Assembly (NCBI GenBank): GCA_903936705.1
Contig: CAIZWN010000005.1
Span: forward strand, 1 to 64,000
DNA: 64,000 nt
Origin: an uncultured Myxococcales bacterium
GTDB taxonomy: Bacteria > Myxococcota_A > UBA9042 > DTJE01
Direction of reading: 5' to 3'
Part shown: one piece after another, positions 1 to 64,000 of the stretch
Position numbering within the stretch: the first letter of the stretch is position 1
Layout: each line of letters begins with the position of its first letter
Program-made: the position numbers and the translations under genes
Notes under the pieces: model-generated
What the model saw: the letters and a program-made list of their open reading frames with translations, nothing else
Told to the model about the DNA's origin: nothing
The model's database searches: none

Positions 1-1
1 G

Positions 2-1802
<1,801 letters not shown>

Positions 1803-1861
1803 CCGCAGGGGCGCGAGCGTCGGCTGCCGCCGACCCTCACGCCCGGCCGACCACCACGTCC

Positions 1862-2239
1862 AGATTTCTACGGATTACGACGAGCGGCAACACTTGGGTA
1901 CGATACGAGATTCTGAAGAGCTTCTTGAAGGGTAACAAGTTGTTTTCAGTGCACATCAACGGAATTAGAGGAAAGGACAAACAGACGAGGCCTAATGGTC
2001 CGAATCCGCTCTTGTTTGTCGGAGTGACCTATTCGAAGGATGGTAAGACCGGTACCCTCTGGGAGAAGGTCGGCACTGAATGGGTGAAGTACACCGAGAT
2101 TGGAGGCTCCGCGGATTTCGATGCGGGCGGAGTCGCTGATAGGTTCAGGGGGAATGGCTACAATCTAGCGAACTTCTACAAGGAATATGACTGGGTTGCC
2201 GACGACGGTTACGACAATTTCGCAGACTGGACTGGGTAG
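1862..2239 (+). pseudogene. 3' remnant of a ThsB-like TIR (DUF1863) gene cut by IS21
   Basis: The plus frame encodes a segment reading TSGNTWVRYEILKSF, then GNKLFSVHINGIRGKD and GPNPLLFVGV. These match the second half of the ThsB-type TIR-like domain (DUF1863/MTH538): the conserved W-V-x-Y-E-I strand carrying the functional Glu, the hINxIKD strand and the PNP motif. The intact ThsB at 3858-4355 has the same order (WIKYEIEQAW, LGIYVHNLKD, GDNPF). The first half with the phosphate-binding loop is missing, and the IS21 element lies directly upstream, so the gene was probably split by IS insertion. The ATG at 1925 would give a 104-aa peptide that starts after the conserved Glu and is unlikely to be functional. 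It ends 18 bp from the convergent thsA stop. Confidence 0.75.
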
Positions 2240-2257
2240 ATCGGGGGGCATTTGGAC

Positions 2258-3697
2258 TTAACTTCGATCGCGAATTGCCTTGACTAGCGCGACCACGCGA
2301 CCGGCCACCGCGGACGGGGTGCCTGACCTGTCCAAGTCTCTAAGCATCGTCTTCAGCCCACGGTTGTGGAAGTACGTGTCGTAGTTGGCAATGACACGAT
2401 GAAGTAGTTCTTTAGCCTTGCTGCCAGTACAGCCCACCGGAACCACGGCCAGACCGATTCTTGAAGCAATCGCAAATTCGCTTTCCATGCCATCCGCCGT
2501 AACGATGCTGTTTGAAGAATCATGTTTGTTCCCGAACAGGAACACCGCAACACCGGCGTGCGAGATCATCTCTTCCCGGTAGGCTGTCCAGCGCCGGTTT
2601 CGTTCTGTGGGATCGGCAATCCCCTGCGGGAATGGCCTCAAGATGACCCGCTCTTGCAGCACCTGGGTTCCCTCCCTGTCAAGTTGTTCTAGTACGCCGT
2701 TGACGACGAAGGGGCCGACCCCAAGACCGAAGCCGGAGACGATGCCGAACCCGGCCTCAACCAACTGTCTTGAAATCTCGGCTATTAGAACTTGAGCGGT
2801 TGACTCGTCGAAGGGAGCGTAGTCAGCCGCACTTCCGGAAACGAAGACACGGGACATGCGAAACCGACGATGAATTCGCTGGATCACCTCCGTGTACTTG
2901 GCAAAGGAATCGAAGAGAAGACCGATGATGCCGTACCGCTTGAGGTCGCGGACCTGGAGATCCTGTTTAGCGCATGCGTAGAGGTACTTCTCGTTTGTCT
3001 TGAAATCCGCCCGCTGAACCTTTCGGAGGAGGCAGTAATGCTCCCGTCGGTTTTCGCCTAGAAGGACACGAATTCTGGCAAGGATGTAGTTGAGATTCGG
3101 ATCGCTGAAACTGAAGCCGATGAATAGAAAAGTCTTCGATACAAGGTCTCCCTGGAGCGCCAAGGAGAAAAGGTGGCGCGTTGATGAGTCGTAGGACTCG
3201 TAGTCGTCTTTGGTCAGTACCGCTTTGCCCGGACGAGATACGTCGCCGTGCATCTTGTACACGATTGCATCGCGCCCAGGGGCGGTCGTTGTGAGGCTAT
3301 CGGGTTCAATCTTCACGTCGGGGATTCTCTTGCTTACCTTGAGCGCGTCCTCGATGAGGGTGTCGTAGTTGGTTGTCCAGTAGGTTCTGATTGGGAGAGA
3401 AGCCAGTATACGATGGTTCTCGGTCGAGGCAGCCCGCTTCGAAAACTCGTTGACCAGGGCTTGATTGATCCGGTTACGACCACCCCTTTCGTTGACATGG
3501 TACTGGGCGAGGGTGACAAGGTCATCCTCGCGGTCGACATCGAGCCCCACGTCCGTGGCAATGCCTCGCATGAGTCCCTTCCAGTCGACCATGCCCGCAG
3601 GGATCGAAAGTCCCGCGCCAGCGAAAACAGCGGCATTCTCATCGTGAAGAGCCTGGACATAGGTTTCGATGAAGGAGTCAACAGGGTCCTTAGGCAC
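2258..3697 (-). CDS. thsA: Thoeris defence effector ThsA (SIR2-SLOG NADase)
   Basis: A 479-aa protein, close to the 476 aa of the Bacillus cereus homologue. Residues ~1-260 form a SIR2-like NAD hydrolase: glycine loop FAGAGLS near residue 28, TTNYD with Asn110, KMHGD with His150, and GFSFSDPN near 195. Residues ~280-479 form a SLOG (STALD) domain starting RVFVSGSA, with a glycine-rich GFGLGVG turn. In known Thoeris systems the SLOG domain binds a cyclic ADP-ribose isomer made by ThsB and activates NAD depletion. The chosen GTG start has a GGAGG ribosome site 7 nt upstream; a TTG at 3784 gives a longer unlikely form. It lies downstream of thsB on the same strand, 160 bp apart. Confidence 0.92.
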   Translation of the reverse strand: MPKDPVDSFIETYVQALHDENAAVFAGAGLSIPAGMVDWKGLMRGIATDVGLDVDREDDLVTLAQYHVNERGGRNRINQALVNEFSKRAASTENHRILASLPIRTYWTTNYDTLIEDALKVSKRIPDVKIEPDSLTTTAPGRDAIVYKMHGDVSRPGKAVLTKDDYESYDSSTRHLFSLALQGDLVSKTFLFIGFSFSDPNLNYILARIRVLLGENRREHYCLLRKVQRADFKTNEKYLYACAKQDLQVRDLKRYGIIGLLFDSFAKYTEVIQRIHRRFRMSRVFVSGSAADYAPFDESTAQVLIAEISRQLVEAGFGIVSGFGLGVGPFVVNGVLEQLDREGTQVLQERVILRPFPQGIADPTERNRRWTAYREEMISHAGVAVFLFGNKHDSSNSIVTADGMESEFAIASRIGLAVVPVGCTGSKAKELLHRVIANYDTYFHNRGLKTMLRDLDRSGTPSAVAGRVVALVKAIRDRS

Positions 3698-3857
3698 GAA
3701 ACACCTCCAGGAGTCGGCAGGAGAGCCGGGACGTACGACGTGCAGCGGGTAACGATCTTGGCACGTTCCATGGCCGGTTGCCAAGGGCGCTGCGTCCGTC
3801 CAACGACAGTCTGCTTGTGCGGAGAGGCGCCGAAGGTCCCGAGGATGGGGCCACCCG

Positions 3858-4355
3858 TCAACAGTTGTTACGGATCTCGATGGCCTCCTCCACCCACTCG
3901 TCGATGTACTCCTTGATGTGGTCGTAGACGTTGACGCTTCCGGTGTAGGGCGGAGTGTACGTCTTCGCGACCGAGGACAGTTTCCTGCCGCTCGTCAGGG
4001 TGAAGTCGGAGAAAGGATTGTCGCCCTTGTTCGCTTGGTTTCCACGGCTGTCCTTCAAGTTGTGGACGTAGATCCCGAGTACACCCTTCTTCGCATTCCA
4101 CGCCTGCTCGATCTCGTACTTGATCCACTTTCGGCCCGCGGTGTTCTCCCCGATGAGGACGATGGCGCAGGATCGCCCGTGCAGTTGGTCATCGATCCAC
4201 TGGGCGATCGCCTTATCCCCACCCTTCTTGACGGCTTCCCAGTCGTTGTCCGTCACGGGGGTGTTGCCCTCGACAACCCCCATGTTTCGGACTTGGGATG
4301 CACGCCACGCATCGGCCTTGTGGTGGAAACTGAAGAACACGCGCCGAGCCATCAT
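3858..4355 (-). CDS. thsB: Thoeris TIR sensor ThsB
   Basis: A 165-aa TIR-like protein (DUF1863). The N terminus RRVFFSFHHKADAWR is the diagnostic ThsB strand/loop; CAIVLIGENTAGRKWIKYEI carries conserved Glu81, aligned with the functional Glu of characterised ThsB; LGIYVHNLKD and GDNPF complete the domain. In established systems ThsB responds to phage infection by making a cyclic ADP-ribose isomer that activates ThsA. The first of two tandem ATGs is chosen because GGGAGGAG lies immediately upstream. It comes first in the thsB-thsA unit. A TACACT hexamer upstream (4397-4402 region) could be a -10, without a clear -35. The single ThsB is intact; a second ThsB-like gene survives only as a fragment at 1862-2239. 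Confidence 0.9.
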   Translation of the reverse strand: MMARRVFFSFHHKADAWRASQVRNMGVVEGNTPVTDNDWEAVKKGGDKAIAQWIDDQLHGRSCAIVLIGENTAGRKWIKYEIEQAWNAKKGVLGIYVHNLKDSRGNQANKGDNPFSDFTLTSGRKLSSVAKTYTPPYTGSVNVYDHIKEYIDEWVEEAIEIRNNC

Positions 4356-5211
4356 TCTCCTCCCATCTTGGGAAAACTGCCGGAGTGTACCACCCCGGAG
4401 TTCGCTTGGATGACAGCCACAGGCCATCTGGGCCGCCTTCATCCCAGGTAGGGTATCTGGGTGGTGCGACACGCCGTTTGCCCACGGCGAGGAGGTCGCC
4501 GAAGACGACGTCAATACGAAAGGGTCGGTGTGCGCCTTAGGGCCTTGGGGCCCTGGAGCCAGGCAGCCGTTGCCCCTTTACGGAGCTGTTCTCGTGCCGC
4601 CCAACTACCTCTGGGCAGCGCAGTCTGTCGCTACCTTCGATCTGGCTGAGAACCAAGATTCAAGACGTCCGACCGGGGGCGCGAGATGTCGTGGGACCGG
4701 GCTGCGGATCTTCGGAATTTGGACTCCGCTCGGGTAGAGCCAGGCCAGATCGCAGGGGAACGAACAGGCTCTTCAGGTGATATGCAGCGGGGGAAAAGGG
4801 GGCGAAGGCCGGATGGCTGGCGAGAGGGAGGAGCGGGTCGGAGTGGACGGGGAACTGGGGTTATATGCACCGAGGCGGTCACCGGAGGGACATGGCGTCC
4901 AGCGCGCAGAGGACCCAGGACGGACCGCGGTTCAGAACGTGGGTGCAGATCTGGGTCGTGCGGACGGAACGGTGGCCCGGGAGTTCCTGGACACTTCGGA
5001 TGTCGGCTATCGGAACCACCAAGGCCACTGGGTCTGGCCCCTCCACACTGAACTGCCCTCTTTTCGACCCGCAACGCGGGCTTGCGCCTCCCGAAACCGA
5101 CCAAACCGCCCCGAATATGGTGATAAGAGTCATGAGCGGGACCGTTCGCCTGCCCTGGCGACGCCGCTCACGACGGTCTTCCCCGTTTCCCACCCCACAT
5201 GGAGGTCCCAG
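4356..5211. other. 856-bp interval with no intact gene
   Basis: Between thsB and the ubiquitin-like gene I find no reading frame with convincing start, ribosome site and conserved motifs on either strand. The only recognisable content is the tail of a tyrosine recombinase on the minus strand (4882-5004). The rest is GC-rich and probably decayed mobile DNA plus the promoter region of the conjugation cassette. Confidence 0.6.
4882..5004 (-). pseudogene. Relic C terminus of a tyrosine recombinase (IntI-like), catalytic Tyr lost
   Basis: The minus strand reads DIRSVQELPGHRSVRTTQ followed by ICTHVLNRG. This matches the end of integron/phage integrases, usually DIRTVQELLGHxDVxTTMIYTHVLNRG. The conserved GH is kept, but the catalytic Tyr of IYTHV is Cys (ICTHV). 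Upstream of DIR the same frame shows no integrase homology, so only about 40 codons survive. The enclosing frame runs on to 5682 but is a shadow of the conjugation genes. It is evidence of an older insertion or integron-like element. Confidence 0.7.
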
Positions 5212-5418
5212 ATGCGCGTGAAGGTCCTGAAACTCGGTTCGTCCGCCCACGAAGTGGATGCCACCCCCGGTTCCACCGTCCAGGAGGTGCTCGACAAGGC
5301 CAGCCTGCCGCACGGCGGGCACGCGATCAGCGTCAACGGCCTGGGCGCCGGGCTGTCCACGGCCCTCGGCGAGGGCGACATCGTGACGCTGGTGCCCAAG
5401 GTCGAGGGTGGCCGGTAG
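5212..5418 (+). CDS. Ubiquitin-like beta-grasp protein (MoaD/ThiS-like) ending GG-Arg
   Basis: A 68-aa protein with a MoaD/ThiS/ubiquitin-type beta-grasp pattern: strand MRVKVLKLG, a turn, TPGSTVQEVLDKA helix, a middle strand (HAISVNG), GDIVTLVP final strand and a flexible tail KVEGGR. The Gly-Gly is the site expected to be adenylated by the E1 enzyme, but one Arg follows it, so maturation by a peptidase would be needed first; the JAMM protease gene two positions downstream is the obvious candidate (inference). A GGAGG site precedes the ATG. It heads the set Ubl, E2-like, JAMM, E1, with 198 bp before the next gene. Alternative roles in sulfur transfer cannot be excluded, but no sulfur-pathway genes are nearby. 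Confidence 0.85.
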   Translation: MRVKVLKLGSSAHEVDATPGSTVQEVLDKASLPHGGHAISVNGLGAGLSTALGEGDIVTLVPKVEGGR

Positions 5419-5616
5419 CCGAAGCGCTTCCAGCCACACCGAACTGCCCTGCCTGACCGCGATCACCGTCCACCCGCCCCCGGACACCCACGTTAGCTCC
5501 GTAAACGGCCGGTTTCCGGCGCAGGGGCAAGCACGCGCGAGCGCGTTAAGGGAATCCCGGGCGGGTACGGGTTCGCGGTCGGGCAGGGTAGCCCCGCAAA
5601 CCAGGAGGTCCCGACC

Positions 5617-7059
5617 ATGTTCGACAACGTGGCCCACCCGGGCCTCAAGGCGCTGCTGGCGTTCGAGGCCACCCGGCACCAAGTCCCGATGGAGTACCGC
5701 GAGACGGACGCCTTCCCGCCTCCGTCCACGCCGTTCGTACCGCGCGTCGAGGTCCTGGCGTACTGCGGAGGCGAGGTCGGCGGCCTGTCCATCGCCCTGC
5801 CCGGAGGCAGCACGGCCTACGACGGACCGCTGGCCGCTGCATGCGGCCTGCTGGATGAAGAAATCCGGGTGGGCGACGTTCTGGTCGGCGGCATCACCGG
5901 CAACCGCATCGTGCTGCGCCTATCACTGGAAGCGCTGTTCCACCAGGCGGACCCGCCGTCAGACGCCACGCTGGACCCGACGACGCCCACCGTCAACCTG
6001 GCCCACCAGGTGTTCGACGCAATCATGGGGAAGGCCCTGTCCCAAGCTGTACAGAGCGTTCGCGCCCACGACTGGCGCACCGAAGCGGACACCTACACGC
6101 AGATGAAGTTGACCATCATGGACCGCAGCACCCGCGAATGGCGGGAGGAACTGTCCCGGAACGAGCGCAACATCGACGAGAAGACCTGGGAGATCATGGG
6201 CCTCGTCACCCGCAACGAACGCCTGCGGGAGGCCCTGTCCGGCTTCCAGGACGCCACGCGCATGGCCCACCGGCGCCGGGCCGTCGAGGAACACGGCGAG
6301 ATGGTGAAGATGCTGGGCGCTGGCGCCATCCACAACCTGCACTGCAACGACGGCCAGGTGGACTTCGAGACAGACAGGGTCACCATCGACTACGACGACT
6401 ACGACTACGTGCTGGGCCCGTTCCGGGTGGAAATGAACCTCGCAGAGTCCGCGGTGCGCATCACCGGGTTGCCCGGCGCGCCGAAGGTCGACGGTTACTA
6501 CCACCCGCACGTCGCGTCGGGAGGCACGCCCTGCCTGGGCAACATGGCCCCGATCATCGCGAAGACGATGGGAGCGGGCGACGTGGTCGGCGCCATTGGC
6601 ACGGTGCTGGAGTTCCTGCGGTCCTACAACCACGGGAACGGCTACGTGGACCTCATGCGCTGGAACCCCGACTACGAGGACGACGACGACAAGCACGAGT
6701 CCTGCTTCGACAACAGTTCCTGCCACGACTGCGTGGTCTGCTCGGACAGCGACTGCCCATACCGAGACGGGTGCGAGCACCGCTGCTGGGAAAACCACGA
6801 CCGCCAGGACTGCATCGACTGCGGGGACTGCGGGTACCGCGACACGGCCATCCAGCAATGCCGCGAGGAACACGAGGACACGCCGTGGGCGTGCACCGAA
6901 TGCAGCAGTTCGTGCTCGTACGCCGGCGACATCTCGGAATGCCACGACAGCCACAACGGGGGTCGCTGCGGCGACTGCCCGCTGACCGACTGCGTGCGGC
7001 ACCCGCGCGACGACAAGGAGAACGACGACGCGACCGAGGCCGAGGCCCCGGCGGCGTAG
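5617..7059 (+). CDS. E2-like ubiquitin-conjugating domain protein with Cys-rich C-terminal tail
   Basis: A 480-aa protein with three visible parts. Residues 1-~150 are an unassigned N-terminal region and ~150-225 are charged and helical. Residues ~230-345 resemble an E2 (UBC) fold: YVLGPFRVEM strand, then GYYHPHV and TPCLGNM, matching the E2 HPN...CL signature with His296, His298 and candidate catalytic Cys306, followed by a helix (VGAIGTVLEFLRSY) in the place of the post-Cys E2 helices. An acidic linker DYEDDDD leads to residues 363-459, which carry 18 Cys in 97 residues, many as CxxC pairs with interspersed His, fitting a multi-zinc domain. Start ATG has AGGAGG upstream. JAMM follows after 9 bp. 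The E2 call comes from motif and context; the zinc-binding call is inference. Confidence 0.78.
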   Translation: MFDNVAHPGLKALLAFEATRHQVPMEYRETDAFPPPSTPFVPRVEVLAYCGGEVGGLSIALPGGSTAYDGPLAAACGLLDEEIRVGDVLVGGITGNRIVLRLSLEALFHQADPPSDATLDPTTPTVNLAHQVFDAIMGKALSQAVQSVRAHDWRTEADTYTQMKLTIMDRSTREWREELSRNERNIDEKTWEIMGLVTRNERLREALSGFQDATRMAHRRRAVEEHGEMVKMLGAGAIHNLHCNDGQVDFETDRVTIDYDDYDYVLGPFRVEMNLAESAVRITGLPGAPKVDGYYHPHVASGGTPCLGNMAPIIAKTMGAGDVVGAIGTVLEFLRSYNHGNGYVDLMRWNPDYEDDDDKHESCFDNSSCHDCVVCSDSDCPYRDGCEHRCWENHDRQDCIDCGDCGYRDTAIQQCREEHEDTPWACTECSSSCSYAGDISECHDSHNGGRCGDCPLTDCVRHPRDDKENDDATEAEAPAA

Positions 7060-7068
7060 GAGGGACCG

Positions 7069-7839
7069 ATGAAGTACACCACCGGTATCACCCAGGTCTG
7101 GCTCGACCTGGCCGCCCACGAGAAGTTGTGGGCGTGGACCCGGATGGCCAAGGGCGAGGTCAGCATGCTGGGCCTCGTCGAGGACGGCGACGGCGGCCCG
7201 GCGATCACCGACCTGTTCCTGATGCGGCAGACCTGCACGGCGGCCAGCACCGACATGGACCAGGCGGACGTGGCCCGGCTGCTGTTCGACCTGGGGGCCG
7301 CCGGCATCGAGGGCCAGTTGCGGGCCTGGGTCCACAGCCACGCGGACATGGCGGTGTTCTGGTCCGGGACCGACGACAAGTGCATCGAGGGCCTCGGCGG
7401 CAACCCCTACATCGTGTCGCTGGTCGTGAACCGGAAGGGCGACGTCCGGGCACGTGTCGACGTGTTCCAGCCGCTGCGGATGGTCATCGACGACGTGCCG
7501 GTGAAGATCCGCGTCCCCGACCTGGGCCTCGAGGGGCCGTGCAAGGCGGAGTTCATGTCCAAGGTCACCGAGGTCCAGACCTTCCCGGCCCTCGGCCTGG
7601 GCCTCCCGGGCTGCGTGCCGTCCGGGCTTCCGTTCAACGGGCAGTCCGACCTGTTCGGCAGCCGCCCGCACCGGCGGTCGTTCGCGATGATGGACCTGGA
7701 CGAGATGGAAGCGGCCGTCTACCGGGGCGAGATGTCCGTCGACGAGTACATGCGGGCGGTGGACGGCGACGCCTTCATCGACCCGTTCGTGGACACCGGC
7801 AACGAGCCGGGGGAGGTGGCCGATGCCCGGCGTGCGTGA
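7069..7839 (+). CDS. JAMM/JAB-family metallopeptidase (deubiquitinase-like)
   Basis: A 256-aa protein with a complete JAMM zinc motif: Glu30 in KGEVSMLG, then HSHADMAVFWSGTD giving His89-x-His91, Ser99 and Asp102 with exact HxHx7Sx2D spacing. JAMM enzymes cleave ubiquitin-like proteins after Gly-Gly; here the likely substrates are the Arg-capped tail of the 5212 protein and its conjugates. The C-terminal ~110 residues are unassigned. GGAGGG precedes the ATG, 9 bp after the E2-like gene, and the gene overlaps the E1 gene by 17 bp, indicating one transcript. The protein is distinct from the RadC further downstream, which also has the JAB fold. Confidence 0.9.
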   Translation: MKYTTGITQVWLDLAAHEKLWAWTRMAKGEVSMLGLVEDGDGGPAITDLFLMRQTCTAASTDMDQADVARLLFDLGAAGIEGQLRAWVHSHADMAVFWSGTDDKCIEGLGGNPYIVSLVVNRKGDVRARVDVFQPLRMVIDDVPVKIRVPDLGLEGPCKAEFMSKVTEVQTFPALGLGLPGCVPSGLPFNGQSDLFGSRPHRRSFAMMDLDEMEAAVYRGEMSVDEYMRAVDGDAFIDPFVDTGNEPGEVADARRA

Positions 7840-8536
7840 AGCCGTCCTGAAGTTCCCGGACCCCGACGGCGTCCGCGAGGTCGCCGTCCTGCCCGAGGCC
7901 GGCTTCGTGCGGCAGCGAGACATCCTGCCCTGGGAGAAGCTGCAGGCCGCCCGGGTCACGGTCATCGGCGCGGGGGCCGTCGGGTCGTTCACGGCGCTGT
8001 CCCTGGTCAAGATGGGCGTGGGCACCGTCGAGGTGTACGACTTCGACACCGTGTCGGTCGAGAACCTCGGCCCGCAGTGGTTCCGGATGTGCGACCTGGG
8101 ATGGCCCAAGGTCGAGGCCCTGGCCGACCAGCTGGCGGCGTTCGGCGGCAACGTGGTCGCCCACGCCGAACGCTTCCTGGCCCAGCCGGTGTCGGGCATC
8201 GTGGTCTGCACCGTGGACTCGATGGACGCGCGCATCGCCGTCTGGCGGCACATCCGCAAGTGCCGGCGCGTCGAGTTGTTCCTGGACGCCCGCATGGGCG
8301 CCGAGGTCGGGAAGGTCCTGGCCGTCCGGCCGAACGACCCGGAGGACTGCCGGTTCTACGAGGCCGAACTGTACCCTTCCACCGAGGCCCTGCGCGCCCC
8401 GTGCACGGCACGCAGCACCATCTACTGCGCGTCCGGGCTGTCGGCGTTCCTGGCCGCCACCGTCGGCAACCACCTGGCCGGCCGCCGATACCGCCGGGAA
8501 CTGGTCGTGGACTTCCGGCAGGGCATCCTCATCTGA
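7823..8536 (+). CDS. E1-like ThiF/MoeB-family adenylating enzyme
   Basis: A 237-aa single Rossmann-type E1 domain. VTVIGAGAVGS (residues 46-55) is the nucleotide loop; VYDFDTVSVENL with Asp73/Asp75 and Asn81 is the ATP/Mg region; WPKVEAL places the conserved Lys at 96; CTVDSMDAR holds the conserved Asp132. Cys194 in APCTARST is the best candidate for the catalytic thioester Cys. It should adenylate the Ubl C terminus and pass it to the E2-like Cys. Length is that of minimal ThiF enzymes without an extra C-terminal domain. The ATG lies 17 bp inside the JAMM gene. It resembles ThiF-type E1s of plasmid and phage conjugation cassettes. Confidence 0.9.
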   Translation: MPGVREAVLKFPDPDGVREVAVLPEAGFVRQRDILPWEKLQAARVTVIGAGAVGSFTALSLVKMGVGTVEVYDFDTVSVENLGPQWFRMCDLGWPKVEALADQLAAFGGNVVAHAERFLAQPVSGIVVCTVDSMDARIAVWRHIRKCRRVELFLDARMGAEVGKVLAVRPNDPEDCRFYEAELYPSTEALRAPCTARSTIYCASGLSAFLAATVGNHLAGRRYRRELVVDFRQGILI

Positions 8537-8623
8537 ACCACGCAGGCCGCTGCCGTCGATCAGCCAGGCATCGCCACCATCCCGATGGGCAAGGAAGCGG
8601 GAGGGGGGAAGGAGGTGATGCGC

Positions 8624-8728
8624 ATGGGATTCTGGAAGCTCCTGGTCCGCAACGCCGGCCTGCCGGGACTCATCCTGGCGGCCGTCACGCTGGTGATCGA
8701 GGTGCTCGCCAGCAGCGACGAGCAGTAG
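8624..8728 (+). CDS. Small single-pass membrane peptide (34 aa)
   Basis: A short frame reading MGFWKLLVRNAGLPG followed by LILAAVTLVIEVLA and a charged end SSDEQ. It has a strong ribosome site (AAGGAGG at 8609-8615), 8 nt before the ATG at 8624; an in-frame ATG at 8618 is too close to that site. The basic N terminus and about 17 hydrophobic residues predict one membrane span with the N terminus inside. It sits between the E1 gene and radC on the same strand. I recognise no family; it could be a toxin-like peptide or an accessory of the cassette. Confidence 0.5.
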   Translation: MGFWKLLVRNAGLPGLILAAVTLVIEVLASSDEQ

Positions 8729-8806
8729 CCGTTCACGGGGTCGGGGTGCCGGTGCCCATGGCCGGGACCCCGACCCCGTCGCGAACAACAACCCACAGGA
8801 GACGTC

Positions 8807-9451
8807 ATGCACGAGTTGCGGGAACGCATGGCCGCGTTCGGCGCGTCGGTGCTGTCCGACGCCGAGGTCGTGGCCTTGATCATCGGTACCAATGCCGACC
8901 CCGCGCTGGGTCGGCGCGTCCTCGATGCCGTGGGCACCCCCCACGGCCTGCTGAGCCGGCGGCTGCGCGAGTTGTCGGGCATCCCGGGCATCGGCCCGCA
9001 GCGGGCCCAGCGGCTGATGGCCGCCATCGAACTGGGCCGACGCGCGGCCGTCGCGATGGAACCGGGCCGGCCGCTGATGTCCGCTGGCGACGTCGCCGAC
9101 CGGCTGGCCCGGCTGAAGTCCGAGCCCGTCGAGCAGTTCGTGGCGATCAGCGTGAACGCCCGGAATCGCGTGCTGGGCGAGTGGACCGTCGCCACCGGCT
9201 GGGAGTCCGGTGTGAACCTGACGCCCCGGCAGGTTTTCGTGCTGCTGATGAAGGAGGGCGCCAGCCGCGTCCTGCTGGCCCACAACCACCCGTCGGGCGA
9301 CCCGACGCCCAGTCCCGAGGACGTGCGCTTCACGCAGCGCCTGGTCGAGGCCGCCCGCACCCTGGACATCCGGGTTCTAGACCACGTCATCGTGGCCAGC
9401 GGCGGCTTCGCCAGCATCCGGGAGCAGGTACGGGAGATGGAGTTCGGGTAG
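8807..9451 (+). CDS. radC: RadC-family JAB-domain protein
   Basis: A 214-aa RadC homologue of typical length. The N-terminal part has a helix-hairpin-helix-like segment (SGIPGIGPQRAQRL), and the C-terminal RadC/MPN domain has HNHPSGDP with His159, His161 and Asp165. RadC proteins are often carried by mobile elements; despite the name, a repair role is poorly supported. An AGGAGA site lies upstream of the ATG. It follows the small membrane peptide and precedes the annealing-protein and nuclease pair, so it may belong to the recombination module of the island rather than to the conjugation cassette. Confidence 0.9.
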   Translation: MHELRERMAAFGASVLSDAEVVALIIGTNADPALGRRVLDAVGTPHGLLSRRLRELSGIPGIGPQRAQRLMAAIELGRRAAVAMEPGRPLMSAGDVADRLARLKSEPVEQFVAISVNARNRVLGEWTVATGWESGVNLTPRQVFVLLMKEGASRVLLAHNHPSGDPTPSPEDVRFTQRLVEAARTLDIRVLDHVIVASGGFASIREQVREMEFG

Positions 9452-9553
9452 TCCACCCTCGCACGGGCCATCCGGATCCGGTTGTTCGATCTTTCCCCCC
9501 TGTCGACCCCGGGATTCCAGTCGACCCCCACCCCCAACAACAAGGAGCACCTC

Positions 9554-10105
9554 ATGTCCAACGTCATCCCATTGCGTTCCTCCTCCCAGGCCGCCAACGC
9601 CGGGCTCCAGCCCCACCCCGACGCCTCGAACCCCGTCGCCGCCCTCGTGGCGACGATCGACAAGGCCCTCGGCGACACCTGGTCCTTCGACCTAGTCCAT
9701 CACGAGGTCGTCGGTGACGAAACCATCGTTTTCGCGAGCCTCGTCATCGACGGCAAGCACCGGATCGGCATCGGCGGCACCAGCGTGAAGGGCTCGCTGG
9801 TGGACCGGCTGAACGCCGCCACCCTCGACGCCCTGACGCGCGCCGGGGCGTGGATGGGGATCGCCGCCACGACGGCGACGGTGCCCCAGGCGACGCCCGA
9901 ACCGGAGCCCGCCAGCCCGGCCGAGGCCGGGTCGAGAATCACCCGGAAGCAACTGGACTACGCCATCAGCCTGGCCCGGGACCGCGGCGTCGCCCGGGAC
10001 AAGCTGGCAGCCCGGTGCCTCGCCGAGTTCCAGAGGAAGCCCGAGTACCTGACGCGGGCGCAGGCGTCCGAGTTGATCGAATCCCTGAAGAAGGAGGCCG
10101 CGTGA
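9554..10105 (+). CDS. Rad52/22-like single-strand annealing protein (predicted)
   Basis: A 183-aa protein. The N-terminal ~110 residues follow the Rad52/Sak pattern: W-S-F strand, a hairpin ending LVIDGKHRIGIGG, then a helix LNAATLDALTRAGAWMG typical of these annealing proteins. A Pro/Ala/Glu linker (~115-130) leads to ITRKQLDYAISLARDRG and LTRAQASELIESLKK, a helical tail often seen after phage recombinase domains. The ATG at 9554 has AAGGAGC upstream. Its stop overlaps the exonuclease start (TGATG), a coupling expected for a phage-type two-component recombination pair. The assignment is from fold-level pattern and context. Confidence 0.65.
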   Translation: MSNVIPLRSSSQAANAGLQPHPDASNPVAALVATIDKALGDTWSFDLVHHEVVGDETIVFASLVIDGKHRIGIGGTSVKGSLVDRLNAATLDALTRAGAWMGIAATTATVPQATPEPEPASPAEAGSRITRKQLDYAISLARDRGVARDKLAARCLAEFQRKPEYLTRAQASELIESLKKEAA

Positions 10106-10917
10106 TGTCCGCCATCCGCACGATGCCCCTGGCGGACCTGCGCCAGGGCCTGCACGTCAGCGTGTCCCAGATCAAGTCCTGGCTGATGTGCCCCCGCAAG
10201 TACCAGTACCAGTACGTGCTGGGCACCGAGCCCGCCCACCGTCCGGTTGCCCTGGCGTTCGGGACCGCATGCCACCGGGCGCTGGAGGCGTTCTACGAGT
10301 ACCTCCAGGCCCACGGTCGCAAGCCGCCCGTGGATCAGGTGCAGACCGCGTTCGTGGACCGGTGGGCGGTCGAGGTCGGCGACCCGCTGCCGCTGCTGTT
10401 CGACGAGGACCAGACGGCCGATCAGGCCAAGGACCAGGGCGTGGCCCTCCTCGGCGCGTTCTACCAGCAGGGCTTCGTGCCCGACGAGGTGATCGCGGTC
10501 GAACAGCCGTTCGGCATCGAGTTAGTCGATCCCGAGACGGCCGAGGTCTGCGACATCCCGATGGTCGGGGCCATCGATCTGGTCGCCAGGCACCAGGGCC
10601 GGGTCTGGATGATCGAACACAAAACCGCGGCCCGTCGGTTCACGGCCGACCGCATCGCCTGGGACTTCCAGCCCACCAGCTACCTGTTCGCCGCCCGTAA
10701 CCTCGGCCTCGACAACCCTGCCGCCGCCTTCCAGATCCTCCTCAAGACGAAGAAACCCAGTTGCGAAACGATTCCCGTGAACCGGAACCACGAGTCCGAG
10801 ATAGAGATGCTGGACACGTTCCAGCACGCCCTGCGCGGCATCGAGGCCGGTGCCTTCCCGAGGAACCGGGGGTGGGGTTGCGCGGACTGCCAGTTCAAGC
10901 ACAAGTGCGGGGGGTAG
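10105..10917 (+). CDS. RecB/Cas4-like PD-(D/E)XK exonuclease with Fe-S cluster
   Basis: A 270-aa nuclease. Motifs in order: S-x-I-x-x-W-L-M-C-P-R-K-Y with Cys29, His57 (RecB motif I), Asp158 in GAIDLV, Glu171/Lys173 in IEHKT, Gln189...Tyr193 (QPTSY), and a C-terminal CADCQFKHKC giving Cys259, Cys262 and Cys268. The four Cys match the [4Fe-4S] arrangement of Cas4/AddB nucleases. Its start overlaps the annealing-protein stop, so the two probably act as an exonuclease-annealase pair. No cas1 or cas2 is present, so a CRISPR adaptation role is unlikely. Confidence 0.88.
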   Translation: MSAIRTMPLADLRQGLHVSVSQIKSWLMCPRKYQYQYVLGTEPAHRPVALAFGTACHRALEAFYEYLQAHGRKPPVDQVQTAFVDRWAVEVGDPLPLLFDEDQTADQAKDQGVALLGAFYQQGFVPDEVIAVEQPFGIELVDPETAEVCDIPMVGAIDLVARHQGRVWMIEHKTAARRFTADRIAWDFQPTSYLFAARNLGLDNPAAAFQILLKTKKPSCETIPVNRNHESEIEMLDTFQHALRGIEAGAFPRNRGWGCADCQFKHKCGG

Positions 10918-11007
10918 TCGGGTACCGGTCGAGAGGTTGTCGCCGCTCACGACGAACGCCGTGCCGCGTACACGTGCACGCGCTGATCACCTTCTCCTTC
11001 GCGTTCA

Positions 11008-11895
11008 CTATTCCTGCTTCGTTCCAGGCTGATTGGGTTTCCTGGGGGCGCGCATGAGCAGTGCCTGGCAGACCTCTCTGACCAACTGATCGATTTGCCC
11101 CATCAAATCGGTAGTCGTACGAAGATCGGTGACAATCCAAAGGTTTGCGATAACCTCCAGGACCTCGCGTTGACGCATGTCCCGGGGCTTGGTCGGTCCG
11201 GTCAAGTAGGCGAAAAGTTCCGTGGCGAAATCCGATCGGTAAACCCTCTCGACGTTACCGGAACTTGAGGCCGGTTCCGGTCGGCTGGAGTCAAGACCGT
11301 AAGCGCTCTTGAACTGCTCGGTTCGTCGCTCCGCCTGCTCGGGAAGATCGCCCATGAGACCTCGAAAAACGTCCGAGGCCCATTCGGCCGCGTAGACACG
11401 GGCCCTGGCCAGCTCAACATCATTCCAGGACCTGGAAGCCCTGCGGCTATCGCCCTGAATGGCGAGAGAAAGCTTCTCTCGAATCCTCGCCTCCAGGTCC
11501 TCGATGTGGCCCCTGGCCATCTCGGCACATTCTAGAAGCGTGCGCTTGATGCGCGCGGCCTGCCTTGCATCTGGAAACGACGTCCGTCCAAGGCTTCTGT
11601 GGTACCGCCTGAGAACCTCGAATTCCGTGGAGTCTGGGGGATGGCTGGTCGATGGCTCTTCGAACAGTTGTGGCACGCTCTCGGAGCGCCCTAACTGCTC
11701 ACCGATCTGTCGAAAGTCTCCCATTCCGAGCTTGGTCCCAAGAGCCGCATTGACGTTCGCCAACGCATCCAACTTGGCTTCTCTACGGGCCTCCTGCGCT
11801 TCCGCCATGTGTTGGAGTTTCAGTGCCCGGGGCTTCGGTCGCCTGGCCCCCCCCTCATGTCCCGCACCAGAGGCACCGTCTCGCTTCTCGGACAT
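11008..11895 (-). CDS. Hypothetical protein, helical and charged
   Basis: A 295-aa protein I do not recognise. The ATG at 11895 is supported by GGGAGGA 8 nt upstream; the frame continues upstream but without a better start. The N terminus (MSEKRDGASGAGHEGGARRP) is disordered and basic; the remainder is Ala/Arg/Glu-rich and predicted helical, with no signal peptide or membrane span and no catalytic motif I can name. It runs opposite to the recombination genes, converging with the exonuclease gene (90 bp apart), and is divergent from the excisionase gene. A cargo or regulatory role is possible; no function is assigned. Confidence 0.6.
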   Translation of the reverse strand: MSEKRDGASGAGHEGGARRPKPRALKLQHMAEAQEARREAKLDALANVNAALGTKLGMGDFRQIGEQLGRSESVPQLFEEPSTSHPPDSTEFEVLRRYHRSLGRTSFPDARQAARIKRTLLECAEMARGHIEDLEARIREKLSLAIQGDSRRASRSWNDVELARARVYAAEWASDVFRGLMGDLPEQAERRTEQFKSAYGLDSSRPEPASSSGNVERVYRSDFATELFAYLTGPTKPRDMRQREVLEVIANLWIVTDLRTTTDLMGQIDQLVREVCQALLMRAPRKPNQPGTKQE

Positions 11896-12227
11896 CTGTT
11901 CCTCCCGACTGAACACCAACGAGCGATCCCTACTCCTGCTCGGGGGAGGCCGCAAGATTCGGAGGGACAAATCTGCAGACTGCCGCCAGCCTGATTCCTT
12001 CGGCACGGCTGCAACTGGGAGGGATCTGCCCGCCGCCCTCGAAGGGGTTTCTCGGATCACCCTTCGCGCTCATGCCCTTGTGCGATCTACAAATCTGAAT
12101 CGCCGCCCGACTTGAAACCTAAGCCTGATGCCGGAGTGGTCTCATGGCGCTGCACGCGACCCGCGGTCGCGGCAGAGCCAGGGAGGCCAGTATTCGAAGC
12201 GACGACACCACCCCAAGGGAGGACAGC
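11896..12227. other. 332-bp divergent intergenic region
   Basis: This lies between the minus-strand unknown gene and the plus-strand excisionase-like gene, so it must hold both promoters. I see no convincing consensus promoter pair, repeat or hairpin in it. Confidence 0.4.
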
Positions 12228-12713
12228 ATGCTGGCAACCGCCACCGGGCGCTCTCCTGAGGAGAGCCCCGGCATCAATCCAGTTGGCGAAGGACTGCCCC
12301 GACGGTGGGCGACCATGGAACCGTCGGTCGATGCGTCGTGGTGGACCCACGACGAGACCCGCAAGCACCTGCGGGTGGACGCCAGGACTCTCGCGGCGAG
12401 GATGCACGAGACGCCTCCGGACATCGAGAAGCCCTGGATCAACTACGGAAAACCCACTAGGCCCTACTACCGCTGGATCGCCAGCAAGGTGGACCGCTGG
12501 TGGATCGAGGTGAACGAATGGCGAGCATCGACAAGCGACAGGACGGGTACCGCGTGCGCTGGCGCGACCCTGACGGGGGCGCGCGGTGCCGGCAGTGCCC
12601 GGACCTCGCGACGGCCCGCAGGCTCCAGCGCGACGTCGAGCGCTGCACCGCCGAAGGACGGCGGTGGACGCCTCGCGACGTTCGTGAAGTCCCTGAACTC
12701 GAGGACGTCCTGA
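12228..12713 (+). CDS. Excisionase-like DNA-binding protein overlapping the integrase
   Basis: A 161-aa frame. Residues ~38-100 read WWTHDETRKHLRVDARTL, then a proline-containing segment and PYYRWIASKVDRWW, which is the Xis/AlpA-type winged helix-turn-helix pattern found beside tyrosine integrases. The start has GGGAGGACAG upstream. The domain ends near 12530, but no stop occurs in frame until 12711, so the last ~65 codons overlap the integrase N terminus in another frame and have a low-complexity Ser/Ala/Thr composition. It probably controls excision direction of the island. The start and domain are believable; the long tail could be a by-product of the overlap. Confidence 0.6.
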   Translation: MLATATGRSPEESPGINPVGEGLPRRWATMEPSVDASWWTHDETRKHLRVDARTLAARMHETPPDIEKPWINYGKPTRPYYRWIASKVDRWWIEVNEWRASTSDRTGTACAGATLTGARGAGSARTSRRPAGSSATSSAAPPKDGGGRLATFVKSLNSRTS

Positions 12714-13642
12714 TGGCCTACGTCCGCGACAAGGCCCGCGTCCTGGCCCCGGGCACAGCCGAGCGCTACGGTCGGAACCTGGTCATCTTCCTCCGCTGGC
12801 TGAAGCAGCGGGAAGGCGGCAAGCGGAAGCTCTACCCGGACATCCTGACACGGAACCTGCTGGCCGAGTTCTACGAGCACCTGGCCATCAAGGGGCGACA
12901 CGGCCGCCCGCGCCAGGACTCCACCCGCCGCAAGATCGTCGAGGTGGTGCAGCTGGCCTGGGAGTGGGCCTACAACGACGACGAACTGGCGGAAGGCGTG
13001 CCCTCGCCGCGCAGCATCGAGATGCGGCGGAAGGAGGGCGCCCCTACCGTCGCACCGACCTGGACCGAGATGGACGCCGTGATCCACGCGTTCCCCGAGG
13101 GCTCCTGGCAGCGCCAGCTGGCCATCGTCCTTCGGTTCACGGGCCTTCGCGTGCAGCAGGCGCTGGGGCTCCGGTGGGACGACGTGGACATGGACGAGGC
13201 CACGCTGACGATCCGTGGCGAACTGGGGAAGAGCCGGCAGGAGCGTCGCGGCCGCATCGTGCCCCTGTCCCCGCATCTGATGAGCATCCTGGCCGGCTGG
13301 GGGAAGCGGGAAGGCTACCTGATCCCCACGAACCGCCAGGCTCGCCGGGAGCGACTGGCGAGGCCCCGCGACCTGGGACGGGCCTGGGACCGGGCGGGCG
13401 TGCGAAAAGGGGCGTGGGAGGGACGCCCCCATCACGCCTTCCGCAAGGGGTTCGTGTCCGAGCTGCGGCGGGCGGGGGCCGACCCCGACGTCGTCGAGGT
13501 GCTGGTGGGCCACAGCCTGGGTCTGCGAGGCGTCTACACGGACCCGGACGCCCTGCCCATGAGGGAAGCGGTCGCGCTCATCCCGCCGATCCAGGAATCC
13601 AGGGTGGTGCTGCGGCTGGAGCCGAAGGAAGTGAAGAAGTGA
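12518..13642 (+). CDS. int: Tyrosine integrase of the ssrA island
   Basis: A 374-aa site-specific recombinase. It has an N-terminal arm-binding-like segment (~1-50), a SAM-like core-binding domain (~60-160) and a catalytic domain with Arg211 (FTGLRVQQALGLRW), Lys238, His306-x-x-Arg309 (HHAFRK), His332 (LVGHSLG) and the nucleophile Tyr340 (RGVYTDPD). All catalytic residues are present. The ATG is preceded by GAGGTGAA. It lies 77 bp from the 3' end of tmRNA and points toward it, the usual geometry of an integrase next to its own attachment site. It probably catalyses insertion and, with the excisionase-like protein, excision. Confidence 0.93.
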   Translation: MASIDKRQDGYRVRWRDPDGGARCRQCPDLATARRLQRDVERCTAEGRRWTPRDVREVPELEDVLMAYVRDKARVLAPGTAERYGRNLVIFLRWLKQREGGKRKLYPDILTRNLLAEFYEHLAIKGRHGRPRQDSTRRKIVEVVQLAWEWAYNDDELAEGVPSPRSIEMRRKEGAPTVAPTWTEMDAVIHAFPEGSWQRQLAIVLRFTGLRVQQALGLRWDDVDMDEATLTIRGELGKSRQERRGRIVPLSPHLMSILAGWGKREGYLIPTNRQARRERLARPRDLGRAWDRAGVRKGAWEGRPHHAFRKGFVSELRRAGADPDVVEVLVGHSLGLRGVYTDPDALPMREAVALIPPIQESRVVLRLEPKEVKK

Positions 13643-13690
13643 GGCTTGTGTCCGCCATGTGTCCATCCCGGCGGGCACGCGCAGAGAAGC

Positions 13691-13715
13691 CCTGCGATTG
13701 CAGGACCTTGCAGGA
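13691..13715. repeat. Short inverted and direct repeats between int and ssrA
   Basis: CCTGC-GATT-GCAGG forms a small hairpin (13691-13704), and TTGCAGGA occurs twice (13698-13705 and 13708-13715) with a 10-bp period. Read on the minus strand this lies just downstream of tmRNA and could be a weak terminator, or the repeats may be integrase-binding sites. Both readings are speculative. Confidence 0.35.
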
Positions 13716-13719
13716 AAGT

Positions 13720-13760
13720 TGGTGGAGGCGGGGGGAGTCGAACCCCCGTCCAGAAGTTGT
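13720..13760. other. Probable attachment site (tmRNA 3' acceptor/T-arm)
   Basis: The tRNA-like 3' end of ssrA, including the T-arm palindrome GGGGGAGTCGAACCCCC, adjoins the integrase gene. Such symmetric T-arm segments are common tyrosine-integrase targets. The gene is complete here, as expected if the island restores the 3' end on insertion. The crossover segment cannot be set without the second copy. Confidence 0.55.
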
Positions 13761-14075
13761 CCAGGCCAGGATACTACGTGCGTAGTCTTGCAGTGTTTCT
13801 TGCCTTGTCAGCCTGCGACACGCCGACGAGGTGCTTCCCACTTTCGTCTTGAGATTGTTGACCAGGTGGGGAGGTCAACAACCAGCAGTCCTGTGGCTTT
13901 TACACCTTCCCGGCTACTGGACGCCTTACCGGGGTAGATGTCCCTTACGCCGCGTAGGCGTACGAGAAATTGGTATCGGTGTTGGCGGTTAAGCCTTTCC
14001 TGATTACTGACCGGGACCAGGCCCCGGGCACGCACCGTAACTCTTTTCAGCCTCTGTCGAAACCGGAACGCCCCC
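13720..14075 (-). ncRNA. ssrA: tmRNA (ssrA), one-piece, tag ANTDTNFSYAYAA
   Basis: The 5' end GGGGGCGTTCCGGTTTCGAC at 14075 pairs its GGGGGCG with CGCCTCC before the A-CCA at 13720-13723, giving a 7-bp acceptor stem with one G-U. The T-arm is GGGGGTTCGACTCCCCC-like. The resume codon GCC is at 13986-13984 and the tag frame reads ANTDTNFSYAYAA with TAA at 13947-13945. The RNA rescues stalled ribosomes and marks the nascent chain for proteolysis; a clpP gene is in the same window. Length is 356 nt, normal for a one-piece tmRNA, and the CCA end is encoded. Confidence 0.95.
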
Positions 14076-14176
14076 TTTTCAAAGATCGGGCACTGCGCTG
14101 TCATCAGCGAGACGGCAACAATATCGCGGATCCCCGCTTCCCGCAAGGGTCGCACCCATCAGTCCCACCCGTTACC

Positions 14177-14206
14177 TTGGTTCAAGCCCCCCGTTGAGGT
14201 TAGAAT
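14177..14206 (+). promoter_or_regulatory. Sigma-70-type promoter of folP
   Basis: TTGGTT and TAGAAT are separated by 18 bp. The -10 ends only 6 nt before the folP ATG, and there is no Shine-Dalgarno sequence, so transcription would start at or next to the initiation codon. Confidence 0.5.
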
Positions 14207-14212
14207 CGGCGC

Positions 14213-15103
14213 ATGTCGGAACGCGACGAAAAAATCCGCCCGCTTATCGACGCAGCAAGGGACCTGGGGAACCCTCCCCTGCTGATGGGAATCCTGAACG
14301 TCACGCCGGACTCGTTTTTCGACGGAGGCCGGTTCCATGACGCCGACGCGGCGCTGGCGCATGGCCTGGCGATGGCCGCCGCCGGGGCCGACCTGATAGA
14401 CGTCGGGGGCGAATCGACTCGTCCCGGCGCACCGCCCGTATCCGAATCCGACGAACTTGCGCGGGTCATCCCGGTCGTCCAGACGCTGGCCCAGCAATGC
14501 ACTGTCCCCATCTCGATCGACACGCGACGGGCGTCGGTGGCCGAGGCTGCCCTTATGGCCGGGGCATGCGTCGTAAATGACGTCTCGGGATTCACGCACG
14601 ACCGCGAAATGCCACATCTGTTGGGTCACGAGCACCCAATCGCAATCGCAATGCACATGCGCGGAACACCTTCAGACATGCAGACCCGCACCGACTACCA
14701 ATCGCTTGTCGGAGACTGCATCTGCGAGTTGTGGACAGGCGCACGCCGGGCCACTGATGCCGGTCTGCCGTTGGACCATCTGTGGCTGGACCCGGGTATC
14801 GGATTCGCAAAGGACGCCGCACAAAGCCTGCACCTGCTGGCCAATCTGCCGGCGTTCGTCGCCATGGGGCTGCCGATCCTGGTGGGCGTTTCACAGAAAT
14901 CGTTTCTTCAACGTCTGATAGGAGTTGCCGAACCTGGTAATCGCCAGTTCGCAACCGCCGCTGCCGTCGCCGTTGCCGTCATGGGTGGGGCGCGGGTGTT
15001 GCGCGTTCACGACGTCGGCGCAATGCGCCAGGTGGTCCAGGTCGCATGGGCCTCGCGAATGGCCGGTTCGGCAAGTTTCAAGTTCCCGGAGGTCAGCCCT
15101 TGA
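14213..15103 (+). CDS. folP: Dihydropteroate synthase
   Basis: A 296-aa TIM-barrel enzyme joining p-aminobenzoate to the pterin diphosphate in folate synthesis. GILNVTPDSFFDGG is the pterin-site signature, followed by DVGGESTRPGA, SIDTRRASV, VNDVSGF, LDPGIGFAK and the C-terminal VLRVHDVG strand, all in the expected order. The start is the first ATG; no ribosome site precedes it and a promoter -10 lies 6 nt upstream, suggesting a leaderless message. The stop overlaps the cdaA start (TTGA). It opens a folP-cdaA-cdaR-glmM unit seen in many bacteria of this kind. Confidence 0.95.
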   Translation: MSERDEKIRPLIDAARDLGNPPLLMGILNVTPDSFFDGGRFHDADAALAHGLAMAAAGADLIDVGGESTRPGAPPVSESDELARVIPVVQTLAQQCTVPISIDTRRASVAEAALMAGACVVNDVSGFTHDREMPHLLGHEHPIAIAMHMRGTPSDMQTRTDYQSLVGDCICELWTGARRATDAGLPLDHLWLDPGIGFAKDAAQSLHLLANLPAFVAMGLPILVGVSQKSFLQRLIGVAEPGNRQFATAAAVAVAVMGGARVLRVHDVGAMRQVVQVAWASRMAGSASFKFPEVSP

Positions 15104-15900
15104 ACGCGCTGCGCGAAATGCTGACAGGACTGTCATGGGACGACCTGTCAGTCGTCATCGACCTCGTGATTGTCTTCTACCTGGCCTACCGGTCGATGCT
15201 GCTGATGCGCGGCACCCGCGCGATTCAGATGCTGGTAGGCATCGTGATCGTCCTGCTGCTGTTCTTCGTGTCCGAGGAAAGCGTCCTGAACCTGACCACC
15301 GTAAACTGGATACTCGAGAAATTCGTATCGTCCTTCATCCTGATTGTCATCATCCTGTTCCAGCCTGACATTCGTCGCGCCCTGTCCGAAATGGGCAAGA
15401 ACCCTCTGTTCCTTGCGTCTGCCAAGCAACGCGGTCCATCGATGTACGACGAGGTCATCAGGGCCGCGACGCGCATGTCGGCCAAGCACATCGGCGCCTT
15501 GATCGTCCTTGAGCGCGAGGCCGATCTGTCGGCCTTCATGGACGAAGCAATCCCCATAGACGCCCGAGTGACTGCCGACGCACTGTTTGCCGCGTTCATT
15601 CCCAGCCACGAAAACCCGCTTCACGACGGGGCCGTGATCATCAGCAAAGGGCGCATCAGCCATGCTGGATGCTTTCTTCCCCTGACCGAGAACCCCAGGG
15701 TGGACAAGACACTGGGCACCAGACACCGCGCGGCAATCGGGATCACCGAGACCACCGACGCCGTTGTTGTCGTCGTGTCCGAGGAATCGGGAATCATATC
15801 CCTGGCCGTAGGAGCGGAACTGCGACGCGGCCTGGACGCGAACGTCTTGCGCGAGGAACTGTTGCGACTGTTCGGCCCGCGCGGCCGCAAGGACGAGTGA
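15100..15900 (+). CDS. cdaA: Diadenylate cyclase CdaA
   Basis: A 266-aa membrane enzyme that makes c-di-AMP from two ATP. Three hydrophobic helices occupy the first ~90 residues (VVIDLVIVFYLAYR, MLVGIVIVLLLFF, SSFILIVIILFQ), followed by a DisA_N/DAC domain with HDGAVII (DGA motif) and GTRHRAAIG (RHR motif). The TTG start overlaps the folP stop and has GGAGG 7 nt upstream; an ATG at 15118 is a possible alternative. CdaR and GlmM, known CdaA regulators, follow directly. Confidence 0.95.
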   Translation: MNALREMLTGLSWDDLSVVIDLVIVFYLAYRSMLLMRGTRAIQMLVGIVIVLLLFFVSEESVLNLTTVNWILEKFVSSFILIVIILFQPDIRRALSEMGKNPLFLASAKQRGPSMYDEVIRAATRMSAKHIGALIVLEREADLSAFMDEAIPIDARVTADALFAAFIPSHENPLHDGAVIISKGRISHAGCFLPLTENPRVDKTLGTRHRAAIGITETTDAVVVVVSEESGIISLAVGAELRRGLDANVLREELLRLFGPRGRKDE

Positions 15901-15901
15901 C

Positions 15902-16936
15902 ATGGGTATCGACAACGCCAACCCCGACGATTCAGTGGTCCGCAAGGGCACTGCACGCGTCATTCCTCGACGCAGGAACCTGCTGCGGCGAATCTTCCAG
16001 GACAACCTTGGGCTGAAGTTGATCAGCCTGATCATCGCGCTGTCACTGTTCATATTCGTCAAGGAAGACAAGGGCAAGGAGGCGGACATCGAGGTACCTG
16101 TGGTGCTGTCGAACATCGACGATCACATCGTATTCACAGGGGAACTGCCCAGGTCCTTACGGGTGCGCGTCCGGGATCGCTGGTCTCGCCTGGCCAGGGT
16201 ACTGGAACAGAAGCCAAGTCCGTACCTGGTCGATTTACGGGGCTTTTCGAACGAATCGATGTACGTCTTCGACCGTGATCGCCTGCGCCTGTCAATGGGA
16301 CTGTCAGGCCTGTCCATCCAGTCCGTGTATCCATCCGAATTCGCTGTTACTGTCGAGCCAAAAATCGAACGCGTGGTGCCTGTGCGACCGAATCTGGTGG
16401 GAGATCCCCCCCCGGGCTATCTGGTTGCCCGCGAGCGTGCCCGAGTCTATCCCCCACAGGTGCGAATCTGGGGCGCGAAATCCAGCGTGAAAGGTATAGA
16501 CGAACTGCTGTCCTGGCCAATCGACCTGGGTTCTCTGGAAAAGGACTCGCGAGTCGAGGTGGCCGTCCAGAAGCCGTCGCAGCCCTTCCTGTACCTTGAC
16601 GAAGAGAAGGTGCGGGTCGACATACCTGTCCAGGAGTTGCAGGACCGTCTGGCGCTGGGTCGGGTCGATGTCCTGGTCAAGAACTGCCCAGAGACCCTGA
16701 CATGCACGGTCGAGCCGGCCTCGGTTCAGGTTGCCCTGACCGGCCCCCAGCCAGCACTGTTGAAGGTCAAACGTGGGGTCACGCCGGTTACGGTAACCGT
16801 CGATGCAGTCGATTTCGACCCCACGGTATCGCGTCACGACGGGCTGCGTCCGTCATGCGAGCGGCCCTCTGGATTGGATTGCACGATCAGTCCGCGTGCG
16901 GTCCTTCTGACACTATCGATGCCGGGGCGGAAATAG
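15902..16936 (+). CDS. cdaR: YbbR-domain CdaA regulator (CdaR)
   Basis: A 344-aa protein with a basic N-terminal tail, one membrane span (LGLKLISLIIALSLFIFV, ~residues 37-54) and an exported part made of tandem YbbR-like beta domains (repeats of the type VPVRPNLVGDPPPGY, RVYPPQVRIWG). Proteins of this family bind CdaA and modulate c-di-AMP synthesis. It starts 1 bp after the cdaA stop and lies 29 bp before glmM, in the conserved cluster order. The C-terminal ~100 residues are divergent. Confidence 0.88.
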   Translation: MGIDNANPDDSVVRKGTARVIPRRRNLLRRIFQDNLGLKLISLIIALSLFIFVKEDKGKEADIEVPVVLSNIDDHIVFTGELPRSLRVRVRDRWSRLARVLEQKPSPYLVDLRGFSNESMYVFDRDRLRLSMGLSGLSIQSVYPSEFAVTVEPKIERVVPVRPNLVGDPPPGYLVARERARVYPPQVRIWGAKSSVKGIDELLSWPIDLGSLEKDSRVEVAVQKPSQPFLYLDEEKVRVDIPVQELQDRLALGRVDVLVKNCPETLTCTVEPASVQVALTGPQPALLKVKRGVTPVTVTVDAVDFDPTVSRHDGLRPSCERPSGLDCTISPRAVLLTLSMPGRK

Positions 16937-16965
16937 CAGGCACCGGAAAAACGGGGAAGACAAGG

Positions 16966-18339
16966 ATGGGTGACTCCACTCGAAAGCTGTTTGGAACCGA
17001 CGGTGTGCGCGGCGTGGCAAACGTGCCGCCAATGACACCCGAAACCGCTCTGGCGCTTGGGCGCGCGGCCGCCGTGATGTTTCCCGCCGGGCGGGGACGC
17101 ACGCGAATCCTGATCGGCAAGGATACCCGCCTGTCGGGCTACATGTTCGAGACCGCGATGGCTGCGGGCATAGTGTCGATGGGTGGGGACGTCCTGCTGT
17201 CGGGGCCGATTCCAACGCCTGGAATCGCGTATTTGACAGTCGGCATGCGCGCCGATGCAGGCGTCGTCATATCGGCCTCGCACAACCCGTTCGAGGACAA
17301 CGGGATAAAGTTCTTTGGCGGCGACGGTTTCAAGCTGCCGGACGAGGTCGAGGCAAGGATCGAACGTCTGCTGGAGGACCCTTCCGGCCTTCCCGAGCCT
17401 GCCACGGGCCGCGACTTCGGCCGTGCTCATCGCATTGATGATGCCGTGGGACGTTACTGCGTACACCTGAAGTCGCAGTTCCCCAGGAACCTTAGTCTTG
17501 ACGGCCTGCGCATCGCCATCGATTGCGCAAATGGCGCGGGATACAAGGTAGGCCCCATGGTCCTGCACGAGCTTGGCGCCGATGTCGTCGAGCTTGGGGT
17601 CGATCCTGACGGGACGAACATCAACGAGAACTGCGGCGCCATGCACCCCGAGGCACTCGCCCGCAAGGTTGTCGAACTGCGATGCGACATGGGCCTGGCA
17701 CTGGACGGTGACGGCGACCGGGCCATCCTGTGCGATGAGCACGGCGACGTTGTTGATGGGGACGCGATCCTTGCCATCTGCGCACGCCACATGTCCGAAA
17801 CCGGCACGCTGAAGGGCGGCGGCGTGGTCGGCACGGTCATGAGCAATTTCGGGCTTGAGGTCGCGCTGCGGCGCATGAACCTTCAGCTTCTGCGCACGGA
17901 CGTGGGCGATCGCTATGTCGTCGAGCAGATGCAGAAGGGCGGTTTCAACCTGGGCGGCGAGCAGTCGGGACACCTGTTGTTCCTGGACCACTCGACCACT
18001 GGCGACGGCATCCTTTCGGCCCTGCGAATCCTGGAAGTGATGCTGTCGGGCAACCGGCGCCTTTCCGACCTCGCGGCCCCATTCGAACGATTCCCGCAGG
18101 TTGTAGCTTCCGGCAAGGTTCGCGAGAAGCCACCACTGGAGGCCCTGGCCGGCGTCCAGGCGGCGATCCGCGATGCGGAATCAACCCTTGGCGACAAGGG
18201 ACGCGTGAACGTCCGTTATTCCGGTACATCGGCGCTGATCCGCGTTATGGTGGAAGGCGCCGACGAGGGCCAGGTTCGCCGCCTGGCCAAGCAGATCCTG
18301 GATGCCGCCGGCGAGGACGGGATCCTGGCGTTGCCCTAG
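16966..18339 (+). CDS. glmM: Phosphoglucosamine mutase
   Basis: A 457-aa enzyme converting glucosamine-6-P to glucosamine-1-P for UDP-GlcNAc synthesis. The N terminus KLFGTDGVRGVAN is family-specific; the phosphoserine loop is ISASHNPF with Ser105; the metal loop is LDGDGDRAI; the sugar loop is GGEQSGHLL; the phosphate loop is RYSGTSALIRV. Full length. The chosen ATG is preceded by an AAGGA ribosome site; the frame is open upstream only as a shadow of cdaR. In other bacteria GlmM binds and restrains CdaA, which explains the cluster. Confidence 0.97.
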   Translation: MGDSTRKLFGTDGVRGVANVPPMTPETALALGRAAAVMFPAGRGRTRILIGKDTRLSGYMFETAMAAGIVSMGGDVLLSGPIPTPGIAYLTVGMRADAGVVISASHNPFEDNGIKFFGGDGFKLPDEVEARIERLLEDPSGLPEPATGRDFGRAHRIDDAVGRYCVHLKSQFPRNLSLDGLRIAIDCANGAGYKVGPMVLHELGADVVELGVDPDGTNINENCGAMHPEALARKVVELRCDMGLALDGDGDRAILCDEHGDVVDGDAILAICARHMSETGTLKGGGVVGTVMSNFGLEVALRRMNLQLLRTDVGDRYVVEQMQKGGFNLGGEQSGHLLFLDHSTTGDGILSALRILEVMLSGNRRLSDLAAPFERFPQVVASGKVREKPPLEALAGVQAAIRDAESTLGDKGRVNVRYSGTSALIRVMVEGADEGQVRRLAKQILDAAGEDGILALP

Positions 18340-18437
18340 TTCAGACCATCTTGGACGTGTGATCGTTGTTGTTGCACCAGTCGTGAACTTCAACCAGGAC
18401 GTGCACCAGGCCCCCCCTCAAAAACCAGAGGTGCCCA

Positions 18438-19181
18438 GTGAACCGGATCCGTCTGGGAGTCAACGTCGATCACGTTGCGACCCTGCGCCAGTCCCGAGGC
18501 ACCCGCTATCCCGACCCGGTTTTGGCAGCCGGCCTGTGCGAGATGGCCGGAGCCGACCAGATAACGGTGCATCTGCGCGAGGACCGCAGGCATATCCAGG
18601 AACGTGATCTCCGAATCCTACGGCAGACCGTACAGACCGAACTGAACCTGGAACTTGCCACAAACGAGGACGTGCTGAACATCGCCTGCGAAGTCAGACC
18701 GGATCTCGCCACGCTGGTGCCAGAAAGACGCCAGGAACTGACAACCGAGGGCGGGTTGGCCGTCAGCGGGCGCGAGGCACTGATCGCCCCGGCAGTCCAG
18801 CGCCTGGTGGACGCAGGCATTCGCGTAAGCCTGTTCATCAATCCCGACATCGCGGAAGTGCAGGCGTCGGCCCGCTGCGGCGCCAGGCAGATCGAGATTC
18901 ATACCGGCTTCTACGCCGAATCGAAAGGGACAGCCCGTGCCAACGAACTGGCGCGCATCCTGGCTGCTGCCGACGAAGGCGCTCGCCTGGGCCTGTCGGT
19001 CGCCGCAGGTCACGGCCTTGACTACACCAACGTTCGGGCCATCTGCGCATGCCCCCGGATCGAGGAACTGAACATTGGGCACTCGATCATGGCGCGTGCG
19101 TTCTTCGTCGGTATGAAGGAAGCGGTACGCGAGATGATCGACGTCATGACCATGGCACAAAATCACGAACCGGCACGCTAG
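18438..19181 (+). CDS. pdxJ: Pyridoxine 5'-phosphate synthase
   Basis: A 247-aa TIM-barrel enzyme for the last step of the DXP-dependent vitamin B6 pathway. [61 protein letters not shown] and [14 protein letters not shown] are all the expected PdxJ motifs. The GTG start has AGAGGTG upstream. It follows glmM by 98 bp and may be co-transcribed. Confidence 0.96.
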
Positions 19182-19190
19182 CGGACCAAT

Positions 19191-20486
19191 TCAAACGGTT
19201 CGATCCAGGACTGCCCGCGCCGCTGCCAGGGCACGATCCCCCGTATCGCGGCCGAAGAAGTTCATTGCATTCTCGTAGTGCGCCATTCCAAGGTGCGGTT
19301 CGACGGTTGGAGCCATTCGGTATTCGTCCCGCAGGTGAAGATACCCGATATAGCCGTTGACCTGAGATGCCATCACCGGATACTGAACTCCCAGCGTACG
19401 GGCATGGGCCTTGCCGCCCAGACCTATTCCGACCCCCAGATCGGCCTGGAAGCCAAGCAGCGCAAACGACCCAAGACGGAAACCGCAGACACGGGCACGC
19501 CGTGGCACGTCCCTCAACAGAAAATCCGCGATGGCCCGCATCGGCCGATCCTGGATCTTGAATCCCTCGTCGTCAAAGAAAGCCCTGCTGTCAGGGCTTG
19601 CCGGTTGCCATTCCTCGTCCGCCCATCGCAGGCCACCGCCGGCAGGTGCGCACGACCTCGCCAACGAAGCTGCGCCCGACGCCACAGGTCCGGCCATCAA
19701 TTCCAGATTCCTGTCAGCCGACAGCGCCTTGTCGTCAGGGAACAAGACATCCACGCCGCCCAGCGAGCCCTGCACATACATGGCAAACGCGAAATCCCGC
19801 TGCAGCAGCCTGACCACCTCGCCGGGGAAGTCCGCCGAAATCGCGTGATGGTCCCTTTCGGCGACGATTACCGGGTGGGCCGAATACGAAACCAGCAGGG
19901 CATCGTCATCATCACGATGCAGCCGCAGGACTGTCAGTTCCTCATCCTTGGGACCGCCAGGATCGCGACGGTTGCCATTCAGACCAGGCAGCATGGCGGA
20001 ACCGGCACTGGCCACGGCCGGCGCCATTGAAGCCAGCGCGTCACGCGCGGCCCGCTCGGCAGCATCCAACAGATGCCCCATTGCCCAGGGCCGGTATTGG
20101 CCCAAGAACCGTCTTGCAAGCCAGGAATCCCAGAAGCCACCTATCGACGAATGCGTATGCGTGGCATGGGCAATCAGGTGGAATCCGGTGTCGGCAAGAC
20201 GGGATTTCAGCCCCTGGAAAAGTTCCTCGGTAACCATCAACAGGTCCCACGCGACGACCAGGACCCCCTCCCCTTCCTGTTGCAAGGCCAGTGCCCGCAC
20301 CATCAGCGGGTCCCTTACCCGAATCGACATCCGATCCGACCAGTGGGTGTATCCCGCCAACGGCGCAGGTTCGGCCGGGGTGAAGTCAACAGACGACCAT
20401 CCGGCTTTAAGCGTATTTAAAACCCCGGTATCCAATGCCGCATCGCGAGAATCGGGCATCGAATCCTGGACCTGGTCCGATTCCAT
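19191..20486 (-). CDS. Neutral/alkaline ceramidase-like hydrolase
   Basis: A 431-aa protein resembling the N-terminal catalytic domain of neutral/alkaline non-lysosomal ceramidases: GWSSVDFTPAEPAPLAGY at the start, HATHTHSSIGGF (metal-site-like His cluster), and SYSAHPVIV with HHAISADFPGEV. I see no signal peptide, unlike secreted family members, so it may be cytoplasmic or use another export route. The full C-terminal Ig-like domain of eukaryotic ceramidases is absent. Substrate is unknown; related bacterial proteins are mostly uncharacterised. It converges with pdxJ, and its promoter region is shared divergently with tig. Confidence 0.72.
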   Translation of the reverse strand: MESDQVQDSMPDSRDAALDTGVLNTLKAGWSSVDFTPAEPAPLAGYTHWSDRMSIRVRDPLMVRALALQQEGEGVLVVAWDLLMVTEELFQGLKSRLADTGFHLIAHATHTHSSIGGFWDSWLARRFLGQYRPWAMGHLLDAAERAARDALASMAPAVASAGSAMLPGLNGNRRDPGGPKDEELTVLRLHRDDDDALLVSYSAHPVIVAERDHHAISADFPGEVVRLLQRDFAFAMYVQGSLGGVDVLFPDDKALSADRNLELMAGPVASGAASLARSCAPAGGGLRWADEEWQPASPDSRAFFDDEGFKIQDRPMRAIADFLLRDVPRRARVCGFRLGSFALLGFQADLGVGIGLGGKAHARTLGVQYPVMASQVNGYIGYLHLRDEYRMAPTVEPHLGMAHYENAMNFFGRDTGDRALAAARAVLDRTV

Positions 20487-20590
20487 TGGGAACCTCCACT
20501 CGAATACAGCCGAATCCTAGACCACCCTGCCGATAAGGTGCCAGTGATTTTCAGGACCATTGCAGGTTGGCAACGAACCGATCACTGCGG

Positions 20591-20618
20591 TTGATTTTTC
20601 CGGCACGCCTGCTAGAGT
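20591..20618 (+). promoter_or_regulatory. Sigma-70-type promoter of tig-clpP
   Basis: TTGATT and TAGAGT with a 16-bp spacer, 54 bp upstream of the trigger-factor ATG. Confidence 0.5.
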
Positions 20619-20671
20619 ACCCGCCGCCGCCAAGGGCGCGGCAAAACTGGAAAATCGCGAGGAATTCCGAA

Positions 20672-22114
20672 ATGCATGTTGATTTCGAGGATCTGGGCGG
20701 ACTCAAGTACAAGATTGCAATCCGGATCGAGGCGGCCGACCTGGCCCGCCACAAGGCTCGCCTGGCACGGGCCTATGCCCACCAGGTCAACATCCCCGGT
20801 TTCCGCCCGGGACATGCTCCGCTGGACCTGGTGGCCAGGAAGCTTGGTCCAACCCTCGATGACGAGGCCAAGGAAAACGCGATTGGGCAGGCCATGCGCG
20901 AGACCCTGGAATCCCGCAAGCTGAAGCCATCGACCGATCCATCCATGGAAATCAAGGATCGTCAGGATGACGGTTCATTCATGGTCTACGTCGAATTCGA
21001 GTCGTTCCCGACGGTCGATGTAACCGACTACCTGGGCGTCCAGATAGCCGAACCTGTGCTTCCCCCGATCGGGGACGTCGAGGTTGATGGCGCCCTGGAA
21101 CGCATGCGCCAGCGCATTGCGAAGTTCGAGAACAAGGCCGAGGATTCCGTTGGACACGACGGGGACATGGCGGTCGTCGATCTGACGATCACCGACCCGG
21201 TGGACGACTCGGCCCTGGCCGAGACTCGCGAATCCAGAGTCCGCGTGGGCGATGACGACGAGCCTGTAAAGGAAGCTGGCCGCCAGCTTCTAGGCATGAA
21301 GATCGACGAGGAAACCTCGATTACAGGGCCGGTTGGCAAGATCACGGCTCGCGGGCTGACAAAGACCGCGGATGTCGCCGACCAGCCGCAGGTATCCGAG
21401 ACGCCCGAGGGCGAGGCTGCCCCCGAGCCCGCCAGCCGAACAGTCAAGGCGACCATGAAGGTCAAGCGCCTGATGGAACGCAAGGTGCCGGACGTGGACG
21501 AGACCCTGGCCAAGCGGTTCGGGGCGGAATCGGTCGATGACCTGAAGGCGAAAATCCTTGAGGGTCTGATGGCCGAGCGCGCCGAGGCACGCAAGGATCT
21601 CCTGAAGGAAGCCGTGTTGAACGCGCTGGTTGCCGCCAATCCGGTCGAGGTAGGCGCCGAAACTGTTGCGCGACTGGCCGATGCCGCAGTCGAGGAAGCC
21701 AAGGGCCGCATGCTTCCTGGGATGACGCTAGAACAGCGTGCCGGGATCGATCTTGGCATCCCGCGCGAGGATTCCGAGGCCGAGGCGCGCCAGAACCTGG
21801 CCCGCATGGTGCTGCTGCAGACTATTGCCGAAAAGGAAGGGATCACGGTTTCCGATGAGGATATCGAATCCCACATGCAGATCCTGGCTGCCGAACATCA
21901 CGTTCCCCTGCCCAAGCTGAAGGCGCATTTCGACGACGAGAAACTGGAGAACCTGGCGCGAACACTACGCGTCGAGAAGACCATCGACATGCTGCTGCGC
22001 TATGCGGTGATCGGGCCGGCCGTTGTTCAGCCCCAGGCTGCGGTCGAAGCCCCAGCCGAAACACAGCCGGTTGCCGATCCAGAAGCGGAGGTCTCCCCGG
22101 AGGCCAATCCATGA
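20672..22114 (+). CDS. tig: Trigger factor
   Basis: A 480-aa ribosome-associated chaperone and prolyl isomerase. The N-terminal ribosome-binding domain has [19 protein letters not shown] (the GFRxGK signature, with His for Lys); an FKBP-like middle domain (~160-260) and a helical C-terminal domain follow. The FKBP part is weakly conserved ([13 protein letters not shown]) and carries an acidic insertion [12 protein letters not shown], so isomerase activity is uncertain. The Pro/Ala/Glu tail at the C terminus is extra. The stop overlaps clpP by 4 bp, a common tig-clp arrangement. Confidence 0.92.
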
Positions 22115-22698
22115 ACTGGTGGATCCCGACTGTAATCGAACAGACCCACCGCGGCGAACGCGAGTGGACCGTGTTTTCCCGCCTTCTGAAGGACCGCATC
22201 ATCTTCCTGGGATGGCCGATCGACGACAACCTTGCCAGCGTAGTCGTTGCCCAGTTGCTGTTCCTTGAATCCGAGGACCCTGACAAGGACATCTTCATCT
22301 ACATCAATTCCCCGGGGGGGCTTGTCCACTCGGGCCTGGCAATCTACGACACGCTGCAGTACGTCAAGTGCCCGGTTTCCACGCTGTGCATAGGCCAGGC
22401 CTCCAGCATGGCGGCACTCCTGATGGCCGCCGGTCGTCCGGGCAAGCGATTCGCCCTGCCCCACGCGCGCTTCCTGCTGCACCAGCCCCTGGGTTCATTT
22501 TCGGGGCAGGCGGCCGACGTCGATATTCAGGCCCGCGAAATCCTGTTCCTGAAGCGGCAGATCACGGAACTGCTGGCAAAACACACAGGCCAACCCCTCG
22601 ACAAGGTTGCGCGCGACTCGGACCGTGATTTCTATCTCGGGGCCGAGGAGGCTCGCGAATACGGGCTTATCGACGGGGTCATCGATCGCCACGGATAA
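22111..22698 (+). CDS. clpP: ATP-dependent Clp protease proteolytic subunit
   Basis: A 195-aa serine peptidase of the ClpP tetradecamer. The catalytic triad is Ser99 in [10 protein letters not shown], His124 in RFLLHQPLG and Asp173 in [21 protein letters not shown] and EYGLIDGVI are also typical. Translation is coupled to tig (ATGA). No clpX follows: the next gene is a lipoprotein, so the unfoldase partner must be encoded elsewhere. Confidence 0.95.
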
Positions 22699-22731
22699 GG
22701 GATTTCAGCCCCGACAATTGGAGGGTTCATC

Positions 22732-23274
22732 ATGCGCAAGTTCCTGCACCCCGCACTGCTGATGGCCACGACGATGCTTCTGGCCGGGATTGCCTGCAAG
22801 GGATCCGGCCCTACCCCCCAGGTGGCCTTCGAGTCATGGCTTCAGTCCGTCGAAAAGTGTGATGCGGTTGGGATGCGGTCCGGCCTCACAAAGTCGTCGG
22901 TCGAGCAGGTCGAAGCGCTGGTGAAGCAGTTGCAGGCTTTCGTGCCCGATGGCCAGCGCGGAAAATTCGACCTGCTGAACGAGCTGTGCAAGGGTTATCG
23001 CAAGGACGCCATCAAGGTTCTAAGCGGAACAATCGATGGCAACAATGCGACCCTGAAGATCACATCCGACGGCCGGCCTATGGAGGCACCGATGTCCATC
23101 GAGGACGGTTCATGGAAACTGGATTTCGCAAGCCTGATGAAGCAGACAGTCGCGGCAGCAACCGCTTCGCGTGCACAGACAGGCACGACACCGGCCGCGC
23201 CCCCGGCCAAGCCGGCAACCACCACTGACGCCCCTGCGCAGGCAGCACCGGCGCCAGCGACCACCGCCCCCTAG
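22732..23274 (+). CDS. Predicted lipoprotein, NTF2/DUF4878-like
   Basis: A 180-aa protein with a lipoprotein signal MRKFLHPALLMATTMLLAGIAC (lipobox LAGIAC, Cys22). Residues ~30-140 have the look of a small alpha+beta NTF2-like domain (DUF4878 type): a helix, then GTIDGNNATLKITSDGRP and MSIEDGSWKLDF strands. The last ~40 residues are a flexible Ala/Pro/Thr tail. It lies 33 bp after clpP and may be co-transcribed. Function unknown. Confidence 0.7.
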   Translation: MRKFLHPALLMATTMLLAGIACKGSGPTPQVAFESWLQSVEKCDAVGMRSGLTKSSVEQVEALVKQLQAFVPDGQRGKFDLLNELCKGYRKDAIKVLSGTIDGNNATLKITSDGRPMEAPMSIEDGSWKLDFASLMKQTVAAATASRAQTGTTPAAPPAKPATTTDAPAQAAPAPATTAP

Positions 23275-23413
23275 CACGAAACCCAACCCTTATTCGTCTG
23301 GTTTCTGTCAAAGGCCGAAAAGTAATGCCCGTCCGCAGGCTTGATTCGACATGGAGTCAGGACTGAAGTGCTGGCAAGTCAATGTATGGAGGGTTTGTCT
23401 TGCGGTAGGCCGA

Positions 23414-25342
23414 CTACTCGAACTCGGCATCGATGACGTCGCCGTCCTTGCGACCGGGGGCAGTTCCACCGTTACCGCCATCGGCCGGCGCATCACCGGC
23501 TTTGCCACCAGCGTCCTGCCCTGGCGCACCGCCCTCGGCTGTCCCGCTCTGGCGATACATGGCTTCGGCCATCTTGTGTGAAGCCGCAGTAAGGGCGTCA
23601 AGCGAGGTTTTGATTGCCGCAGAATCGGTCCCCTTCAAGACCTCTTGAGCCTTGGCAACTTCGGCTTCCACCGCATTCAGGTCGGCGATGGGAATGCGCT
23701 CCTTGTTTTCCTTGATCAGCTTTTCGGTCTGGTAGACAAGGGTGTCCAGCTTGTTGCGCTGATCGACTTCCTCGCGGCGCTTCTTGTCCTCGGACTCGTG
23801 CGACCGGGCCTCCTCGACCATGTTCTTGATCTGACTTTCGTCCAGGCCCGACGACGCGGTCATCTGGATCTTCTGCTCGCGCCCGGTGGCCTTGTCCTTG
23901 GCCCCGACGTGCATGATGCCGTTCGCGTCGATGTCGAAGGTCACCTCGACCTGCGGCACGCCGCGCGGCGCTGACGGAATGCCGTCCAGAACGAACCGCC
24001 CCAGCGTGCGATTGTTGGCTGCCATCTCGCGCTCGCCCTGCATCACGTGGATTTCCACCTGGGTCTGCCCGTCGGCCGCCGTACTGAACGTTTCGGACTT
24101 GCGCGTGGGAATGGTAGTGTTGCGTTCGATAAGGCGCGTCATGACACCGCCCAAGGTCTCGATGCCCAGGCTTAGCGGAGTCACGTCCAGCAGCAGGACG
24201 TCCTTTACTTCGCCCGACAGTACGGCACCCTGGATCGCCGCACCAACAGCCACAACCTCGTCGGGGTTCACCGAACGGTTCGGTTCCTTGCCGAAGAACG
24301 CCTTGACCGTTTCAGCGACCAGCGGGATGCGCGTGGACCCGCCGACAAGGATAACCTCGTCGATGTCCGAGGCCTCCAGTTTGGCGTCCTTCAACGCCTG
24401 CCTGCACGGCCCGATCGACCGTTCGATCAAATCGCCCATCAACTGCTCAAGCTTTGCACGCGAAATCTTGATGTTCATGTGCTTGGGGCCCGTGGCGTCC
24501 GCCGTCAAGAACGGCAGGTTCACCTCGGTCTCGGCCATCCCGGACAACTCGATCTTGGCCTTCTCGGCCGCGTCCTTCAGACGCTGCAGGACCATCTTGT
24601 CCTTGGTAACATCGATGCCGGTTTCCTTCTTGAATTCCGCAATCAGCCACTCGATGACCCGCTGGTCGATGTTGTCGCCGCCCAGATGGGTGTCGCCATT
24701 GGTGGACTTCACCTCGACGACGTTGTCGCCAACCTCGAGAATCGAAATGTCGAAGGTGCCGCCACCGAAGTCATACACGGCAATCGTCTGGTCCTTCTTC
24801 TTGTCCATCCCGTAGGCCAGCGCGGCCGCTGTCGGTTCGTTGATGATGCGCTTGACTTCCAACCCGGCGATGCGCCCCGCATCCTTGGTGGCCTGGCGCT
24901 GCGCATCGTTGAAGTAGGCGGGAACCGTGATGACGGCCTGCGTGACCGGACCGCCCAGGTAATCCTCGGCCGCCTTCTTCAGTTTCTGAAGAATCTTTGC
25001 CGAAACCTCGGGTGGGGTCGTCGCCTTGCCGCGAATACTGACGGCCGCAGCGTCATTTTCGGTCGCGATCACGTGGTACGGCACCAGATGCACTTCCTGG
25101 CCGACTTCCTGGGACCGACGGCCCATGAAGCGCTTGATGCTGAAAATCGTGTTCTCGGGGTTCGTGATGGCCTGCCGCTTCGCGATCTGGCCGACGAGGA
25201 TGCCGCCCTTGTCGTCGTAAGCCACGACTGACGGCGTTGTGCGACCACCCTCCTCGTTCTGAAGTACCTTGACTTCGCCACCTTCCATGACGGCTACGAC
25301 CGAGTTCGTGGTTCCAAGATCGATTCCGATGATCCGTTCCAT
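23414..25342 (-). CDS. dnaK: Chaperone protein DnaK (Hsp70)
   Basis: A 642-aa Hsp70. [19 protein letters not shown] starts the ATPase domain; [33 protein letters not shown] and [13 protein letters not shown] are the classic signatures; the substrate-binding domain begins near [14 protein letters not shown], and the C terminus is a Gly-rich tail ending in DVIDAEFE. All complete. Neither grpE nor dnaJ adjoins it, so it is a stand-alone locus. Confidence 0.98.
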
Positions 25343-25410
25343 GTTCCTGCCTCCAAATGTCCTGAAACGGCAGCGGCACCAAAGGCGCCTAGCTACCGGT
25401 CCTGGGCCAC

Positions 25411-25438
25411 AAGCTAATCACTCTTTTCCGCCCGTCAA
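25411..25438 (-). promoter_or_regulatory. Possible dnaK promoter
   Basis: On the minus strand TTGACG and TAGCTT are separated by 16 bp, about 70 bp upstream of the dnaK start. The -10 is weak, and no CIRCE-type inverted repeat was seen nearby. Confidence 0.35.
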
Positions 25439-25475
25439 CGGTATCCTTGACGCGTATGGGGGGGGCCATGGCGCG

Positions 25476-25504
25476 TTGACTTTTGCCGGTCCATCTGCGA
25501 GTCT
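25476..25504 (+). promoter_or_regulatory. Possible promoter of the 25531 lipoprotein gene
   Basis: TTGACT and GAGTCT with 17 bp between; good -35, poor -10. It lies back to back with the dnaK promoter region. Confidence 0.35.
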
Positions 25505-25530
25505 TTCGTGGGCTTGCGGAGTTTCAAAAA

Positions 25531-27243
25531 ATGGCGCGCTGGTTGATTGCGCTGGCCGTGGTGGCGACCTTGCCGGTCGCGTGTTCCGGTGGCTCTGATT
25601 CGGCGCCAGACAATGCTGCCGATACAGCCAATCATCCGGATACATTAGAGATTCTATCGGACGGCCTGTCGTCCGACCTGCCTTTGGCCGACGAGTCGAC
25701 GGACGAATCAACCGGCGGCGACCAGTTTGCCGACGGTGATGCCACATTGGATGGCTTGAATGATGAATCTCCCACGGACATCGCGACCGAGGTGGTAATC
25801 GACAAGACACCGCCTACCGTTGCATCCAGCGATCCGGCCAACGAGTCCAACGACGCGCAGGTTCCGTTCGTCGTGAAGGTCACGTTCTCGGAAGCCATCC
25901 GTTTCAAGGAGACGGTCGACAACAACACCTTCCGCATGTACAACATGTTCGGCGAGAACATCCCCGGGACACTTTCGTACGACGCGCCCACATTCACCGT
26001 AACCTTCACCCCCGATGCGGAAGTGGTGCTGCTGACCGGTTCCCCCTACTCGATCGAGCTTGCCAACCTGATCCAGGACAGGGCCGGCAATCGGATGCAG
26101 GCCACCACCATCAGGTTCTCGACCAGCCCAGGTGTTAATCTGGAGGAATTCCAGACTCTTGCAGCAAAGTACTCACCACTGCTGTACCAGTCTGTCAGCA
26201 GAACCACCCCGCAGTTCGACTACCCGACCTCGTTCGATTTCGACGGCGACTGGCTGGCAGCAAACAACAACAAGGCCATCATGCAGGCTCAGGCGATCCC
26301 CAGCTACGTCCATTATGACGTAGTCGAAACCAAGTCCCATTTCTTCATCAGATACGCGTACTTCTACCCGCGTCACTCCGAGACTGGCAAGGACTTCGGC
26401 AACGACATCTCGGGCGCGATGGTAGTCGTTCAGAAGGCCCCACAGGAAACACCCATCGCCGTCGAGACGTACTACGCCACGTCATCCAAGCAGGACTGGC
26501 GCTCGTATGTGACCACCGAATCGAACATCGTGCAGGACGGACGCGGGGGCGACCCGGCAAACGGCAACCTGAACGACATCGATCGCAAGTACTTTTCGGT
26601 CAACTGGGTCTTTCCGCAATCAACTCTGTTCCCTGGAGGCCACTACCAGGCCTACCTGACAACTGGGCTGCATGCATCGTGTGCATGGGTCCAGACGAAC
26701 AAGGAATCGAACAGTGACGACCGATGCGTCCTGAATGACGGTCTCAAACCAACCCTGTCTATCATCCGTTTCTCCTATATCGACGGAGTGGCAACCGAAA
26801 TCGCCAAGGGATCCAATGGCTTCCCGATTGTCACCCCCGTCAGCGGCGAGATCGGATACGGCCTTCGCTCGATGCTGAAGGATTTCTGGGTACGACGCGA
26901 TCGCGTGGGTGACCTGTTCAGTTCATCTTTCGCGTACCAACCGGTAGCCGGCCAACCCGGTTCCAACCTGGAGATCCCGACCTCGTTCGTCAACTCGATG
27001 TCCGAGGAAACCCCCGGCGGGCGCGCTCCGTTCGCCTGGTCATGGGAACCGACTGCATTCGACCCCGATTTCTACTTCCAGCGCTTTCCGAATGCGACGC
27101 CGTTCATGGACCCGGCCTACTACTTTTCCAAGCGTCATATCATCACATCCACAATGGGCAAGGAAGGATTCTCGACTACGTATTGCTTCAACCCCTACTT
27201 CATGATTGACCAGCGCGAAATCGACCCTGACTGTGCAAGGTAG
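25531..27243 (+). CDS. Lipoprotein with an SbsA-type Ig-like domain
   Basis: A 570-aa exported protein. The signal MARWLIALAVVATLPVACSGG has a lipobox ending at Cys18. An acidic, Ser/Asp-rich linker (~20-85) is followed by a bacterial Ig-like domain (~88-200) starting DKTPPTVASSDPANES, of the SbsA/Big_5 kind. The remainder (~205-570) is a large domain with aromatic-rich motifs (YPTSFDFDGDW, YVHYDVVETKSHFFIRYAYFY) faintly like Vps62/DUF946 proteins; I do not assign it. It probably faces the periplasm or cell surface. The ATG is placed directly before the signal sequence. Confidence 0.7.
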   Translation: MARWLIALAVVATLPVACSGGSDSAPDNAADTANHPDTLEILSDGLSSDLPLADESTDESTGGDQFADGDATLDGLNDESPTDIATEVVIDKTPPTVASSDPANESNDAQVPFVVKVTFSEAIRFKETVDNNTFRMYNMFGENIPGTLSYDAPTFTVTFTPDAEVVLLTGSPYSIELANLIQDRAGNRMQATTIRFSTSPGVNLEEFQTLAAKYSPLLYQSVSRTTPQFDYPTSFDFDGDWLAANNNKAIMQAQAIPSYVHYDVVETKSHFFIRYAYFYPRHSETGKDFGNDISGAMVVVQKAPQETPIAVETYYATSSKQDWRSYVTTESNIVQDGRGGDPANGNLNDIDRKYFSVNWVFPQSTLFPGGHYQAYLTTGLHASCAWVQTNKESNSDDRCVLNDGLKPTLSIIRFSYIDGVATEIAKGSNGFPIVTPVSGEIGYGLRSMLKDFWVRRDRVGDLFSSSFAYQPVAGQPGSNLEIPTSFVNSMSEETPGGRAPFAWSWEPTAFDPDFYFQRFPNATPFMDPAYYFSKRHIITSTMGKEGFSTTYCFNPYFMIDQREIDPDCAR

Positions 27244-27253
27244 GTGTTCCAAG

Positions 27254-28378
27254 TTGCAGCAGAAGATATACCAACTCTTTCGGAAGCTTCCCTCGGTGCT
27301 CATGGCTGCCGTTTTCCTTGTGGGATGCGCGGATTCAACCGGATCCGCCCCGGCGCTGCCAAGCCGTTTGATTGCACCTAAGTTCAAGGTCGGCGACGAT
27401 CCGGCATGGACCGGCAAAAGAGACGGCGAACCGATAGTCGCCCAGGTTTCCGGTATCCCGATTCCGGAAGGACGCTATCTCAGGGCTTTGAAGTCGGCCG
27501 CCAGCGGTTCTGACCCGCGCATGATCCTCGACGAGGTCGTGGCCGACGAGATGATTGCGCAGCAGGCCGCCTTTGTATCTCCGGAAGGTCCGTTGCGCGC
27601 GTCCGTATCGGTCTATCAGCGAGCGCTGGTCTCGCGCCTGCTGCGCGAACGGCTTGTCGAGGTCTTTCATCCAGATGACGTCCCGATTGCCGACCTTCAA
27701 GTTGCCTTCAGCAATCCCCAGGTATCCGGAAAATTCAACCACGCACGCCTGTTCACAATCCAGGATTACCAGTGGATTTGCTGTGGTGGTGATGCCAAGT
27801 CCTGCGCGGCCCCCGACGTGGAACCCTGCTTCAGCGAGGGAACCATTGCAATGTCGGCCCTTCGCGAGGCGCTGGACCTGGATACTCCCGAGTCTGAGGA
27901 TATACCTCTGCTGGTGGAGAAGTGGCAGGCAATGGCCCCTCGTCTGGCTTACCAGGAGTACGATTTCGCCTACGACGACGAACGGCAGATGCAGCGGGGC
28001 TCGATCCTCTTTGACGACAACGTAGTAAGGGCAGCGGTAGCGACACCCGAAGGCCGGTTCGCCGAAAAGGTGGTACGCAGCGGATTCGGCCTTCACATCA
28101 TGTACGTAAAGGAGATGCTGCCCCCGGTCCGCAAGGGATTGGATGCCCCCGAGGTGCGTCTGGATATAGCGGAATTCTTTTTCGCCCGATTCCAGCAAAA
28201 GCGCCTGATAGACTATCTCGTAACACTGATTCCATTCGAGCCTTTCAGGATGTTGAAGGGCGCCGTTCCCAAAGGGTCCCGTGCCGAGCGACCGCGCTAT
28301 GATGTCGTGTTGTACCCTGAGACCATGACCGAGGCTCTTGAGGCTGACGCCAGGCTGAAGGAGAAGGAGCCTATCTAG
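27254..28378 (+). CDS. Parvulin-like/SurA-type lipoprotein (predicted)
   Basis: About 374 aa. The segment LPSVLMAAVFLVGCADS is a lipoprotein signal with Cys after LVG. The following organisation resembles SurA/PrsA-type peptidyl-prolyl isomerases: EPIVAQVSGIPIPEGRYLRAL is like the N-terminal vNg..It..el segment, a helical part follows, and RGSILFDDNVVRAAVATPEGRF...RSGFGLHIMYVKEM matches the C-terminal strand and helix of a parvulin domain (GFHIIKV-like). A Cys-rich loop WICCGGDAKSCAAPDVEPC is inserted. The start is uncertain: TTG at 27254 after AGGTAGGTG is favoured; an in-frame start near 27206 overlaps the previous gene. Confidence 0.65.
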   Translation: MQQKIYQLFRKLPSVLMAAVFLVGCADSTGSAPALPSRLIAPKFKVGDDPAWTGKRDGEPIVAQVSGIPIPEGRYLRALKSAASGSDPRMILDEVVADEMIAQQAAFVSPEGPLRASVSVYQRALVSRLLRERLVEVFHPDDVPIADLQVAFSNPQVSGKFNHARLFTIQDYQWICCGGDAKSCAAPDVEPCFSEGTIAMSALREALDLDTPESEDIPLLVEKWQAMAPRLAYQEYDFAYDDERQMQRGSILFDDNVVRAAVATPEGRFAEKVVRSGFGLHIMYVKEMLPPVRKGLDAPEVRLDIAEFFFARFQQKRLIDYLVTLIPFEPFRMLKGAVPKGSRAERPRYDVVLYPETMTEALEADARLKEKEPI

Positions 28379-28379
28379 G

Positions 28380-30473
28380 TCATTGACCCTGCTTCAAGTG
28401 GCCGACCAGCCAGCCTACAACCGTGTCATACCAGAACTTCCGGTTCACTGGCTTCGCAATGAAATGGTTTTCGTCAGGGAAGACCACCAGCTTGGCCTCG
28501 ACACCCCGAGTCCGCAGCGCCGTGTACATGAACAACGCCTGCTCCAGCGGCACACGAAAATCGTTCGCGCCGTGAATCAACAGCATGGGGGTCTTGAAAT
28601 TCTTGACGTACGACGACGGGCTGAACTTGCGATAGGCTTCCGGGTTGTCCCATGGCGTACCGCCAACGTCCCATTCCGGAAACCACAGTTCGTCGGTCGT
28701 TCCGTACTTGACCTCCAGGAACGACGGGCCGGCATGGCTGACCAGACACTTGAAGCGATCCGTCTTGGCTTCCATCCAGTTGGCCATATAGCCGCCGTAT
28801 GAACCGCCTATTGCGCACGCCCGCGAGCCGTCAATATCCGGCCGCAGCGAAAGGACGTCCAGCAGGCGCATCAGATCCTCGTACGTGCGACCTCCCCAGT
28901 CCTTGCTGACGGCATTTACCAATTCCTGGCCATAGCCGACGCTGCCGGTGGGATTCGGCATGACGACGGCCATACCATTACCGACCAGGCCCAGCGGGTT
29001 CCATCTTGGGTGGAACGAGTTCATCCACGCACCCTGGGGGCCGCCGTGGACCACCATGACAAGCGGCCAACGGCCTGCCGGGGGTGAGCCGGCAGGAAGT
29101 GCCAGGAACGCATGGACGCGCGCCCGCTTTCCGGGCGAAATCTCGGCACCATCCCACCAGATCTCCTCGATTTTGGGCATGTTGATCGAGGCCAGGGCCG
29201 CCCGATTCAGGTTCGTAACTCGTTCGTCAGTGGAGGATTTCGGCCCGATGTCGACTCTGAAGAGATCAGGAGGCTGCAGCATGGATTCGCGCGTGACCCA
29301 GGCATGAAGGGGATCACCAGCAACGATTGCCAGACGGCGATTCATCGTGCGACCGGTCAGGCGACGGGCCTTGGTGTCCTTGCGCGCAACAACCGTGTAC
29401 AGCGGCTGGTGCCCCTGCTCTTCTACCGAAAACACGATTGACTTGCCGTCAGGCGTCCAGGCAAAGTCGGAAATCCAGTCGCCGATGTCCTGGGCCAGCA
29501 CTACGGTAACGCCGGTGCCACGGTCATAGACCTTCAGTCGCCACTGGTCCGACTCGAAACCAGGCACAGCCTGGGACAGGTACGCAATCCGACTGCCGTC
29601 GGGCGAAAAACGTGGCGCCCGGTCAGCGGCTGGATTGTCGGTGATCCGCTTTTCGCTGCCCGCCTCGACCAGGAAAAGATCCGAATTGGTGGACCTCCAC
29701 ACCTCCGATACTTTCTTGGCGGTGTATACGACCGCCGAATCGGATGCCACGTCGTAGTCCTCACGGCCGCCCGACGGCAACGGAGGTACGTCAAACGACC
29801 CACCAGCCACCTTGGCAACCTTGCCTCCATCCTCGGGGATGAAGAACAGCGCACTGTGCGTTCCGTCGGCCCACGAATCCCAGGGGCGATGGTACAGTTC
29901 CGTGTACACCAGCGCCGACGTTCCTTTCGATCGCTCGGCCAGGATGCGCGCGGTGCAACCAAGATCCTCGGCGCACTCGGGCATGACCGACGAATAGAAA
30001 TACAGTCGGTGCCCCACCCAACGCAGGCCATCGACCGGAACTGGCGACTCGAACACGCAAACGGCCTCGCCGCCTTCCAGCGGCAGGACATGAATCCCCG
30101 TCTTGCCGTTGCGTTCGCCCGCAAAAGCCAGCCTTTTCCCTTCGGGAGAATAGGTGTACGAACCACCCGTACGGCCACCAAACGTCAGCCGCCTGGGTTC
30201 CTGGCCGGGCAGGACTCGCCACAAATCCTTCTGCCACCTCGATCCGCCGTCGTACTCCTGCAATTGGATCACGGCGTCGGCCCCCGTCGGATTCACCTCC
30301 ATTCCGGCAATGATGCGCATCCGCATGACGTCATCGATGGTCGGATCGTGGGGTGCTGCCACCGCATCGATCGACCGAGCGACGGCAGTGCCACTTGCAG
30401 TCTTGCCGGCCGCAAAAAGATGGTTCGGGAACATGGCCAGCGCCAGGGTAATCAGAAAAATCGCGATGCGCAC
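28380..30473 (-). CDS. Secreted S9-family (prolyl oligopeptidase-type) peptidase
   Basis: A 697-aa serine peptidase with a signal peptide (MRIAIFLITLALAMFPNHLFA). Residues ~60-420 are WD40/TolB-like beta-propeller blades (FSPDGSRIAYLSQ, WTPDGKSIVFSVEEQG). The C-terminal alpha/beta hydrolase domain has the nucleophile elbow GGSYGGYM with Ser558, Asp638 in HGANDFRV and His670 in PDENHF. It is likely a periplasmic dipeptidyl or acylaminoacyl peptidase. It lies 56 bp downstream of lysA and converges with the preceding lipoprotein gene, their stops 1 bp apart. Confidence 0.93.
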   Translation of the reverse strand: MRIAIFLITLALAMFPNHLFAAGKTASGTAVARSIDAVAAPHDPTIDDVMRMRIIAGMEVNPTGADAVIQLQEYDGGSRWQKDLWRVLPGQEPRRLTFGGRTGGSYTYSPEGKRLAFAGERNGKTGIHVLPLEGGEAVCVFESPVPVDGLRWVGHRLYFYSSVMPECAEDLGCTARILAERSKGTSALVYTELYHRPWDSWADGTHSALFFIPEDGGKVAKVAGGSFDVPPLPSGGREDYDVASDSAVVYTAKKVSEVWRSTNSDLFLVEAGSEKRITDNPAADRAPRFSPDGSRIAYLSQAVPGFESDQWRLKVYDRGTGVTVVLAQDIGDWISDFAWTPDGKSIVFSVEEQGHQPLYTVVARKDTKARRLTGRTMNRRLAIVAGDPLHAWVTRESMLQPPDLFRVDIGPKSSTDERVTNLNRAALASINMPKIEEIWWDGAEISPGKRARVHAFLALPAGSPPAGRWPLVMVVHGGPQGAWMNSFHPRWNPLGLVGNGMAVVMPNPTGSVGYGQELVNAVSKDWGGRTYEDLMRLLDVLSLRPDIDGSRACAIGGSYGGYMANWMEAKTDRFKCLVSHAGPSFLEVKYGTTDELWFPEWDVGGTPWDNPEAYRKFSPSSYVKNFKTPMLLIHGANDFRVPLEQALFMYTALRTRGVEAKLVVFPDENHFIAKPVNRKFWYDTVVGWLVGHLKQGQ

Positions 30474-30529
30474 GGGGCGTCTCCGTCTGCGAGTCGCCCG
30501 AGTCTACACCACGAAAGGGGAGAAACGCT

Positions 30530-31774
30530 CTAGACTTCGACTTCGGCACGGACAAGGTCGGCCATGGTCTCGCGGCGACGGACCAGGCTGACAGTCGAAC
30601 CGTCAACAAGGACCTCTGCCGCGCGTGGTCGCTGGTTGTAGTTCGACGACATCGCAAACCCGTAGGCCCCGGCCGTGAAAGCTGCCACCAGATCGCCCCG
30701 GTGCAGCGGCAGCATCTGGCGGTCCTTGCCCAAGAAATCGCCAGACTCGCAAACCGGACCAACGACATCCGTCAGCACCGGTTCTCCCACCCCGTCCACC
30801 ACGGCCTCGATTCGATGATGAGCCCCGTACAAAGACGGTCTAATCAGGTCATTCATTCCAGCATCCAGCACCACGAATCGCTTTTCGCCGGCCTCCTTGA
30901 CGAACTGGACCTCGCCAACCAGGATACCGGCAGGCCCTACGATGAAGCGCCCGGGCTCCAGGATCAGATCCACGCCAAGCTCGCGCACCAGAGAGATGAT
31001 CTCGTCGTGAAACTCGTCGGCGGTCATCGGCTTCTCGTGGTCATAGCGCACGGCCAGGCCGCCACCTATGTCCAGGTGCCGGATGTCGCATCCGCGCGCC
31101 CGCAGGTCAGCCACGATTCCCGCCGCCTGCGCCAGAGCCATCCGGTATGGCACGGGGGAAAGAATCTGCGAACCGATGTGCATGTCCAGCCCGGTAAGAA
31201 CAATCCCTGGCAGCCCGGCAGCGATGTCTGCCGCATTTCCAGCCTGGGCCAACGGAATGCCGAACTTGTTCTCCTTGCGTCCCGTCGTAAGGTATTCGTG
31301 GGTGTGCGCATCGACGTCTGGGTTGACGCGCAGCGCGCACTCCTGCCTGCGCCCGTTTGCAACAGCGATGTCGGACAGAACACGCAGCTCCTCGACGTTC
31401 TCGATGTTGACAGACCGGATCCCGGAACGAACGGCCAGTTCCAGTTCGGTCCTGGTCTTGCCCACACCCGAATACACAATTTTTTCCGGCGGGATACCAG
31501 CCAGCATGGCCTTGTACAGTTCGCCACCCGAGACCACGTCGGCTCCGGCTCCCATCGAAGCCAGCGCTCGCAGGATGCCCAGGTTGCCATTCGACTTGAC
31601 CGAATAGCAGATCAGGTGAGGCACGTCCGCGAATGCCAAATCCAGCTTGGCGAAGTGTTCTGCAAACGTCCGCCGCGAGTACACGTACAGCGGGGTCCCG
31701 AACGTGGCAGCCAGGTCCCTTACCTTTGCATCCTCGCAGAATAGTTCCCCGTCACGACGATGAAAGTAGTCCAC
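30530..31774 (-). CDS. lysA: Diaminopimelate decarboxylase
   Basis: A 414-aa PLP enzyme making L-lysine from meso-diaminopimelate. TPLYVYSRRTFAEHF opens the barrel; YSVKSNGNLGIL has the PLP-binding Lys; LDIGGGLAVRYDHEKP, EPGRFIVGPAGIL and GPVCESGDFLGKDR (with the inter-subunit Cys) are canonical. The GTG start lies 1 bp after the lysC stop with AGAGGGGG upstream, so the two are translationally coupled; the frame extends upstream into lysC as a shadow. Confidence 0.96.
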   Translation of the reverse strand: MDYFHRRDGELFCEDAKVRDLAATFGTPLYVYSRRTFAEHFAKLDLAFADVPHLICYSVKSNGNLGILRALASMGAGADVVSGGELYKAMLAGIPPEKIVYSGVGKTRTELELAVRSGIRSVNIENVEELRVLSDIAVANGRRQECALRVNPDVDAHTHEYLTTGRKENKFGIPLAQAGNAADIAAGLPGIVLTGLDMHIGSQILSPVPYRMALAQAAGIVADLRARGCDIRHLDIGGGLAVRYDHEKPMTADEFHDEIISLVRELGVDLILEPGRFIVGPAGILVGEVQFVKEAGEKRFVVLDAGMNDLIRPSLYGAHHRIEAVVDGVGEPVLTDVVGPVCESGDFLGKDRQMLPLHRGDLVAAFTAGAYGFAMSSNYNQRPRAAEVLVDGSTVSLVRRRETMADLVRAEVEV

Positions 31775-31775
31775 G

Positions 31776-33080
31776 TCACCCCCTCTTCTTTCGGCTGCGG
31801 CCACCCGACGCCGGAGATCCGTTTCCGATCCCAAGTCTCTCGGCCAGGACCCGGTGGACCTTCTGAGCCTGATCAAACTGGCAGTAAACGACCACGTCGG
31901 CATGGCTGGTCACCATCTCGACGATCAGGAGGCCGGCCCTGTGCATCGCTTCGGATACGACATGGATGACACCCTGTGTGTTGACGAACGCGGGGTTCGT
32001 CAGGCGCACCTCGGCCACATTACGCGTGACTACAAGCTCCTCGAAATCGCGGCCTGCTCCAACAAACTCGTTGTGTAGAGCCTGGGTCAAGGAATGCCCT
32101 GCCGACTCTTCCACATACAGACCGATTACCGTGTCCGCCGACGTCAGGCCATGGATGGCCACACCGCGCCGGGAAGTGAACTCCCCTAGGCGGGCCAGAA
32201 GACCCAAACGCGCCGATATCCCTTTTGCAAACAGCAGATGCAGTGTCAGCGGACGCGGGTGAACCGAAAGAATAGTCGTTGCCGCACCGGTGATCCGCGT
32301 GCCTTCCGACAGTTTGCCCAGAGCCGTAAAGTGCACAACCCGCGCCGTGACCGACTCGGGCTTGTATCGCAATGCGTTCGGATGCAGCACTTGCGCACCG
32401 CGCTGTGCGACTGCCGACATGAGGGCAGCATCCATCTCGGGCACAACCGCCGAATCAGGAACAACACGAGGATCGGCGGTCAGCACGCCCCTCACATCCG
32501 TGACGATGACGACCTCGTCGGCCCGACAAAAACGCCCTACCAGGAAGGCCGACACGTCGCTGCCACCGCGTCCCAGCGTCACAAGGTGTCCCTCGCCGTC
32601 CCTGACGAAGAATCCAGGAAACACTGGGATGGTCCCCGATGTCAGCATCGGGTCTATGCCTTTCGCAAACCGGCTGCGACTGGCCCGCTCGTCCAGTCGA
32701 ACCTCGACCAGGTCGTTCACCTTACCGGCCGAAAGGACCTGTGCGTCGGACTGCCCCGGCATGGCCACCAGAGGAAAATCCGGATGATCAAAGCCGACAG
32801 CCTGGGCAGGGCACCCCTCGGCACCCAGCGCCATGGCAAGCAGGCTGGCCGTGGCAGTCTCGCCGGTCGCCAGCAGACGCAGCAGGTTCTGATCGACCGG
32901 TGCCTCGGGCCACGCGCGGCGCCCCATCCGCATCAGGCGGTTCGTGGCATCGCCCATGGCCGACACGACCACCAGAACCTCGTTTCCCGCGGCACGAATC
33001 GCGGCGATGTTCCTGGCTGCCAGACGGACCCTGGCAGGCGTTCGAACCGAGGTTCCGCCGAACTTGACCACTACCCGCAT
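31776..33080 (-). CDS. lysC: Aspartate kinase
   Basis: A 434-aa enzyme for the first step of the aspartate pathway. VVVKFGGTSVRT, GETATASLLAMAL, PGFFVRDGEGHLVTLGRGGSD and VTDVRGVLTADPR are the kinase-domain motifs. Residues ~280-420 form tandem ACT domains that usually mediate feedback inhibition by lysine or threonine. The C terminus is a basic tail (GGRSRKKRG). It pairs with lysA, indicating a lysine/peptidoglycan operon. Confidence 0.95.
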   Translation of the reverse strand: MRVVVKFGGTSVRTPARVRLAARNIAAIRAAGNEVLVVVSAMGDATNRLMRMGRRAWPEAPVDQNLLRLLATGETATASLLAMALGAEGCPAQAVGFDHPDFPLVAMPGQSDAQVLSAGKVNDLVEVRLDERASRSRFAKGIDPMLTSGTIPVFPGFFVRDGEGHLVTLGRGGSDVSAFLVGRFCRADEVVIVTDVRGVLTADPRVVPDSAVVPEMDAALMSAVAQRGAQVLHPNALRYKPESVTARVVHFTALGKLSEGTRITGAATTILSVHPRPLTLHLLFAKGISARLGLLARLGEFTSRRGVAIHGLTSADTVIGLYVEESAGHSLTQALHNEFVGAGRDFEELVVTRNVAEVRLTNPAFVNTQGVIHVVSEAMHRAGLLIVEMVTSHADVVVYCQFDQAQKVHRVLAERLGIGNGSPASGGRSRKKRG

Positions 33081-33216
33081 GCTGCCCCCCCGAAGAACCC
33101 GGTCTCGCTAAACGGCGCTATGATGAAGCCATCGCAGGCGATAGGCAACATGATGACGCCCGCGCACCTGCGCATGCTTGCGCTGACCGTGCGAAGCTGT
33201 TTTGAAGAGAGGAATT

Positions 33217-33882
33217 CTAGGCGTCGTCGTCCAGCGAGCGACCGGCCTTGATACCCAGTTCCGAAAGCCGGCGGCGAAACACGCGATCGATGATGGTTTC
33301 CCTTGCATCGGGCTTGATGTCCACGAATCGACCTGCCACCTCGAACGAATTTCCGCAAGGCTCGGCGCGAACGACAACTGATTGAAGGACAAGGCGTGCA
33401 TTGGCCCCGTCCTCAAGGTCAAGACACAACCAGGCGGTATCGCCAGCAACCGCAGACGCCCTTCCGAACCACCTGAAGCCCGAGGCGCTAAGCTCAACCG
33501 AGGTTTCAACCAATACCGCATCGCCATCAGGCGGCACAGCCGAAACGACGAGCGCCGAACGGATAGCCACGATTGCCCGTATGTATTCGCGCTTCTCCAT
33601 CTCGACGGCCGGCCCAAGCGCCATGACATAGACGCGTTTGGGGGAAATAACCTCGGATATCTCGCCTCTCATGGCAAAGATTGAGTCGCCGGCCGTGTAT
33701 GCCAGAAAAACCTTGTCCCCCTTGACGAAACGGCTGGAGGGCGGTTCATCGGCATCAACAACCAGTCCACGACCTCGATCAAAATTGAGAACCGCCGACA
33801 ACACGTCGGCACTGTCATCTCGAATGACGACCATATGCATCGATGCACCGACTACGGGACGCGGTCCCGGGACATTTTCCAT
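33217..33882 (-). CDS. PilZ-domain protein
   Basis: A 221-aa protein. The N-terminal ~95 residues resemble the YcgR-N (PilZN) barrel (FVKGDKVFLAYTAGDSIFAM). A PilZ domain follows, with the RxxxR motif in KREYIRA and ELSASGFRW in the (D/N)xSxxG position, where Glu replaces the usual Asp/Asn. It would bind c-di-GMP and could link it to motility; type IV pilus genes lie 7 kb away. It is 16 bp downstream of the FHA/coiled-coil gene, so probably co-transcribed. Confidence 0.8.
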   Translation of the reverse strand: MENVPGPRPVVGASMHMVVIRDDSADVLSAVLNFDRGRGLVVDADEPPSSRFVKGDKVFLAYTAGDSIFAMRGEISEVISPKRVYVMALGPAVEMEKREYIRAIVAIRSALVVSAVPPDGDAVLVETSVELSASGFRWFGRASAVAGDTAWLCLDLEDGANARLVLQSVVVRAEPCGNSFEVAGRFVDIKPDARETIIDRVFRRRLSELGIKAGRSLDDDA

Positions 33883-33898
33883 CCGCCTTCTCCCGGCT

Positions 33899-36007
33899 CT
33901 AGAGGCGCTTGCGGGCCTTCAGCGCCTCGGCCTTGATCTCCTTTACCAGACGAACCAACTCGGCCAGCGTGGTGGTGATCTGTTCTCGGGTCTCGTCATC
34001 TTCCCCTTCCGGCATCTTCTCCATCATCTCGGGAACCAGCCCGCCCAGCACGTGCAACCCCGTCCTGAACTCGGATATCGTGTCGTTGATCTTCTCGACC
34101 GACTCCTTCAATTCCGGGGACACCTGACTTCCCGCGACATCCCCCAAAGGCGGCAGCGCGACCACCGGAACGGCTGCCTGGGCGGCTGCCTGGGCGGCCG
34201 CGGCGGTCTTGAAGGCCTCGTTCTCTTCCATCAGTCGGGAGATCTTCTTCATATAGGACCGGTTCACGTTCTTCAGATCGGCGAGTTCCTCGGCAATCAC
34301 CTTGGCCTCTGCCAGCGCATCCTCGCTTGGAGCCGATGCCTGAACCTGGGCCTGGGCGTTCAGGCCCAGCATCTGCCGCCGAAGATCCGAAACCTCGGCC
34401 TTCAACAAGGTCCGTTCGGCCTCGAAGCCCTTCTTCAGCGACTCGAGCCCTGCCGCCGACTTGGCCATGGTGTCACGCTCGACACCAAAGCGAACCACCT
34501 CTTCCTTCAATTCCCCGATCCTGGCGTTCAACGCATCGCGCTCGGCGCCCGCACGGGCAATTGCCTCCTTTGATTCCGAAATCCTGGAGCCAAGCGCGTC
34601 ACGCTCGCCGGTCACGCGGGCAAGGGCAGTTTTTGCTTCCTCCAACTCCAACTGAACGGCGTCCAGTCGATTCGCTGGTACAAGGTCGCGCTGAAGGTCC
34701 TCGACCTGCCCGTCGCGCTGGGCCAACTGGGCTTCCAGATCAGACAGGCGGGACAAGGCTTCATCCCGCTCCTGCTGCAAAGTCACAAGGCTTTCATCAA
34801 GCTCGCTGCAGCGAATCTCTGCGGCCTCGACATCATGAACTGCCCTGGCGACATCGCGATTCGCCGATTCCAAACGATCCTCCAGGGAACCCCTGGAAAG
34901 CTCGGACGCGGCAAGACTATGTTCAAGATCAGCTATGCGCGAGCGCGAAGAATCCTGGCTGGCCGACTCGGACTGGTACCTGGCCACCAGGCGGGAAAGA
35001 TCATCAATCTGGGCGCCGAATTTCTTGACACGAAGTTCCTTCTCGGCCACTTCGCTTTCAAGCTTTGCAATCTTTCGCGCAGACTCAACGTCGGAAACTG
35101 GCAGATTTGACGCCCGTTCCGGTTTGCCATCCCGCGCCCGCTCCTGATTGGCATCAGCAGCGCGGTCCTGCTTGGCATCAGCGGCACGGTCCTGCCTGCG
35201 ATCCTGACCACTGTCCTGCTGGGCTGGCTGAGGTCGAGCTTGCTGCTGGTCATTGGAAGAAAACGCTTCGACGACAACCTTTGTCGGAGCATCGGCGGAT
35301 GGCGAGGGTTTTGCCGCAGGCTGCGCCACAGGTTCGGGCCTGGAAGCCACTGAGCCCTGCCCACCCTTGGCAGGCAGAGCACTTTCCGGGACGGACGCCT
35401 CATCATCATCAAGGCTGGCGGGCACGAGGACGGGTGCCGGCGCCGGCGCTGGCGCTGGCGCCGAAACTGCGCTCTCATACGCCTCGGTATACCCCCACTG
35501 CTGCGGGTCCTGCTGGGGTGCCGCAGGTTGCTCGACCAGTCGGCCGGGACCATATTCCGCCGTTGAAAGCCGCTTCTGTTCGACCGGCCCTCCAGTACCG
35601 TTCACATCGGTTCCTAGAACCTGGTCCGCAGCCGGAATTCCCGATGGACGACGAGCCGATGGGGGAAGAGTTGGCGGGTCCATTTCCGTGGACCCAAGGT
35701 ATTCGAAGTCCTCCTGTTCCAGCTTGAATTCGACTGGAAGGCTGCCGACGAAGACGGATTCACCGTCCTCCAGCTCGGCCTCATGAATACGAACCTTGTG
35801 ATAGTAGGTGCCGTTTGCACTGTCCAAATCGACAACCGTATACCTGCCCGAGGCCCAGCAGAACTTGGCGTGAAGACGAGACACGGTGTTGTTCTTCGTC
35901 TTCAGATCGCATCCCTTGTTGCGACCCACCAGGATCTCGGGACGATCGGATCCGAAATGAAGAATCTCGTCCTCACCGGCCTCGTTGACGAATTTCAGAG
36001 TTGCCAC
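33899..36007 (-). CDS. FHA-domain protein with long coiled coil
   Basis: A 702-aa protein. The first ~95 residues form an FHA domain (LVGRNKGCDLKTKNN, VSRLHAKF, LDSANGTYYHKVRI), which binds phosphothreonine. Residues ~95-310 are Pro/Ala/Gln/Asp-rich and disordered, with short RAADAKQD repeats. Residues ~315-600 are a long coiled coil with heptads (LESEVAEKELRVKKF, LERDALGSRIS-like repeats), and a short helical C-terminal region ends in basic ALKARKRL. A cytoskeletal or polarity scaffold is plausible. GGAGG precedes the ATG; the PilZ gene follows. No Ser/Thr kinase is in the window to act as partner. Confidence 0.85.
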   Translation of the reverse strand: MATLKFVNEAGEDEILHFGSDRPEILVGRNKGCDLKTKNNTVSRLHAKFCWASGRYTVVDLDSANGTYYHKVRIHEAELEDGESVFVGSLPVEFKLEQEDFEYLGSTEMDPPTLPPSARRPSGIPAADQVLGTDVNGTGGPVEQKRLSTAEYGPGRLVEQPAAPQQDPQQWGYTEAYESAVSAPAPAPAPAPVLVPASLDDDEASVPESALPAKGGQGSVASRPEPVAQPAAKPSPSADAPTKVVVEAFSSNDQQQARPQPAQQDSGQDRRQDRAADAKQDRAADANQERARDGKPERASNLPVSDVESARKIAKLESEVAEKELRVKKFGAQIDDLSRLVARYQSESASQDSSRSRIADLEHSLAASELSRGSLEDRLESANRDVARAVHDVEAAEIRCSELDESLVTLQQERDEALSRLSDLEAQLAQRDGQVEDLQRDLVPANRLDAVQLELEEAKTALARVTGERDALGSRISESKEAIARAGAERDALNARIGELKEEVVRFGVERDTMAKSAAGLESLKKGFEAERTLLKAEVSDLRRQMLGLNAQAQVQASAPSEDALAEAKVIAEELADLKNVNRSYMKKISRLMEENEAFKTAAAAQAAAQAAVPVVALPPLGDVAGSQVSPELKESVEKINDTISEFRTGLHVLGGLVPEMMEKMPEGEDDETREQITTTLAELVRLVKEIKAEALKARKRL

Positions 36008-36108
36008 ATCGTCCTCCGGAAGCGTTCAGACAGCGCGCCAATTCCATTAAGCGCGAGGATATCTTTCTTCACTGTCCCGATGCAAGGGCTTCCCCCCTCA
36101 ACTCGCGG

Positions 36109-36138
36109 TTGGACCTTTGCCGGACGCCGGTGTTATCC
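36109..36138 (+). promoter_or_regulatory. Possible pepD promoter
   Basis: TTGGAC and TTATCC with an 18-bp spacer, 36 bp before the pepD ATG. Confidence 0.35.
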
Positions 36139-36174
36139 TCGGCCCGGGAACCTTGACCATTTCAGGGAGGAAGC

Positions 36175-37623
36175 ATGTCCAGCGTGATTGGTGACCTGGA
36201 ACCTCGTGTCCTGTTCCGGCATTTTGCGGCGCTTGTCGCCACCCCCAGGGGCTCGGGCAACGAGGCGGCAGCTCGCGAGTACGTGGTGTCGTTCGCTCGC
36301 GAACGCGGCTTCGATGCGCGCGTCGATGTCGTCGGCAACGTCGTGGTCGGCGTGCCAGCGACCCTTGGCCATGAGAACGCGCCGACCGTTGTGCTGCAGG
36401 GGCACCTTGACATCGTTTGCGAGAAGAACTCGGACATCGCCCACGATTTCCTGAATGACCCGATTCCAGCGTGGGTTGACGGCGATATGATCCGAGCCCG
36501 CGGCACGACGCTGGGGGCGGACAACGGAGTAGGTGTTTCGGCCGCGCTTGCTGTGGCAGAGGACCCTGATTGCGTGCATGGCCCACTCGAGATCCTGTGC
36601 ACGGTCGACGAGGAAACCGGGATGTCCGGGGCGTTTGGCCTGAAAGCGTCGATGCTGAAGGGCCGGATCATGCTGAACCTGGATTCGGAAGACGAAGGGA
36701 CGCTGTTCATCGGCTGCGCAGGTGGCGGCGATTCACTGGTCCGCCTGCCTGTCCAGCGCACTGCCATACCGGCTGGTGCGGTCGGTTATACCGTGAAGGT
36801 GTCGGGACTGAAGGGGGGACATTCGGGCCTGGACATCTGTCGCAACCGTGGAAATGCGCTGAGAATCCTGGCGCGCGCCCTTGTTGCAGGTGCAGGAATC
36901 GACGGTGTGCATCTGGCCTGTATCGCAGGCGGCAGCAAGCGAAACGCCATTCCCCGAGAAGCGACTGCGTGCGTGTGGATTCCAGCGCAATATGCGCCGG
37001 CTTTCGAAGCCAACGTTGCCGGCTTTGCTGCGTTGATCAAGGCCGAATTGGGTACCGCCGACCCGGGTGTTGTCGTCGGCACCGGCGCGATCGAATGCGA
37101 CCTGCCCCCAGTCGCGCAGTCTGCGTCAATCCTGCGCCTGCTGCTTGCCCTGCCCCACGGCGCGCTGGCAATGAGCCAGGAAATCCCCGGCCTGGTCGAG
37201 ACGTCCACCAACCTGGCAATAATTGCGATGGACACAACGGCCTGCACCATCACGTGCAACAGCCGGTCTTTTGTGGCATCGGCAATGGAATCGGTTCGTT
37301 TGGGCATCAGGTCGGTTGCGGAACTTGCCGGCGGGAACGCCGATCTGGTCTCGCAGTATCCTGGATGGCGCCCGGATCTGTCTTCTCCTGTCCTTGTCGC
37401 ATGCCGAGATGTCTGGAAAGAGGTCTCGGGGCGCGAGGCCCTGGTGACAGCGATTCACGCCGGTCTGGAATGTGGCGTTATCGGGGAAAATATAATCGGG
37501 ATGGACATGATCTCGATGGGTCCTGACATGCGCAACGTCCATTCCCCTGACGAATACCTGGTTGTTTCCTCGACAGCACGCTTCTATTCGTACCTGAAGG
37601 CAGTCCTGGCCCGCCTGGCCTGA
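36175..37623 (+). CDS. pepD: Aminoacyl-histidine dipeptidase (PepD, M20/M28 fold)
   Basis: A 482-aa zinc dipeptidase cutting Xaa-His and similar dipeptides. FAALVATPRGSGNE, VVLQGHLDIVCEKN (zinc His/Asp), GTTLGADNGVGVS (bridging Asp), CTVDEETGMSGAFG (catalytic Glu) and LNLDSEDEGTLFIGCAGG are canonical PepD motifs; the lid domain begins near KVSGLKGGHSG. Full length. GGGAGGAAG precedes the ATG. Monocistronic by spacing. Confidence 0.95.
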   Translation: MSSVIGDLEPRVLFRHFAALVATPRGSGNEAAAREYVVSFARERGFDARVDVVGNVVVGVPATLGHENAPTVVLQGHLDIVCEKNSDIAHDFLNDPIPAWVDGDMIRARGTTLGADNGVGVSAALAVAEDPDCVHGPLEILCTVDEETGMSGAFGLKASMLKGRIMLNLDSEDEGTLFIGCAGGGDSLVRLPVQRTAIPAGAVGYTVKVSGLKGGHSGLDICRNRGNALRILARALVAGAGIDGVHLACIAGGSKRNAIPREATACVWIPAQYAPAFEANVAGFAALIKAELGTADPGVVVGTGAIECDLPPVAQSASILRLLLALPHGALAMSQEIPGLVETSTNLAIIAMDTTACTITCNSRSFVASAMESVRLGIRSVAELAGGNADLVSQYPGWRPDLSSPVLVACRDVWKEVSGREALVTAIHAGLECGVIGENIIGMDMISMGPDMRNVHSPDEYLVVSSTARFYSYLKAVLARLA

Positions 37624-37672
37624 CTGGCGCAGTCTCCATTTTCCCGTCATGCACCCACAGCCTGGCCGCCCC

Positions 37673-37702
37673 TTGTGCCTCGCAGCCCCAATCCACTACA
37701 AT
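37673..37702 (+). promoter_or_regulatory. Sigma-70-type promoter of the Cys-rich protein gene
   Basis: TTGTGC and TACAAT with an 18-bp spacer, 28 bp before the ATG. Confidence 0.45.
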
Positions 37703-37730
37703 CGCGCCTGCACGCGACGAGGTCGGTCCG

Positions 37731-39101
37731 ATGAATAGATTCGGGTGTTCCACATGTTTGTTCTGCATGGCGACAATACTGCTGACCTTGATTTCAGTGG
37801 GCGCCACGGCTCAGTGCCTGGCCCCAGACACGCAGGTCCAGGACTCCTGCGGGTCCGTCACCAGCGTCGGTTGCTGCGGCGATGCCAACAGCGTTCGCTA
37901 TTGCAGCAATGGCGTCTTGTGTCAGAAGTCGTGCCAGCCCGACTTTTGCCAGTGGTCTTCAACCGGCACCACGTCTTACACCTGCGGCCCGGACGGCGGC
38001 ACGTCTGATCCCGATGGGATCTACGCACGAACCTGTCCCTGCGTACCGGCATGCACAGGCAAGGCGTGTGGCGACGACGGATGCGGGCAAACGTGCGGTT
38101 CCTGCAAGGCCAACGAGAACTGCGTCGACGACCAATGCCAGTGTGTACCTGACTGCCGGAACAGGGAATGCGGGGACGACGGGTGCGGCAACTCGTGCGG
38201 AAGTTGCACCGATGCCAGCCAGTGGGGGTGCAACAACGGCACGTGCGTCTGCACGCCGAAATGCGAAGGCCGTCAGTGCGGGGCGGACGGTTGCGGCAAA
38301 CAGTGCGGCACGTGTGGCAACGGACAGATCTGCGTCGGAACCCAGTGCATCGACAAGCCCTGCAACCCTGTTTGCTTCGAACGGGTTTGCGGCGACGACA
38401 AGTGCGGCGGCTTGTGCGGCAAGTGCCCGCAGGGAAAGAGCTGCGAGGCATTCAGTGGCCAGTGCCAGACTGGCGTGTGCACCCCTGATTGTAGTGGCAA
38501 GGAGTGCGGCGACGACGGATGCGGCCAATTGTGCGACTCCTGCACCCTCCCCAGCACCTGCAATTCCAGCTTCAAGTGCGTGGACGTAACCTGCAAGCCC
38601 GCGTGTACCGGAAAGAATTGCGGAGACGATGGTTGCGGCGACGTCTGCGGAACATGCGTCTTGCCGGCCGAATGCGATGCCAGCGGGAAGTGTGCTGAAC
38701 CATGCAGCCCGGTATGCGAGGGACGGTCATGCGGCGACAACAGCTGCGGCGGGTCCTGCGGTGCATGCGGTGAAGGCTTCTATTGCGACGGGTCATTCGC
38801 CTGTGTCGCCGGCACGGCTCCCGACGCAGACTCCGACATCGATACGTCCGCGGACGTCGCCACGGGGGATCGACCTGCCGGTGGCGACGGGACGTCAAAC
38901 GATCGGACCGGCCCCGACGCGGGAACGTGTCCAGCCGGCACCACGGAATTCAACGGACAGTGCATTCCGGCTGTCATCTCGGCAAAAGGCGGGGGCTGTT
39001 CGACTGGCGGTGGGACCGCAGGTTCCCTGCTGCCGTTCATCCTGGCTGTGGCGGGCATGGCGCTGGCATTCCGTCGCCGCAAGTCGGTCAGGCAGTACTA
39101 G
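37731..39101 (+). CDS. Secreted Cys-rich repeat protein with MYXO-CTERM-like tail
   Basis: A 456-aa exported protein. A signal peptide (cleavage near SVGATA-QC) is followed by a Cys-rich head and seven tandem modules (38040-38811) built on a CGDDGCGxxCGxC core with flanking Cys pairs, each about 35-40 residues. A Ser/Asp/Thr/Gly linker leads to a tail with GGGCSTGG, a hydrophobic helix LLPFILAVAGMALAF and a basic end RRRKSVRQY, the layout of MYXO-CTERM-type sorting signals. It is probably a disulfide-stabilised cell-surface or outer-membrane protein. Ligand unknown. It converges with the next gene; the stop codons overlap by 4 bp. Confidence 0.85.
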   Translation: MNRFGCSTCLFCMATILLTLISVGATAQCLAPDTQVQDSCGSVTSVGCCGDANSVRYCSNGVLCQKSCQPDFCQWSSTGTTSYTCGPDGGTSDPDGIYARTCPCVPACTGKACGDDGCGQTCGSCKANENCVDDQCQCVPDCRNRECGDDGCGNSCGSCTDASQWGCNNGTCVCTPKCEGRQCGADGCGKQCGTCGNGQICVGTQCIDKPCNPVCFERVCGDDKCGGLCGKCPQGKSCEAFSGQCQTGVCTPDCSGKECGDDGCGQLCDSCTLPSTCNSSFKCVDVTCKPACTGKNCGDDGCGDVCGTCVLPAECDASGKCAEPCSPVCEGRSCGDNSCGGSCGACGEGFYCDGSFACVAGTAPDADSDIDTSADVATGDRPAGGDGTSNDRTGPDAGTCPAGTTEFNGQCIPAVISAKGGGCSTGGGTAGSLLPFILAVAGMALAFRRRKSVRQY

Positions 39102-40075
39102 AACATCGACAACTGGACCTCGCGGTGCAGGGCCTGGGCCTCAAAACCTCTCAAGCGAATGCGTTCGGCAAACTCCTCGGCTCCGTGTCCGACGGTTACG
39201 ACCCGCTTGACGCCGGTCAGTTCAACCAATCTCTCCAGCCCCGGCGCATCCAGGTGTCCAGTCAAAGGAATCCCCTCGTCAACCTGCATCCTGGCCAGCA
39301 CTTCGGGAACCAGCGACCGGCCCGACAGCCAGTACAATTTTGCATTCTTCAAACCAGTTACGGCGGTACCAAATCGCATTGTCTCGGGCAACACCAGCGC
39401 GTGGCCGCTCCTGGGCGAGCCCCTATATTGCGGGGCGATCCCAGGGTTGAACCCAAGTTCCCGGTATCCACGATTGACTTCACAGATCGACCGGTGAGCC
39501 TCGACCAGCACTCGGGCATCAGACAGCGCACGAATAACTTCCTGCGACTTGCCCATAACCGATCCCAGGAATACCGGGGTGCGGCCCATCGCCAAGGTGC
39601 AGCAAGCTGCTTCAACGACCCGTCCAAGCGCTTCGGTACGTGTCGGAAAACGCGAAGCAAGGTGGCCGTAATCGGCCCTGGCTACCAGTACGTCCCCAGT
39701 GGGAACCTGGGGCGCCTCGGCCAGGGCGTGCGGCACCAGTGATACGTGCGACGCATACAGTGCAATAGTGCCGTCGGATACGACCCGCATAATCGCGGCG
39801 CCAGGCATATGCCCGGAGGGATGAAGAGATATCTCCATGGGCCCCAGGCGCAACGCAGCCCCGAACGGCACCACCAGGGGGGAGAATCCAGGACTCTGAA
39901 CGCGTACCAGGTGCCTGGTCCTGTCGTTGCATAGGGCTTTCTTATGACGACCCGACTCGCGAACACGCGCCGATGACAGAAACGTAAATACGTCCTGTCT
40001 GGGCGCGTCGAACCACAGCACCGAACCACGCAGGTGAATCCCGCGGTCCCAGTCGAATTCAGGCCGCAGCTCCAC
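39098..40075 (-). CDS. MBL-fold exonuclease-like protein lacking metal ligands
   Basis: A 325-aa protein related to the metallo-beta-lactamase/beta-CASP exonuclease family (DNA-ligase-associated or mRNA-processing type): LHPSGHMPGAAIMRV (His85, His89) matches the LHPAGHVLGS strand, and HLDAPGLERLV...VKRVVTVGHG matches the C-terminal DHAD.../THG part. The metal motif HxHxDH should lie in residues 33-44, but the sequence there is FLSSARVRESGR, with no His or Asp ligands, and the GD ligand region reads YASHVSL. So it is probably a catalytically dead homologue (inference). GTG start with GGGGAGAA upstream, 14 bp after the pilS-like stop; last gene of the pilus operon. Confidence 0.7.
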   Translation of the reverse strand: MELRPEFDWDRGIHLRGSVLWFDAPRQDVFTFLSSARVRESGRHKKALCNDRTRHLVRVQSPGFSPLVVPFGAALRLGPMEISLHPSGHMPGAAIMRVVSDGTIALYASHVSLVPHALAEAPQVPTGDVLVARADYGHLASRFPTRTEALGRVVEAACCTLAMGRTPVFLGSVMGKSQEVIRALSDARVLVEAHRSICEVNRGYRELGFNPGIAPQYRGSPRSGHALVLPETMRFGTAVTGLKNAKLYWLSGRSLVPEVLARMQVDEGIPLTGHLDAPGLERLVELTGVKRVVTVGHGAEEFAERIRLRGFEAQALHREVQLSMF

Positions 40076-40089
40076 TTGATTCTCCCCGG

Positions 40090-41829
40090 TCAGGCCGGCA
40101 GCCGAACCTCGAACTCGGTTCGCACGTACGGCACGCTGCTGACCGAAATCCGGCCTCCAATCTCCTCCACAACCTGGCTCACCGTTGCAAGCCCAAGGCC
40201 CGTGCCACGCGTCTTTGTCGTATAGAAGGCCTCGAAAATGCGAGCCTGATCTTCCTGCGAAATACCACAACCGTTGTCGATGATACGAACCACCACCCAC
40301 GGATGGCCGGCCTCGTTGGCCGACCTGGCCCGAATGACCAACTGGCCTCCTTCCGACATCGCCTCGACCGAATTCTTGGCAAGATTCAGAAACATCCTGT
40401 GCAGGCGCTGAGGCTCGCACACGATACGAAGCCCTGGTTCGATATCGGCGGATATCTCCATGAATGCAGCGGCGGGATCGCCCCGCATTATTTCGGCAAC
40501 CTGCCCAAGCAATTCCGACAGGTCAAGCCTGACGTTCTCGCCCTTCTTTGGACGTGCGTAATCCAGCAGTTCGGTAATCCATTGGTTCAGGCGATCCCCC
40601 TCGCGTACGACGATGTCCAGCGCCCTTCTGTCATCTCCCTCAAGACCTGAGGTCATCGACAACATCTGCGCCGACGCCGATATGGCGGCCAGGGGATTAC
40701 GGATCTCGTGGGCAACCACCGCAGACAGCTTCCCAATGGTTGCCAGCCGCTCGTCCGCCTTCATTCGAGCCTCAAGACTCTTGACGGTTGTCGTGTCGGT
40801 CACGTCAAGAATACGGCCCATCTTCTCACCGGTTCGAGCAACCAGCGGAGTTACCGAAACCTTGAACGACAACGGCTCTCCATCGGGGCCCACGCGATCA
40901 ATCTCGAAAGGCCCCGGGCCCGTCCTCATCGGCTCCTGAAGAATCGGAAGCATCTCGAAGAGGCTGCGCCCCTTGGAACGGTTCATGTCGATTCCCAGCA
41001 TCCCTTCCGCGGCGCGGTTTACATGCAGGATCCGGTCGTCAAGCCGGCAGGTCACGATGCCAGTCCCCACGGATGCCAGAATTGACTCATGCAATTGCCT
41101 TAGATCCTCGAGTGAGGAACGGTATCGCTCACTTTGAAGGTCCGATCGCCGCAATTGCTCGGACAAATATGAAGAAAGAACACCTATGCTGACAAACGCA
41201 ACGCCATTCAACCCGATCGAGTACAAAACCGCTTTCAGCATTCCTGCCGGAAGGATGTCAGCCAGAAACCATGGGAGCCCGATATGACCCAGTTCAATTG
41301 CGGCAATACAAACCATCATCCCCATTGAACCAAGAATGGTCAAAACCGTACCAGGTCGCCCCAGCACAATGCCGCCGACGATGATGTTCAGCGAGAAGAA
41401 GAATGTGAATGCCGACCCAGTACCGCCAGTAGCCAGGACCAAAGCGCCCGATAGCAGAGCATCCTGGGCCATCTGAATAACGGCCGTAATCTGCAGAGCC
41501 CGATGCCCCTTGACCGTCAGCAGAACCGGAAAATACAGCGCAGCCGGTACCAGAAAAATCATCCCGACCCACAGCATTATGTCCTGAACCAGATCGAACA
41601 ATGAAAGGCCGGAACTTCCCGAAAATATGGCTGTGGCGCTTACAAGAACCAGCAGACTTAGGATTCGCAACCATGAAAGCCACAGCAACTTCCTGCGAAG
41701 TGCCGAAACTTTCCAGTGTGCGGAGGGTTCGTCTACACGCTTTCGCAGGTCGTCGTGCAAGGGCCAGCGCGCGGGCGTCATGTCACGGATCGGCGCCTGT
41801 GCCCAGGTGTCACTGACGCTGTCGTCCAT
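40090..41829 (-). CDS. pilS: Membrane PAS histidine kinase, PilS-like
   Basis: A 579-aa sensor kinase. Six hydrophobic helices span ~45-220, a PAS domain lies at ~235-345 (SVGTGIVTCRLDDRILHVN), then the H-box VAHEIRNPLAAISASAQM with His374, an N-box LNLAKNSVEAM, and DNGCGIS plus GTGLGLATV of the ATPase domain. Topology and position after pilC match PilS, the sensor controlling pilin expression with response regulator PilR. No response regulator follows; the next gene is an MBL-fold homologue, so PilR and pilin must be elsewhere. Confidence 0.85.
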   Translation of the reverse strand: MDDSVSDTWAQAPIRDMTPARWPLHDDLRKRVDEPSAHWKVSALRRKLLWLSWLRILSLLVLVSATAIFSGSSGLSLFDLVQDIMLWVGMIFLVPAALYFPVLLTVKGHRALQITAVIQMAQDALLSGALVLATGGTGSAFTFFFSLNIIVGGIVLGRPGTVLTILGSMGMMVCIAAIELGHIGLPWFLADILPAGMLKAVLYSIGLNGVAFVSIGVLSSYLSEQLRRSDLQSERYRSSLEDLRQLHESILASVGTGIVTCRLDDRILHVNRAAEGMLGIDMNRSKGRSLFEMLPILQEPMRTGPGPFEIDRVGPDGEPLSFKVSVTPLVARTGEKMGRILDVTDTTTVKSLEARMKADERLATIGKLSAVVAHEIRNPLAAISASAQMLSMTSGLEGDDRRALDIVVREGDRLNQWITELLDYARPKKGENVRLDLSELLGQVAEIMRGDPAAAFMEISADIEPGLRIVCEPQRLHRMFLNLAKNSVEAMSEGGQLVIRARSANEAGHPWVVVRIIDNGCGISQEDQARIFEAFYTTKTRGTGLGLATVSQVVEEIGGRISVSSVPYVRTEFEVRLPA

Positions 41830-41849
41830 GCTGGACTGCCCCCGGCGAC

Positions 41850-43070
41850 CTACTTCTGCTTGCCCGACATGTTGTCTGCCATGCTGAATATCGGAAGGTA
41901 CATGGCGATCAGAACGAAACCGACCATCCCGCCGATGACGATCATCATCATGGGTTCGATCAGGGATGTCAGAGAATCAACCGCGGCGTCAACCTCGTCG
42001 TCATAAAAGTCGGCGATCTTCGACAACATGACGTCCATGGCGCCAGTCGATTCACCAACAGCAATCATCTGAACGACCATCTTCGGGAATATCTTGGTTT
42101 CCTCAAGGGGGCCGGCAATGTTCTTGCCCTCGGCCACCTTGGCTCGTGTATACATGACGGCTTCCTCGATAACCTTGTTGCCAGCAGATCTGGCAACTAC
42201 GTCGAGACCATCAAGAATAGGAACACCCGACGAGACCAGTGTGCCAAGGGTCCGCGTGAATCGCGCGATGGACGACTTCTGAACCAGGCCCCCGATGACC
42301 GGCATCTTCAGCATTATCAGATCCAGGAACCTGGCTCCGAAAGGACTGCGCTTGAACATCATGAATCCGACAGAGATCGCGACCCCTATCAACGCCATCA
42401 ATGGAAGATAATCCACGAATGAATTCGACATGTTAACCACGAACCGCGTCAACGCAGGCAGTTCACGATTACCGACGGACTTGAACATGCCGGCAAACGA
42501 CGGGATGACCTTCCACAGAAGGACGACCATGATGCCGCCGGCAGCTATCATGACGAATGAAGGGTATTTCAAGGCACTCGCCACCTTCTGCTTCAACTTC
42601 ATCGATTTTTCGGTGTACTGCGCCAGACGGTTCAGGATGGTATCGAGGATGCCGCCGACCTCGCCTGCCTGGATAAGGCTGACGAACAGGGTATCGAAGA
42701 CTTTCGGATGCTTCTTCATGGCGTCAGCCAGCGTTGATCCCTGTTCGACCTGGCCCTTGACGCTGGCAATTACCTTGGAAAATTCCGGGTCAGGTTCCTG
42801 GCTGCCAAGAATGTCCAGGCACTGCACCAGCGGCAGCCCCGCGTCGATCATGGTGGCAAGCTGACGCGTAAACACCACCAGAGTCTTGGTCTTGACCCCC
42901 CCAAATCTGGGGATCTTGATCTCGATCTGCCCCCACGCCCTGGATACTTTCGACGTCTGCACCTGCATCGAGCGCAGTTTCGACTCGGCCTCGGCCGCGC
43001 TGGCGGCTTCGATGAATCCCTTCTTGAACTGACCCTCGCGCGTCGTTCCTTCCCACGCGAACTTCGCCAT
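41850..43070 (-). CDS. pilC: Type IV pilus inner-membrane platform protein
   Basis: A 406-aa GspF/PilC-family protein. Two cytoplasmic GspF domains (~70-195 and ~270-395) and three membrane spans (IAAGGIMVVLLWKVIPSF, LPLMALIGVAISVGFMM, MMIVIGGMVGFVLIAMYLPIF). Typical motifs VVFTRQLATMIDAGLPLVQCL and ARFTRTLGTLVSSGVPILDGL are both present. It connects the PilB and PilT motors to the pilus base. It lies 21 bp after pilT. Confidence 0.96.
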   Translation of the reverse strand: MAKFAWEGTTREGQFKKGFIEAASAAEAESKLRSMQVQTSKVSRAWGQIEIKIPRFGGVKTKTLVVFTRQLATMIDAGLPLVQCLDILGSQEPDPEFSKVIASVKGQVEQGSTLADAMKKHPKVFDTLFVSLIQAGEVGGILDTILNRLAQYTEKSMKLKQKVASALKYPSFVMIAAGGIMVVLLWKVIPSFAGMFKSVGNRELPALTRFVVNMSNSFVDYLPLMALIGVAISVGFMMFKRSPFGARFLDLIMLKMPVIGGLVQKSSIARFTRTLGTLVSSGVPILDGLDVVARSAGNKVIEEAVMYTRAKVAEGKNIAGPLEETKIFPKMVVQMIAVGESTGAMDVMLSKIADFYDDEVDAAVDSLTSLIEPMMMIVIGGMVGFVLIAMYLPIFSMADNMSGKQK

Positions 43071-43091
43071 GGAACGCGCCCCCCTGCCCGC

Positions 43092-44240
43092 CTAGACCCC
43101 TGCCTGGCTCAGCATGTTGGAGAATTCCTCGAGGTCGCCCACGTGCGCCATTGCTTCCTCGCGGCTGATCAAGCGATCCCTCAACAGTTTCAGCAGTGCC
43201 TGATTCAGCGTCTGCATGCCGAACTTGGTCTGCCCCATCTGCATCTGGGAGTAAATCTGGTGAACCTTGCCCTCGCGAATCAGGTTGCGAATTGCCGGGT
43301 TAGGCATCAGCAACTCGACAGCAATCACCCGCCCCTTACCGTCTGCACGCGGCAGCAACTGCTGGCTAAGAATCCCCTCGCACACGAACGAGAATTGCGT
43401 GCGCACACGTTCCTGCTGATCGGCAGGGAACAGATCCATGACTCGATGAATGGTCTGAACGGCGCTGTTTGTATGCAGGGTCGACAGGACCAGGTGCCCC
43501 GTCTCGGAAAGGCTCAAAGCCGTCTCCATCGTTTCCGTGTCGCGAATCTCTCCCACCAGCACGACGTCCGGGTCCTGGCGCATCACGTATCGAAGGGCAT
43601 CCGAGAAGTTCGCGGTATCGCTGCCGACCTCGCGCTGGTTCACGATGCTGTTCTTGTGCCTGTGAAGAAACTCGATCGGGTCCTCGATTGTCAGGATGTG
43701 CGAACGACGGCGCTGGTTGATGGTATCGACCATGGACGCCAGAGTTGTCGATTTTCCCGACCCGGTCGGCCCGGTCACCAGGATCAATCCGCGCGGTCGA
43801 TCAACCAGTTGGCCCACGGCCGGCGGAAGGCCAAGTTCATCAAACGTCATAACCCGGGAGGGAATCTGACGGATAGCACCGGCAACACTTCCTCGCTGCC
43901 TGAAAAAATTCGCGCGAAACCTGCTGACGTTTCTCCACTGAAACGACATGTCGATCTCGTTCTTCTCCTCGAACCGCTTCTTCTGCGTCTCGGTCAGCAC
44001 CGAGTAGCACAGGCGCTGCGTATCTGTGGGCGCCAGAGGAGGCACCTTCACAGGGTACAAGGAACCATCGACACGAAGTTGCGGGGGAGTACCAACGGTC
44101 AGATGCAGGTCCGATGCGCCCTTTTCGACCATTACCTGCAGCAACGCATGAATATCAAGCGAGGCGTTTGCACCGGCCTGAACCTGGGGACTGCCGCCGG
44201 CTTCGGGAAAGACTCGCGGGTCGCTGGGTGCCGCGCTCAT
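43092..44240 (-). CDS. pilT: Type IV pilus retraction ATPase
   Basis: A 382-aa secretion-type ATPase. SDLHLTVGTPPQLRVDG is the PAS-like N-terminal domain; LVTGPTGSGKSTTLASM is Walker A; LTIEDPIEFLH is the Asp box; LVGEIRDTETMETAL is Walker B; GHLVLSTLHTNSAV is the His box; AIRNLIREGK is the PilT-specific retraction motif. It powers pilus retraction and twitching. It sits between pilB (11 bp) and pilC. Confidence 0.97.
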   Translation of the reverse strand: MSAAPSDPRVFPEAGGSPQVQAGANASLDIHALLQVMVEKGASDLHLTVGTPPQLRVDGSLYPVKVPPLAPTDTQRLCYSVLTETQKKRFEEKNEIDMSFQWRNVSRFRANFFRQRGSVAGAIRQIPSRVMTFDELGLPPAVGQLVDRPRGLILVTGPTGSGKSTTLASMVDTINQRRRSHILTIEDPIEFLHRHKNSIVNQREVGSDTANFSDALRYVMRQDPDVVLVGEIRDTETMETALSLSETGHLVLSTLHTNSAVQTIHRVMDLFPADQQERVRTQFSFVCEGILSQQLLPRADGKGRVIAVELLMPNPAIRNLIREGKVHQIYSQMQMGQTKFGMQTLNQALLKLLRDRLISREEAMAHVGDLEEFSNMLSQAGV

Positions 44241-44251
44241 CGTCTATTGCC

Positions 44252-46090
44252 TCAGTCCGCTCGGGTAATACGCAAGACTTCTTCCAGCGTTGTCTGTCCC
44301 GTCCGAACCTTCGCAAGGCCGGCCTGGCGCAGGGTCATCATCCCCAGGCGCATGGCCTCCCGCTTCAGTTCGATCGCCGAGAATCCCTGGAGAATGGCCT
44401 CCTTGATTTCGTCACTGCACGGCATGACCTCATACAGTCCGGTTCGCCCCCTGTAGCCGGTCTCGTTGCAGTTACGGCAGCCTTTGCCCTTCATGGGCAC
44501 AACGGTCCTGGCATCCTCTTCCGAGAAACCGCACTCCAGAAGAACCTCGGGTTCCACTGGGTGGGGTTCCTTGCACTCCTTGCAAATACGACGGGTAAGG
44601 CGCTGGGCCAGGATGAGAATCAACGAGGCGGTAAGGAGGAACGGTTCGATACCCATGTTCAGCAAGCGGTTGATGGTCGATGGCGCGTCATTGGTGTGCA
44701 GCGTCGAAAGCACCAGGTGGCCTGTAAGTGCCGCCTTTACAGCCGTTTCGGCAGTCTCGAAGTCGCGGATCTCTCCGACCATGATGATGTCGGGGTCCTG
44801 CCGCAGGAAGCTGCGCAGCGCGGCAGCGAACGTCAGGCCGATTTCCTCCTTGACGTGCACCTGGTTGACACCTGGAATATTCATTTCGACCGGGTCTTCG
44901 GCTGTTGAAATGTTCTCGGTCGGCGTGTTCAGTTCGGTCAGGGCCGAGTAAAGCGTCGTGGACTTGCCTGACCCCGTTGGCCCGGTAACCAGCACCATGC
45001 CCCACGGCTGGTGAATGGCCTCGCGGAAATTCCGCAGAGGGACTTCCTCGAAGCCGATTGCGCCGAGGTCCAGTTTCAGTGCCGACTTGTCGAGAACACG
45101 CATGACGACCTTCTCGCCGAACAGGCAGGGAAGGACACTGACGCGAAAATCGACTTCCTTGTCCCTACCCAGCACAAGGCGAATTCGGCCGTCCTGGGGA
45201 AGGCGCCGTTCCGCGATGTCAAGCTGGGACATGATCTTGATACGGCTGGTGATCGCGTTCCTCAGGCGCATCGGCGGGCGCATGATCTCGTAAAGCACAC
45301 CGTCCATGCGATAGCGAACACGGAAGTCCTTCTCGTAGGCCTCGATATGAATGTCAGACGCGCTGCGCTTGACCGCATCGACCATGATCATGTTGACCAG
45401 CCGCACTACCGGGGCATCCTCGGTGGCCTTGGCCAGCTCGGCCATGTCCACCTTGTCTTCCTCGACGGTGTGGACGTCGGCCTGCTCGCCCTCGATCTGG
45501 TCGAACAGTGTCTTCAGGGTCTCGTCGTGGCGTGAACTTCCGTAGTACCGCTCGATTGCCTTGCGTATGGCCGTTTCCGAGGCCACTACGGCCTCGACGT
45601 TCAGGCCAGTCAGGAACTTGATATCGTCCATTGCGTAGATGTTGCCGGGATCGCTCATGGCAACAATCAGCGTGGACCCCTGGCGCGCAATCGGCATCAG
45701 CACATGACGCTCGGCAACCTCGCGAGGAATCTGCCGAACGACGTCGTCCGAAACGTCACACTCGTCCAGATTGATGGAGGGCACACCGTACTGGCGCGAC
45801 AGGAATGAAATCAGGTGACTTTCTTCAAGGTAGCCCAGCTTGGCCAATGTGTACCCAAGATTCTCGCCATCCTTCTGGACCTGCTGGGCCTCGTGCAACT
45901 GCGAAACGCTGATCAATTTCTCGCGAAGCAGGATGTCGCCCATCCCGCCGGCACGGTCGGCCTTCACGGGCGTGAAGTCCTTGGAGCCCTGCCCTGCCTT
46001 GACCGGCATCCAGTCCTTGCCAGCCGGGCTGCTGCCGTTCTGGGCGCCAGCCTCGGACGGCTTCTTCAGTTCCCTTGGGTCGGTTGGCAT
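44252..46090 (-). CDS. pilB: Type IV pilus assembly ATPase
   Basis: A 612-aa extension ATPase. The N-terminal MshEN/GspE_N domain (~45-190, LREKLISVSQLHEAQQVQ) can bind c-di-GMP in some homologues. The motor domain has LVTGPTGSGKSTTLY (Walker A), MVGEIRDFETAETAV (Walker B) and GHLVLSTLHTND; a zinc site is formed by CKECKEP and CRNCNETG. The ATG at 46090 is chosen over one at 46120 for its GGGAG ribosome site. First gene of the pilB-pilT-pilC-pilS unit. Confidence 0.96.
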   Translation of the reverse strand: MPTDPRELKKPSEAGAQNGSSPAGKDWMPVKAGQGSKDFTPVKADRAGGMGDILLREKLISVSQLHEAQQVQKDGENLGYTLAKLGYLEESHLISFLSRQYGVPSINLDECDVSDDVVRQIPREVAERHVLMPIARQGSTLIVAMSDPGNIYAMDDIKFLTGLNVEAVVASETAIRKAIERYYGSSRHDETLKTLFDQIEGEQADVHTVEEDKVDMAELAKATEDAPVVRLVNMIMVDAVKRSASDIHIEAYEKDFRVRYRMDGVLYEIMRPPMRLRNAITSRIKIMSQLDIAERRLPQDGRIRLVLGRDKEVDFRVSVLPCLFGEKVVMRVLDKSALKLDLGAIGFEEVPLRNFREAIHQPWGMVLVTGPTGSGKSTTLYSALTELNTPTENISTAEDPVEMNIPGVNQVHVKEEIGLTFAAALRSFLRQDPDIIMVGEIRDFETAETAVKAALTGHLVLSTLHTNDAPSTINRLLNMGIEPFLLTASLILILAQRLTRRICKECKEPHPVEPEVLLECGFSEEDARTVVPMKGKGCRNCNETGYRGRTGLYEVMPCSDEIKEAILQGFSAIELKREAMRLGMMTLRQAGLAKVRTGQTTLEEVLRITRAD

Positions 46091-46131
46091 TGGACTCCCT
46101 GTGATTCGCGAATCCGGCACTCGGATTTGCC

Positions 46132-46161
46132 ATTTTACGTGCGAGAATCCTGCTGTGTCAA
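46132..46161 (-). promoter_or_regulatory. Promoter of the pilus operon
   Basis: On the minus strand TTGACA and TAAAAT are separated by 18 bp, a near-consensus sigma-70 promoter about 40 bp before the pilB ATG. Confidence 0.65.
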
Positions 46162-46236
46162 GGAAACCCCAGGGTCATCAGCGCTTTGCGCAATGCGGAG
46201 AAACGTACCGCCGGGTTGAAAGCAGTCCGCAAAAGA

Positions 46237-47229
46237 CTACGCACGCCAGGAGTTCAGGATGCGCATGTAGTTGGCGCGCTCGAAGGCCTCAGGATTCGGC
46301 GATTTTTCGAGACTCATGCTGCCTCGGGCCTGATCCAGCGAATCATACTCCCTTGAGATCAGCCACTCGGAAAGCCCAGCTAGCAGTTCCTTCACGCAGG
46401 CAGGTCCCTTGCGTAGCAGGACAGACACAACCTGCACTGCGTCGGCCCCGGCCATGATCGACTTCACGACGTCCTCGACCGAGTGAACGCCACCCGAGAC
46501 CACCAGGGAACCCTTGAACTGGCCCGAAAGCAGCGCAGCCCAACGCAGTCGCAGCAGCAACTCGGACGAATCCGACAGGTGCAGCGTCGGCTTGACCTCC
46601 AGACGCTCGATATCGATGTCCGGCTGGTAGAACCGGTTGAACATGACCAGCCCGTCGGCCCCAGCCGCATCCAGCCTCATCGCAAAGTTCTTCAGCGACG
46701 TGAAGAACGGCGACAGCTTCACCGCTACGGGGATGGTGATTGCAGCCTTGATCGCCCGGACGTTTTCCAGCGTGCGGCTCTCGATAATCTCGCTGGTCTC
46801 GGCGGCGCCCGCCCCAACCGAGTAGACGTTCAGTTCCAGGGCGTCCGCGCCGGCTGACTGTATGTGCCGCGCGTACTCGACCCAGCCTGCGCCGGTCACG
46901 CCGTTCAAACTGCCGACCACAGGACAAGAAACCGCCGCCTTCACCCGGCGAATCTGGTCGAGGTACTCCTCTGGACCCAGCCGGTACTCGCCAGGCTCCG
47001 GAAGGTAGGTCATAGCTTCGGCCGACGAACCGGCGATAGTCTCTCGGTCCAGATGATCCTTGATCTGGTCCTGCGCTATCTGTTCCTCGAACAACGAATG
47101 CATCACTATGGCGCCGACACCGGCATCCTCCAGGCGACGAACGGCCGCAAGATCTGTGGCAAGCGGCGACGCACCGGCAATAATCGGGTTCTTCAAAGCG
47201 AGTCCAAGATATCGGGTGGTCAGTTCCAT
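46237..47229 (-). CDS. Dihydroorotate dehydrogenase-like flavoprotein
   Basis: A 330-aa FMN TIM barrel. LGLALKNPIIAGASPLATD opens like class 1 dihydroorotate or dihydropyrimidine dehydrogenases; VVGSLNGVTGAGWVEYA, LELNVYSVG, VAVKLSPFF and VVSGGVHSVEDVVKSIMAGADAVQVVSVLL are cofactor-site motifs. The exact substrate is not evident, and the orotate-site Cys/Ser loop is not obvious. The ATG at 47229 has GGAGGAT upstream. It follows nifJ by 32 bp; this nifJ neighbour is recurrent in bacteria, so a role with ferredoxin or NADPH metabolism is possible. Confidence 0.85.
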   Translation of the reverse strand: MELTTRYLGLALKNPIIAGASPLATDLAAVRRLEDAGVGAIVMHSLFEEQIAQDQIKDHLDRETIAGSSAEAMTYLPEPGEYRLGPEEYLDQIRRVKAAVSCPVVGSLNGVTGAGWVEYARHIQSAGADALELNVYSVGAGAAETSEIIESRTLENVRAIKAAITIPVAVKLSPFFTSLKNFAMRLDAAGADGLVMFNRFYQPDIDIERLEVKPTLHLSDSSELLLRLRWAALLSGQFKGSLVVSGGVHSVEDVVKSIMAGADAVQVVSVLLRKGPACVKELLAGLSEWLISREYDSLDQARGSMSLEKSPNPEAFERANYMRILNSWRA

Positions 47230-47261
47230 GTCGATCCTCCTGGTTCTCCGAATCGATCGAA

Positions 47262-50200
47262 TCAAGCCTTTGGTTCGCCGGCCGGCGTCTTGTCACCGGA
47301 AGGCATGGCCATGCGCGCGATCTGATCATAGACTGCAAACCGGTTGACAAGCTCGCGCTGCGCCGTTTTCATCAACAGCTTGAAGTTTTCAGGATGCTGC
47401 CGTTCGACCATGCGAAAACGAGTCTCGTTCTTCGTGAACTCGGTCAACTCGATCTTCGGCATGCCCGAGTCCATCACCAGGGGGCTTTGCCCGGTCGTGA
47501 TGCGCCGCGGGTCGAACCTGAACAGTGGCCAGTGGCCTGAATCGACCGCCAGGCGCTGCTGCTCGCACCCGTTGATAAGGTCGTATCCGTGGGCAATGCA
47601 GTGGCTGTAAGCAATGATGATTGACGTGCCCGGGAAGGCGTCGGCCTCCTCGAACGCCTTTACTGTCTGCGCGTCCTTGGCGCCCATCGCGATTTTCGCC
47701 ACGTACACATTGCCGTAGGCCATGGCCATCATGGCCAGGTCCTTCTTGCCGGTGGACTTGCCGGCAATCGCGAATTTCGCCGACGCGCCCATGGGTGTGG
47801 CCTTCGACGCCTGACCGCCGGTGTTGGAGTACACCTCGGTGTCCATGACCAGCAGGTTCACGTCGCGCCCCTGCGCCAGGACGTGGTCCAGGCCGCCATA
47901 GCCGATGTCGTAGGCCCAGCCGTCGCCGCCCACAATCCACACGCTCTTCTTGACGAAATAGTCGGCCAGCACGTCCAGGCGGCGAGCCGCCAGCGTAGTG
48001 TCGTCAGCCAGCCTGCCGCGCAGCGCAGAAACGCGTTCGCGCTGGGCCTTGATGTCGGCCTCGGTTGCCTGCGCAGACCCGATGATGCCTGAAACGAGGT
48101 CGTCGCCGACCGTGCCGGCCAGCGTACGCAACAGCAGCGTTGCAAGTTCCTTGTGCTGGTCGATGGCCAGCCGGAAGCCAAAGCCGAATTCGGCGTTGTC
48201 CTCGAACAGACTGTTGGCCCACGCAGGACCGCGGCCGTTGTGATCGACGCTGTAGGGCGTTGTTGGCAGGTTGCCGCCGTAGATGGACGAGCAGCCAGTC
48301 GCGTTCCCTATCAAGGTGCGGTCGCCAAACATCTGGGTCAGCAGCTTGATGTAGGGAGTCTCGCCGCATCCCGCGCAGGCTCCGCTGTATTCGAACAGCG
48401 GGCGGAAGAACTGGGTTCCCTTGACCGTGGCCTTGATCTGGGTGCGATCCGGATCTGGCAACGCCAGGAAGAACTTGTAGTTTTCGACCTCGCTGGCCCG
48501 CAGCGGCATCTGTGGCGTCATGTTCAGCGCCTTGCGCTTCGGGTTCGACTTGTCCTTGACCGGGCACATCACCGCACACAACTGGCAGCCGGTGCAATCC
48601 TCGGGCGCGACCTGCAGAATGTACTTCCAGCCCCTGTACTCCAGACCCTTGTAGTCGGCCGACTTGAACGTTTCGGGCGCACCTTGCAGTGCTTCCGGCG
48701 GTGCCACCTTCGGGCGGATCGCCGCGTGCGGACAAATGATTGAGCACTTGTTGCACTGGATACACAGGGCCGGGTCCCACGCCGGGATGTCGATGGCGAT
48801 GTTGCGCTTCTCCCACTGGGTCGTAGCGGTCGGCCACGTTCCGTCGGGCGAGAACGCGGACACCGGGAGACTGTCGCCGCGATTTGCCATCATGACGGCG
48901 GTAACGTTCTTGACGAAATCGGGCGCCTCATCGACTACTGTCGGCGAGCGGCCGATCGTTGACGATACGGCGCCTGGCAAACTCACTTCGTACAGGTGCG
49001 CCAACGTGTGATCAACGGCCTCGTTGTTCCGCTGGACGATGACGTCGCCCTTCTTGCCGTAGGTCTTGTAAATGGCCTTCTTGATCTGCGCGATCGCCTC
49101 CTCGCGGGGCAGCACGCCCGAGATGGCAAAGAAACACGTCTGCATGATGGTGTTGATGCGGACGCCCATGCCGGTTTCCTTCGCAACCTTGTAGGCGTCG
49201 ATCGTGTACACCTTCAGGTTCTTGGCCAGGATGTCCTGCTGAACCTCGCGGGGGAAGTGCTGCCACAGTTCCTCCCGGCCGAAGGGGGAATTCAGCAGGA
49301 AGGTTGCACCGGGCACCGCAAAGCCCAGCATGTCGTACTTGTCCAGGAAGGACCAGTTATGGCACGCGACGAAATTGGCCTTTCGAATCAGGTAGGCCGA
49401 GCGGATGCAACGAGGGCCGAAGCGCAGATGGCTGATCGTTACCGCCCCGGCCTTCTTCGAATCGTAGACGAAGTAGCCCTGGCCGAAGTTGTCCGTCTCC
49501 TCGGCGATGATCTTGATGCTGTTCTTGTTGGCGCCAACCGTACCGTCCGAGCCCAGACCGAAGAACAATGCCCGTACGACGTTATCCGGTTCGATGTCGA
49601 ACTCCTGGTCGTAAGACAAAGACAGGTTCGTGACATCGTCCTCGATTCCGACCGTGAAGTGGTTTTTGGGGCTGGGTTTCGCCAGTTCGTCGAAGACCGC
49701 CTTTACCATCGTCGGCGTGAATTCCTTGGACGACAGGCCGTATCGGCCGCCGACGACCCTGGGTTCGATCGCGAACGGGGAAGTCCCTCCGGCGCGCGCC
49801 TCGGACAGGGCTGTAACGATGTCAAGGTACAGCGGATCGCCCAGCGCACCCGGTTCCTTGGTGCGGTCCAGGATTGCCATGGACTTTACAGTCTTCGGCA
49901 GCGAATCAAGGAGCGCCTCGGTCGACCAGGGGCGGAACAGGCGGACGCGCACGATACCGATCTTCTCGCCGCGGGCGTTCGCCCACTCGACGTATTCCTG
50001 GGCCGTGTCGGCACCGGAGCCCATCAGGATGACGACCCGATCGGCATCCGGGGCGCCCACGTAGTCGAACAAACGGTACGCGCGACCAGTCAGCGCCGCA
50101 AAGCGATCCATCTCGGACTGGACGATCGACGGACATCGGTCATACCAAAGGTTGCACGCCTCGCGGGCCTGGAAAAAGGCGTCGGGATTCTGTGCAGTGC

Positions 50201-50852
50201 CGCGCATCACCGGGCGATCGGGCGTCAGGGCGCGGGCACGGTGCTGGGCGATCAGCGATTCGTCCAGGATTGAACGCAGGTCCTCATCGTTCAGTTCCTC
50301 GATCTTCGCAACCTCGTGGGAGGTACGAAAGCCGTCGAAGAAATGCACGAATGGAATGCGCGAACGCAGCGTTGCCGCCTGCGAGATCAGCGCGAAGTCG
50401 TGCGCCTCCTGAACCGACCCGGACGACAGCATGGCAAAACCAGTGTTGCGACAGCCCATGACGTCCGAATGGTCGCCGAAAATCGAAAGGGCATGCGTCG
50501 CCACGGTCCGAGCCGACACGTGCATCACGAACGATGTCAATTCGCCCGCAATCTTGTGCATATTCGGGATCATCAGCAGAAGACCCTGGGAGGCCGTGAA
50601 CGTGGTGGTCAGTGCGCCGGCCTGCAGGGCGCCATGAACCGCACCGGCAGCTCCTCCCTCGGACTGCATTTCGGAAACACTGGGAACTACGCCCCAGATG
50701 TTCTTGCGGCCAGCCGCCGACCATTCGTCCGACCATTCGCCCATGTTGGACGAAGGGGTAATCGGATAGATGGCGATGACCTCGTTCGTCCGGTGCGCCA
50801 CCGAGGCAGTTGCCTCGTTCCCGTCGAGGGTTACCATGCGTCGATTCGACAT
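47262..50852 (-). CDS. nifJ: Pyruvate:ferredoxin (flavodoxin) oxidoreductase
   Basis: A 1196-aa single-chain PFOR, normal length. It oxidises pyruvate to acetyl-CoA and CO2, reducing ferredoxin or flavodoxin. VIAIYPITPSSNMGEW is the pyruvate/TPP domain I; RLFRPWSTEALL is domain II; DPALCIQCNKCSIICPHAAI and CTGCQLCAVMCP bind two [4Fe-4S] clusters; SGACAGCGETPYIKL supplies the proximal cluster; GGDGWAYDIGYGGLDH binds thiamine diphosphate. Oxygen-sensitive chemistry implies anaerobic or microaerobic growth. It has its own strong promoter. Confidence 0.97.
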   Translation of the reverse strand: MSNRRMVTLDGNEATASVAHRTNEVIAIYPITPSSNMGEWSDEWSAAGRKNIWGVVPSVSEMQSEGGAAGAVHGALQAGALTTTFTASQGLLLMIPNMHKIAGELTSFVMHVSARTVATHALSIFGDHSDVMGCRNTGFAMLSSGSVQEAHDFALISQAATLRSRIPFVHFFDGFRTSHEVAKIEELNDEDLRSILDESLIAQHRARALTPDRPVMRGTAQNPDAFFQAREACNLWYDRCPSIVQSEMDRFAALTGRAYRLFDYVGAPDADRVVILMGSGADTAQEYVEWANARGEKIGIVRVRLFRPWSTEALLDSLPKTVKSMAILDRTKEPGALGDPLYLDIVTALSEARAGGTSPFAIEPRVVGGRYGLSSKEFTPTMVKAVFDELAKPSPKNHFTVGIEDDVTNLSLSYDQEFDIEPDNVVRALFFGLGSDGTVGANKNSIKIIAEETDNFGQGYFVYDSKKAGAVTISHLRFGPRCIRSAYLIRKANFVACHNWSFLDKYDMLGFAVPGATFLLNSPFGREELWQHFPREVQQDILAKNLKVYTIDAYKVAKETGMGVRINTIMQTCFFAISGVLPREEAIAQIKKAIYKTYGKKGDVIVQRNNEAVDHTLAHLYEVSLPGAVSSTIGRSPTVVDEAPDFVKNVTAVMMANRGDSLPVSAFSPDGTWPTATTQWEKRNIAIDIPAWDPALCIQCNKCSIICPHAAIRPKVAPPEALQGAPETFKSADYKGLEYRGWKYILQVAPEDCTGCQLCAVMCPVKDKSNPKRKALNMTPQMPLRASEVENYKFFLALPDPDRTQIKATVKGTQFFRPLFEYSGACAGCGETPYIKLLTQMFGDRTLIGNATGCSSIYGGNLPTTPYSVDHNGRGPAWANSLFEDNAEFGFGFRLAIDQHKELATLLLRTLAGTVGDDLVSGIIGSAQATEADIKAQRERVSALRGRLADDTTLAARRLDVLADYFVKKSVWIVGGDGWAYDIGYGGLDHVLAQGRDVNLLVMDTEVYSNTGGQASKATPMGASAKFAIAGKSTGKKDLAMMAMAYGNVYVAKIAMGAKDAQTVKAFEEADAFPGTSIIIAYSHCIAHGYDLINGCEQQRLAVDSGHWPLFRFDPRRITTGQSPLVMDSGMPKIELTEFTKNETRFRMVERQHPENFKLLMKTAQRELVNRFAVYDQIARMAMPSGDKTPAGEPKA

Positions 50853-50947
50853 CGTCTACTCCTGCCTCAACATCATTCCGGGAGATCCACTGACCCACAT
50901 TTAACAAGCGTAATCAGGCACTTGGCCGGATTCACAGTCCGCGGCGC

Positions 50948-50976
50948 AGTCTAGGGTGACGGCCAAATTTTGTCAA
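50948..50976 (-). promoter_or_regulatory. Promoter of nifJ
   Basis: On the minus strand TTGACA and TAGACT with a 17-bp spacer, about 100 bp before the nifJ ATG. Confidence 0.6.
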
Positions 50977-51015
50977 GGCAAAACGGGGGCCAATACGGCA
51001 CTTTGGACTTGCTGC

Positions 51016-51021
51016 TATAAT
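51016..51021 (+). promoter_or_regulatory. Consensus -10 box upstream of maf
   Basis: A perfect TATAAT occurs 31 bp before the maf ATG; no good -35 is seen at the expected distance, so it may be an activator-dependent or extended promoter. Confidence 0.4.
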
Positions 51022-51052
51022 CTTGCGCCGCGTGTTCCCGTGGAGGAAGCAG

Positions 51053-51703
51053 ATGCCCGGTCAACTGGTTCTTGCGTCAGCGTCACCAAGGCGAAAGGAA
51101 CTTTTGGAAAAGGTGGGTTTCTCGGTCAAGCCGATGCCATCGACGATTGATGAGGAACGCGAAACCGGCGAGCCATCCGAGACCTTCGTCAAGCGCATGG
51201 CCCGGACGAAGGTGCTGGCAGTAGTCGAAAGAATCCAGCAAACGCTTTATCCGGACGGGGAGACAGCCAGACTTGGCGCCAGGCTCAGCCGCGAGGTTCC
51301 TCTGCGCTGGGTGCTGGGTGCTGACACAATAGTTGTGGTCGAGGACGACATCCTTGGCAAGCCCGTCGATCACGAGGACGCAGCCCAAATGCTGCTGCGT
51401 TTGCAAGGCACCGAACATTTCGTTCTGACTGGTTTCTGTCTGTACGACATGCGCAAGAACAAGGAAGGCATACAGGCGGTGACAACCCAGGTGAGGTTCA
51501 AGCCAATGTCCCGCGCCGAGATCGAAAAATATCTGTCGGTCGGCGAGTCGATGGACAAGGCCGGTTCCTACGCGATCCAGGGCGTCGGTGGATACGCCGT
51601 GGACAGCCTGATCGGGTCGTACACGAACGTCGTGGGTCTGCCCCTGTGCCAGGTCGTGGAGATGATGGTCGAGATGGGGGCCGCTGATATCCTTCCTTTC
51701 TAG
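51053..51703 (+). CDS. maf: Maf-family nucleotide pyrophosphatase
   Basis: A 216-aa house-cleaning enzyme hydrolysing non-canonical or damaged nucleoside triphosphates. LVLASASPRRKELLEKVG, ERETGEPSETFVKRMA, VLGADTIVVVEDDILGKP and SMDKAGSYAIQGVGG are the Maf signatures. A short insertion (~65-85) lies between the second and third motifs. GGAGGAAG precedes the chosen ATG. It is followed 25 bp later by yggS. Confidence 0.95.
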   Translation: MPGQLVLASASPRRKELLEKVGFSVKPMPSTIDEERETGEPSETFVKRMARTKVLAVVERIQQTLYPDGETARLGARLSREVPLRWVLGADTIVVVEDDILGKPVDHEDAAQMLLRLQGTEHFVLTGFCLYDMRKNKEGIQAVTTQVRFKPMSRAEIEKYLSVGESMDKAGSYAIQGVGGYAVDSLIGSYTNVVGLPLCQVVEMMVEMGAADILPF

Positions 51704-51728
51704 CAAGAGTCGCTGGCGAGGCACCCAA

Positions 51729-52439
51729 ATGAGTCCGCGCGAGATCGAAATCACGGCAAACCTTGATCGTGTGCGACAACGCATCATGGACGCCTGCTTT
51801 GCCTGCGGCCGCGATCCATCCGAGGTGACTCTGGTTGGCGTTGCCAAGACCCGGCCTGCGGAAGACATCATCGCTGCGGTATGGGCGGGGCTGGAGGATG
51901 TCGGAGAAAACTACGCACAGGAAATGGTCACCAAGGCCATGGCGGTCCAGCAGGCCGGACTAAGGCCTCGCTGGCACTTTCTTGGAGGACTGCAGACCAA
52001 CAAGGTCAAGATGGTGATTCCGTGGGCCGGGGCGATCCACTCGGTGGATCGGCCTTCCCTGATCTGCGAAATTCAAAAGCGTGCCGATCCGAACCGACCA
52101 GTCGACATCTTCGTCGAGGTCAACATCGGCGGCGAACCATCAAAATCGGGTGCTGCGGTCGCGGATACCCAGAATCTTTGCAGCACAGCACTTTCGGCCG
52201 ATGGGATGCGACTGGTCGGACTGATGGCAATTCCGCCGGTCGAGGATGATCCGCAATCGGCGCGCCCGTGGTTTGCAGCCTTGCGACGACTGCGCGAGGA
52301 ACTGGCGCAGCGCCTTACCCCCCTGCCTGGCAGACTGCACCACCTTTCGATGGGGATGTCCGGAGACTTCGAGGCGGCCATCGCCGAGGGGGCCACCGTG
52401 GTCCGCGTGGGAACGGCCATCTTTGGAGCCAGAACATGA
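51729..52439 (+). CDS. yggS: YggS-family PLP homeostasis protein
   Basis: A 236-aa protein of the alanine-racemase-N fold that binds pyridoxal phosphate without known catalysis. VTLVGVAKTRPAEDI has the PLP Lys; GENYAQEM, WHFLGGLQTNKVK (phosphate loop region), SVDR, VEVNIGGEPSKSG and LSMGMSGDFEAAIAEGATVVRVGTAIFG are diagnostic. The end overlaps the next gene by 4 bp. Confidence 0.96.
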   Translation: MSPREIEITANLDRVRQRIMDACFACGRDPSEVTLVGVAKTRPAEDIIAAVWAGLEDVGENYAQEMVTKAMAVQQAGLRPRWHFLGGLQTNKVKMVIPWAGAIHSVDRPSLICEIQKRADPNRPVDIFVEVNIGGEPSKSGAAVADTQNLCSTALSADGMRLVGLMAIPPVEDDPQSARPWFAALRRLREELAQRLTPLPGRLHHLSMGMSGDFEAAIAEGATVVRVGTAIFGART

Positions 52440-54505
52440 CCTTGGACCGCGCACGATCACGTTTTGCAACGACTGTCGAAGTTGTATTCCTTCTTGGGTT
52501 GCTGTCAGCGGTCTTCGTCTACTCGTTCCGCCCCAACTGGGATATCGACATCTTCTGGCACGTGGCCACCGGGCGCTGGATCTCCGAGAACCTGGCGATC
52601 CCGCACACGGACCTGTTCTCGGCAACAGACCCTTTGCGTCCGTGGACGCCGTTCCAGTGGCTATACGAAGTGATCGTCTACCAGATCGAAGCGTATGCCG
52701 GATTTGTCGGAGTGCGCCTGCTGCACTCGTCCTTGTTCGTCGCTACATTCGCCTTGTGGTGGGCTGCATTCAAACGCGTGCTGCCAGGACGGATTCCTGC
52801 GGCAGCGCTGATCACGCTGGCACTGGTACTGTCGGGCGATCGTTTGAGGGTGCGCCCCGAGGTGTTCAATTTCTTGTTCGCGGCCCTGACGTTGCCGGCG
52901 ATTTTCGGGCTGGACGAGGTCGACGGGAGGCCGCGGAACCGAACTTTGGTACTCGTAGGCATCACGGCTGCGTTATGGGCAAACATCCATGCCGGCGGGG
53001 CGCTCTGGCTGGCAATGGCAGCCTGCGCCGTTACCGCCGGTCGGTTCGTTCAATGGGTCGCCGACAGCGGGGCAAAGCGACCGTGCGATCGATTGAAGGG
53101 TTCTTTGCGGCTGCTGGGGGCGGCGATACTTCCGATGTTGCCCATGCCGGGATTCCTCAGCGGAGTGGCTACCGCCTTCACAATGTACGAAGGCAGCATG
53201 GTCCTGATCCCCGAGTGGCATCCCCCTGCCGCGTACTTCATGCCGTCCATGGCGGGTCGATTGACAGCACACCATGTCGTCTGCGGCCTGTTTCCGTACC
53301 TGCTGCTGGCAATCATCGGGGCCATCATCATCGCCGGCATGCTGCGACATCGCTGGAGGGGTTTCGTACGGCGAACCGATGCAGGACTTGTCGCCTTCGC
53401 GGGGCTGATGGCGTTGATGGCCGCGAATACCTCTCGCTTTATCTACCTTGATGTCCTTGCCGTGGCGGCCTTGGCGCTGGCATATCGCAGGCACATCGAG
53501 ATCGCCGTGGCGCCGATGGGGACAAGGGTGCTGTTGCTGCTGGTCGTCTCGGGCCTCGCAGGCATTTCATTCCAGAAGTCCATCGTTCGGGATCGCGATG
53601 GCCTGGCTAATGCGCTGCAACTATTGCCCGTGGACCTCGAGCCTTCGACCTTTCCGGTGGAGGCTTCCGACAGCATCTCGGCGATGGGGCTGCAAGGGCG
53701 CATCCTTCAGTTCACGTCGTGGGGCGGATACCTTATCGGGCGGCACTGGCCTGACTGTTCGGTATTTTCCGACGGTCGCGGCAACTTCACTGCCGACGAA
53801 CGCGACGTAATCATCCAGACGCATAAGCCTTACGAACGAGAAGAGGCGCTGGAGGACGCATACCGAAAATTTCCGTTCGATATTGTCGTACTGCCAACGC
53901 CAGTATTCCCGCTTCAGACCTGGGACAGAACCCGCTGGACGCTGGTCCATCGCGACGATGATGCCGAGGTTTTCCTCCGCGTGTCGGAGACAAATGCCGC
54001 CAATCTTGAACGCGCACGATCATGGTGGCGCAACATAGGAATTGACGTTCCTGATGACGTGGAAGGGGCCGAGCGCAGCTATCTTCGTGTCGTGAGCGAG
54101 TTGCGACTGCGGCGACATGCGATTGCGGAAGCCCTCGAAAAGGCGGCCACGAGGTCAAGATCAGACGATCCGGCAGTATCAGCCGATGGAATGTTCAAAG
54201 GGGCACTAATTCTGTTTGAGGCCGGTTCCTATCCACTGGCGGCGAAGTTTTTTCGCAAGGCGCTGGAGAAGGGTCCGCGGCACACCACCTGCGCACTCTA
54301 CCTGGCGTGGTCCCTTTTCCTCTCGGGGAAAGCCGACGATGCCCGGGAGGCACTTGCTGCAATTGCAGGCATTGCCCAGGCGGAGCAGGCTCGGGATTTC
54401 GGCCCGCTGAAGTACGGCGGTCGGAAGATCCTTGAACTGCTGGCACAAAAGCTGGGCGAAACGGCAATCGAAGTGCCTCGAAACAGCACCAGCCCCGATC
54501 CCTAG
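52436..54505 (+). CDS. Polytopic membrane protein with TPR-like C terminus
   Basis: A 689-aa protein. About 10-11 hydrophobic helices span residues ~10-400; the first loop holds NWDIDIFWHVATGRWI, reminiscent of the DxDxxWH-type acidic motif near the active site of GT-C/oligosaccharyl-transferase-like membrane glycosyltransferases, but no family can be named. Residues ~420-530 form a soluble region and ~560-680 are TPR-like helices (LILFEAGSYPLAAKFFRKAL). The ATG overlaps the yggS stop, so it is co-translated with it. It converges with the FHA operon with stop codons overlapping by 4 bp. Confidence 0.7.
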   Translation: MTLDRARSRFATTVEVVFLLGLLSAVFVYSFRPNWDIDIFWHVATGRWISENLAIPHTDLFSATDPLRPWTPFQWLYEVIVYQIEAYAGFVGVRLLHSSLFVATFALWWAAFKRVLPGRIPAAALITLALVLSGDRLRVRPEVFNFLFAALTLPAIFGLDEVDGRPRNRTLVLVGITAALWANIHAGGALWLAMAACAVTAGRFVQWVADSGAKRPCDRLKGSLRLLGAAILPMLPMPGFLSGVATAFTMYEGSMVLIPEWHPPAAYFMPSMAGRLTAHHVVCGLFPYLLLAIIGAIIIAGMLRHRWRGFVRRTDAGLVAFAGLMALMAANTSRFIYLDVLAVAALALAYRRHIEIAVAPMGTRVLLLLVVSGLAGISFQKSIVRDRDGLANALQLLPVDLEPSTFPVEASDSISAMGLQGRILQFTSWGGYLIGRHWPDCSVFSDGRGNFTADERDVIIQTHKPYEREEALEDAYRKFPFDIVVLPTPVFPLQTWDRTRWTLVHRDDDAEVFLRVSETNAANLERARSWWRNIGIDVPDDVEGAERSYLRVVSELRLRRHAIAEALEKAATRSRSDDPAVSADGMFKGALILFEAGSYPLAAKFFRKALEKGPRHTTCALYLAWSLFLSGKADDAREALAAIAGIAQAEQARDFGPLKYGGRKILELLAQKLGETAIEVPRNSTSPDP

Positions 54506-55755
54506 CGAACCATTACCTCGACCTTGGCCAACAGCGAGCGCGACCGTATGCATGGAACCGAGGTGATCTTGTGTCCGACGCATGCTTCGCGCTGCTTCCT
54601 CAACAGGATCGGCCTCAACGCCTGCAGGCGAACCTTGGCTTCCGGGAAGCGGGGGGACTCGACTGAAAACGACATGAGACGACTGATCGCGATCTCGATC
54701 TGACCGTTCTGAAGGGCCTGATCGGCATCGAAAAGCGCCCTGGTTGCAACACGCTCCGATTCGATCCGGTTCGACAGCGCGACGGCTTCAAAGCTCATTG
54801 GATCCGATTCCGGTATGGCAATCAGAGCACCGCTGGCGGCATCAAGGCGCCCGGCAGCCAGGAATGCCCTGGCCTTCTCGATAGCCAGCGCCGACGCTGG
54901 TGGTGTCACCGACAAGTCGGATGACGACGACTGGTCAGGAGACGAGAATCCGTCGGCAGGAACGAGGTCCCCAGGCACCTCGGATTCTGCCTCGAACATA
55001 CCGGGCACGATGATCGCACCCAGAACAATCAGCATCACCACAGCAAGCAGGCCAATCGCAAACGGCAGCAAAACCTTCATACGGCGCGAAAAAGGCGAAC
55101 CCTTATAAACCGGAATCTCGACTGTTCCTGAATCCGGTATCTCAACCAGGAACTCGACGTTTCCGAACCGCACCCGGTCGCCCGCCGACAACTGCCAGAC
55201 CTTGACCCGGGTCTCGTTGACGAACAACCCGTTCGCGCTGGCGACATCCTCGACCAGGATCACGCCATCGGGACGCACCCGCAGACGCGAATGAACGCGC
55301 GATACGGAAGGATCGACCAGGACAAGGCCGCAATCACGCCCTCGTCCAACCAGCGTAGTTGGTGCTACGACATCCAGGGTCTGGTCCATTGCGCCAGGCG
55401 AGCAACCTATAAGCCTGGCATAAACCGTCGATGACTCGGAACTCCCCTTCCCCCCACGGATCCGCAGCAGAAAATCCCCGACCCGAACGACACTCCCATC
55501 GCCAACCTCTACACGGCCCTCGACGCGGTCCCCGTCAAGCCAGATCCCGTTCGACGAACCAAGGTCCTCCATGTACAGGCGACCAGCCTCTACCAGGGCG
55601 CGAGCATGACTGCGCGATACGTTCTCGGATGGCAGGACGATGTCTGACTGGCGACTGCGACCGATGACCAGCGCCCCGGCGTCGAACACGTGCTCGTCGG
55701 TAACCGTCCCGAATCGGTCTTCTACGATAAGTGTCCATGCGGGTCGGGATGCCAT
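54502..55755 (-). CDS. Membrane protein with two FHA domains
   Basis: A 417-aa protein. FHA domain 1 (~25-100: LVIGRSRQSDIVLPSENVSR, DLGSSNGIWLDG) and FHA domain 2 (~125-205: TLVGRGRDCGLVLVDPSVSR, DVASANGLFVN) precede one membrane span (LLPFAIGLLAVVMLIVLGAI, ~230-250). The rest is an extracytoplasmic acidic linker and a helical TPR-like segment. It should bind phosphothreonine proteins at the inner membrane. It lies 29 bp after the FHA-CpaF-like gene and is probably in the same unit. Confidence 0.88.
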   Translation of the reverse strand: MASRPAWTLIVEDRFGTVTDEHVFDAGALVIGRSRQSDIVLPSENVSRSHARALVEAGRLYMEDLGSSNGIWLDGDRVEGRVEVGDGSVVRVGDFLLRIRGGKGSSESSTVYARLIGCSPGAMDQTLDVVAPTTLVGRGRDCGLVLVDPSVSRVHSRLRVRPDGVILVEDVASANGLFVNETRVKVWQLSAGDRVRFGNVEFLVEIPDSGTVEIPVYKGSPFSRRMKVLLPFAIGLLAVVMLIVLGAIIVPGMFEAESEVPGDLVPADGFSSPDQSSSSDLSVTPPASALAIEKARAFLAAGRLDAASGALIAIPESDPMSFEAVALSNRIESERVATRALFDADQALQNGQIEIAISRLMSFSVESPRFPEAKVRLQALRPILLRKQREACVGHKITSVPCIRSRSLLAKVEVMVR

Positions 55756-55784
55756 CGCCGATCCCCCGGGGCGAGATGGGATGT

Positions 55785-57605
55785 TCAGTTACCGAAACTT
55801 CGGCCTGGCGCCAACCACTCGGCAACACGCGTCACGCGACTGCGACCATCATCACCAGCAGCCAGGTCCACCACCAGGTCAACAACCTCGGCCACCAGCG
55901 CACGCGCCCCTGCATCGCCCAGTAAAGGCAATGCCAGGTGGAACGCGGCACAAAGCCGATCCGGCATGCGGTCGGCCGAACAGGATACGGACAAGACCAT
56001 GCCGGGCCGCGCGCCGGTCGCAAGTTGGGCCAGCAGTGGCAGATCGGCGGCTTCAACATCGCCGATGGCAACAACGTCGGGATGCATTGCCAGAAGGGTC
56101 GCAGCGCCCGCCGTGCCCAGCGCATTGATTGCGGCACGGTCCAGAATGCTTGCGCCCTCGCAGCGCGGAGAAAGATCGCGAGGACCATCCAGGACCAGCA
56201 CGCGATCCCCATCGGGCAACGCCCTCAGCAGCGCGTTCACGACGGCGGCACGACGTTCGCGACTCCCACCGCACACCGCCAGGTTCCGACGGGCACGTAA
56301 AGCATCCTTCAGGCGTGCGGAAAGCCCCTCCTCGATCACTCCGGCCCTGACGAGGTCATCGAGGCTCAAGGTTGTGGCATGGGGTCGTTCCAGCACAATC
56401 AGACGCCCTTCGGCAGCCACCGGGAAGTTCACTATCCTGAGAGTCGTGCCATCGGGAAGGCGTCCGGTCACCTGCGTCATAGCCAGGCTGTCGGCCGGCA
56501 GACCGGCAAGGTCGAGAAGACGCAGCAGAACACGGTCCTGTGTGGCCTCGGAAGCAAAAGACTTGGCAACCGGCACCGTCCTGCCACCGCGGCCCACCCA
56601 GATGCGATCTACAGCATCGACCAGAATGGTACGAACCTGCTCGTCAGCCAGCAGTTCCTCGAACGGCCCAAGGCCGGTAAATTCGTACAACACATCCTGC
56701 GTCAGCAGGAAAGGGTCGACGTCCGCAGGCAGGCGTTCCTCGCGCCGCAAGCGATCAACCAGGCGCATCACCCCATCAGACATGCGCTGCCACTGTTCGT
56801 CCGTGAAGTCGGCCGCTTCTGGCAGGACATCCGAGAACACCGACGCAGCCGCCTCCTCGGAAACGACGCGAAGGGCTTCGGCCCACCGACCCAACGAGCC
56901 ACGATCAGCCCCAGCGCCGACGACTCGCCTGGCAAGTCCGGACATCTGGCTGCGACTGCCATGCACCCCTTCGGGCGACGAATGCGACGAATACAGCGGC
57001 GCCGACGTTTGCGTTGTCACAGGGGCCACTCGCGACGACACCGCAACCTCGACCGACTCGACCCTGGGCGCTGGCGGAACCGGCCTGGCCGCAGGCACCT
57101 CGGCCTTTCTCTGCGCCTCCTGAATCGGGGGCGCAGAAACCTCGACGTCAAATTCCAACGGAACCTCGGACTCGACACTGGCTTCGTCCGGAATAGGGGG
57201 CATTTCAGGAGCCGTGGGCATAGCCGTCATGACAATAGTAGGGAGGTGACGAGGCTGGTCGGTTCCCAGGATCGGGATGGGAGGAACCGGTGTCGGCTCG
57301 ATGTCCTCCATCGCTGACGTTTCCGAAAATCTGAGGGTATAGTCCCCGATATACACACGGTCGTCAGTGCTCAGAATACGCGGGCCGGAAATGCGCCGAC
57401 CATTGACGTATGTACCGTTGGTACTTTTCTGGTCGGAAATGGTTATCACGGTACCCTCAAGAGTGACCGTGGCATGCCGCTTGGATACGTTCGGCTTGGG
57501 CAGGACGATGGCATTGCCCTGAACCCTGCCAATCGACAAATCGGCAACGTCGAACACCAGTTCGCGCTCGCCCCCACCCTTTTCAGCAACCATCACTCTC
57601 AGCAT
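55785..57605 (-). CDS. FHA-CpaF-like fusion with degenerate ATPase motifs
   Basis: A 606-aa protein. Residues ~22-97 are an FHA domain (LSIGRVQGNAIVLPKPNVSK, KSTNGTYVNG). A Pro/Glu-rich linker (~100-215) leads to a CpaF/TadA-like secretion ATPase (~240-606): FTGLGPFEELLADEQVRTILV, GRLPDGTTLRIV and RLIVLERPHATTLSLDDLV fit the family. Walker A, normally GGTGSGKTT, is GGSRERRAA at 446-454 (Lys to Arg452, Thr to Ala453); the Glu box reads VLDGPRDL, Walker B IGDVEAADL and the His box SVSCSADR. ATP hydrolysis is therefore unlikely and a scaffolding role more plausible (inference). Confidence 0.85.
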   Translation of the reverse strand: MLRVMVAEKGGGERELVFDVADLSIGRVQGNAIVLPKPNVSKRHATVTLEGTVITISDQKSTNGTYVNGRRISGPRILSTDDRVYIGDYTLRFSETSAMEDIEPTPVPPIPILGTDQPRHLPTIVMTAMPTAPEMPPIPDEASVESEVPLEFDVEVSAPPIQEAQRKAEVPAARPVPPAPRVESVEVAVSSRVAPVTTQTSAPLYSSHSSPEGVHGSRSQMSGLARRVVGAGADRGSLGRWAEALRVVSEEAAASVFSDVLPEAADFTDEQWQRMSDGVMRLVDRLRREERLPADVDPFLLTQDVLYEFTGLGPFEELLADEQVRTILVDAVDRIWVGRGGRTVPVAKSFASEATQDRVLLRLLDLAGLPADSLAMTQVTGRLPDGTTLRIVNFPVAAEGRLIVLERPHATTLSLDDLVRAGVIEEGLSARLKDALRARRNLAVCGGSRERRAAVVNALLRALPDGDRVLVLDGPRDLSPRCEGASILDRAAINALGTAGAATLLAMHPDVVAIGDVEAADLPLLAQLATGARPGMVLSVSCSADRMPDRLCAAFHLALPLLGDAGARALVAEVVDLVVDLAAGDDGRSRVTRVAEWLAPGRSFGN

Positions 57606-57634
57606 TCCAACCCCCCGGAATGTGGACCGGAGGC

Positions 57635-57663
57635 ATTGTTCCAGAGGGCCGACGGGATGTCAA
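57635..57663 (-). promoter_or_regulatory. Promoter of the FHA gene pair
   Basis: On the minus strand TTGACA and AACAAT with a 17-bp spacer, 30 bp before the 57605 start; arranged back to back with the promoter of the 57742 gene. Confidence 0.55.
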
Positions 57664-57687
57664 TTGCGCGGCTTACCGGTTGAACCG

Positions 57688-57716
57688 TTGCCTGACAAGT
57701 CCCGTAACGCTAGGAT
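57688..57716 (+). promoter_or_regulatory. Promoter of the TPR lipoprotein gene
   Basis: TTGCCT and TAGGAT with a 17-bp spacer, 25 bp before the ATG. Confidence 0.45.
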
Positions 57717-57741
57717 CCCGGCAGGTCCAGAGGTACAAACC

Positions 57742-58821
57742 ATGACGGCAGGTCGAGGGCAACAAACTGCAGCCATCTCGCTGCTTGTTGCGATGCTGTC
57801 TGCAGGCTGCGTTCCTCGGGCTCAGGAACTGCGGATGGATCCAATGGAATTCGCCTCTACGCGTACGCCGGATGGCGTCGTGGTGGACGTCATTGATCCC
57901 GAGATCCTTTTCCAGGAGGGGACCCAGGCATGGGAAGAAAAGCGATGGGAGGACGCGGTCCGAAAATTCGGGTTCATCCTTGATCGTTTTCCAAAGTCCC
58001 GGTTTGTTCGGCCCGCTCTTTACAACCGTGGCTTGGCCCTGCTGTCGGCACCTCGGCCTGGCGAGGCTGCCAGGGATTTCGACGAGTACCTGCGCCTGTA
58101 CCCCGACGACCCCGACATCGCGGACACCTTGCTGAAAACCGGTCAGGCCTGGCAGGAAAGCGGTGAGTGGGCAAAGGCGGTCCAGGTGCTGACCAGACGT
58201 CTGGCCCTGCTGCCATTCAGCCTCCTCCAGGAAATTGAGACACGTTCCCGCCTGGCCAGGGCTTTGCGTATGCTGGGCCGATACGAGGAATCTCGAGATC
58301 AGGTTGCCCTGGTCCAGGCCATTGCCGACAGAAACGCCACCAGACCCGAGGTTCAGGGAAGCTACTTCGCTGCCATGGCGTCCTTCGAGGGCGCTGAGGC
58401 GTGGCATGACCTGTTTACTCGAATCAAGTTCATCCTGCCGACAGACCGGATGGAAAAGGATCTTACCGACAAGGCCACGCTGTTTCTGAAAGCCCAGTCC
58501 GAGTATCTGCGCACCATGCGCATGCGAAACGTCTACTGGGGGGTCCAGGCCGGGATCCGAATGGGTCGCATGTACGAAGAATTCTATGACGACATCATGC
58601 ACGCCGAGGTCCCGACCGAATTCGGCAAGGACGAACTGAGCGTATACATGGGCGAACTGCGCAGGAAAGCCCGGCCGCTGGTCGCCAAGGCAGTCGCGGC
58701 ATACGAACGGAACATCTCCCTGGGGAAAATGTACGGAGCTCGTGACGAATGGCTGGGCGACATGGCTATCAGGCTTGCCAGACTGCGCCAGATCCTTGTC
58801 GAGTCATCAGGTGAGGAGTAG
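57742..58821 (+). CDS. TPR lipoprotein, YfiO/BamD-like in part
   Basis: A 359-aa predicted lipoprotein: signal ISLLVAMLSAGC with Cys23. Residues ~55-210 contain TPR-type helix pairs (LFQEGTQAWEEKRWEDAVRKF, RFPKSRFVRPALYNRG, YLRLYPDDPDIADTLL) in the style of outer-membrane tetratricopeptide lipoproteins such as BamD/YbgF. The C-terminal ~140 residues are helical and unassigned. AGAGG lies upstream of the ATG. It is divergent from the FHA pair and converges with the MBL hydrolase. The partner is unknown. Confidence 0.75.
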   Translation: MTAGRGQQTAAISLLVAMLSAGCVPRAQELRMDPMEFASTRTPDGVVVDVIDPEILFQEGTQAWEEKRWEDAVRKFGFILDRFPKSRFVRPALYNRGLALLSAPRPGEAARDFDEYLRLYPDDPDIADTLLKTGQAWQESGEWAKAVQVLTRRLALLPFSLLQEIETRSRLARALRMLGRYEESRDQVALVQAIADRNATRPEVQGSYFAAMASFEGAEAWHDLFTRIKFILPTDRMEKDLTDKATLFLKAQSEYLRTMRMRNVYWGVQAGIRMGRMYEEFYDDIMHAEVPTEFGKDELSVYMGELRRKARPLVAKAVAAYERNISLGKMYGARDEWLGDMAIRLARLRQILVESSGEE

Positions 58822-58833
58822 CCGCTGCGGCGC

Positions 58834-59664
58834 CTACGGCTCTATTCGAAACCCGGCCATGGATGCCGGTGCCGCATGCAGAGGCACCCCGCGTCCGGCC
58901 GAGGCCAACTGGTGCAGCACCGTTTCGGTGGCAAGTTCGGGCCGGTTATGATCCCTGGACAGGTGAGCCAGCAGGATGCATCGAGGCCTGTTCCTGGAAG
59001 CTTCGATAACCTCCCGCAGGAAAACTCCGCTTTGAGTATTGGACAGGTGCCCGCGGTCCGAGGCCACCCGCGCCCTGTCTCGCGGATGGCGGTGACTGCG
59101 GCTTAGCATGCCCTCGTCGTAATTGGCCTCGATCACTATTGCGTCGGCATCCGTGAACCATGGTAGGAGTTCCTGACGGGCGCAGCCCAGATCGGTTGCC
59201 ACGACAATGGTCTTCCTAGCATCACCGGTGCCCGTACGAATCACGTACCCGAAGGTCGGCACGTCGTGGGGAACGTCAAACGGGGTGACTTCCATGTCCT
59301 GAACAAGATAGGTGGCTCCAGCACGGACCTCCTGCAACAGACCAGCCGGGACTTCCCTGGACATTTTGTTTCGATGCAGTTCAGCCGCCGCCACCAGGGC
59401 CGAACGACCCGCCAGCACCGGCACTCGATGGTCGACGCACCAGCGCAGACCAAATGCCCCCAGGTGGTCCGAATGCTCGTGACTGACCAGCGCCGCTGTC
59501 GTTGCTGCCGGATCAACGCCGGCCGAAGCCAGCCTCTGCAAAAGATCTCGCTGAACCTGAATACCCAGATCCAGCAGGATCGTTGCCCGTCGGGAACGAA
59601 CCACGGCAAGGTTGCCCGAGGAACCACTGGCGAGGGTCTGGAACGTCAGTACGGGCGAGTCCAC
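58834..59664 (-). CDS. MBL-fold metallohydrolase, YycJ/WalJ-like
   Basis: A 276-aa metallo-beta-lactamase-fold enzyme. FQTLASGSSGNLAVV, ILLDLGIQVQRDLL and LVSHEHSDHLGAF (complete HxHxDH) are typical of the YycJ group; DVPHDVPTFGYVI (third His), ATDLGCARQELL and LLAHLSRDHNRPE complete the two-metal site. Members may act as nucleases. It is the last gene of the infB-truB cluster, 24 bp after truB. It contrasts with the ligand-less MBL protein at 39098. Confidence 0.88.
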   Translation of the reverse strand: MDSPVLTFQTLASGSSGNLAVVRSRRATILLDLGIQVQRDLLQRLASAGVDPAATTAALVSHEHSDHLGAFGLRWCVDHRVPVLAGRSALVAAAELHRNKMSREVPAGLLQEVRAGATYLVQDMEVTPFDVPHDVPTFGYVIRTGTGDARKTIVVATDLGCARQELLPWFTDADAIVIEANYDEGMLSRSHRHPRDRARVASDRGHLSNTQSGVFLREVIEASRNRPRCILLAHLSRDHNRPELATETVLHQLASAGRGVPLHAAPASMAGFRIEP

Positions 59665-59688
59665 CTATTCCCCCAGGAAACTGAAAGG

Positions 59689-60480
59689 TCAGAGGTCCCG
59701 GTCCCTTACTGGCAGATCAAGGCACGGCGGAACCTGCCCCATAGAATCGACATCGGCAGGCACGGTCCTGCAACCGGCAGGCACGTCAAGCCTGGTTGCC
59801 GGAAGCCTGGGCGCGGTCGGGAAGCGCTCGATTAGCCACAACGGGACCGCCTGATCGATTCCATAACGTCCAATCCTGGTGCGTCGCAATGCCACGAGAT
59901 GCCCAAAACATCCCAACGAACGCCCCAGGTCTCTCGCCAGGGATCGCATGTAGGCGCCCTTCCCGCACGCCACTCGCAACACGAGATCCGGAGCAAGGTA
60001 TTCGACCAGTTCGACCGCGTCGATACGAACCTTGCGAGGCGGCTTGACCACAGGATTACCGCGCCGCGCGTACCAGTACAGGGGTTTGCCCTCGTGCTTC
60101 AACGCCGAGTAGGCCGGCGCCTCCTGATCTATATCTCCGACAAACGGCGACAAAGCCTCGCGAATCCCGGCCTGGCTTGGCAACGCTCCCTCGCCGCGAG
60201 CAACCACCACACCAGTCAGGTCGCAAGTGTCGGTCTCGGATCCGAATCGCACCGTCAAGACGTACTCCTTGTCGCCAGCCAGCAACTCGTCCGCCTCGCG
60301 CGTGAACTCGCGTCCTACAAGCACTGGCAGCAGGCCGGTGGCGAAGGGGTCGAGGGTGCCACCATGGCCGGTGCGGCGTATTCCGGTAACTCGACGAAGG
60401 ATATCGACGACCCGCGCCGAGGATATTCCGGCGGGCTTGTCCACGATGATCACGCCGGGACCTGGCTCGAACGCGTCCAT
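59689..60480 (-). CDS. truB: tRNA pseudouridine(55) synthase
   Basis: A 263-aa enzyme making pseudouridine 55 in the tRNA T-loop. GVIIVDKPAGISSARVV, GHGGTLDPFATGLLPV (catalytic Asp44), AYSALKHEGKPLYWYARRG and CGKGAYMRSLARDLG are canonical. The C-terminal PUA-like part is short. It follows rbfA by 25 bp in the conserved infB-rbfA-truB order. Confidence 0.96.
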   Translation of the reverse strand: MDAFEPGPGVIIVDKPAGISSARVVDILRRVTGIRRTGHGGTLDPFATGLLPVLVGREFTREADELLAGDKEYVLTVRFGSETDTCDLTGVVVARGEGALPSQAGIREALSPFVGDIDQEAPAYSALKHEGKPLYWYARRGNPVVKPPRKVRIDAVELVEYLAPDLVLRVACGKGAYMRSLARDLGRSLGCFGHLVALRRTRIGRYGIDQAVPLWLIERFPTAPRLPATRLDVPAGCRTVPADVDSMGQVPPCLDLPVRDRDL

Positions 60481-60505
60481 CTGGCGTCCTATGGGCGAAT
60501 CCTGG

Positions 60506-60877
60506 TCATTCCTGACCGGAATCCTTTGCCGGTGGCGGAAGGGTGCGCATCAACTCCTCGACACGGGCAGCCTGGTCCTGCAGCTCGTCGTAATGGAATT
60601 CCAGCCTGGGAGTCCGCAAAAGCCTGACCCGACGAGACAGTTCACGGCGCAGGAACGACGAACACTGATCAAGTCCCGCCAGCAGTTCGGCACGGCCCTG
60701 GGCATCGCTCTGGAGGGACCGGACGTACACCCGGCACAAGCCCATGTCGGCAGTTACCTTGACGCCGGTAACCACACCAAGGCGAACCCTGGGGTCCCCT
60801 ACCTCGCAAAGGAAAAGCGTGGCAAGCGCTGCACGAATTTCACTGGCGATCCGGTCGGTTCTCTTGAACGGTTTCAT
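60506..60877 (-). CDS. rbfA: Ribosome-binding factor A
   Basis: A 123-aa KH-like protein assisting late 30S maturation. FKRTDRIASEIRAALATLF, VRLGVVTGVKVTADMGLCRVYV and LRRELSRRVRLLRTPRLEFHYDE are typical RbfA. The internal Met is taken as start because GGAGG lies 5 nt upstream. A short disordered tail ends the protein. Confidence 0.94.
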   Translation of the reverse strand: MKPFKRTDRIASEIRAALATLFLCEVGDPRVRLGVVTGVKVTADMGLCRVYVRSLQSDAQGRAELLAGLDQCSSFLRRELSRRVRLLRTPRLEFHYDELQDQAARVEELMRTLPPPAKDSGQE

Positions 60878-60891
60878 TGGGGCCTCCGTCC

Positions 60892-61182
60892 TCAAAGGAC
60901 GTGCAAAATCTCGATCGCATGATCGTCGATCTCTGCCAGGTACAATTCATCAATAAACACAATCACCTTGTCAATCACTGAGTTGACGAACCGATGATCG
61001 TTTCCAACAACGCAGAACCCAAGCACCGCAGACTGCCAGATATCCTGGTCGTCAACCTCGGCCATAGCCAGGTTGAACTGCTGCCGCGTCCGGGCAATGA
61101 TGCGCTTGACCACACTGCGTTTGCCCTTAAGGTCGGCGTTCTCCGGTATGGACAGCGTGAGGCGACAGACTCCGACGACCAT
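60892..61182 (-). CDS. DUF503 (YlxP-like) protein
   Basis: A 96-aa protein with the DUF503 pattern VVGVCRLTLSIPENADLKGKRSVVKRIIARTR followed by AEVDDQDIWQSAVLGFCVVGND. This small family sits between infB and rbfA in many bacteria and has been linked to ribosome assembly, but its biochemical role is not established. The Met at 61182 fits the usual N terminus. Confidence 0.92.
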   Translation of the reverse strand: MVVGVCRLTLSIPENADLKGKRSVVKRIIARTRQQFNLAMAEVDDQDIWQSAVLGFCVVGNDHRFVNSVIDKVIVFIDELYLAEIDDHAIEILHVL

Positions 61183-61242
61183 ACTGGACCTCGGCAACGA
61201 CGCACGCGCGCCCCCCAACTTGGGAGCACGCAGGACGACGCA

Positions 61243-63807
61243 TCAACCGACCGTCACCAGCGTTTCGCGGACCGTCTCGTACTCGTAGAATTCCAGGACG
61301 TCGCCGGCCTCAACGCCTTCCCATCCGTCGATGCCAACGCCGCACTCCATGCCGGCCTTGACCTCGCGAACGTCATCCTTGAACCGCTTGAGACTGGACA
61401 ACTTGCCGGTGAACAACGTGTCCTTGCCCCGAACAACCCTGACCTCAAGAGTACGCAGGATGCGACCAGTCGTACACAACGAACCTGCAATCTTACCGAC
61501 CTTGGACACAGCGAAGACCTGCCGCACCTCGGCGCGACCGACAAGCTTGGCCACCAGTTTTGGCGTCAGCAAGCCCTCCATCGCGCGCTTCAGATCGTCG
61601 ATCACGTCATAGATGATCGAGTAGCGGCGGATATCCACCTTCTCCTGCTCGGCCAGGTGCTGGGCCTTGGGATCAACCGCGACGTTGAACCCTACGACGA
61701 CTGCATTTGAGGCGATCGCCAGGTTCACATCGCTTTCCGCAACGGCGCCAACGGCACTGTGGACCACTCGCAGGGAAATCTCGGGATGCTTCAACTTGGT
61801 CACGCTGTCGACCAGCGGCCCCAGCGAGCCCTGGACGTCAGACCGCAGGATCACCTTCAATTCCTTGGTTTCGCCGGACTGCACCTTGCTGAAGAAGTCC
61901 TCCAGCGACACACGGTTGGCCGATCCGGCCTGACGTGCCCGCTTCATCTGCTCCATCTGGAATTCGGCGACATCGCGGGCCTTCTTCTCGTCCGCCAGAA
62001 CCACGAAGGCGTCGCCCGCATTCGGCACCAGGTTGAGTCCAGTAATACGCACGGGCATCGCAGGCGCAGCCGCAGTGACCATGGTACCCTTGTCGTCGTT
62101 CATCATGCGGACGCGGCCATATGCAAGGCCGGCAACAATCGCATCACCGACTTTCAGCGTTCCGCCCGAAACCAGGACGGTTGCCACGGGCCCCAGACGC
62201 GGGTCCAGGCGCGATTCCAGCACAACGCCGCGCCCAGGCTTGTCGGGATTCGCCTTCAGTTCCAGCACCTGGGACTGCAGCAGGATCATTTCCAGCAGGT
62301 TATCGATTCCAAGATTCTGCTTGGCCGAAATCTCGCAAAAGATGTTCGGGCCGCCCCATTCCTCGGGAACCAGGCCCTCGTCGGCCAGTTCGCGACGAAC
62401 ACGCTCGATGTTCGCGTCGGCCTTGTCGATCTTGTTCACGGCCACGATGATTGGGGCACCGCCGTCACGGGCATGTGCAATTGCTTCCTTGGTCTGGGCC
62501 ATCACGCCATCGTCGGCCGCGACCACCAGAATTACGATGTCGGTCACCTTGGCGCCACGGGCACGCATCTGGGTGAACGCCTCGTGGCCGGGTGTATCGA
62601 TGAACGTGATCATTTCGCCGCCAGCGGTCTTGACCTGGTAGGCGCCGATATGCTGCGTGATGCCGCCAGCCTCGTGCTCGGCAACGTTGGCAGAACGGAT
62701 GCGGTCCAGCAGCGTCGTCTTGCCGTGGTCGACGTGTCCCATGATCGTGACAACCGGTGGCCGTGGCTTCAGTTCCAGGTCCGCGTCTGCCAGTTCCTTT
62801 AGGTAGACAGCCGGATCAAAGCCCACCTTTTCGAGGGTGAATCCGTACTCGGATGCCATCAGCGTGGCAGTATCCAGGTCCAGCGCCTGGGTCATGCTGG
62901 CCATCACGCCGTTCTGCATCAGCTTCTTGATCATCTCGTTGGCCTTGATGCCCAGCGAATGCGCCAGGTCGGCCACGGTGATCGCCTCGCCCTCCACCCG
63001 GATATTACGCTTTGTCTCCTTCGGCATCGTCAAGGTCGTCTTCATCGGACGACCACGTCGCTGCACTGTCTTGCGTCGCCGGGAGGACGGGCGCTGCTGC
63101 TGCTCGGCGCGCTCGGCCTCTTCTTCCGGTGTCGTCATGAAGGCGCGAATCGAGAATACGTCACTGCGACGGTCGTGAACCAGTCGCTTCAACTTGTTCT
63201 TCTTGTCGGGCTGCTCGGCAAGCTGCTTCAATGCCTCGCGCTGAGCAGGCTCGGCAGGCCGGGCCGTTACCACAGGGGGCTTCGCAGCAGCAACAGGCTC
63301 CACGGGCGCAGGCGGCTTCGGGACATCGGGCACCGACGCCACCGGGGTTGCAACCACAGGCTGAACGACAACAGGCGTGACCGCGGCCGCAACCTGCTCG
63401 ACAGGCGGCTCAACGACGGACGGTTCGCTATCAGTTCCGACCGCTGCCGGCGGCTCGGCTTCCGTAACCAATTCGGCAGGCGCCACCGACAGCTCGGTCA
63501 GCGACTCGACCAGGACAGCGGCTTCGTCCTGTGCACCGGCGACCGAAGACGCCGGTTTGCCCGCAGGCGCAGCAGAGCCTGACGACTCGCCGGCACGACG
63601 CCGAACTACCCGCCCGCCTTCCATCTTCTTGACCTGGACCTCGCCGGCCCTCGGGGTCTCGAACAGCTTGCGGGCCTTGTCCTCCTGCTCCTTGGTCATC
63701 TGGGCGAGGTGGTCCTTCACCTCAATGCCCGACTCCCGCAGGCGCTGAAGCACCTGCTTGGATTCGACTCCCAGCTCCTTGGCCAGTTCGTAGACACGCT
63801 TGCTCAT
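61243..63807 (-). CDS. infB: Translation initiation factor IF-2
   Basis: An 854-aa GTPase placing initiator tRNA on the 30S subunit. It has an N-terminal IF2_N module (KRVYELAKELGVESKQVLQRL), a long Pro/Val/Ala-rich linker (~50-200), a second IF2_N-like module near 270, then the G domain: IMGHVDHGKTTLLD (G1), GGITQHIGAY (G2), DTPGHEAF (G3), NKIDKADAN (G4), followed by EF-Tu-like domains and the C2 tRNA-binding domain ending LEFYEYETV. Start ATG has GAGGGGGG upstream. The linker is a normal variable region. Confidence 0.97.
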   Translation of the reverse strand: MSKRVYELAKELGVESKQVLQRLRESGIEVKDHLAQMTKEQEDKARKLFETPRAGEVQVKKMEGGRVVRRRAGESSGSAAPAGKPASSVAGAQDEAAVLVESLTELSVAPAELVTEAEPPAAVGTDSEPSVVEPPVEQVAAAVTPVVVQPVVATPVASVPDVPKPPAPVEPVAAAKPPVVTARPAEPAQREALKQLAEQPDKKNKLKRLVHDRRSDVFSIRAFMTTPEEEAERAEQQQRPSSRRRKTVQRRGRPMKTTLTMPKETKRNIRVEGEAITVADLAHSLGIKANEMIKKLMQNGVMASMTQALDLDTATLMASEYGFTLEKVGFDPAVYLKELADADLELKPRPPVVTIMGHVDHGKTTLLDRIRSANVAEHEAGGITQHIGAYQVKTAGGEMITFIDTPGHEAFTQMRARGAKVTDIVILVVAADDGVMAQTKEAIAHARDGGAPIIVAVNKIDKADANIERVRRELADEGLVPEEWGGPNIFCEISAKQNLGIDNLLEMILLQSQVLELKANPDKPGRGVVLESRLDPRLGPVATVLVSGGTLKVGDAIVAGLAYGRVRMMNDDKGTMVTAAAPAMPVRITGLNLVPNAGDAFVVLADEKKARDVAEFQMEQMKRARQAGSANRVSLEDFFSKVQSGETKELKVILRSDVQGSLGPLVDSVTKLKHPEISLRVVHSAVGAVAESDVNLAIASNAVVVGFNVAVDPKAQHLAEQEKVDIRRYSIIYDVIDDLKRAMEGLLTPKLVAKLVGRAEVRQVFAVSKVGKIAGSLCTTGRILRTLEVRVVRGKDTLFTGKLSSLKRFKDDVREVKAGMECGVGIDGWEGVEAGDVLEFYEYETVRETLVTVG

Positions 63808-63817
63808 CGGGCCCCCC

Positions 63818-64000
63818 TCACGTACCGGCATCGAGGATCCGCTCGGCCCACGCCGTGCCGCTCCCCGGTTGTCTCAGAGCCCTCGGGATCGACCCGCGGG
63901 CCAGGGCACGCTTCACACAATTCGCACCGGAGCAGAGATAGGCTCCCCTGCCCCCAAATCGCCGCTCCCGGTCGACGACGATCCCGTCGCTCGGCAACGC
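63818..64000 (-). CDS. ylxR: YlxR-family protein (DUF448), cut by right window edge
   Basis: Sixty codons are open from the window edge to the TGA at 63818-63820. GGRGAYLCSGANCVKRALARG is the YlxR core, which usually follows an N-terminal CxxCR motif outside the window. YlxR proteins bind RNA and sit between nusA and infB. It lies 10 bp before infB, consistent with nusA-ylxR-infB-DUF503-rbfA-truB order. Confidence 0.88.
   Translation of the reverse strand, partial: ALPSDGIVVDRERRFGGRGAYLCSGANCVKRALARGSIPRALRQPGSGTAWAERILDAGT

Follow-up and report, generated by a model that had tools for sequence, protein, structure and literature searches.

A compact Ubl-E2-JAB-E1 gene cassette of integrative elements and tailed phages

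Known bacterial ubiquitin-like (Ubl) conjugation systems have been described as host-side defence or plasmid cassettes. In PRTRC cassettes (type 6d of Iyer et al. 2006), Ubl, E2, JAB and E1 are encoded by separate single-domain genes on mobile elements, with the core order C (Ubl)-F-B (E2)-A (JAB)-ThiF. Bil (BilABCD) follows a four-gene Ubl, E2, JAB and E1 logic; BilA has two Ubl domains, BilB a CEHH motif, and BilD an inactive and an active adenylation domain (PMC11354881). CBASS Cap2/Cap3 (types 6a/6b) uses E1, E2 and JAB chemistry, and the Ub-E1-E2-RING-JAMM cluster of Caldiarchaeum subterraneum contains stand-alone Ub, E1, E2 and Rpn11-like JAMM proteins. We analysed a Ubl-E2-JAB-E1 cassette in a 64,000-nt stretch of DNA from an uncultured Myxococcales bacterium (hereafter, the window). 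It shares separate single-domain genes, a mobile location and the order Ubl..E2-JAB-E1 with PRTRC, the four-gene logic with Bil, the predicted enzyme chemistry with CBASS, and stand-alone components with the Caldiarchaeum cluster.

Gene content and active sites of the cassette

The cassette (5212-8536, + strand) consists of four ORFs on one strand, each with a GGAGG motif upstream of its start. The first ORF (5212..5418, +) encodes a 68-aa Ubl with a single ThiS/MoaD/SAMP-like beta-grasp domain, matched by ThiS in the Pfam search (E 1.7e-7) and ending in PKVEGGR. The C-termini of its homologues read GG, GGR, GGSK, GGAR, GGLL or GGNK, and in Myxococcota Ubls the GG is followed by zero to two residues; trimming by the JAB is plausible, although such short tails may not require it. 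The third ORF (7069..7839, +) encodes a JAB/JAMM peptidase, predicted to act in Ubl maturation and as an isopeptidase. Its Pfam match to Prok-JAB was weak (0.023), and the Glu and HxHx7Sx2D that define JAMM/JAB peptidases were both found: E30 and HSH-x7-S-x2-D were invariant, and the JAMM motif was present in 48/48 JAB homologues. Comparison of the JAB profile with the PDB gave as best match an Rpn11-like protein, which we take to be archaeal, from Caldiarchaeum. The fourth ORF (7823..8536, +), which overlaps the JAB ORF by 17 nt, encodes a 237-aa E1/ThiF-type adenylating enzyme matched by ThiF (E 2e-19), whose profile found UBA7 and UBA1 as its best PDB matches. This E1 has no separate large Cys domain; its conserved Cys is C194 in APCTA (nt 8402-8404), and the Cys of the CT motif is kept by nearly all members, a conservation that points to a catalytic role for Cys194. 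The ORFs and motifs thus agree with the initial annotation, which had listed a Ubl ending in GGR, a JAMM protein, a ThiF protein and an overlap of the last two genes.

The second ORF (5617..7059, +) encodes a 480-aa E2-like conjugating enzyme, HPHVASGGTPCLG, identified by profile and fold evidence; no Pfam family matched it. The protein comprises an N-terminal region, a long helix (aa 153-234), a UBC core (aa 208-352; 6238..6672, +) recognized from PDB profile matches and a structure model, and a Cys/His-rich C-terminal tail (C363-C459, 18 Cys; 6703..6993, +) that is predicted to bind Zn and belongs to no Pfam family. When the core was aligned across 31 relatives, just four positions never varied: the H, P, C and G of HP[H/N]...C-x-G. 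In the window these fall in the active site H296-P-H...G-T-P-C306 (6502..6534, +), with the spacing of the classical HPN-x7-Cys motif, and one phage member reads HPNVTLNGHVCFG, near the eukaryotic consensus. When a core HMM built from the 31 relatives was run against the PDB, eukaryotic E2s filled the 60 best matches (best E 1.1e-4) with the active sites aligned. AlphaFold2 modelled the core with a mean pLDDT of 86 and a pTM of 0.80, while the full-length model was of low confidence except in the helix and core. The solved folds nearest to the modelled core were E2, UEV and RWD, with weak scores (E 0.03-0.06, TM about 0.4). As modelled, the core of this protein is a divergent UBC fold; both features of the E2 superfamily, the UBC fold and HPx...Cys, were found, the fold with weak scores, and the E2 assignment of the initial annotation, which depended on this fold, is upheld.

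The Cys-rich tail, which had also been listed among the unusual features of the cassette, is not shared by all members. Similar tails occur in L031, L047, L048, L051 and L066, unrelated Cys-rich tails in L054, L076, L077 and L081, and other relatives have none; because some members lack it, the tail is not essential to the chemistry. Pfam gave no convincing match to the Zn-tail families. The phage E2s at L077:5751-7082 and L081:5084-6991 are fused to long C-terminal modules that contain >20 Cys and look like zinc ribbons or treble clefs stacked together, with a weak DZR match in L077 only. For the cassette as a whole, a chance arrangement can be dismissed, since phages and other families whose proteins are 24-30% identical have kept the gene order and the active-site residues.

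Genomic setting in bacteria and phages

In the window, the cassette has an intact-looking Thoeris pair on one side and, on the other, an integrase located at ssrA. The Thoeris genes, neighbouring defence genes outside the cassette, are ThsA (2258..3784, −; 2.1e-185) and ThsB (3858..4514, −; 1.8e-74, from residue 55). Downstream of the cassette are RadC (8807..9451, +; 2.9e-32), a Rad52/22-like single-strand annealing protein (9482..10105, +), a PD-(D/E)XK exonuclease resembling Cas4 and phage exonucleases (10102..10917, +; 9.4e-29; phrog_1218) and a tyrosine integrase (12500..13642, +; 4.1e-16). PF04098 was detected in 6/8 members of the family of the annealing protein (best 3.8e-11). The Thoeris pair (2258-4514) and the Rad52/22-type nature of the 9482 gene are additions to the initial annotation. 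A 350-aa ORF between nuclease and integrase (11008-12060, −) matched no family in Pfam, PADLOC or PHROGs.

The tmRNA gene (ssrA; 13720..14075, −) adjoins the integrase and is likely the integration target of the island. Beyond it lie the backbone genes folP/dacA (names read from sequence), and another genome (G191) has a syntenic tmRNA-folP-dacA region without the island. The cassette has a G+C content of 69% (GC3 91-97%) and the backbone 61-62% (GC3 71-78%); the Thoeris pair, at 57.6%, is lower in G+C than the cassette and thus probably arrived separately. A direct-repeat search gave no left att site, and no second tmRNA 3′ end was found in the genome. Since the window starts at base 1 of the contig and the genome has a single tmRNA 3′ end, the left end of the island lies out of view. 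ORFs reading as IS21 istA/istB are located at the contig start (11-1802) and are the probable reason that the contig breaks off before this end.

Of 379 genomes searched in the phylum, 14 contain homologues of the E2, none with more than four matches. In several Myxococcota-related genomes the genes again stand in the order Ubl-E2-JAB-E1, often with a Rad52/22-type annealing gene and a PD-(D/E)XK nuclease gene downstream. Other genomic copies have Replic_Relax and TrwB/HerA-like neighbours to one side and DnaG-like and SprT-like ones to the other, which, as far as gene content indicates, reads as a plasmid or ICE-like context. A copy in the same genus adjoins tRNA-Glu and a weakly integrase-like ORF. 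RadC, whose linkage had been listed as a feature of the cassette, was next to it in the window and L031 only, and was rejected as a core part because it is confined to one genus. No target gene was common to all cassette contexts, and no thiamine, Moco or cysteine genes, which would have spoken against conjugation, were found beside the homologues among the neighbours examined. In genome G009, a cassette with a Cys-tailed E2 has a SIR2-TPR protein of defence-like architecture (L047:5187-8366) encoded nearby. Same-genus genomes also contain second, broken Ubl-E2 copies (L034:2842-3861 and L032:9480-10071), one an inverted Ubl repeat and the other with an apparent IS3-type sequence at a contig end. 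An invertible gene was considered for the inverted Ubl duplicate (G191, L034) and the E2 breaks at contig ends (G060) and rejected; these look like decay, IS insertion or contig ends.

Single-sequence searches with the E2 (viral contigs, plasmids, phages) and the JAB (plasmids, phages) gave no match, and the viral relatives were found by alignment-based scans of IMG/VR. These scans revealed 11 JAB and 22 E1 loci on 32 contigs, which are metagenome-assembled and in some cases short; all four genes were present on 24/32 and the Ubl-E2-JAB-E1 order on 22/32. A large terminase was found in at least 20 of the 29 viral records searched. The phage cassettes neighbour genes for DnaB, primases, clamp loader, exonuclease, anaerobic NrdD and RNA ligase, and two phages, each roughly 150-180 kb in size, encode a ClpA/B-like AAA unfoldase just 3′ of the cassette (L064:9245-11776, L065:8965-11484). 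The order kept in relatives and phages supports the initial proposal of a complete and mobile cassette. FpV4, a cultured phage of Flavobacterium, and cr111_1, a crAss-like phage, contain a diverged cassette in which JAB and E1 were matched by profiles; the upstream genes read as Ubl-like and E2-like, without a match to the cassette profiles. The genes 5′ of JAB/ThiF in these Flavobacterium and crAss-like phages (L106:1634-2503, L107:1899-2534) have a Ubl-like start followed by a C-terminal extension, and the Ubl-like stretch of FpV4 ends in KSGGRG. Such a phage system is unmentioned in the 2018/2021 crAss papers, the 2021 comparative jumbo-phage survey and the 2026 jumbo-phage review (full text). 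The novelty of the cassette, judged on literature outside the later Burroughs/Iyer/Aravind surveys and the Bil and Bub papers, is provisional.

Proposed function and alternative explanations

We consider it likely that the locus is a complete, compact Ubl conjugation/deconjugation cassette belonging to a mobile gene pool of integrative elements and tailed phages. From sequence we infer the following route. The JAB would cut off the residue that follows diGly in the Ubl, and the E1 would adenylate the Ubl and probably load it on Cys194, from which it would pass to Cys306 of the E2 for joining to target proteins. Targets would likely be recognized by the N-terminal helix and Cys-rich tail of the E2 instead of a separate E3, the tail possibly being a built-in recognition module, and the JAB may also take the Ubl tag off targets. 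The most likely purpose would be to favour the element by modifying proteins of the host, of competitors or of its own replication/recombination machinery; carriage by phages and ICEs favours such action on the element's behalf. A bolder version, which we regard as doubtful, holds that phages and integrative elements share a Ubl pathway of their own, in which the zinc-module E2 would act as a combined E2-E3 tagging host, defence or rival proteins. The Clp unfoldase neighbouring the cassette in some phages would then be a possible disposal arm, giving viruses their own equivalent of the ubiquitin-proteasome system.

The initial annotation had proposed a mobile or defence-related system; mobility was borne out, and defence was suggested only by the Thoeris neighbours. 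In an anti-phage role, the cassette would tag incoming phage proteins and shield the host of the island, comparable to Bil and virion proteins. Consistent with this role are its immediate proximity to an intact Thoeris pair within an integrase/ssrA island, its mobile, patchy occurrence and the fact that related Ubl operons act as defence systems (PMC10097602, PMC11354881). However, the same cassette occurs in many phages beside replication genes, the Thoeris pair differs from it in base composition and was missing from those neighbourhoods of relatives that were examined, and PADLOC gave nothing past generic E1-E2 matches. Phage carriage suggests a role for the element or virus itself at least as much as defence, with which it is at odds, and we regard a defence role as possible for this island but unlikely.

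Still less probable is a stripped-down plasmid-maintenance cassette of the PRTRC type whose ParB and proteins E and F have been lost. Beyond the common core order, the E1 matched TIGR03736 (PRTRC ThiF) at 5.3e-12, but its 45.6 bits are far below the cut-off of 144.75, and the PRTRC models A, B and C gave no match to the JAB, E2 and Ubl, respectively. Similarly, the E2 profile aligned with PRTRC B of Polaromonas over the Cys motif (p 1.6e-4), but the other PRTRC B proteins showed no significant match, and the classical His-Pro of the window E2 is absent from type 6d E2. In the E1 tree, PRTRC was on a very long branch, and its placement is untrustworthy. A ParB-family gene was not among the annotated neighbours of the window or its relatives; one is present in L111 and L112. 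A sulphur-carrier system for thiamine, molybdopterin, cysteine or tRNA thiolation is very improbable, since the ThiS/ThiF-like Ubl and E1 share their operon with an E2 that has a conserved catalytic Cys, and the neighbours include no rhodanese or biosynthetic genes.

If a mobile conjugation cassette is the correct reading, the complete E1-E2-Ubl-JAB set in many tailed phages would mean that bacterial viruses themselves tag proteins with a Ubl modifier. The cassettes are small and easily cloned, allowing direct study of targets and purpose, and an E2 that combines a near-classical HP[HN]-x7-Cys motif with fused Cys-rich modules bears on the origin of the E2-E3 partnership.

Comparison with described systems

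The initial annotation had set the cassette apart from PRTRC, CBASS and Bil, and the defining features of these systems that were tested did not match. PRTRC is probably the nearest described relative; the window cassette is without the ParB, protein E and protein F of PRTRC, and its family, unlike PRTRC in this comparison, occurs in phages. In contrast to Bil, the window encodes a Ubl with one domain (68 aa), an E2 with HPH-x7-C and a single 237-aa E1. CBASS Cap2 is an E2-E1 fusion that conjugates the CD-NTase, whereas the window genes are separate and include their own Ubl; no CD-NTase was among the annotated neighbours in the window. Compared with the Caldiarchaeum cluster, the window has no separate RING gene, a Cys-rich module is fused to the E2, and the E2 is much more divergent. 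The version in crAss-like and Flavobacterium phages is strongly diverged, with E2 and Ubl unmatched by the window-family profiles, but encodes a Ubl-like protein (SGGRG in FpV4), an E2-like protein (HSH...C), a JAB (HSH...FFSGTD) and an E1 in the same order, beside a primase and a PD-(D/E)XK exonuclease.

Follow-up and report, generated by a model that had tools for sequence, protein, structure and literature searches.

UBL-E1-E2-JAB operons on mobile elements are known, and extra metal-binding proteins have been predicted in some of them, according to the survey by Iyer, Burroughs and Aravind (2006; PMC1779556). The operon described here lies in a window of 64,000 nucleotides, the whole stretch of DNA that was analysed, from an uncultured Myxococcales bacterium (contig CAIZWN010000005.1, positions 1 to 64,000). 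It resembles the row 6d operons of that survey in carrying the four-component set of UBL, E2, JAB and E1 on a mobile element. However, the row 6d E2s are described there as lacking the classical conserved His and keeping one downstream of the Cys, whereas the window E2 has HPHV upstream. Neither an E2-fused tandem C4 array nor the phage replication-module version of such an operon was found in the passages of PMC1779556 that were searched.

The BilABCD system likewise encodes a UBL, an E2, a JAB and an E1. BilA consists of two UBL domains and the active site of BilB is CEHH (PMC11354881). In contrast, the window encodes a single UBL domain of 67 aa and no tandem of the BilA type, an HPH-C E2 with a putative finger tail, and a short E1. 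The ubiquitin operon of Caldiarchaeum includes a separate small C3H2C3 RING E3 for which activity was shown (PMC5654768). It shares with the window the Ub-E1-E2 cascade, a JAMM protease and a zinc protein at the E2 step, zinc being predicted in the window; its zinc protein, however, is a separate RING, whereas the window tail belongs to the E2 chain itself and is no RING.

In crAss-like and Flavobacterium phages E1 homologues annotated as thiamine biosynthesis protein or ThiF are found, as in the window, beside uncharacterised upstream genes, and in a neighbourhood of primase, uracil-DNA glycosylase and exonuclease. Unlike the window, these loci are annotated as thiamine biosynthesis or hypothetical. 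At the three loci fetched (L163, L164, L165) the E2 profile had no match and no Cys-rich ORF was present. In the open-access papers searched, neither E2-fused tandem C4 arrays nor this phage class were described, an absence that is weak evidence.

The UBL cassette and its genomic context

The cassette consists of four adjacent genes on the + strand with intact catalytic motifs, in an order that is common to many phage loci. The first gene (5215..5418) encodes the UBL, a ThiS/MoaD-like modifier of 67 aa that ends with KVEGGR (Pfam ThiS, E=1.6e-7); homologues in phages and bacteria have the same position and C-terminal Gly motif. It is followed by the gene for the E2-like protein and by that for a JAB/JAMM isopeptidase homologue (7069..7839), in which the HSH-x7-S-x2-D motif HSHADMAVFWSGTD was read directly and whose position is conserved. 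The match of the latter to Pfam Prok-JAB (E=0.023) is below the cut-off of the profile. The last gene (7823..8536) encodes a ThiF/E1-like activating enzyme (Pfam ThiF, 2e-19) with 29-51% identity to the E1s of phage and bacterial operons, and the Cys of its PCT motif is invariant in 7 of them.

Downstream of the cassette, also on the + strand, are genes for a RadC family protein (8807..9451; Pfam RadC 2.9e-32, PHROG DNA repair protein 6.9e-27), a probable single-strand annealing protein (9533..10105; weak match to PHROG 3290, E=0.0072) and a PD-(D/E)XK exonuclease of the RecB/Cas4-like type (10093..10917; Pfam PDDEXK_1 9.8e-29, PHROG exonuclease 9.2e-30). Directly upstream of the operon, on the - strand, lies a Thoeris anti-phage pair, ThsA (STALD; 2258-3784, 1.7e-185) and ThsB (TIR-like; 3858-4514, 8.6e-75). 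A recombinase-like ORF (12500-13642, +), recognised by eye and matched by no profile, adjoins a tmRNA gene (13720-14075, -), which suggests integration at ssrA. A duplicate of the tmRNA 3' end (att core) was not found inside the window; as the contig begins at the start of the window, the element may be truncated on the left. The cassette thus looks to be carried by an integrative element with defence genes and phage-type recombination genes.

The E2 domain

The second gene of the cassette (5617..7059, +) encodes the E2-like protein of 480 aa, which was analysed with AlphaFold models, fold searches and two alignments (A8 and A10). It comprises an N-terminal region (residues 1-123), a helix/coiled-coil region (124-233) for which long helices are predicted, an E2 fold (235-361), the Cys tail (363-459) and an end under low constraint (460-480). 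The E2 (UBC-like) catalytic domain (6319..6699, +) contains the motif HPHVASGGTPCLGN, with Cys306 at 6532-6534. We take this motif to resemble the eukaryotic HPN..C signature, the Asn position of HPN being His in the window E2. The pattern is HPHVxxxGxxCxGN, and in an alignment of 57 homologous domains the catalytic Cys306 is invariant and HPH is conserved to at least 90%.

In the AlphaFold model of residues 229-480 the pLDDT is 94-98 across most of 239-348. E2 enzymes occupy the top five places of the Foldseek results (best E 0.024, probability 0.99), and all 50 matches listed by VIA-align are E2 enzymes as well, with Z of 6.0-6.9 over about 100 residues; taken alone, Z values below 8 and these Foldseek E-values are modest. 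The bacterial E1-E2-Ubl structure 8tz0 is among the fold-search matches of the window. Model and fold matches agree on a UBC fold, with the catalytic Cys placed after an HPN-like motif. Because the modest fold scores combine with the motif and the operon, the domain upstream of the tail can safely be regarded as a genuine E2, and the E2-like identity given by the first-pass annotation is borne out by the fold matches and the invariant Cys306 of the 57 homologues. Searches of the window E2 with Pfam and NCBIfam profiles returned no family, including Pfam Prok-E2.

A tail of tandem C4 units

Residues 363-459 of this protein (6703-6993) contain 18 Cys and 6 His in 97 residues, behind the acidic linker DYEDDDDK, in agreement with the first reading of the sequence. 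The whole protein has 22 Cys, and none of 20,000 shuffled versions of it had 18 Cys in 97 residues. Sixteen of the 18 tail Cys form a tandem array of four consecutive C-x8/10-C-x2-C-x2/4-C units, an arrangement that was not obtained in any of 20,000 shuffles of the tail. Unit 1 (6703..6756, +) is C363-x8-C372-x2-C375-x4-C380, unit 2 (6784..6831, +) is C390-x8-C399-x2-C402-x2-C405 and unit 3 (6859..6915, +) is C415-x10-C426-x2-C429-x3-C433; in each of them 4/4 Cys are invariant in 7 homologues, giving 12 invariant Cys across the seven aligned tail-bearing proteins. Unit 4 (6940..6993, +; C442-x8-C451-x2-C454-x4-C459) is found in most tail-bearing homologues but not in the three-unit protein of phage contig L083. 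The two Cys outside the units, C369 and C386, are not conserved: C369 is replaced by Ser in the sister species, and C386 is retained there but missing from more distant homologues. No tail His is invariant in the alignment of tail-bearing homologues. The tail is strongly acidic, with a net charge of -16.

Selection on the tail was measured against the same-genus copy in G002 (contig CAINDP010000125, an uncultured Myxococcales MAG), from which the window tail differs in no Cys other than C369. With dN 0.048 and dS 0.52 the tail has a dN/dS of 0.09, compared to 0.137 for the E2 core and 0.67 for the final 20 aligned codons beyond residue 459. Given the dN/dS of 0.09, the tail is real coding sequence under strong purifying selection. 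The number of C4 units varies from 3 to 5 among homologues, and the total of tail Cys is exactly 20, 16 and 12 in L027, L084 and L083, corresponding to 5, 4 and 3 units. Such variable unit numbers would be in line, by analogy, with finger arrays that bind proteins or nucleic acids.

A repeated unit with four conserved Cys is what defines a tandem C4 metal-finger array, and judged from its sequence the tail is most likely an array of four small fingers, probably with one Zn2+ per four Cys. The multi-zinc module proposed by the first-pass annotation is therefore well supported at the sequence level by the three to five tandem C4 units and the strong selection on them. In the model with the deepest alignment the pLDDT of the tail is about 69-83 in units 1-2 and drops to 51-57 beyond residue ~430; the finger geometry of the AlphaFold model is of moderate confidence and is not claimed here. 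Searches with the tail and with the full-length protein against Pfam, NCBIfam, PADLOC, PHROGs and PDB sequences returned no meaningful family for E2 or tail, the best PDB sequence matches of the tail being LIM and BCL6 zinc fingers (E 0.08-0.17).

The spacing had been described from the start as no canonical RING, which holds: the tail has 0 matches to RING, FYVE, PHD, B-box and NZF patterns. A RING finger is ruled out for the window tail by its spacing, with 0 matches to C-x2-C-x9-39-C-x1-3-[HC]-x2-3-[CH]-x2-C-x4-48-C-x2-C. An eight-ligand binuclear RING unit was not found either; the repeats have four Cys each and the number of units is variable.

Distribution of the E2 family and its tail

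A sample of 377 genomes of the phylum contained the E2 family in 13 cases and the tail in 4 (G000, its sister G002, G020 and G058). The tail of G020 lies at a contig edge with JAB and E1 downstream, and G058 has two tail-bearing copies with five units each. Many E2 copies in another family of the class stop just past the acidic stretch (...WDPDYNSDDD), as does the E2 of G124. Broken or partial E2 copies (L003, L013, L020, L071) occur in G001, G002 and G058, some of which diverge abruptly within the gene; they represent rearrangements or assembly breaks. At L027 a caspase-like protease gene (3075-5501, identified by eye) is located just upstream of a tail-bearing E2.

Searches of viral contigs, using the E2 core and the E1 as queries, added about 90 loci; they yielded 168 E1 relatives, and 80 of these were retrieved. 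The window-type tail is present on four phage contigs, L073 (172.7 kb), L083 (182.7 kb), L084 (180.8 kb) and L170 (132.8 kb), so that homologous arrays of 3-5 units occur on E2s of distant Myxococcota and of four phage contigs. A scan with A9 recovered L073 and L084 together with a chance match in the wrong frame (L168). No matches were obtained by tblastn of the window E2 against plasmids and phages, by tblastn of the L075 E2 against phages or by tail-only scans of viral contigs. The JAB of L073 (frame 5632-6616) has a C-terminus with VCGQC followed by one more Cys, possibly a single finger on the protease.

The first-pass annotation had proposed an alignment of homologues as a check, and the outcome is divided: the Cys are kept in all occurrences of this type of tail, but the tail itself is missing from most of the E2 family. 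The tail is therefore accessory, and catalysis and transfer do not need it.

In phages the UBL-E2-JAB-E1 operon is often located beside replication and recombination genes. Among 99 proteins scanned downstream of phage E1s we found Sak4 (5), Erf annealing proteins (4), primases (7), helicases (5) and SbcC (3), and PDDEXK nucleases are also among the genes downstream of phage E1s. The window has the probable annealing protein, the exonuclease and RadC near the cassette. Because replication and recombination genes sit just downstream of phage E1s, we infer that the cassette is perhaps linked to recombination proteins.

Unrelated Cys modules on E2s of the same family

At least four unrelated Cys modules were found on phage E2s. 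CxxC-x6-CxC fingers are present in L074, L106, L115, L122, L123, L136 and L089, CxxC arrays with FYVE-type binuclear spacing in L078, L113 and L127, zinc-ribbon-like CxxC-x14-CxxC modules in L075 and L094, and a fourth type of tail in L098. In the E2 homologue of L116 (4066-5157) a CxxC-x6-CxC module is located near the N-terminus. Taking 8 Cys per 50 aa as the threshold, the E2 is Cys-rich at 15 of the 72 distinct phage loci that have one, compared to 1 of the 538 other ORFs from the same loci that are 150 aa or longer (Fisher p 1.7e-13, a value that overstates the number of events because related phage loci are not fully independent). The sole exception outside the E2s is the UBL of L131 (6653-7147), which has an acidic-linked Cys-rich C-terminal tail after GGG; in a search of the same viral loci for a separate Cys-rich gene replacing the tail, only this UBL qualified.

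On an E1+E2 tree, made by a quick method with SH-aLRT support only, the tail labels require about 9-10 changes by gain or loss, and well-supported branches make at least 3 of them necessary. Myxococcota copies without a tail group with window-type tails at 96% support, and at least one loss of the tail is therefore likely there.

Lysine depletion of the tails

The window tail contains 0 Lys and 6 Arg in its 97 residues, and 11 of 18 tails in the E2 family are free of Lys. Lys and Arg were compared in the most Cys-rich 50-aa windows, with other genes of the same loci as controls. Lys makes up 1.5% in the tails versus 6.3% in the control Cys-rich windows (p=1e-9), and Arg 7.8% versus 6.5%. In tail-less E2s, Lys accounts for 6.3% of the C-terminal extensions. 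As an exception, the window-type tail of L083 is basic and Lys-rich (8 K). Lysine deserts are known in the ubiquitin system, where they prevent adventitious ubiquitylation (PMC10169902). Tails that are poor in Lys and keep Arg are as expected for a part near the charged E2, which suggests that the tails are within reach of E2~UBL, although an acidic finger composition in general could account for some of the depletion.

Discussion

We propose that the window encodes an E2 with a finger array in cis, carried in a mobile cassette, in which the fingers recruit the substrate; the explanation as a whole stands at about an even chance. After activation by the E1, the UBL would be passed to the E2 at Cys306. 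The array of fingers, placed on the acidic C-terminus of the E2, would act in cis as a recognition module that keeps either a substrate or a complex, for instance the recombination machinery of the neighbouring genes, beside the E2~UBL thioester. It would thus carry out the substrate-delivery half of the work of an E3, without activation of the RING type. The JAB would trim the UBL precursor and reverse the modification. The acidic charge of the array speaks against simple DNA binding and is in keeping with a protein surface. The built-in E3-like module suggested by the first-pass annotation survives in part: the fusion in cis to a genuine E2, the repeated independent fusion of unrelated Cys modules, the Lys depletion and the FYVE-type spacing of three sister tails speak for it indirectly, whereas the RING spacing is absent from the window tail. 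Because the tail is not a RING and most relatives lack it, we interpret it as the half of an E3 that recruits the substrate, fused to the E2.

A structural or docking role, in which the fingers hold E2 dimers together or serve as a docking site for E1 or JAB and never contact a substrate, would yield much of the same evidence. Strong conservation of the tail, the fixed partners encoded in the operon and the long coiled coil, which already suggests an oligomer, agree with such a role. However, tail-less relatives retain the same E1 and JAB genes, so that docking to these proteins needs no tail, and unrelated modules take the place of the tail in other members of the family. We consider this role unlikely.

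A RING-like E3 fused to the E2, the tail binding the E2~UBL face and activating transfer allosterically, would explain the fusion in cis, and it draws on the binuclear FYVE-type spacing of the sister phage E2s of L078, L113 and L127, the last of which also has a sub-threshold Pfam RING match (E=0.03). It seems rather improbable for the window tail, which lacks the spacing of RING, FYVE, PHD and B-box, has no invariant His and is built from 3-5 repeated units.

That the C4 sets hold a [4Fe-4S] cluster or similar, sense oxidation or damage and in this way gate the E2 is very unlikely. All ligands are Cys, unit 2 contains CxxCxxC, and the nearby Cas4-like nuclease ends with CADCQFKHKC, presumably Fe-S-like. 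However, the spacing differs between the units and is not the ferredoxin pattern C-x2-C-x2-C-x3-CP, and zinc-ribbon (CxxC-x14-CxxC) or FYVE-like spacing is seen in other tails of the family. A metallothionein-like metal store or detoxifier fused to the E2 by chance would account for the high Cys content but is far-fetched, as the units are regular and fixed, selection is stronger than on the E2 core, and Cys modules recur specifically on E2s and not on other genes of the same loci.

For the family we extend the proposal of substrate recruitment by the fingers as follows, tentatively and with somewhat less than even confidence. Phages and mobile elements would carry a large, largely overlooked class of UBL systems that do without separate E3s. 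In these, swappable metal fingers fused to the E2, and rarely to the UBL, would choose the substrate, and the tails would be lysine deserts against self-modification. Candidate cassette types are tandem C4 arrays, CxC fingers, FYVE/RING-like clefs and zinc ribbons; some of the fused clefs may be E3-like domains that arose independently, and the substrates are perhaps replication or recombination proteins.

How E2s of prokaryotic UBL systems, mostly without recognisable E3s, choose their substrates is the question that the finger-tailed E2 addresses. With tail-bearing, tail-less and differently tailed relatives at hand, a role in targeting is open to deletion and domain swapping. The phage homologues, located among replication and recombination genes, suggest a proviral role that is distinct from the known anti-phage ones. 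If unrelated metal clefs have indeed been fused repeatedly to E2s, the family would provide a natural model for the origin of the E2-E3 partnership.
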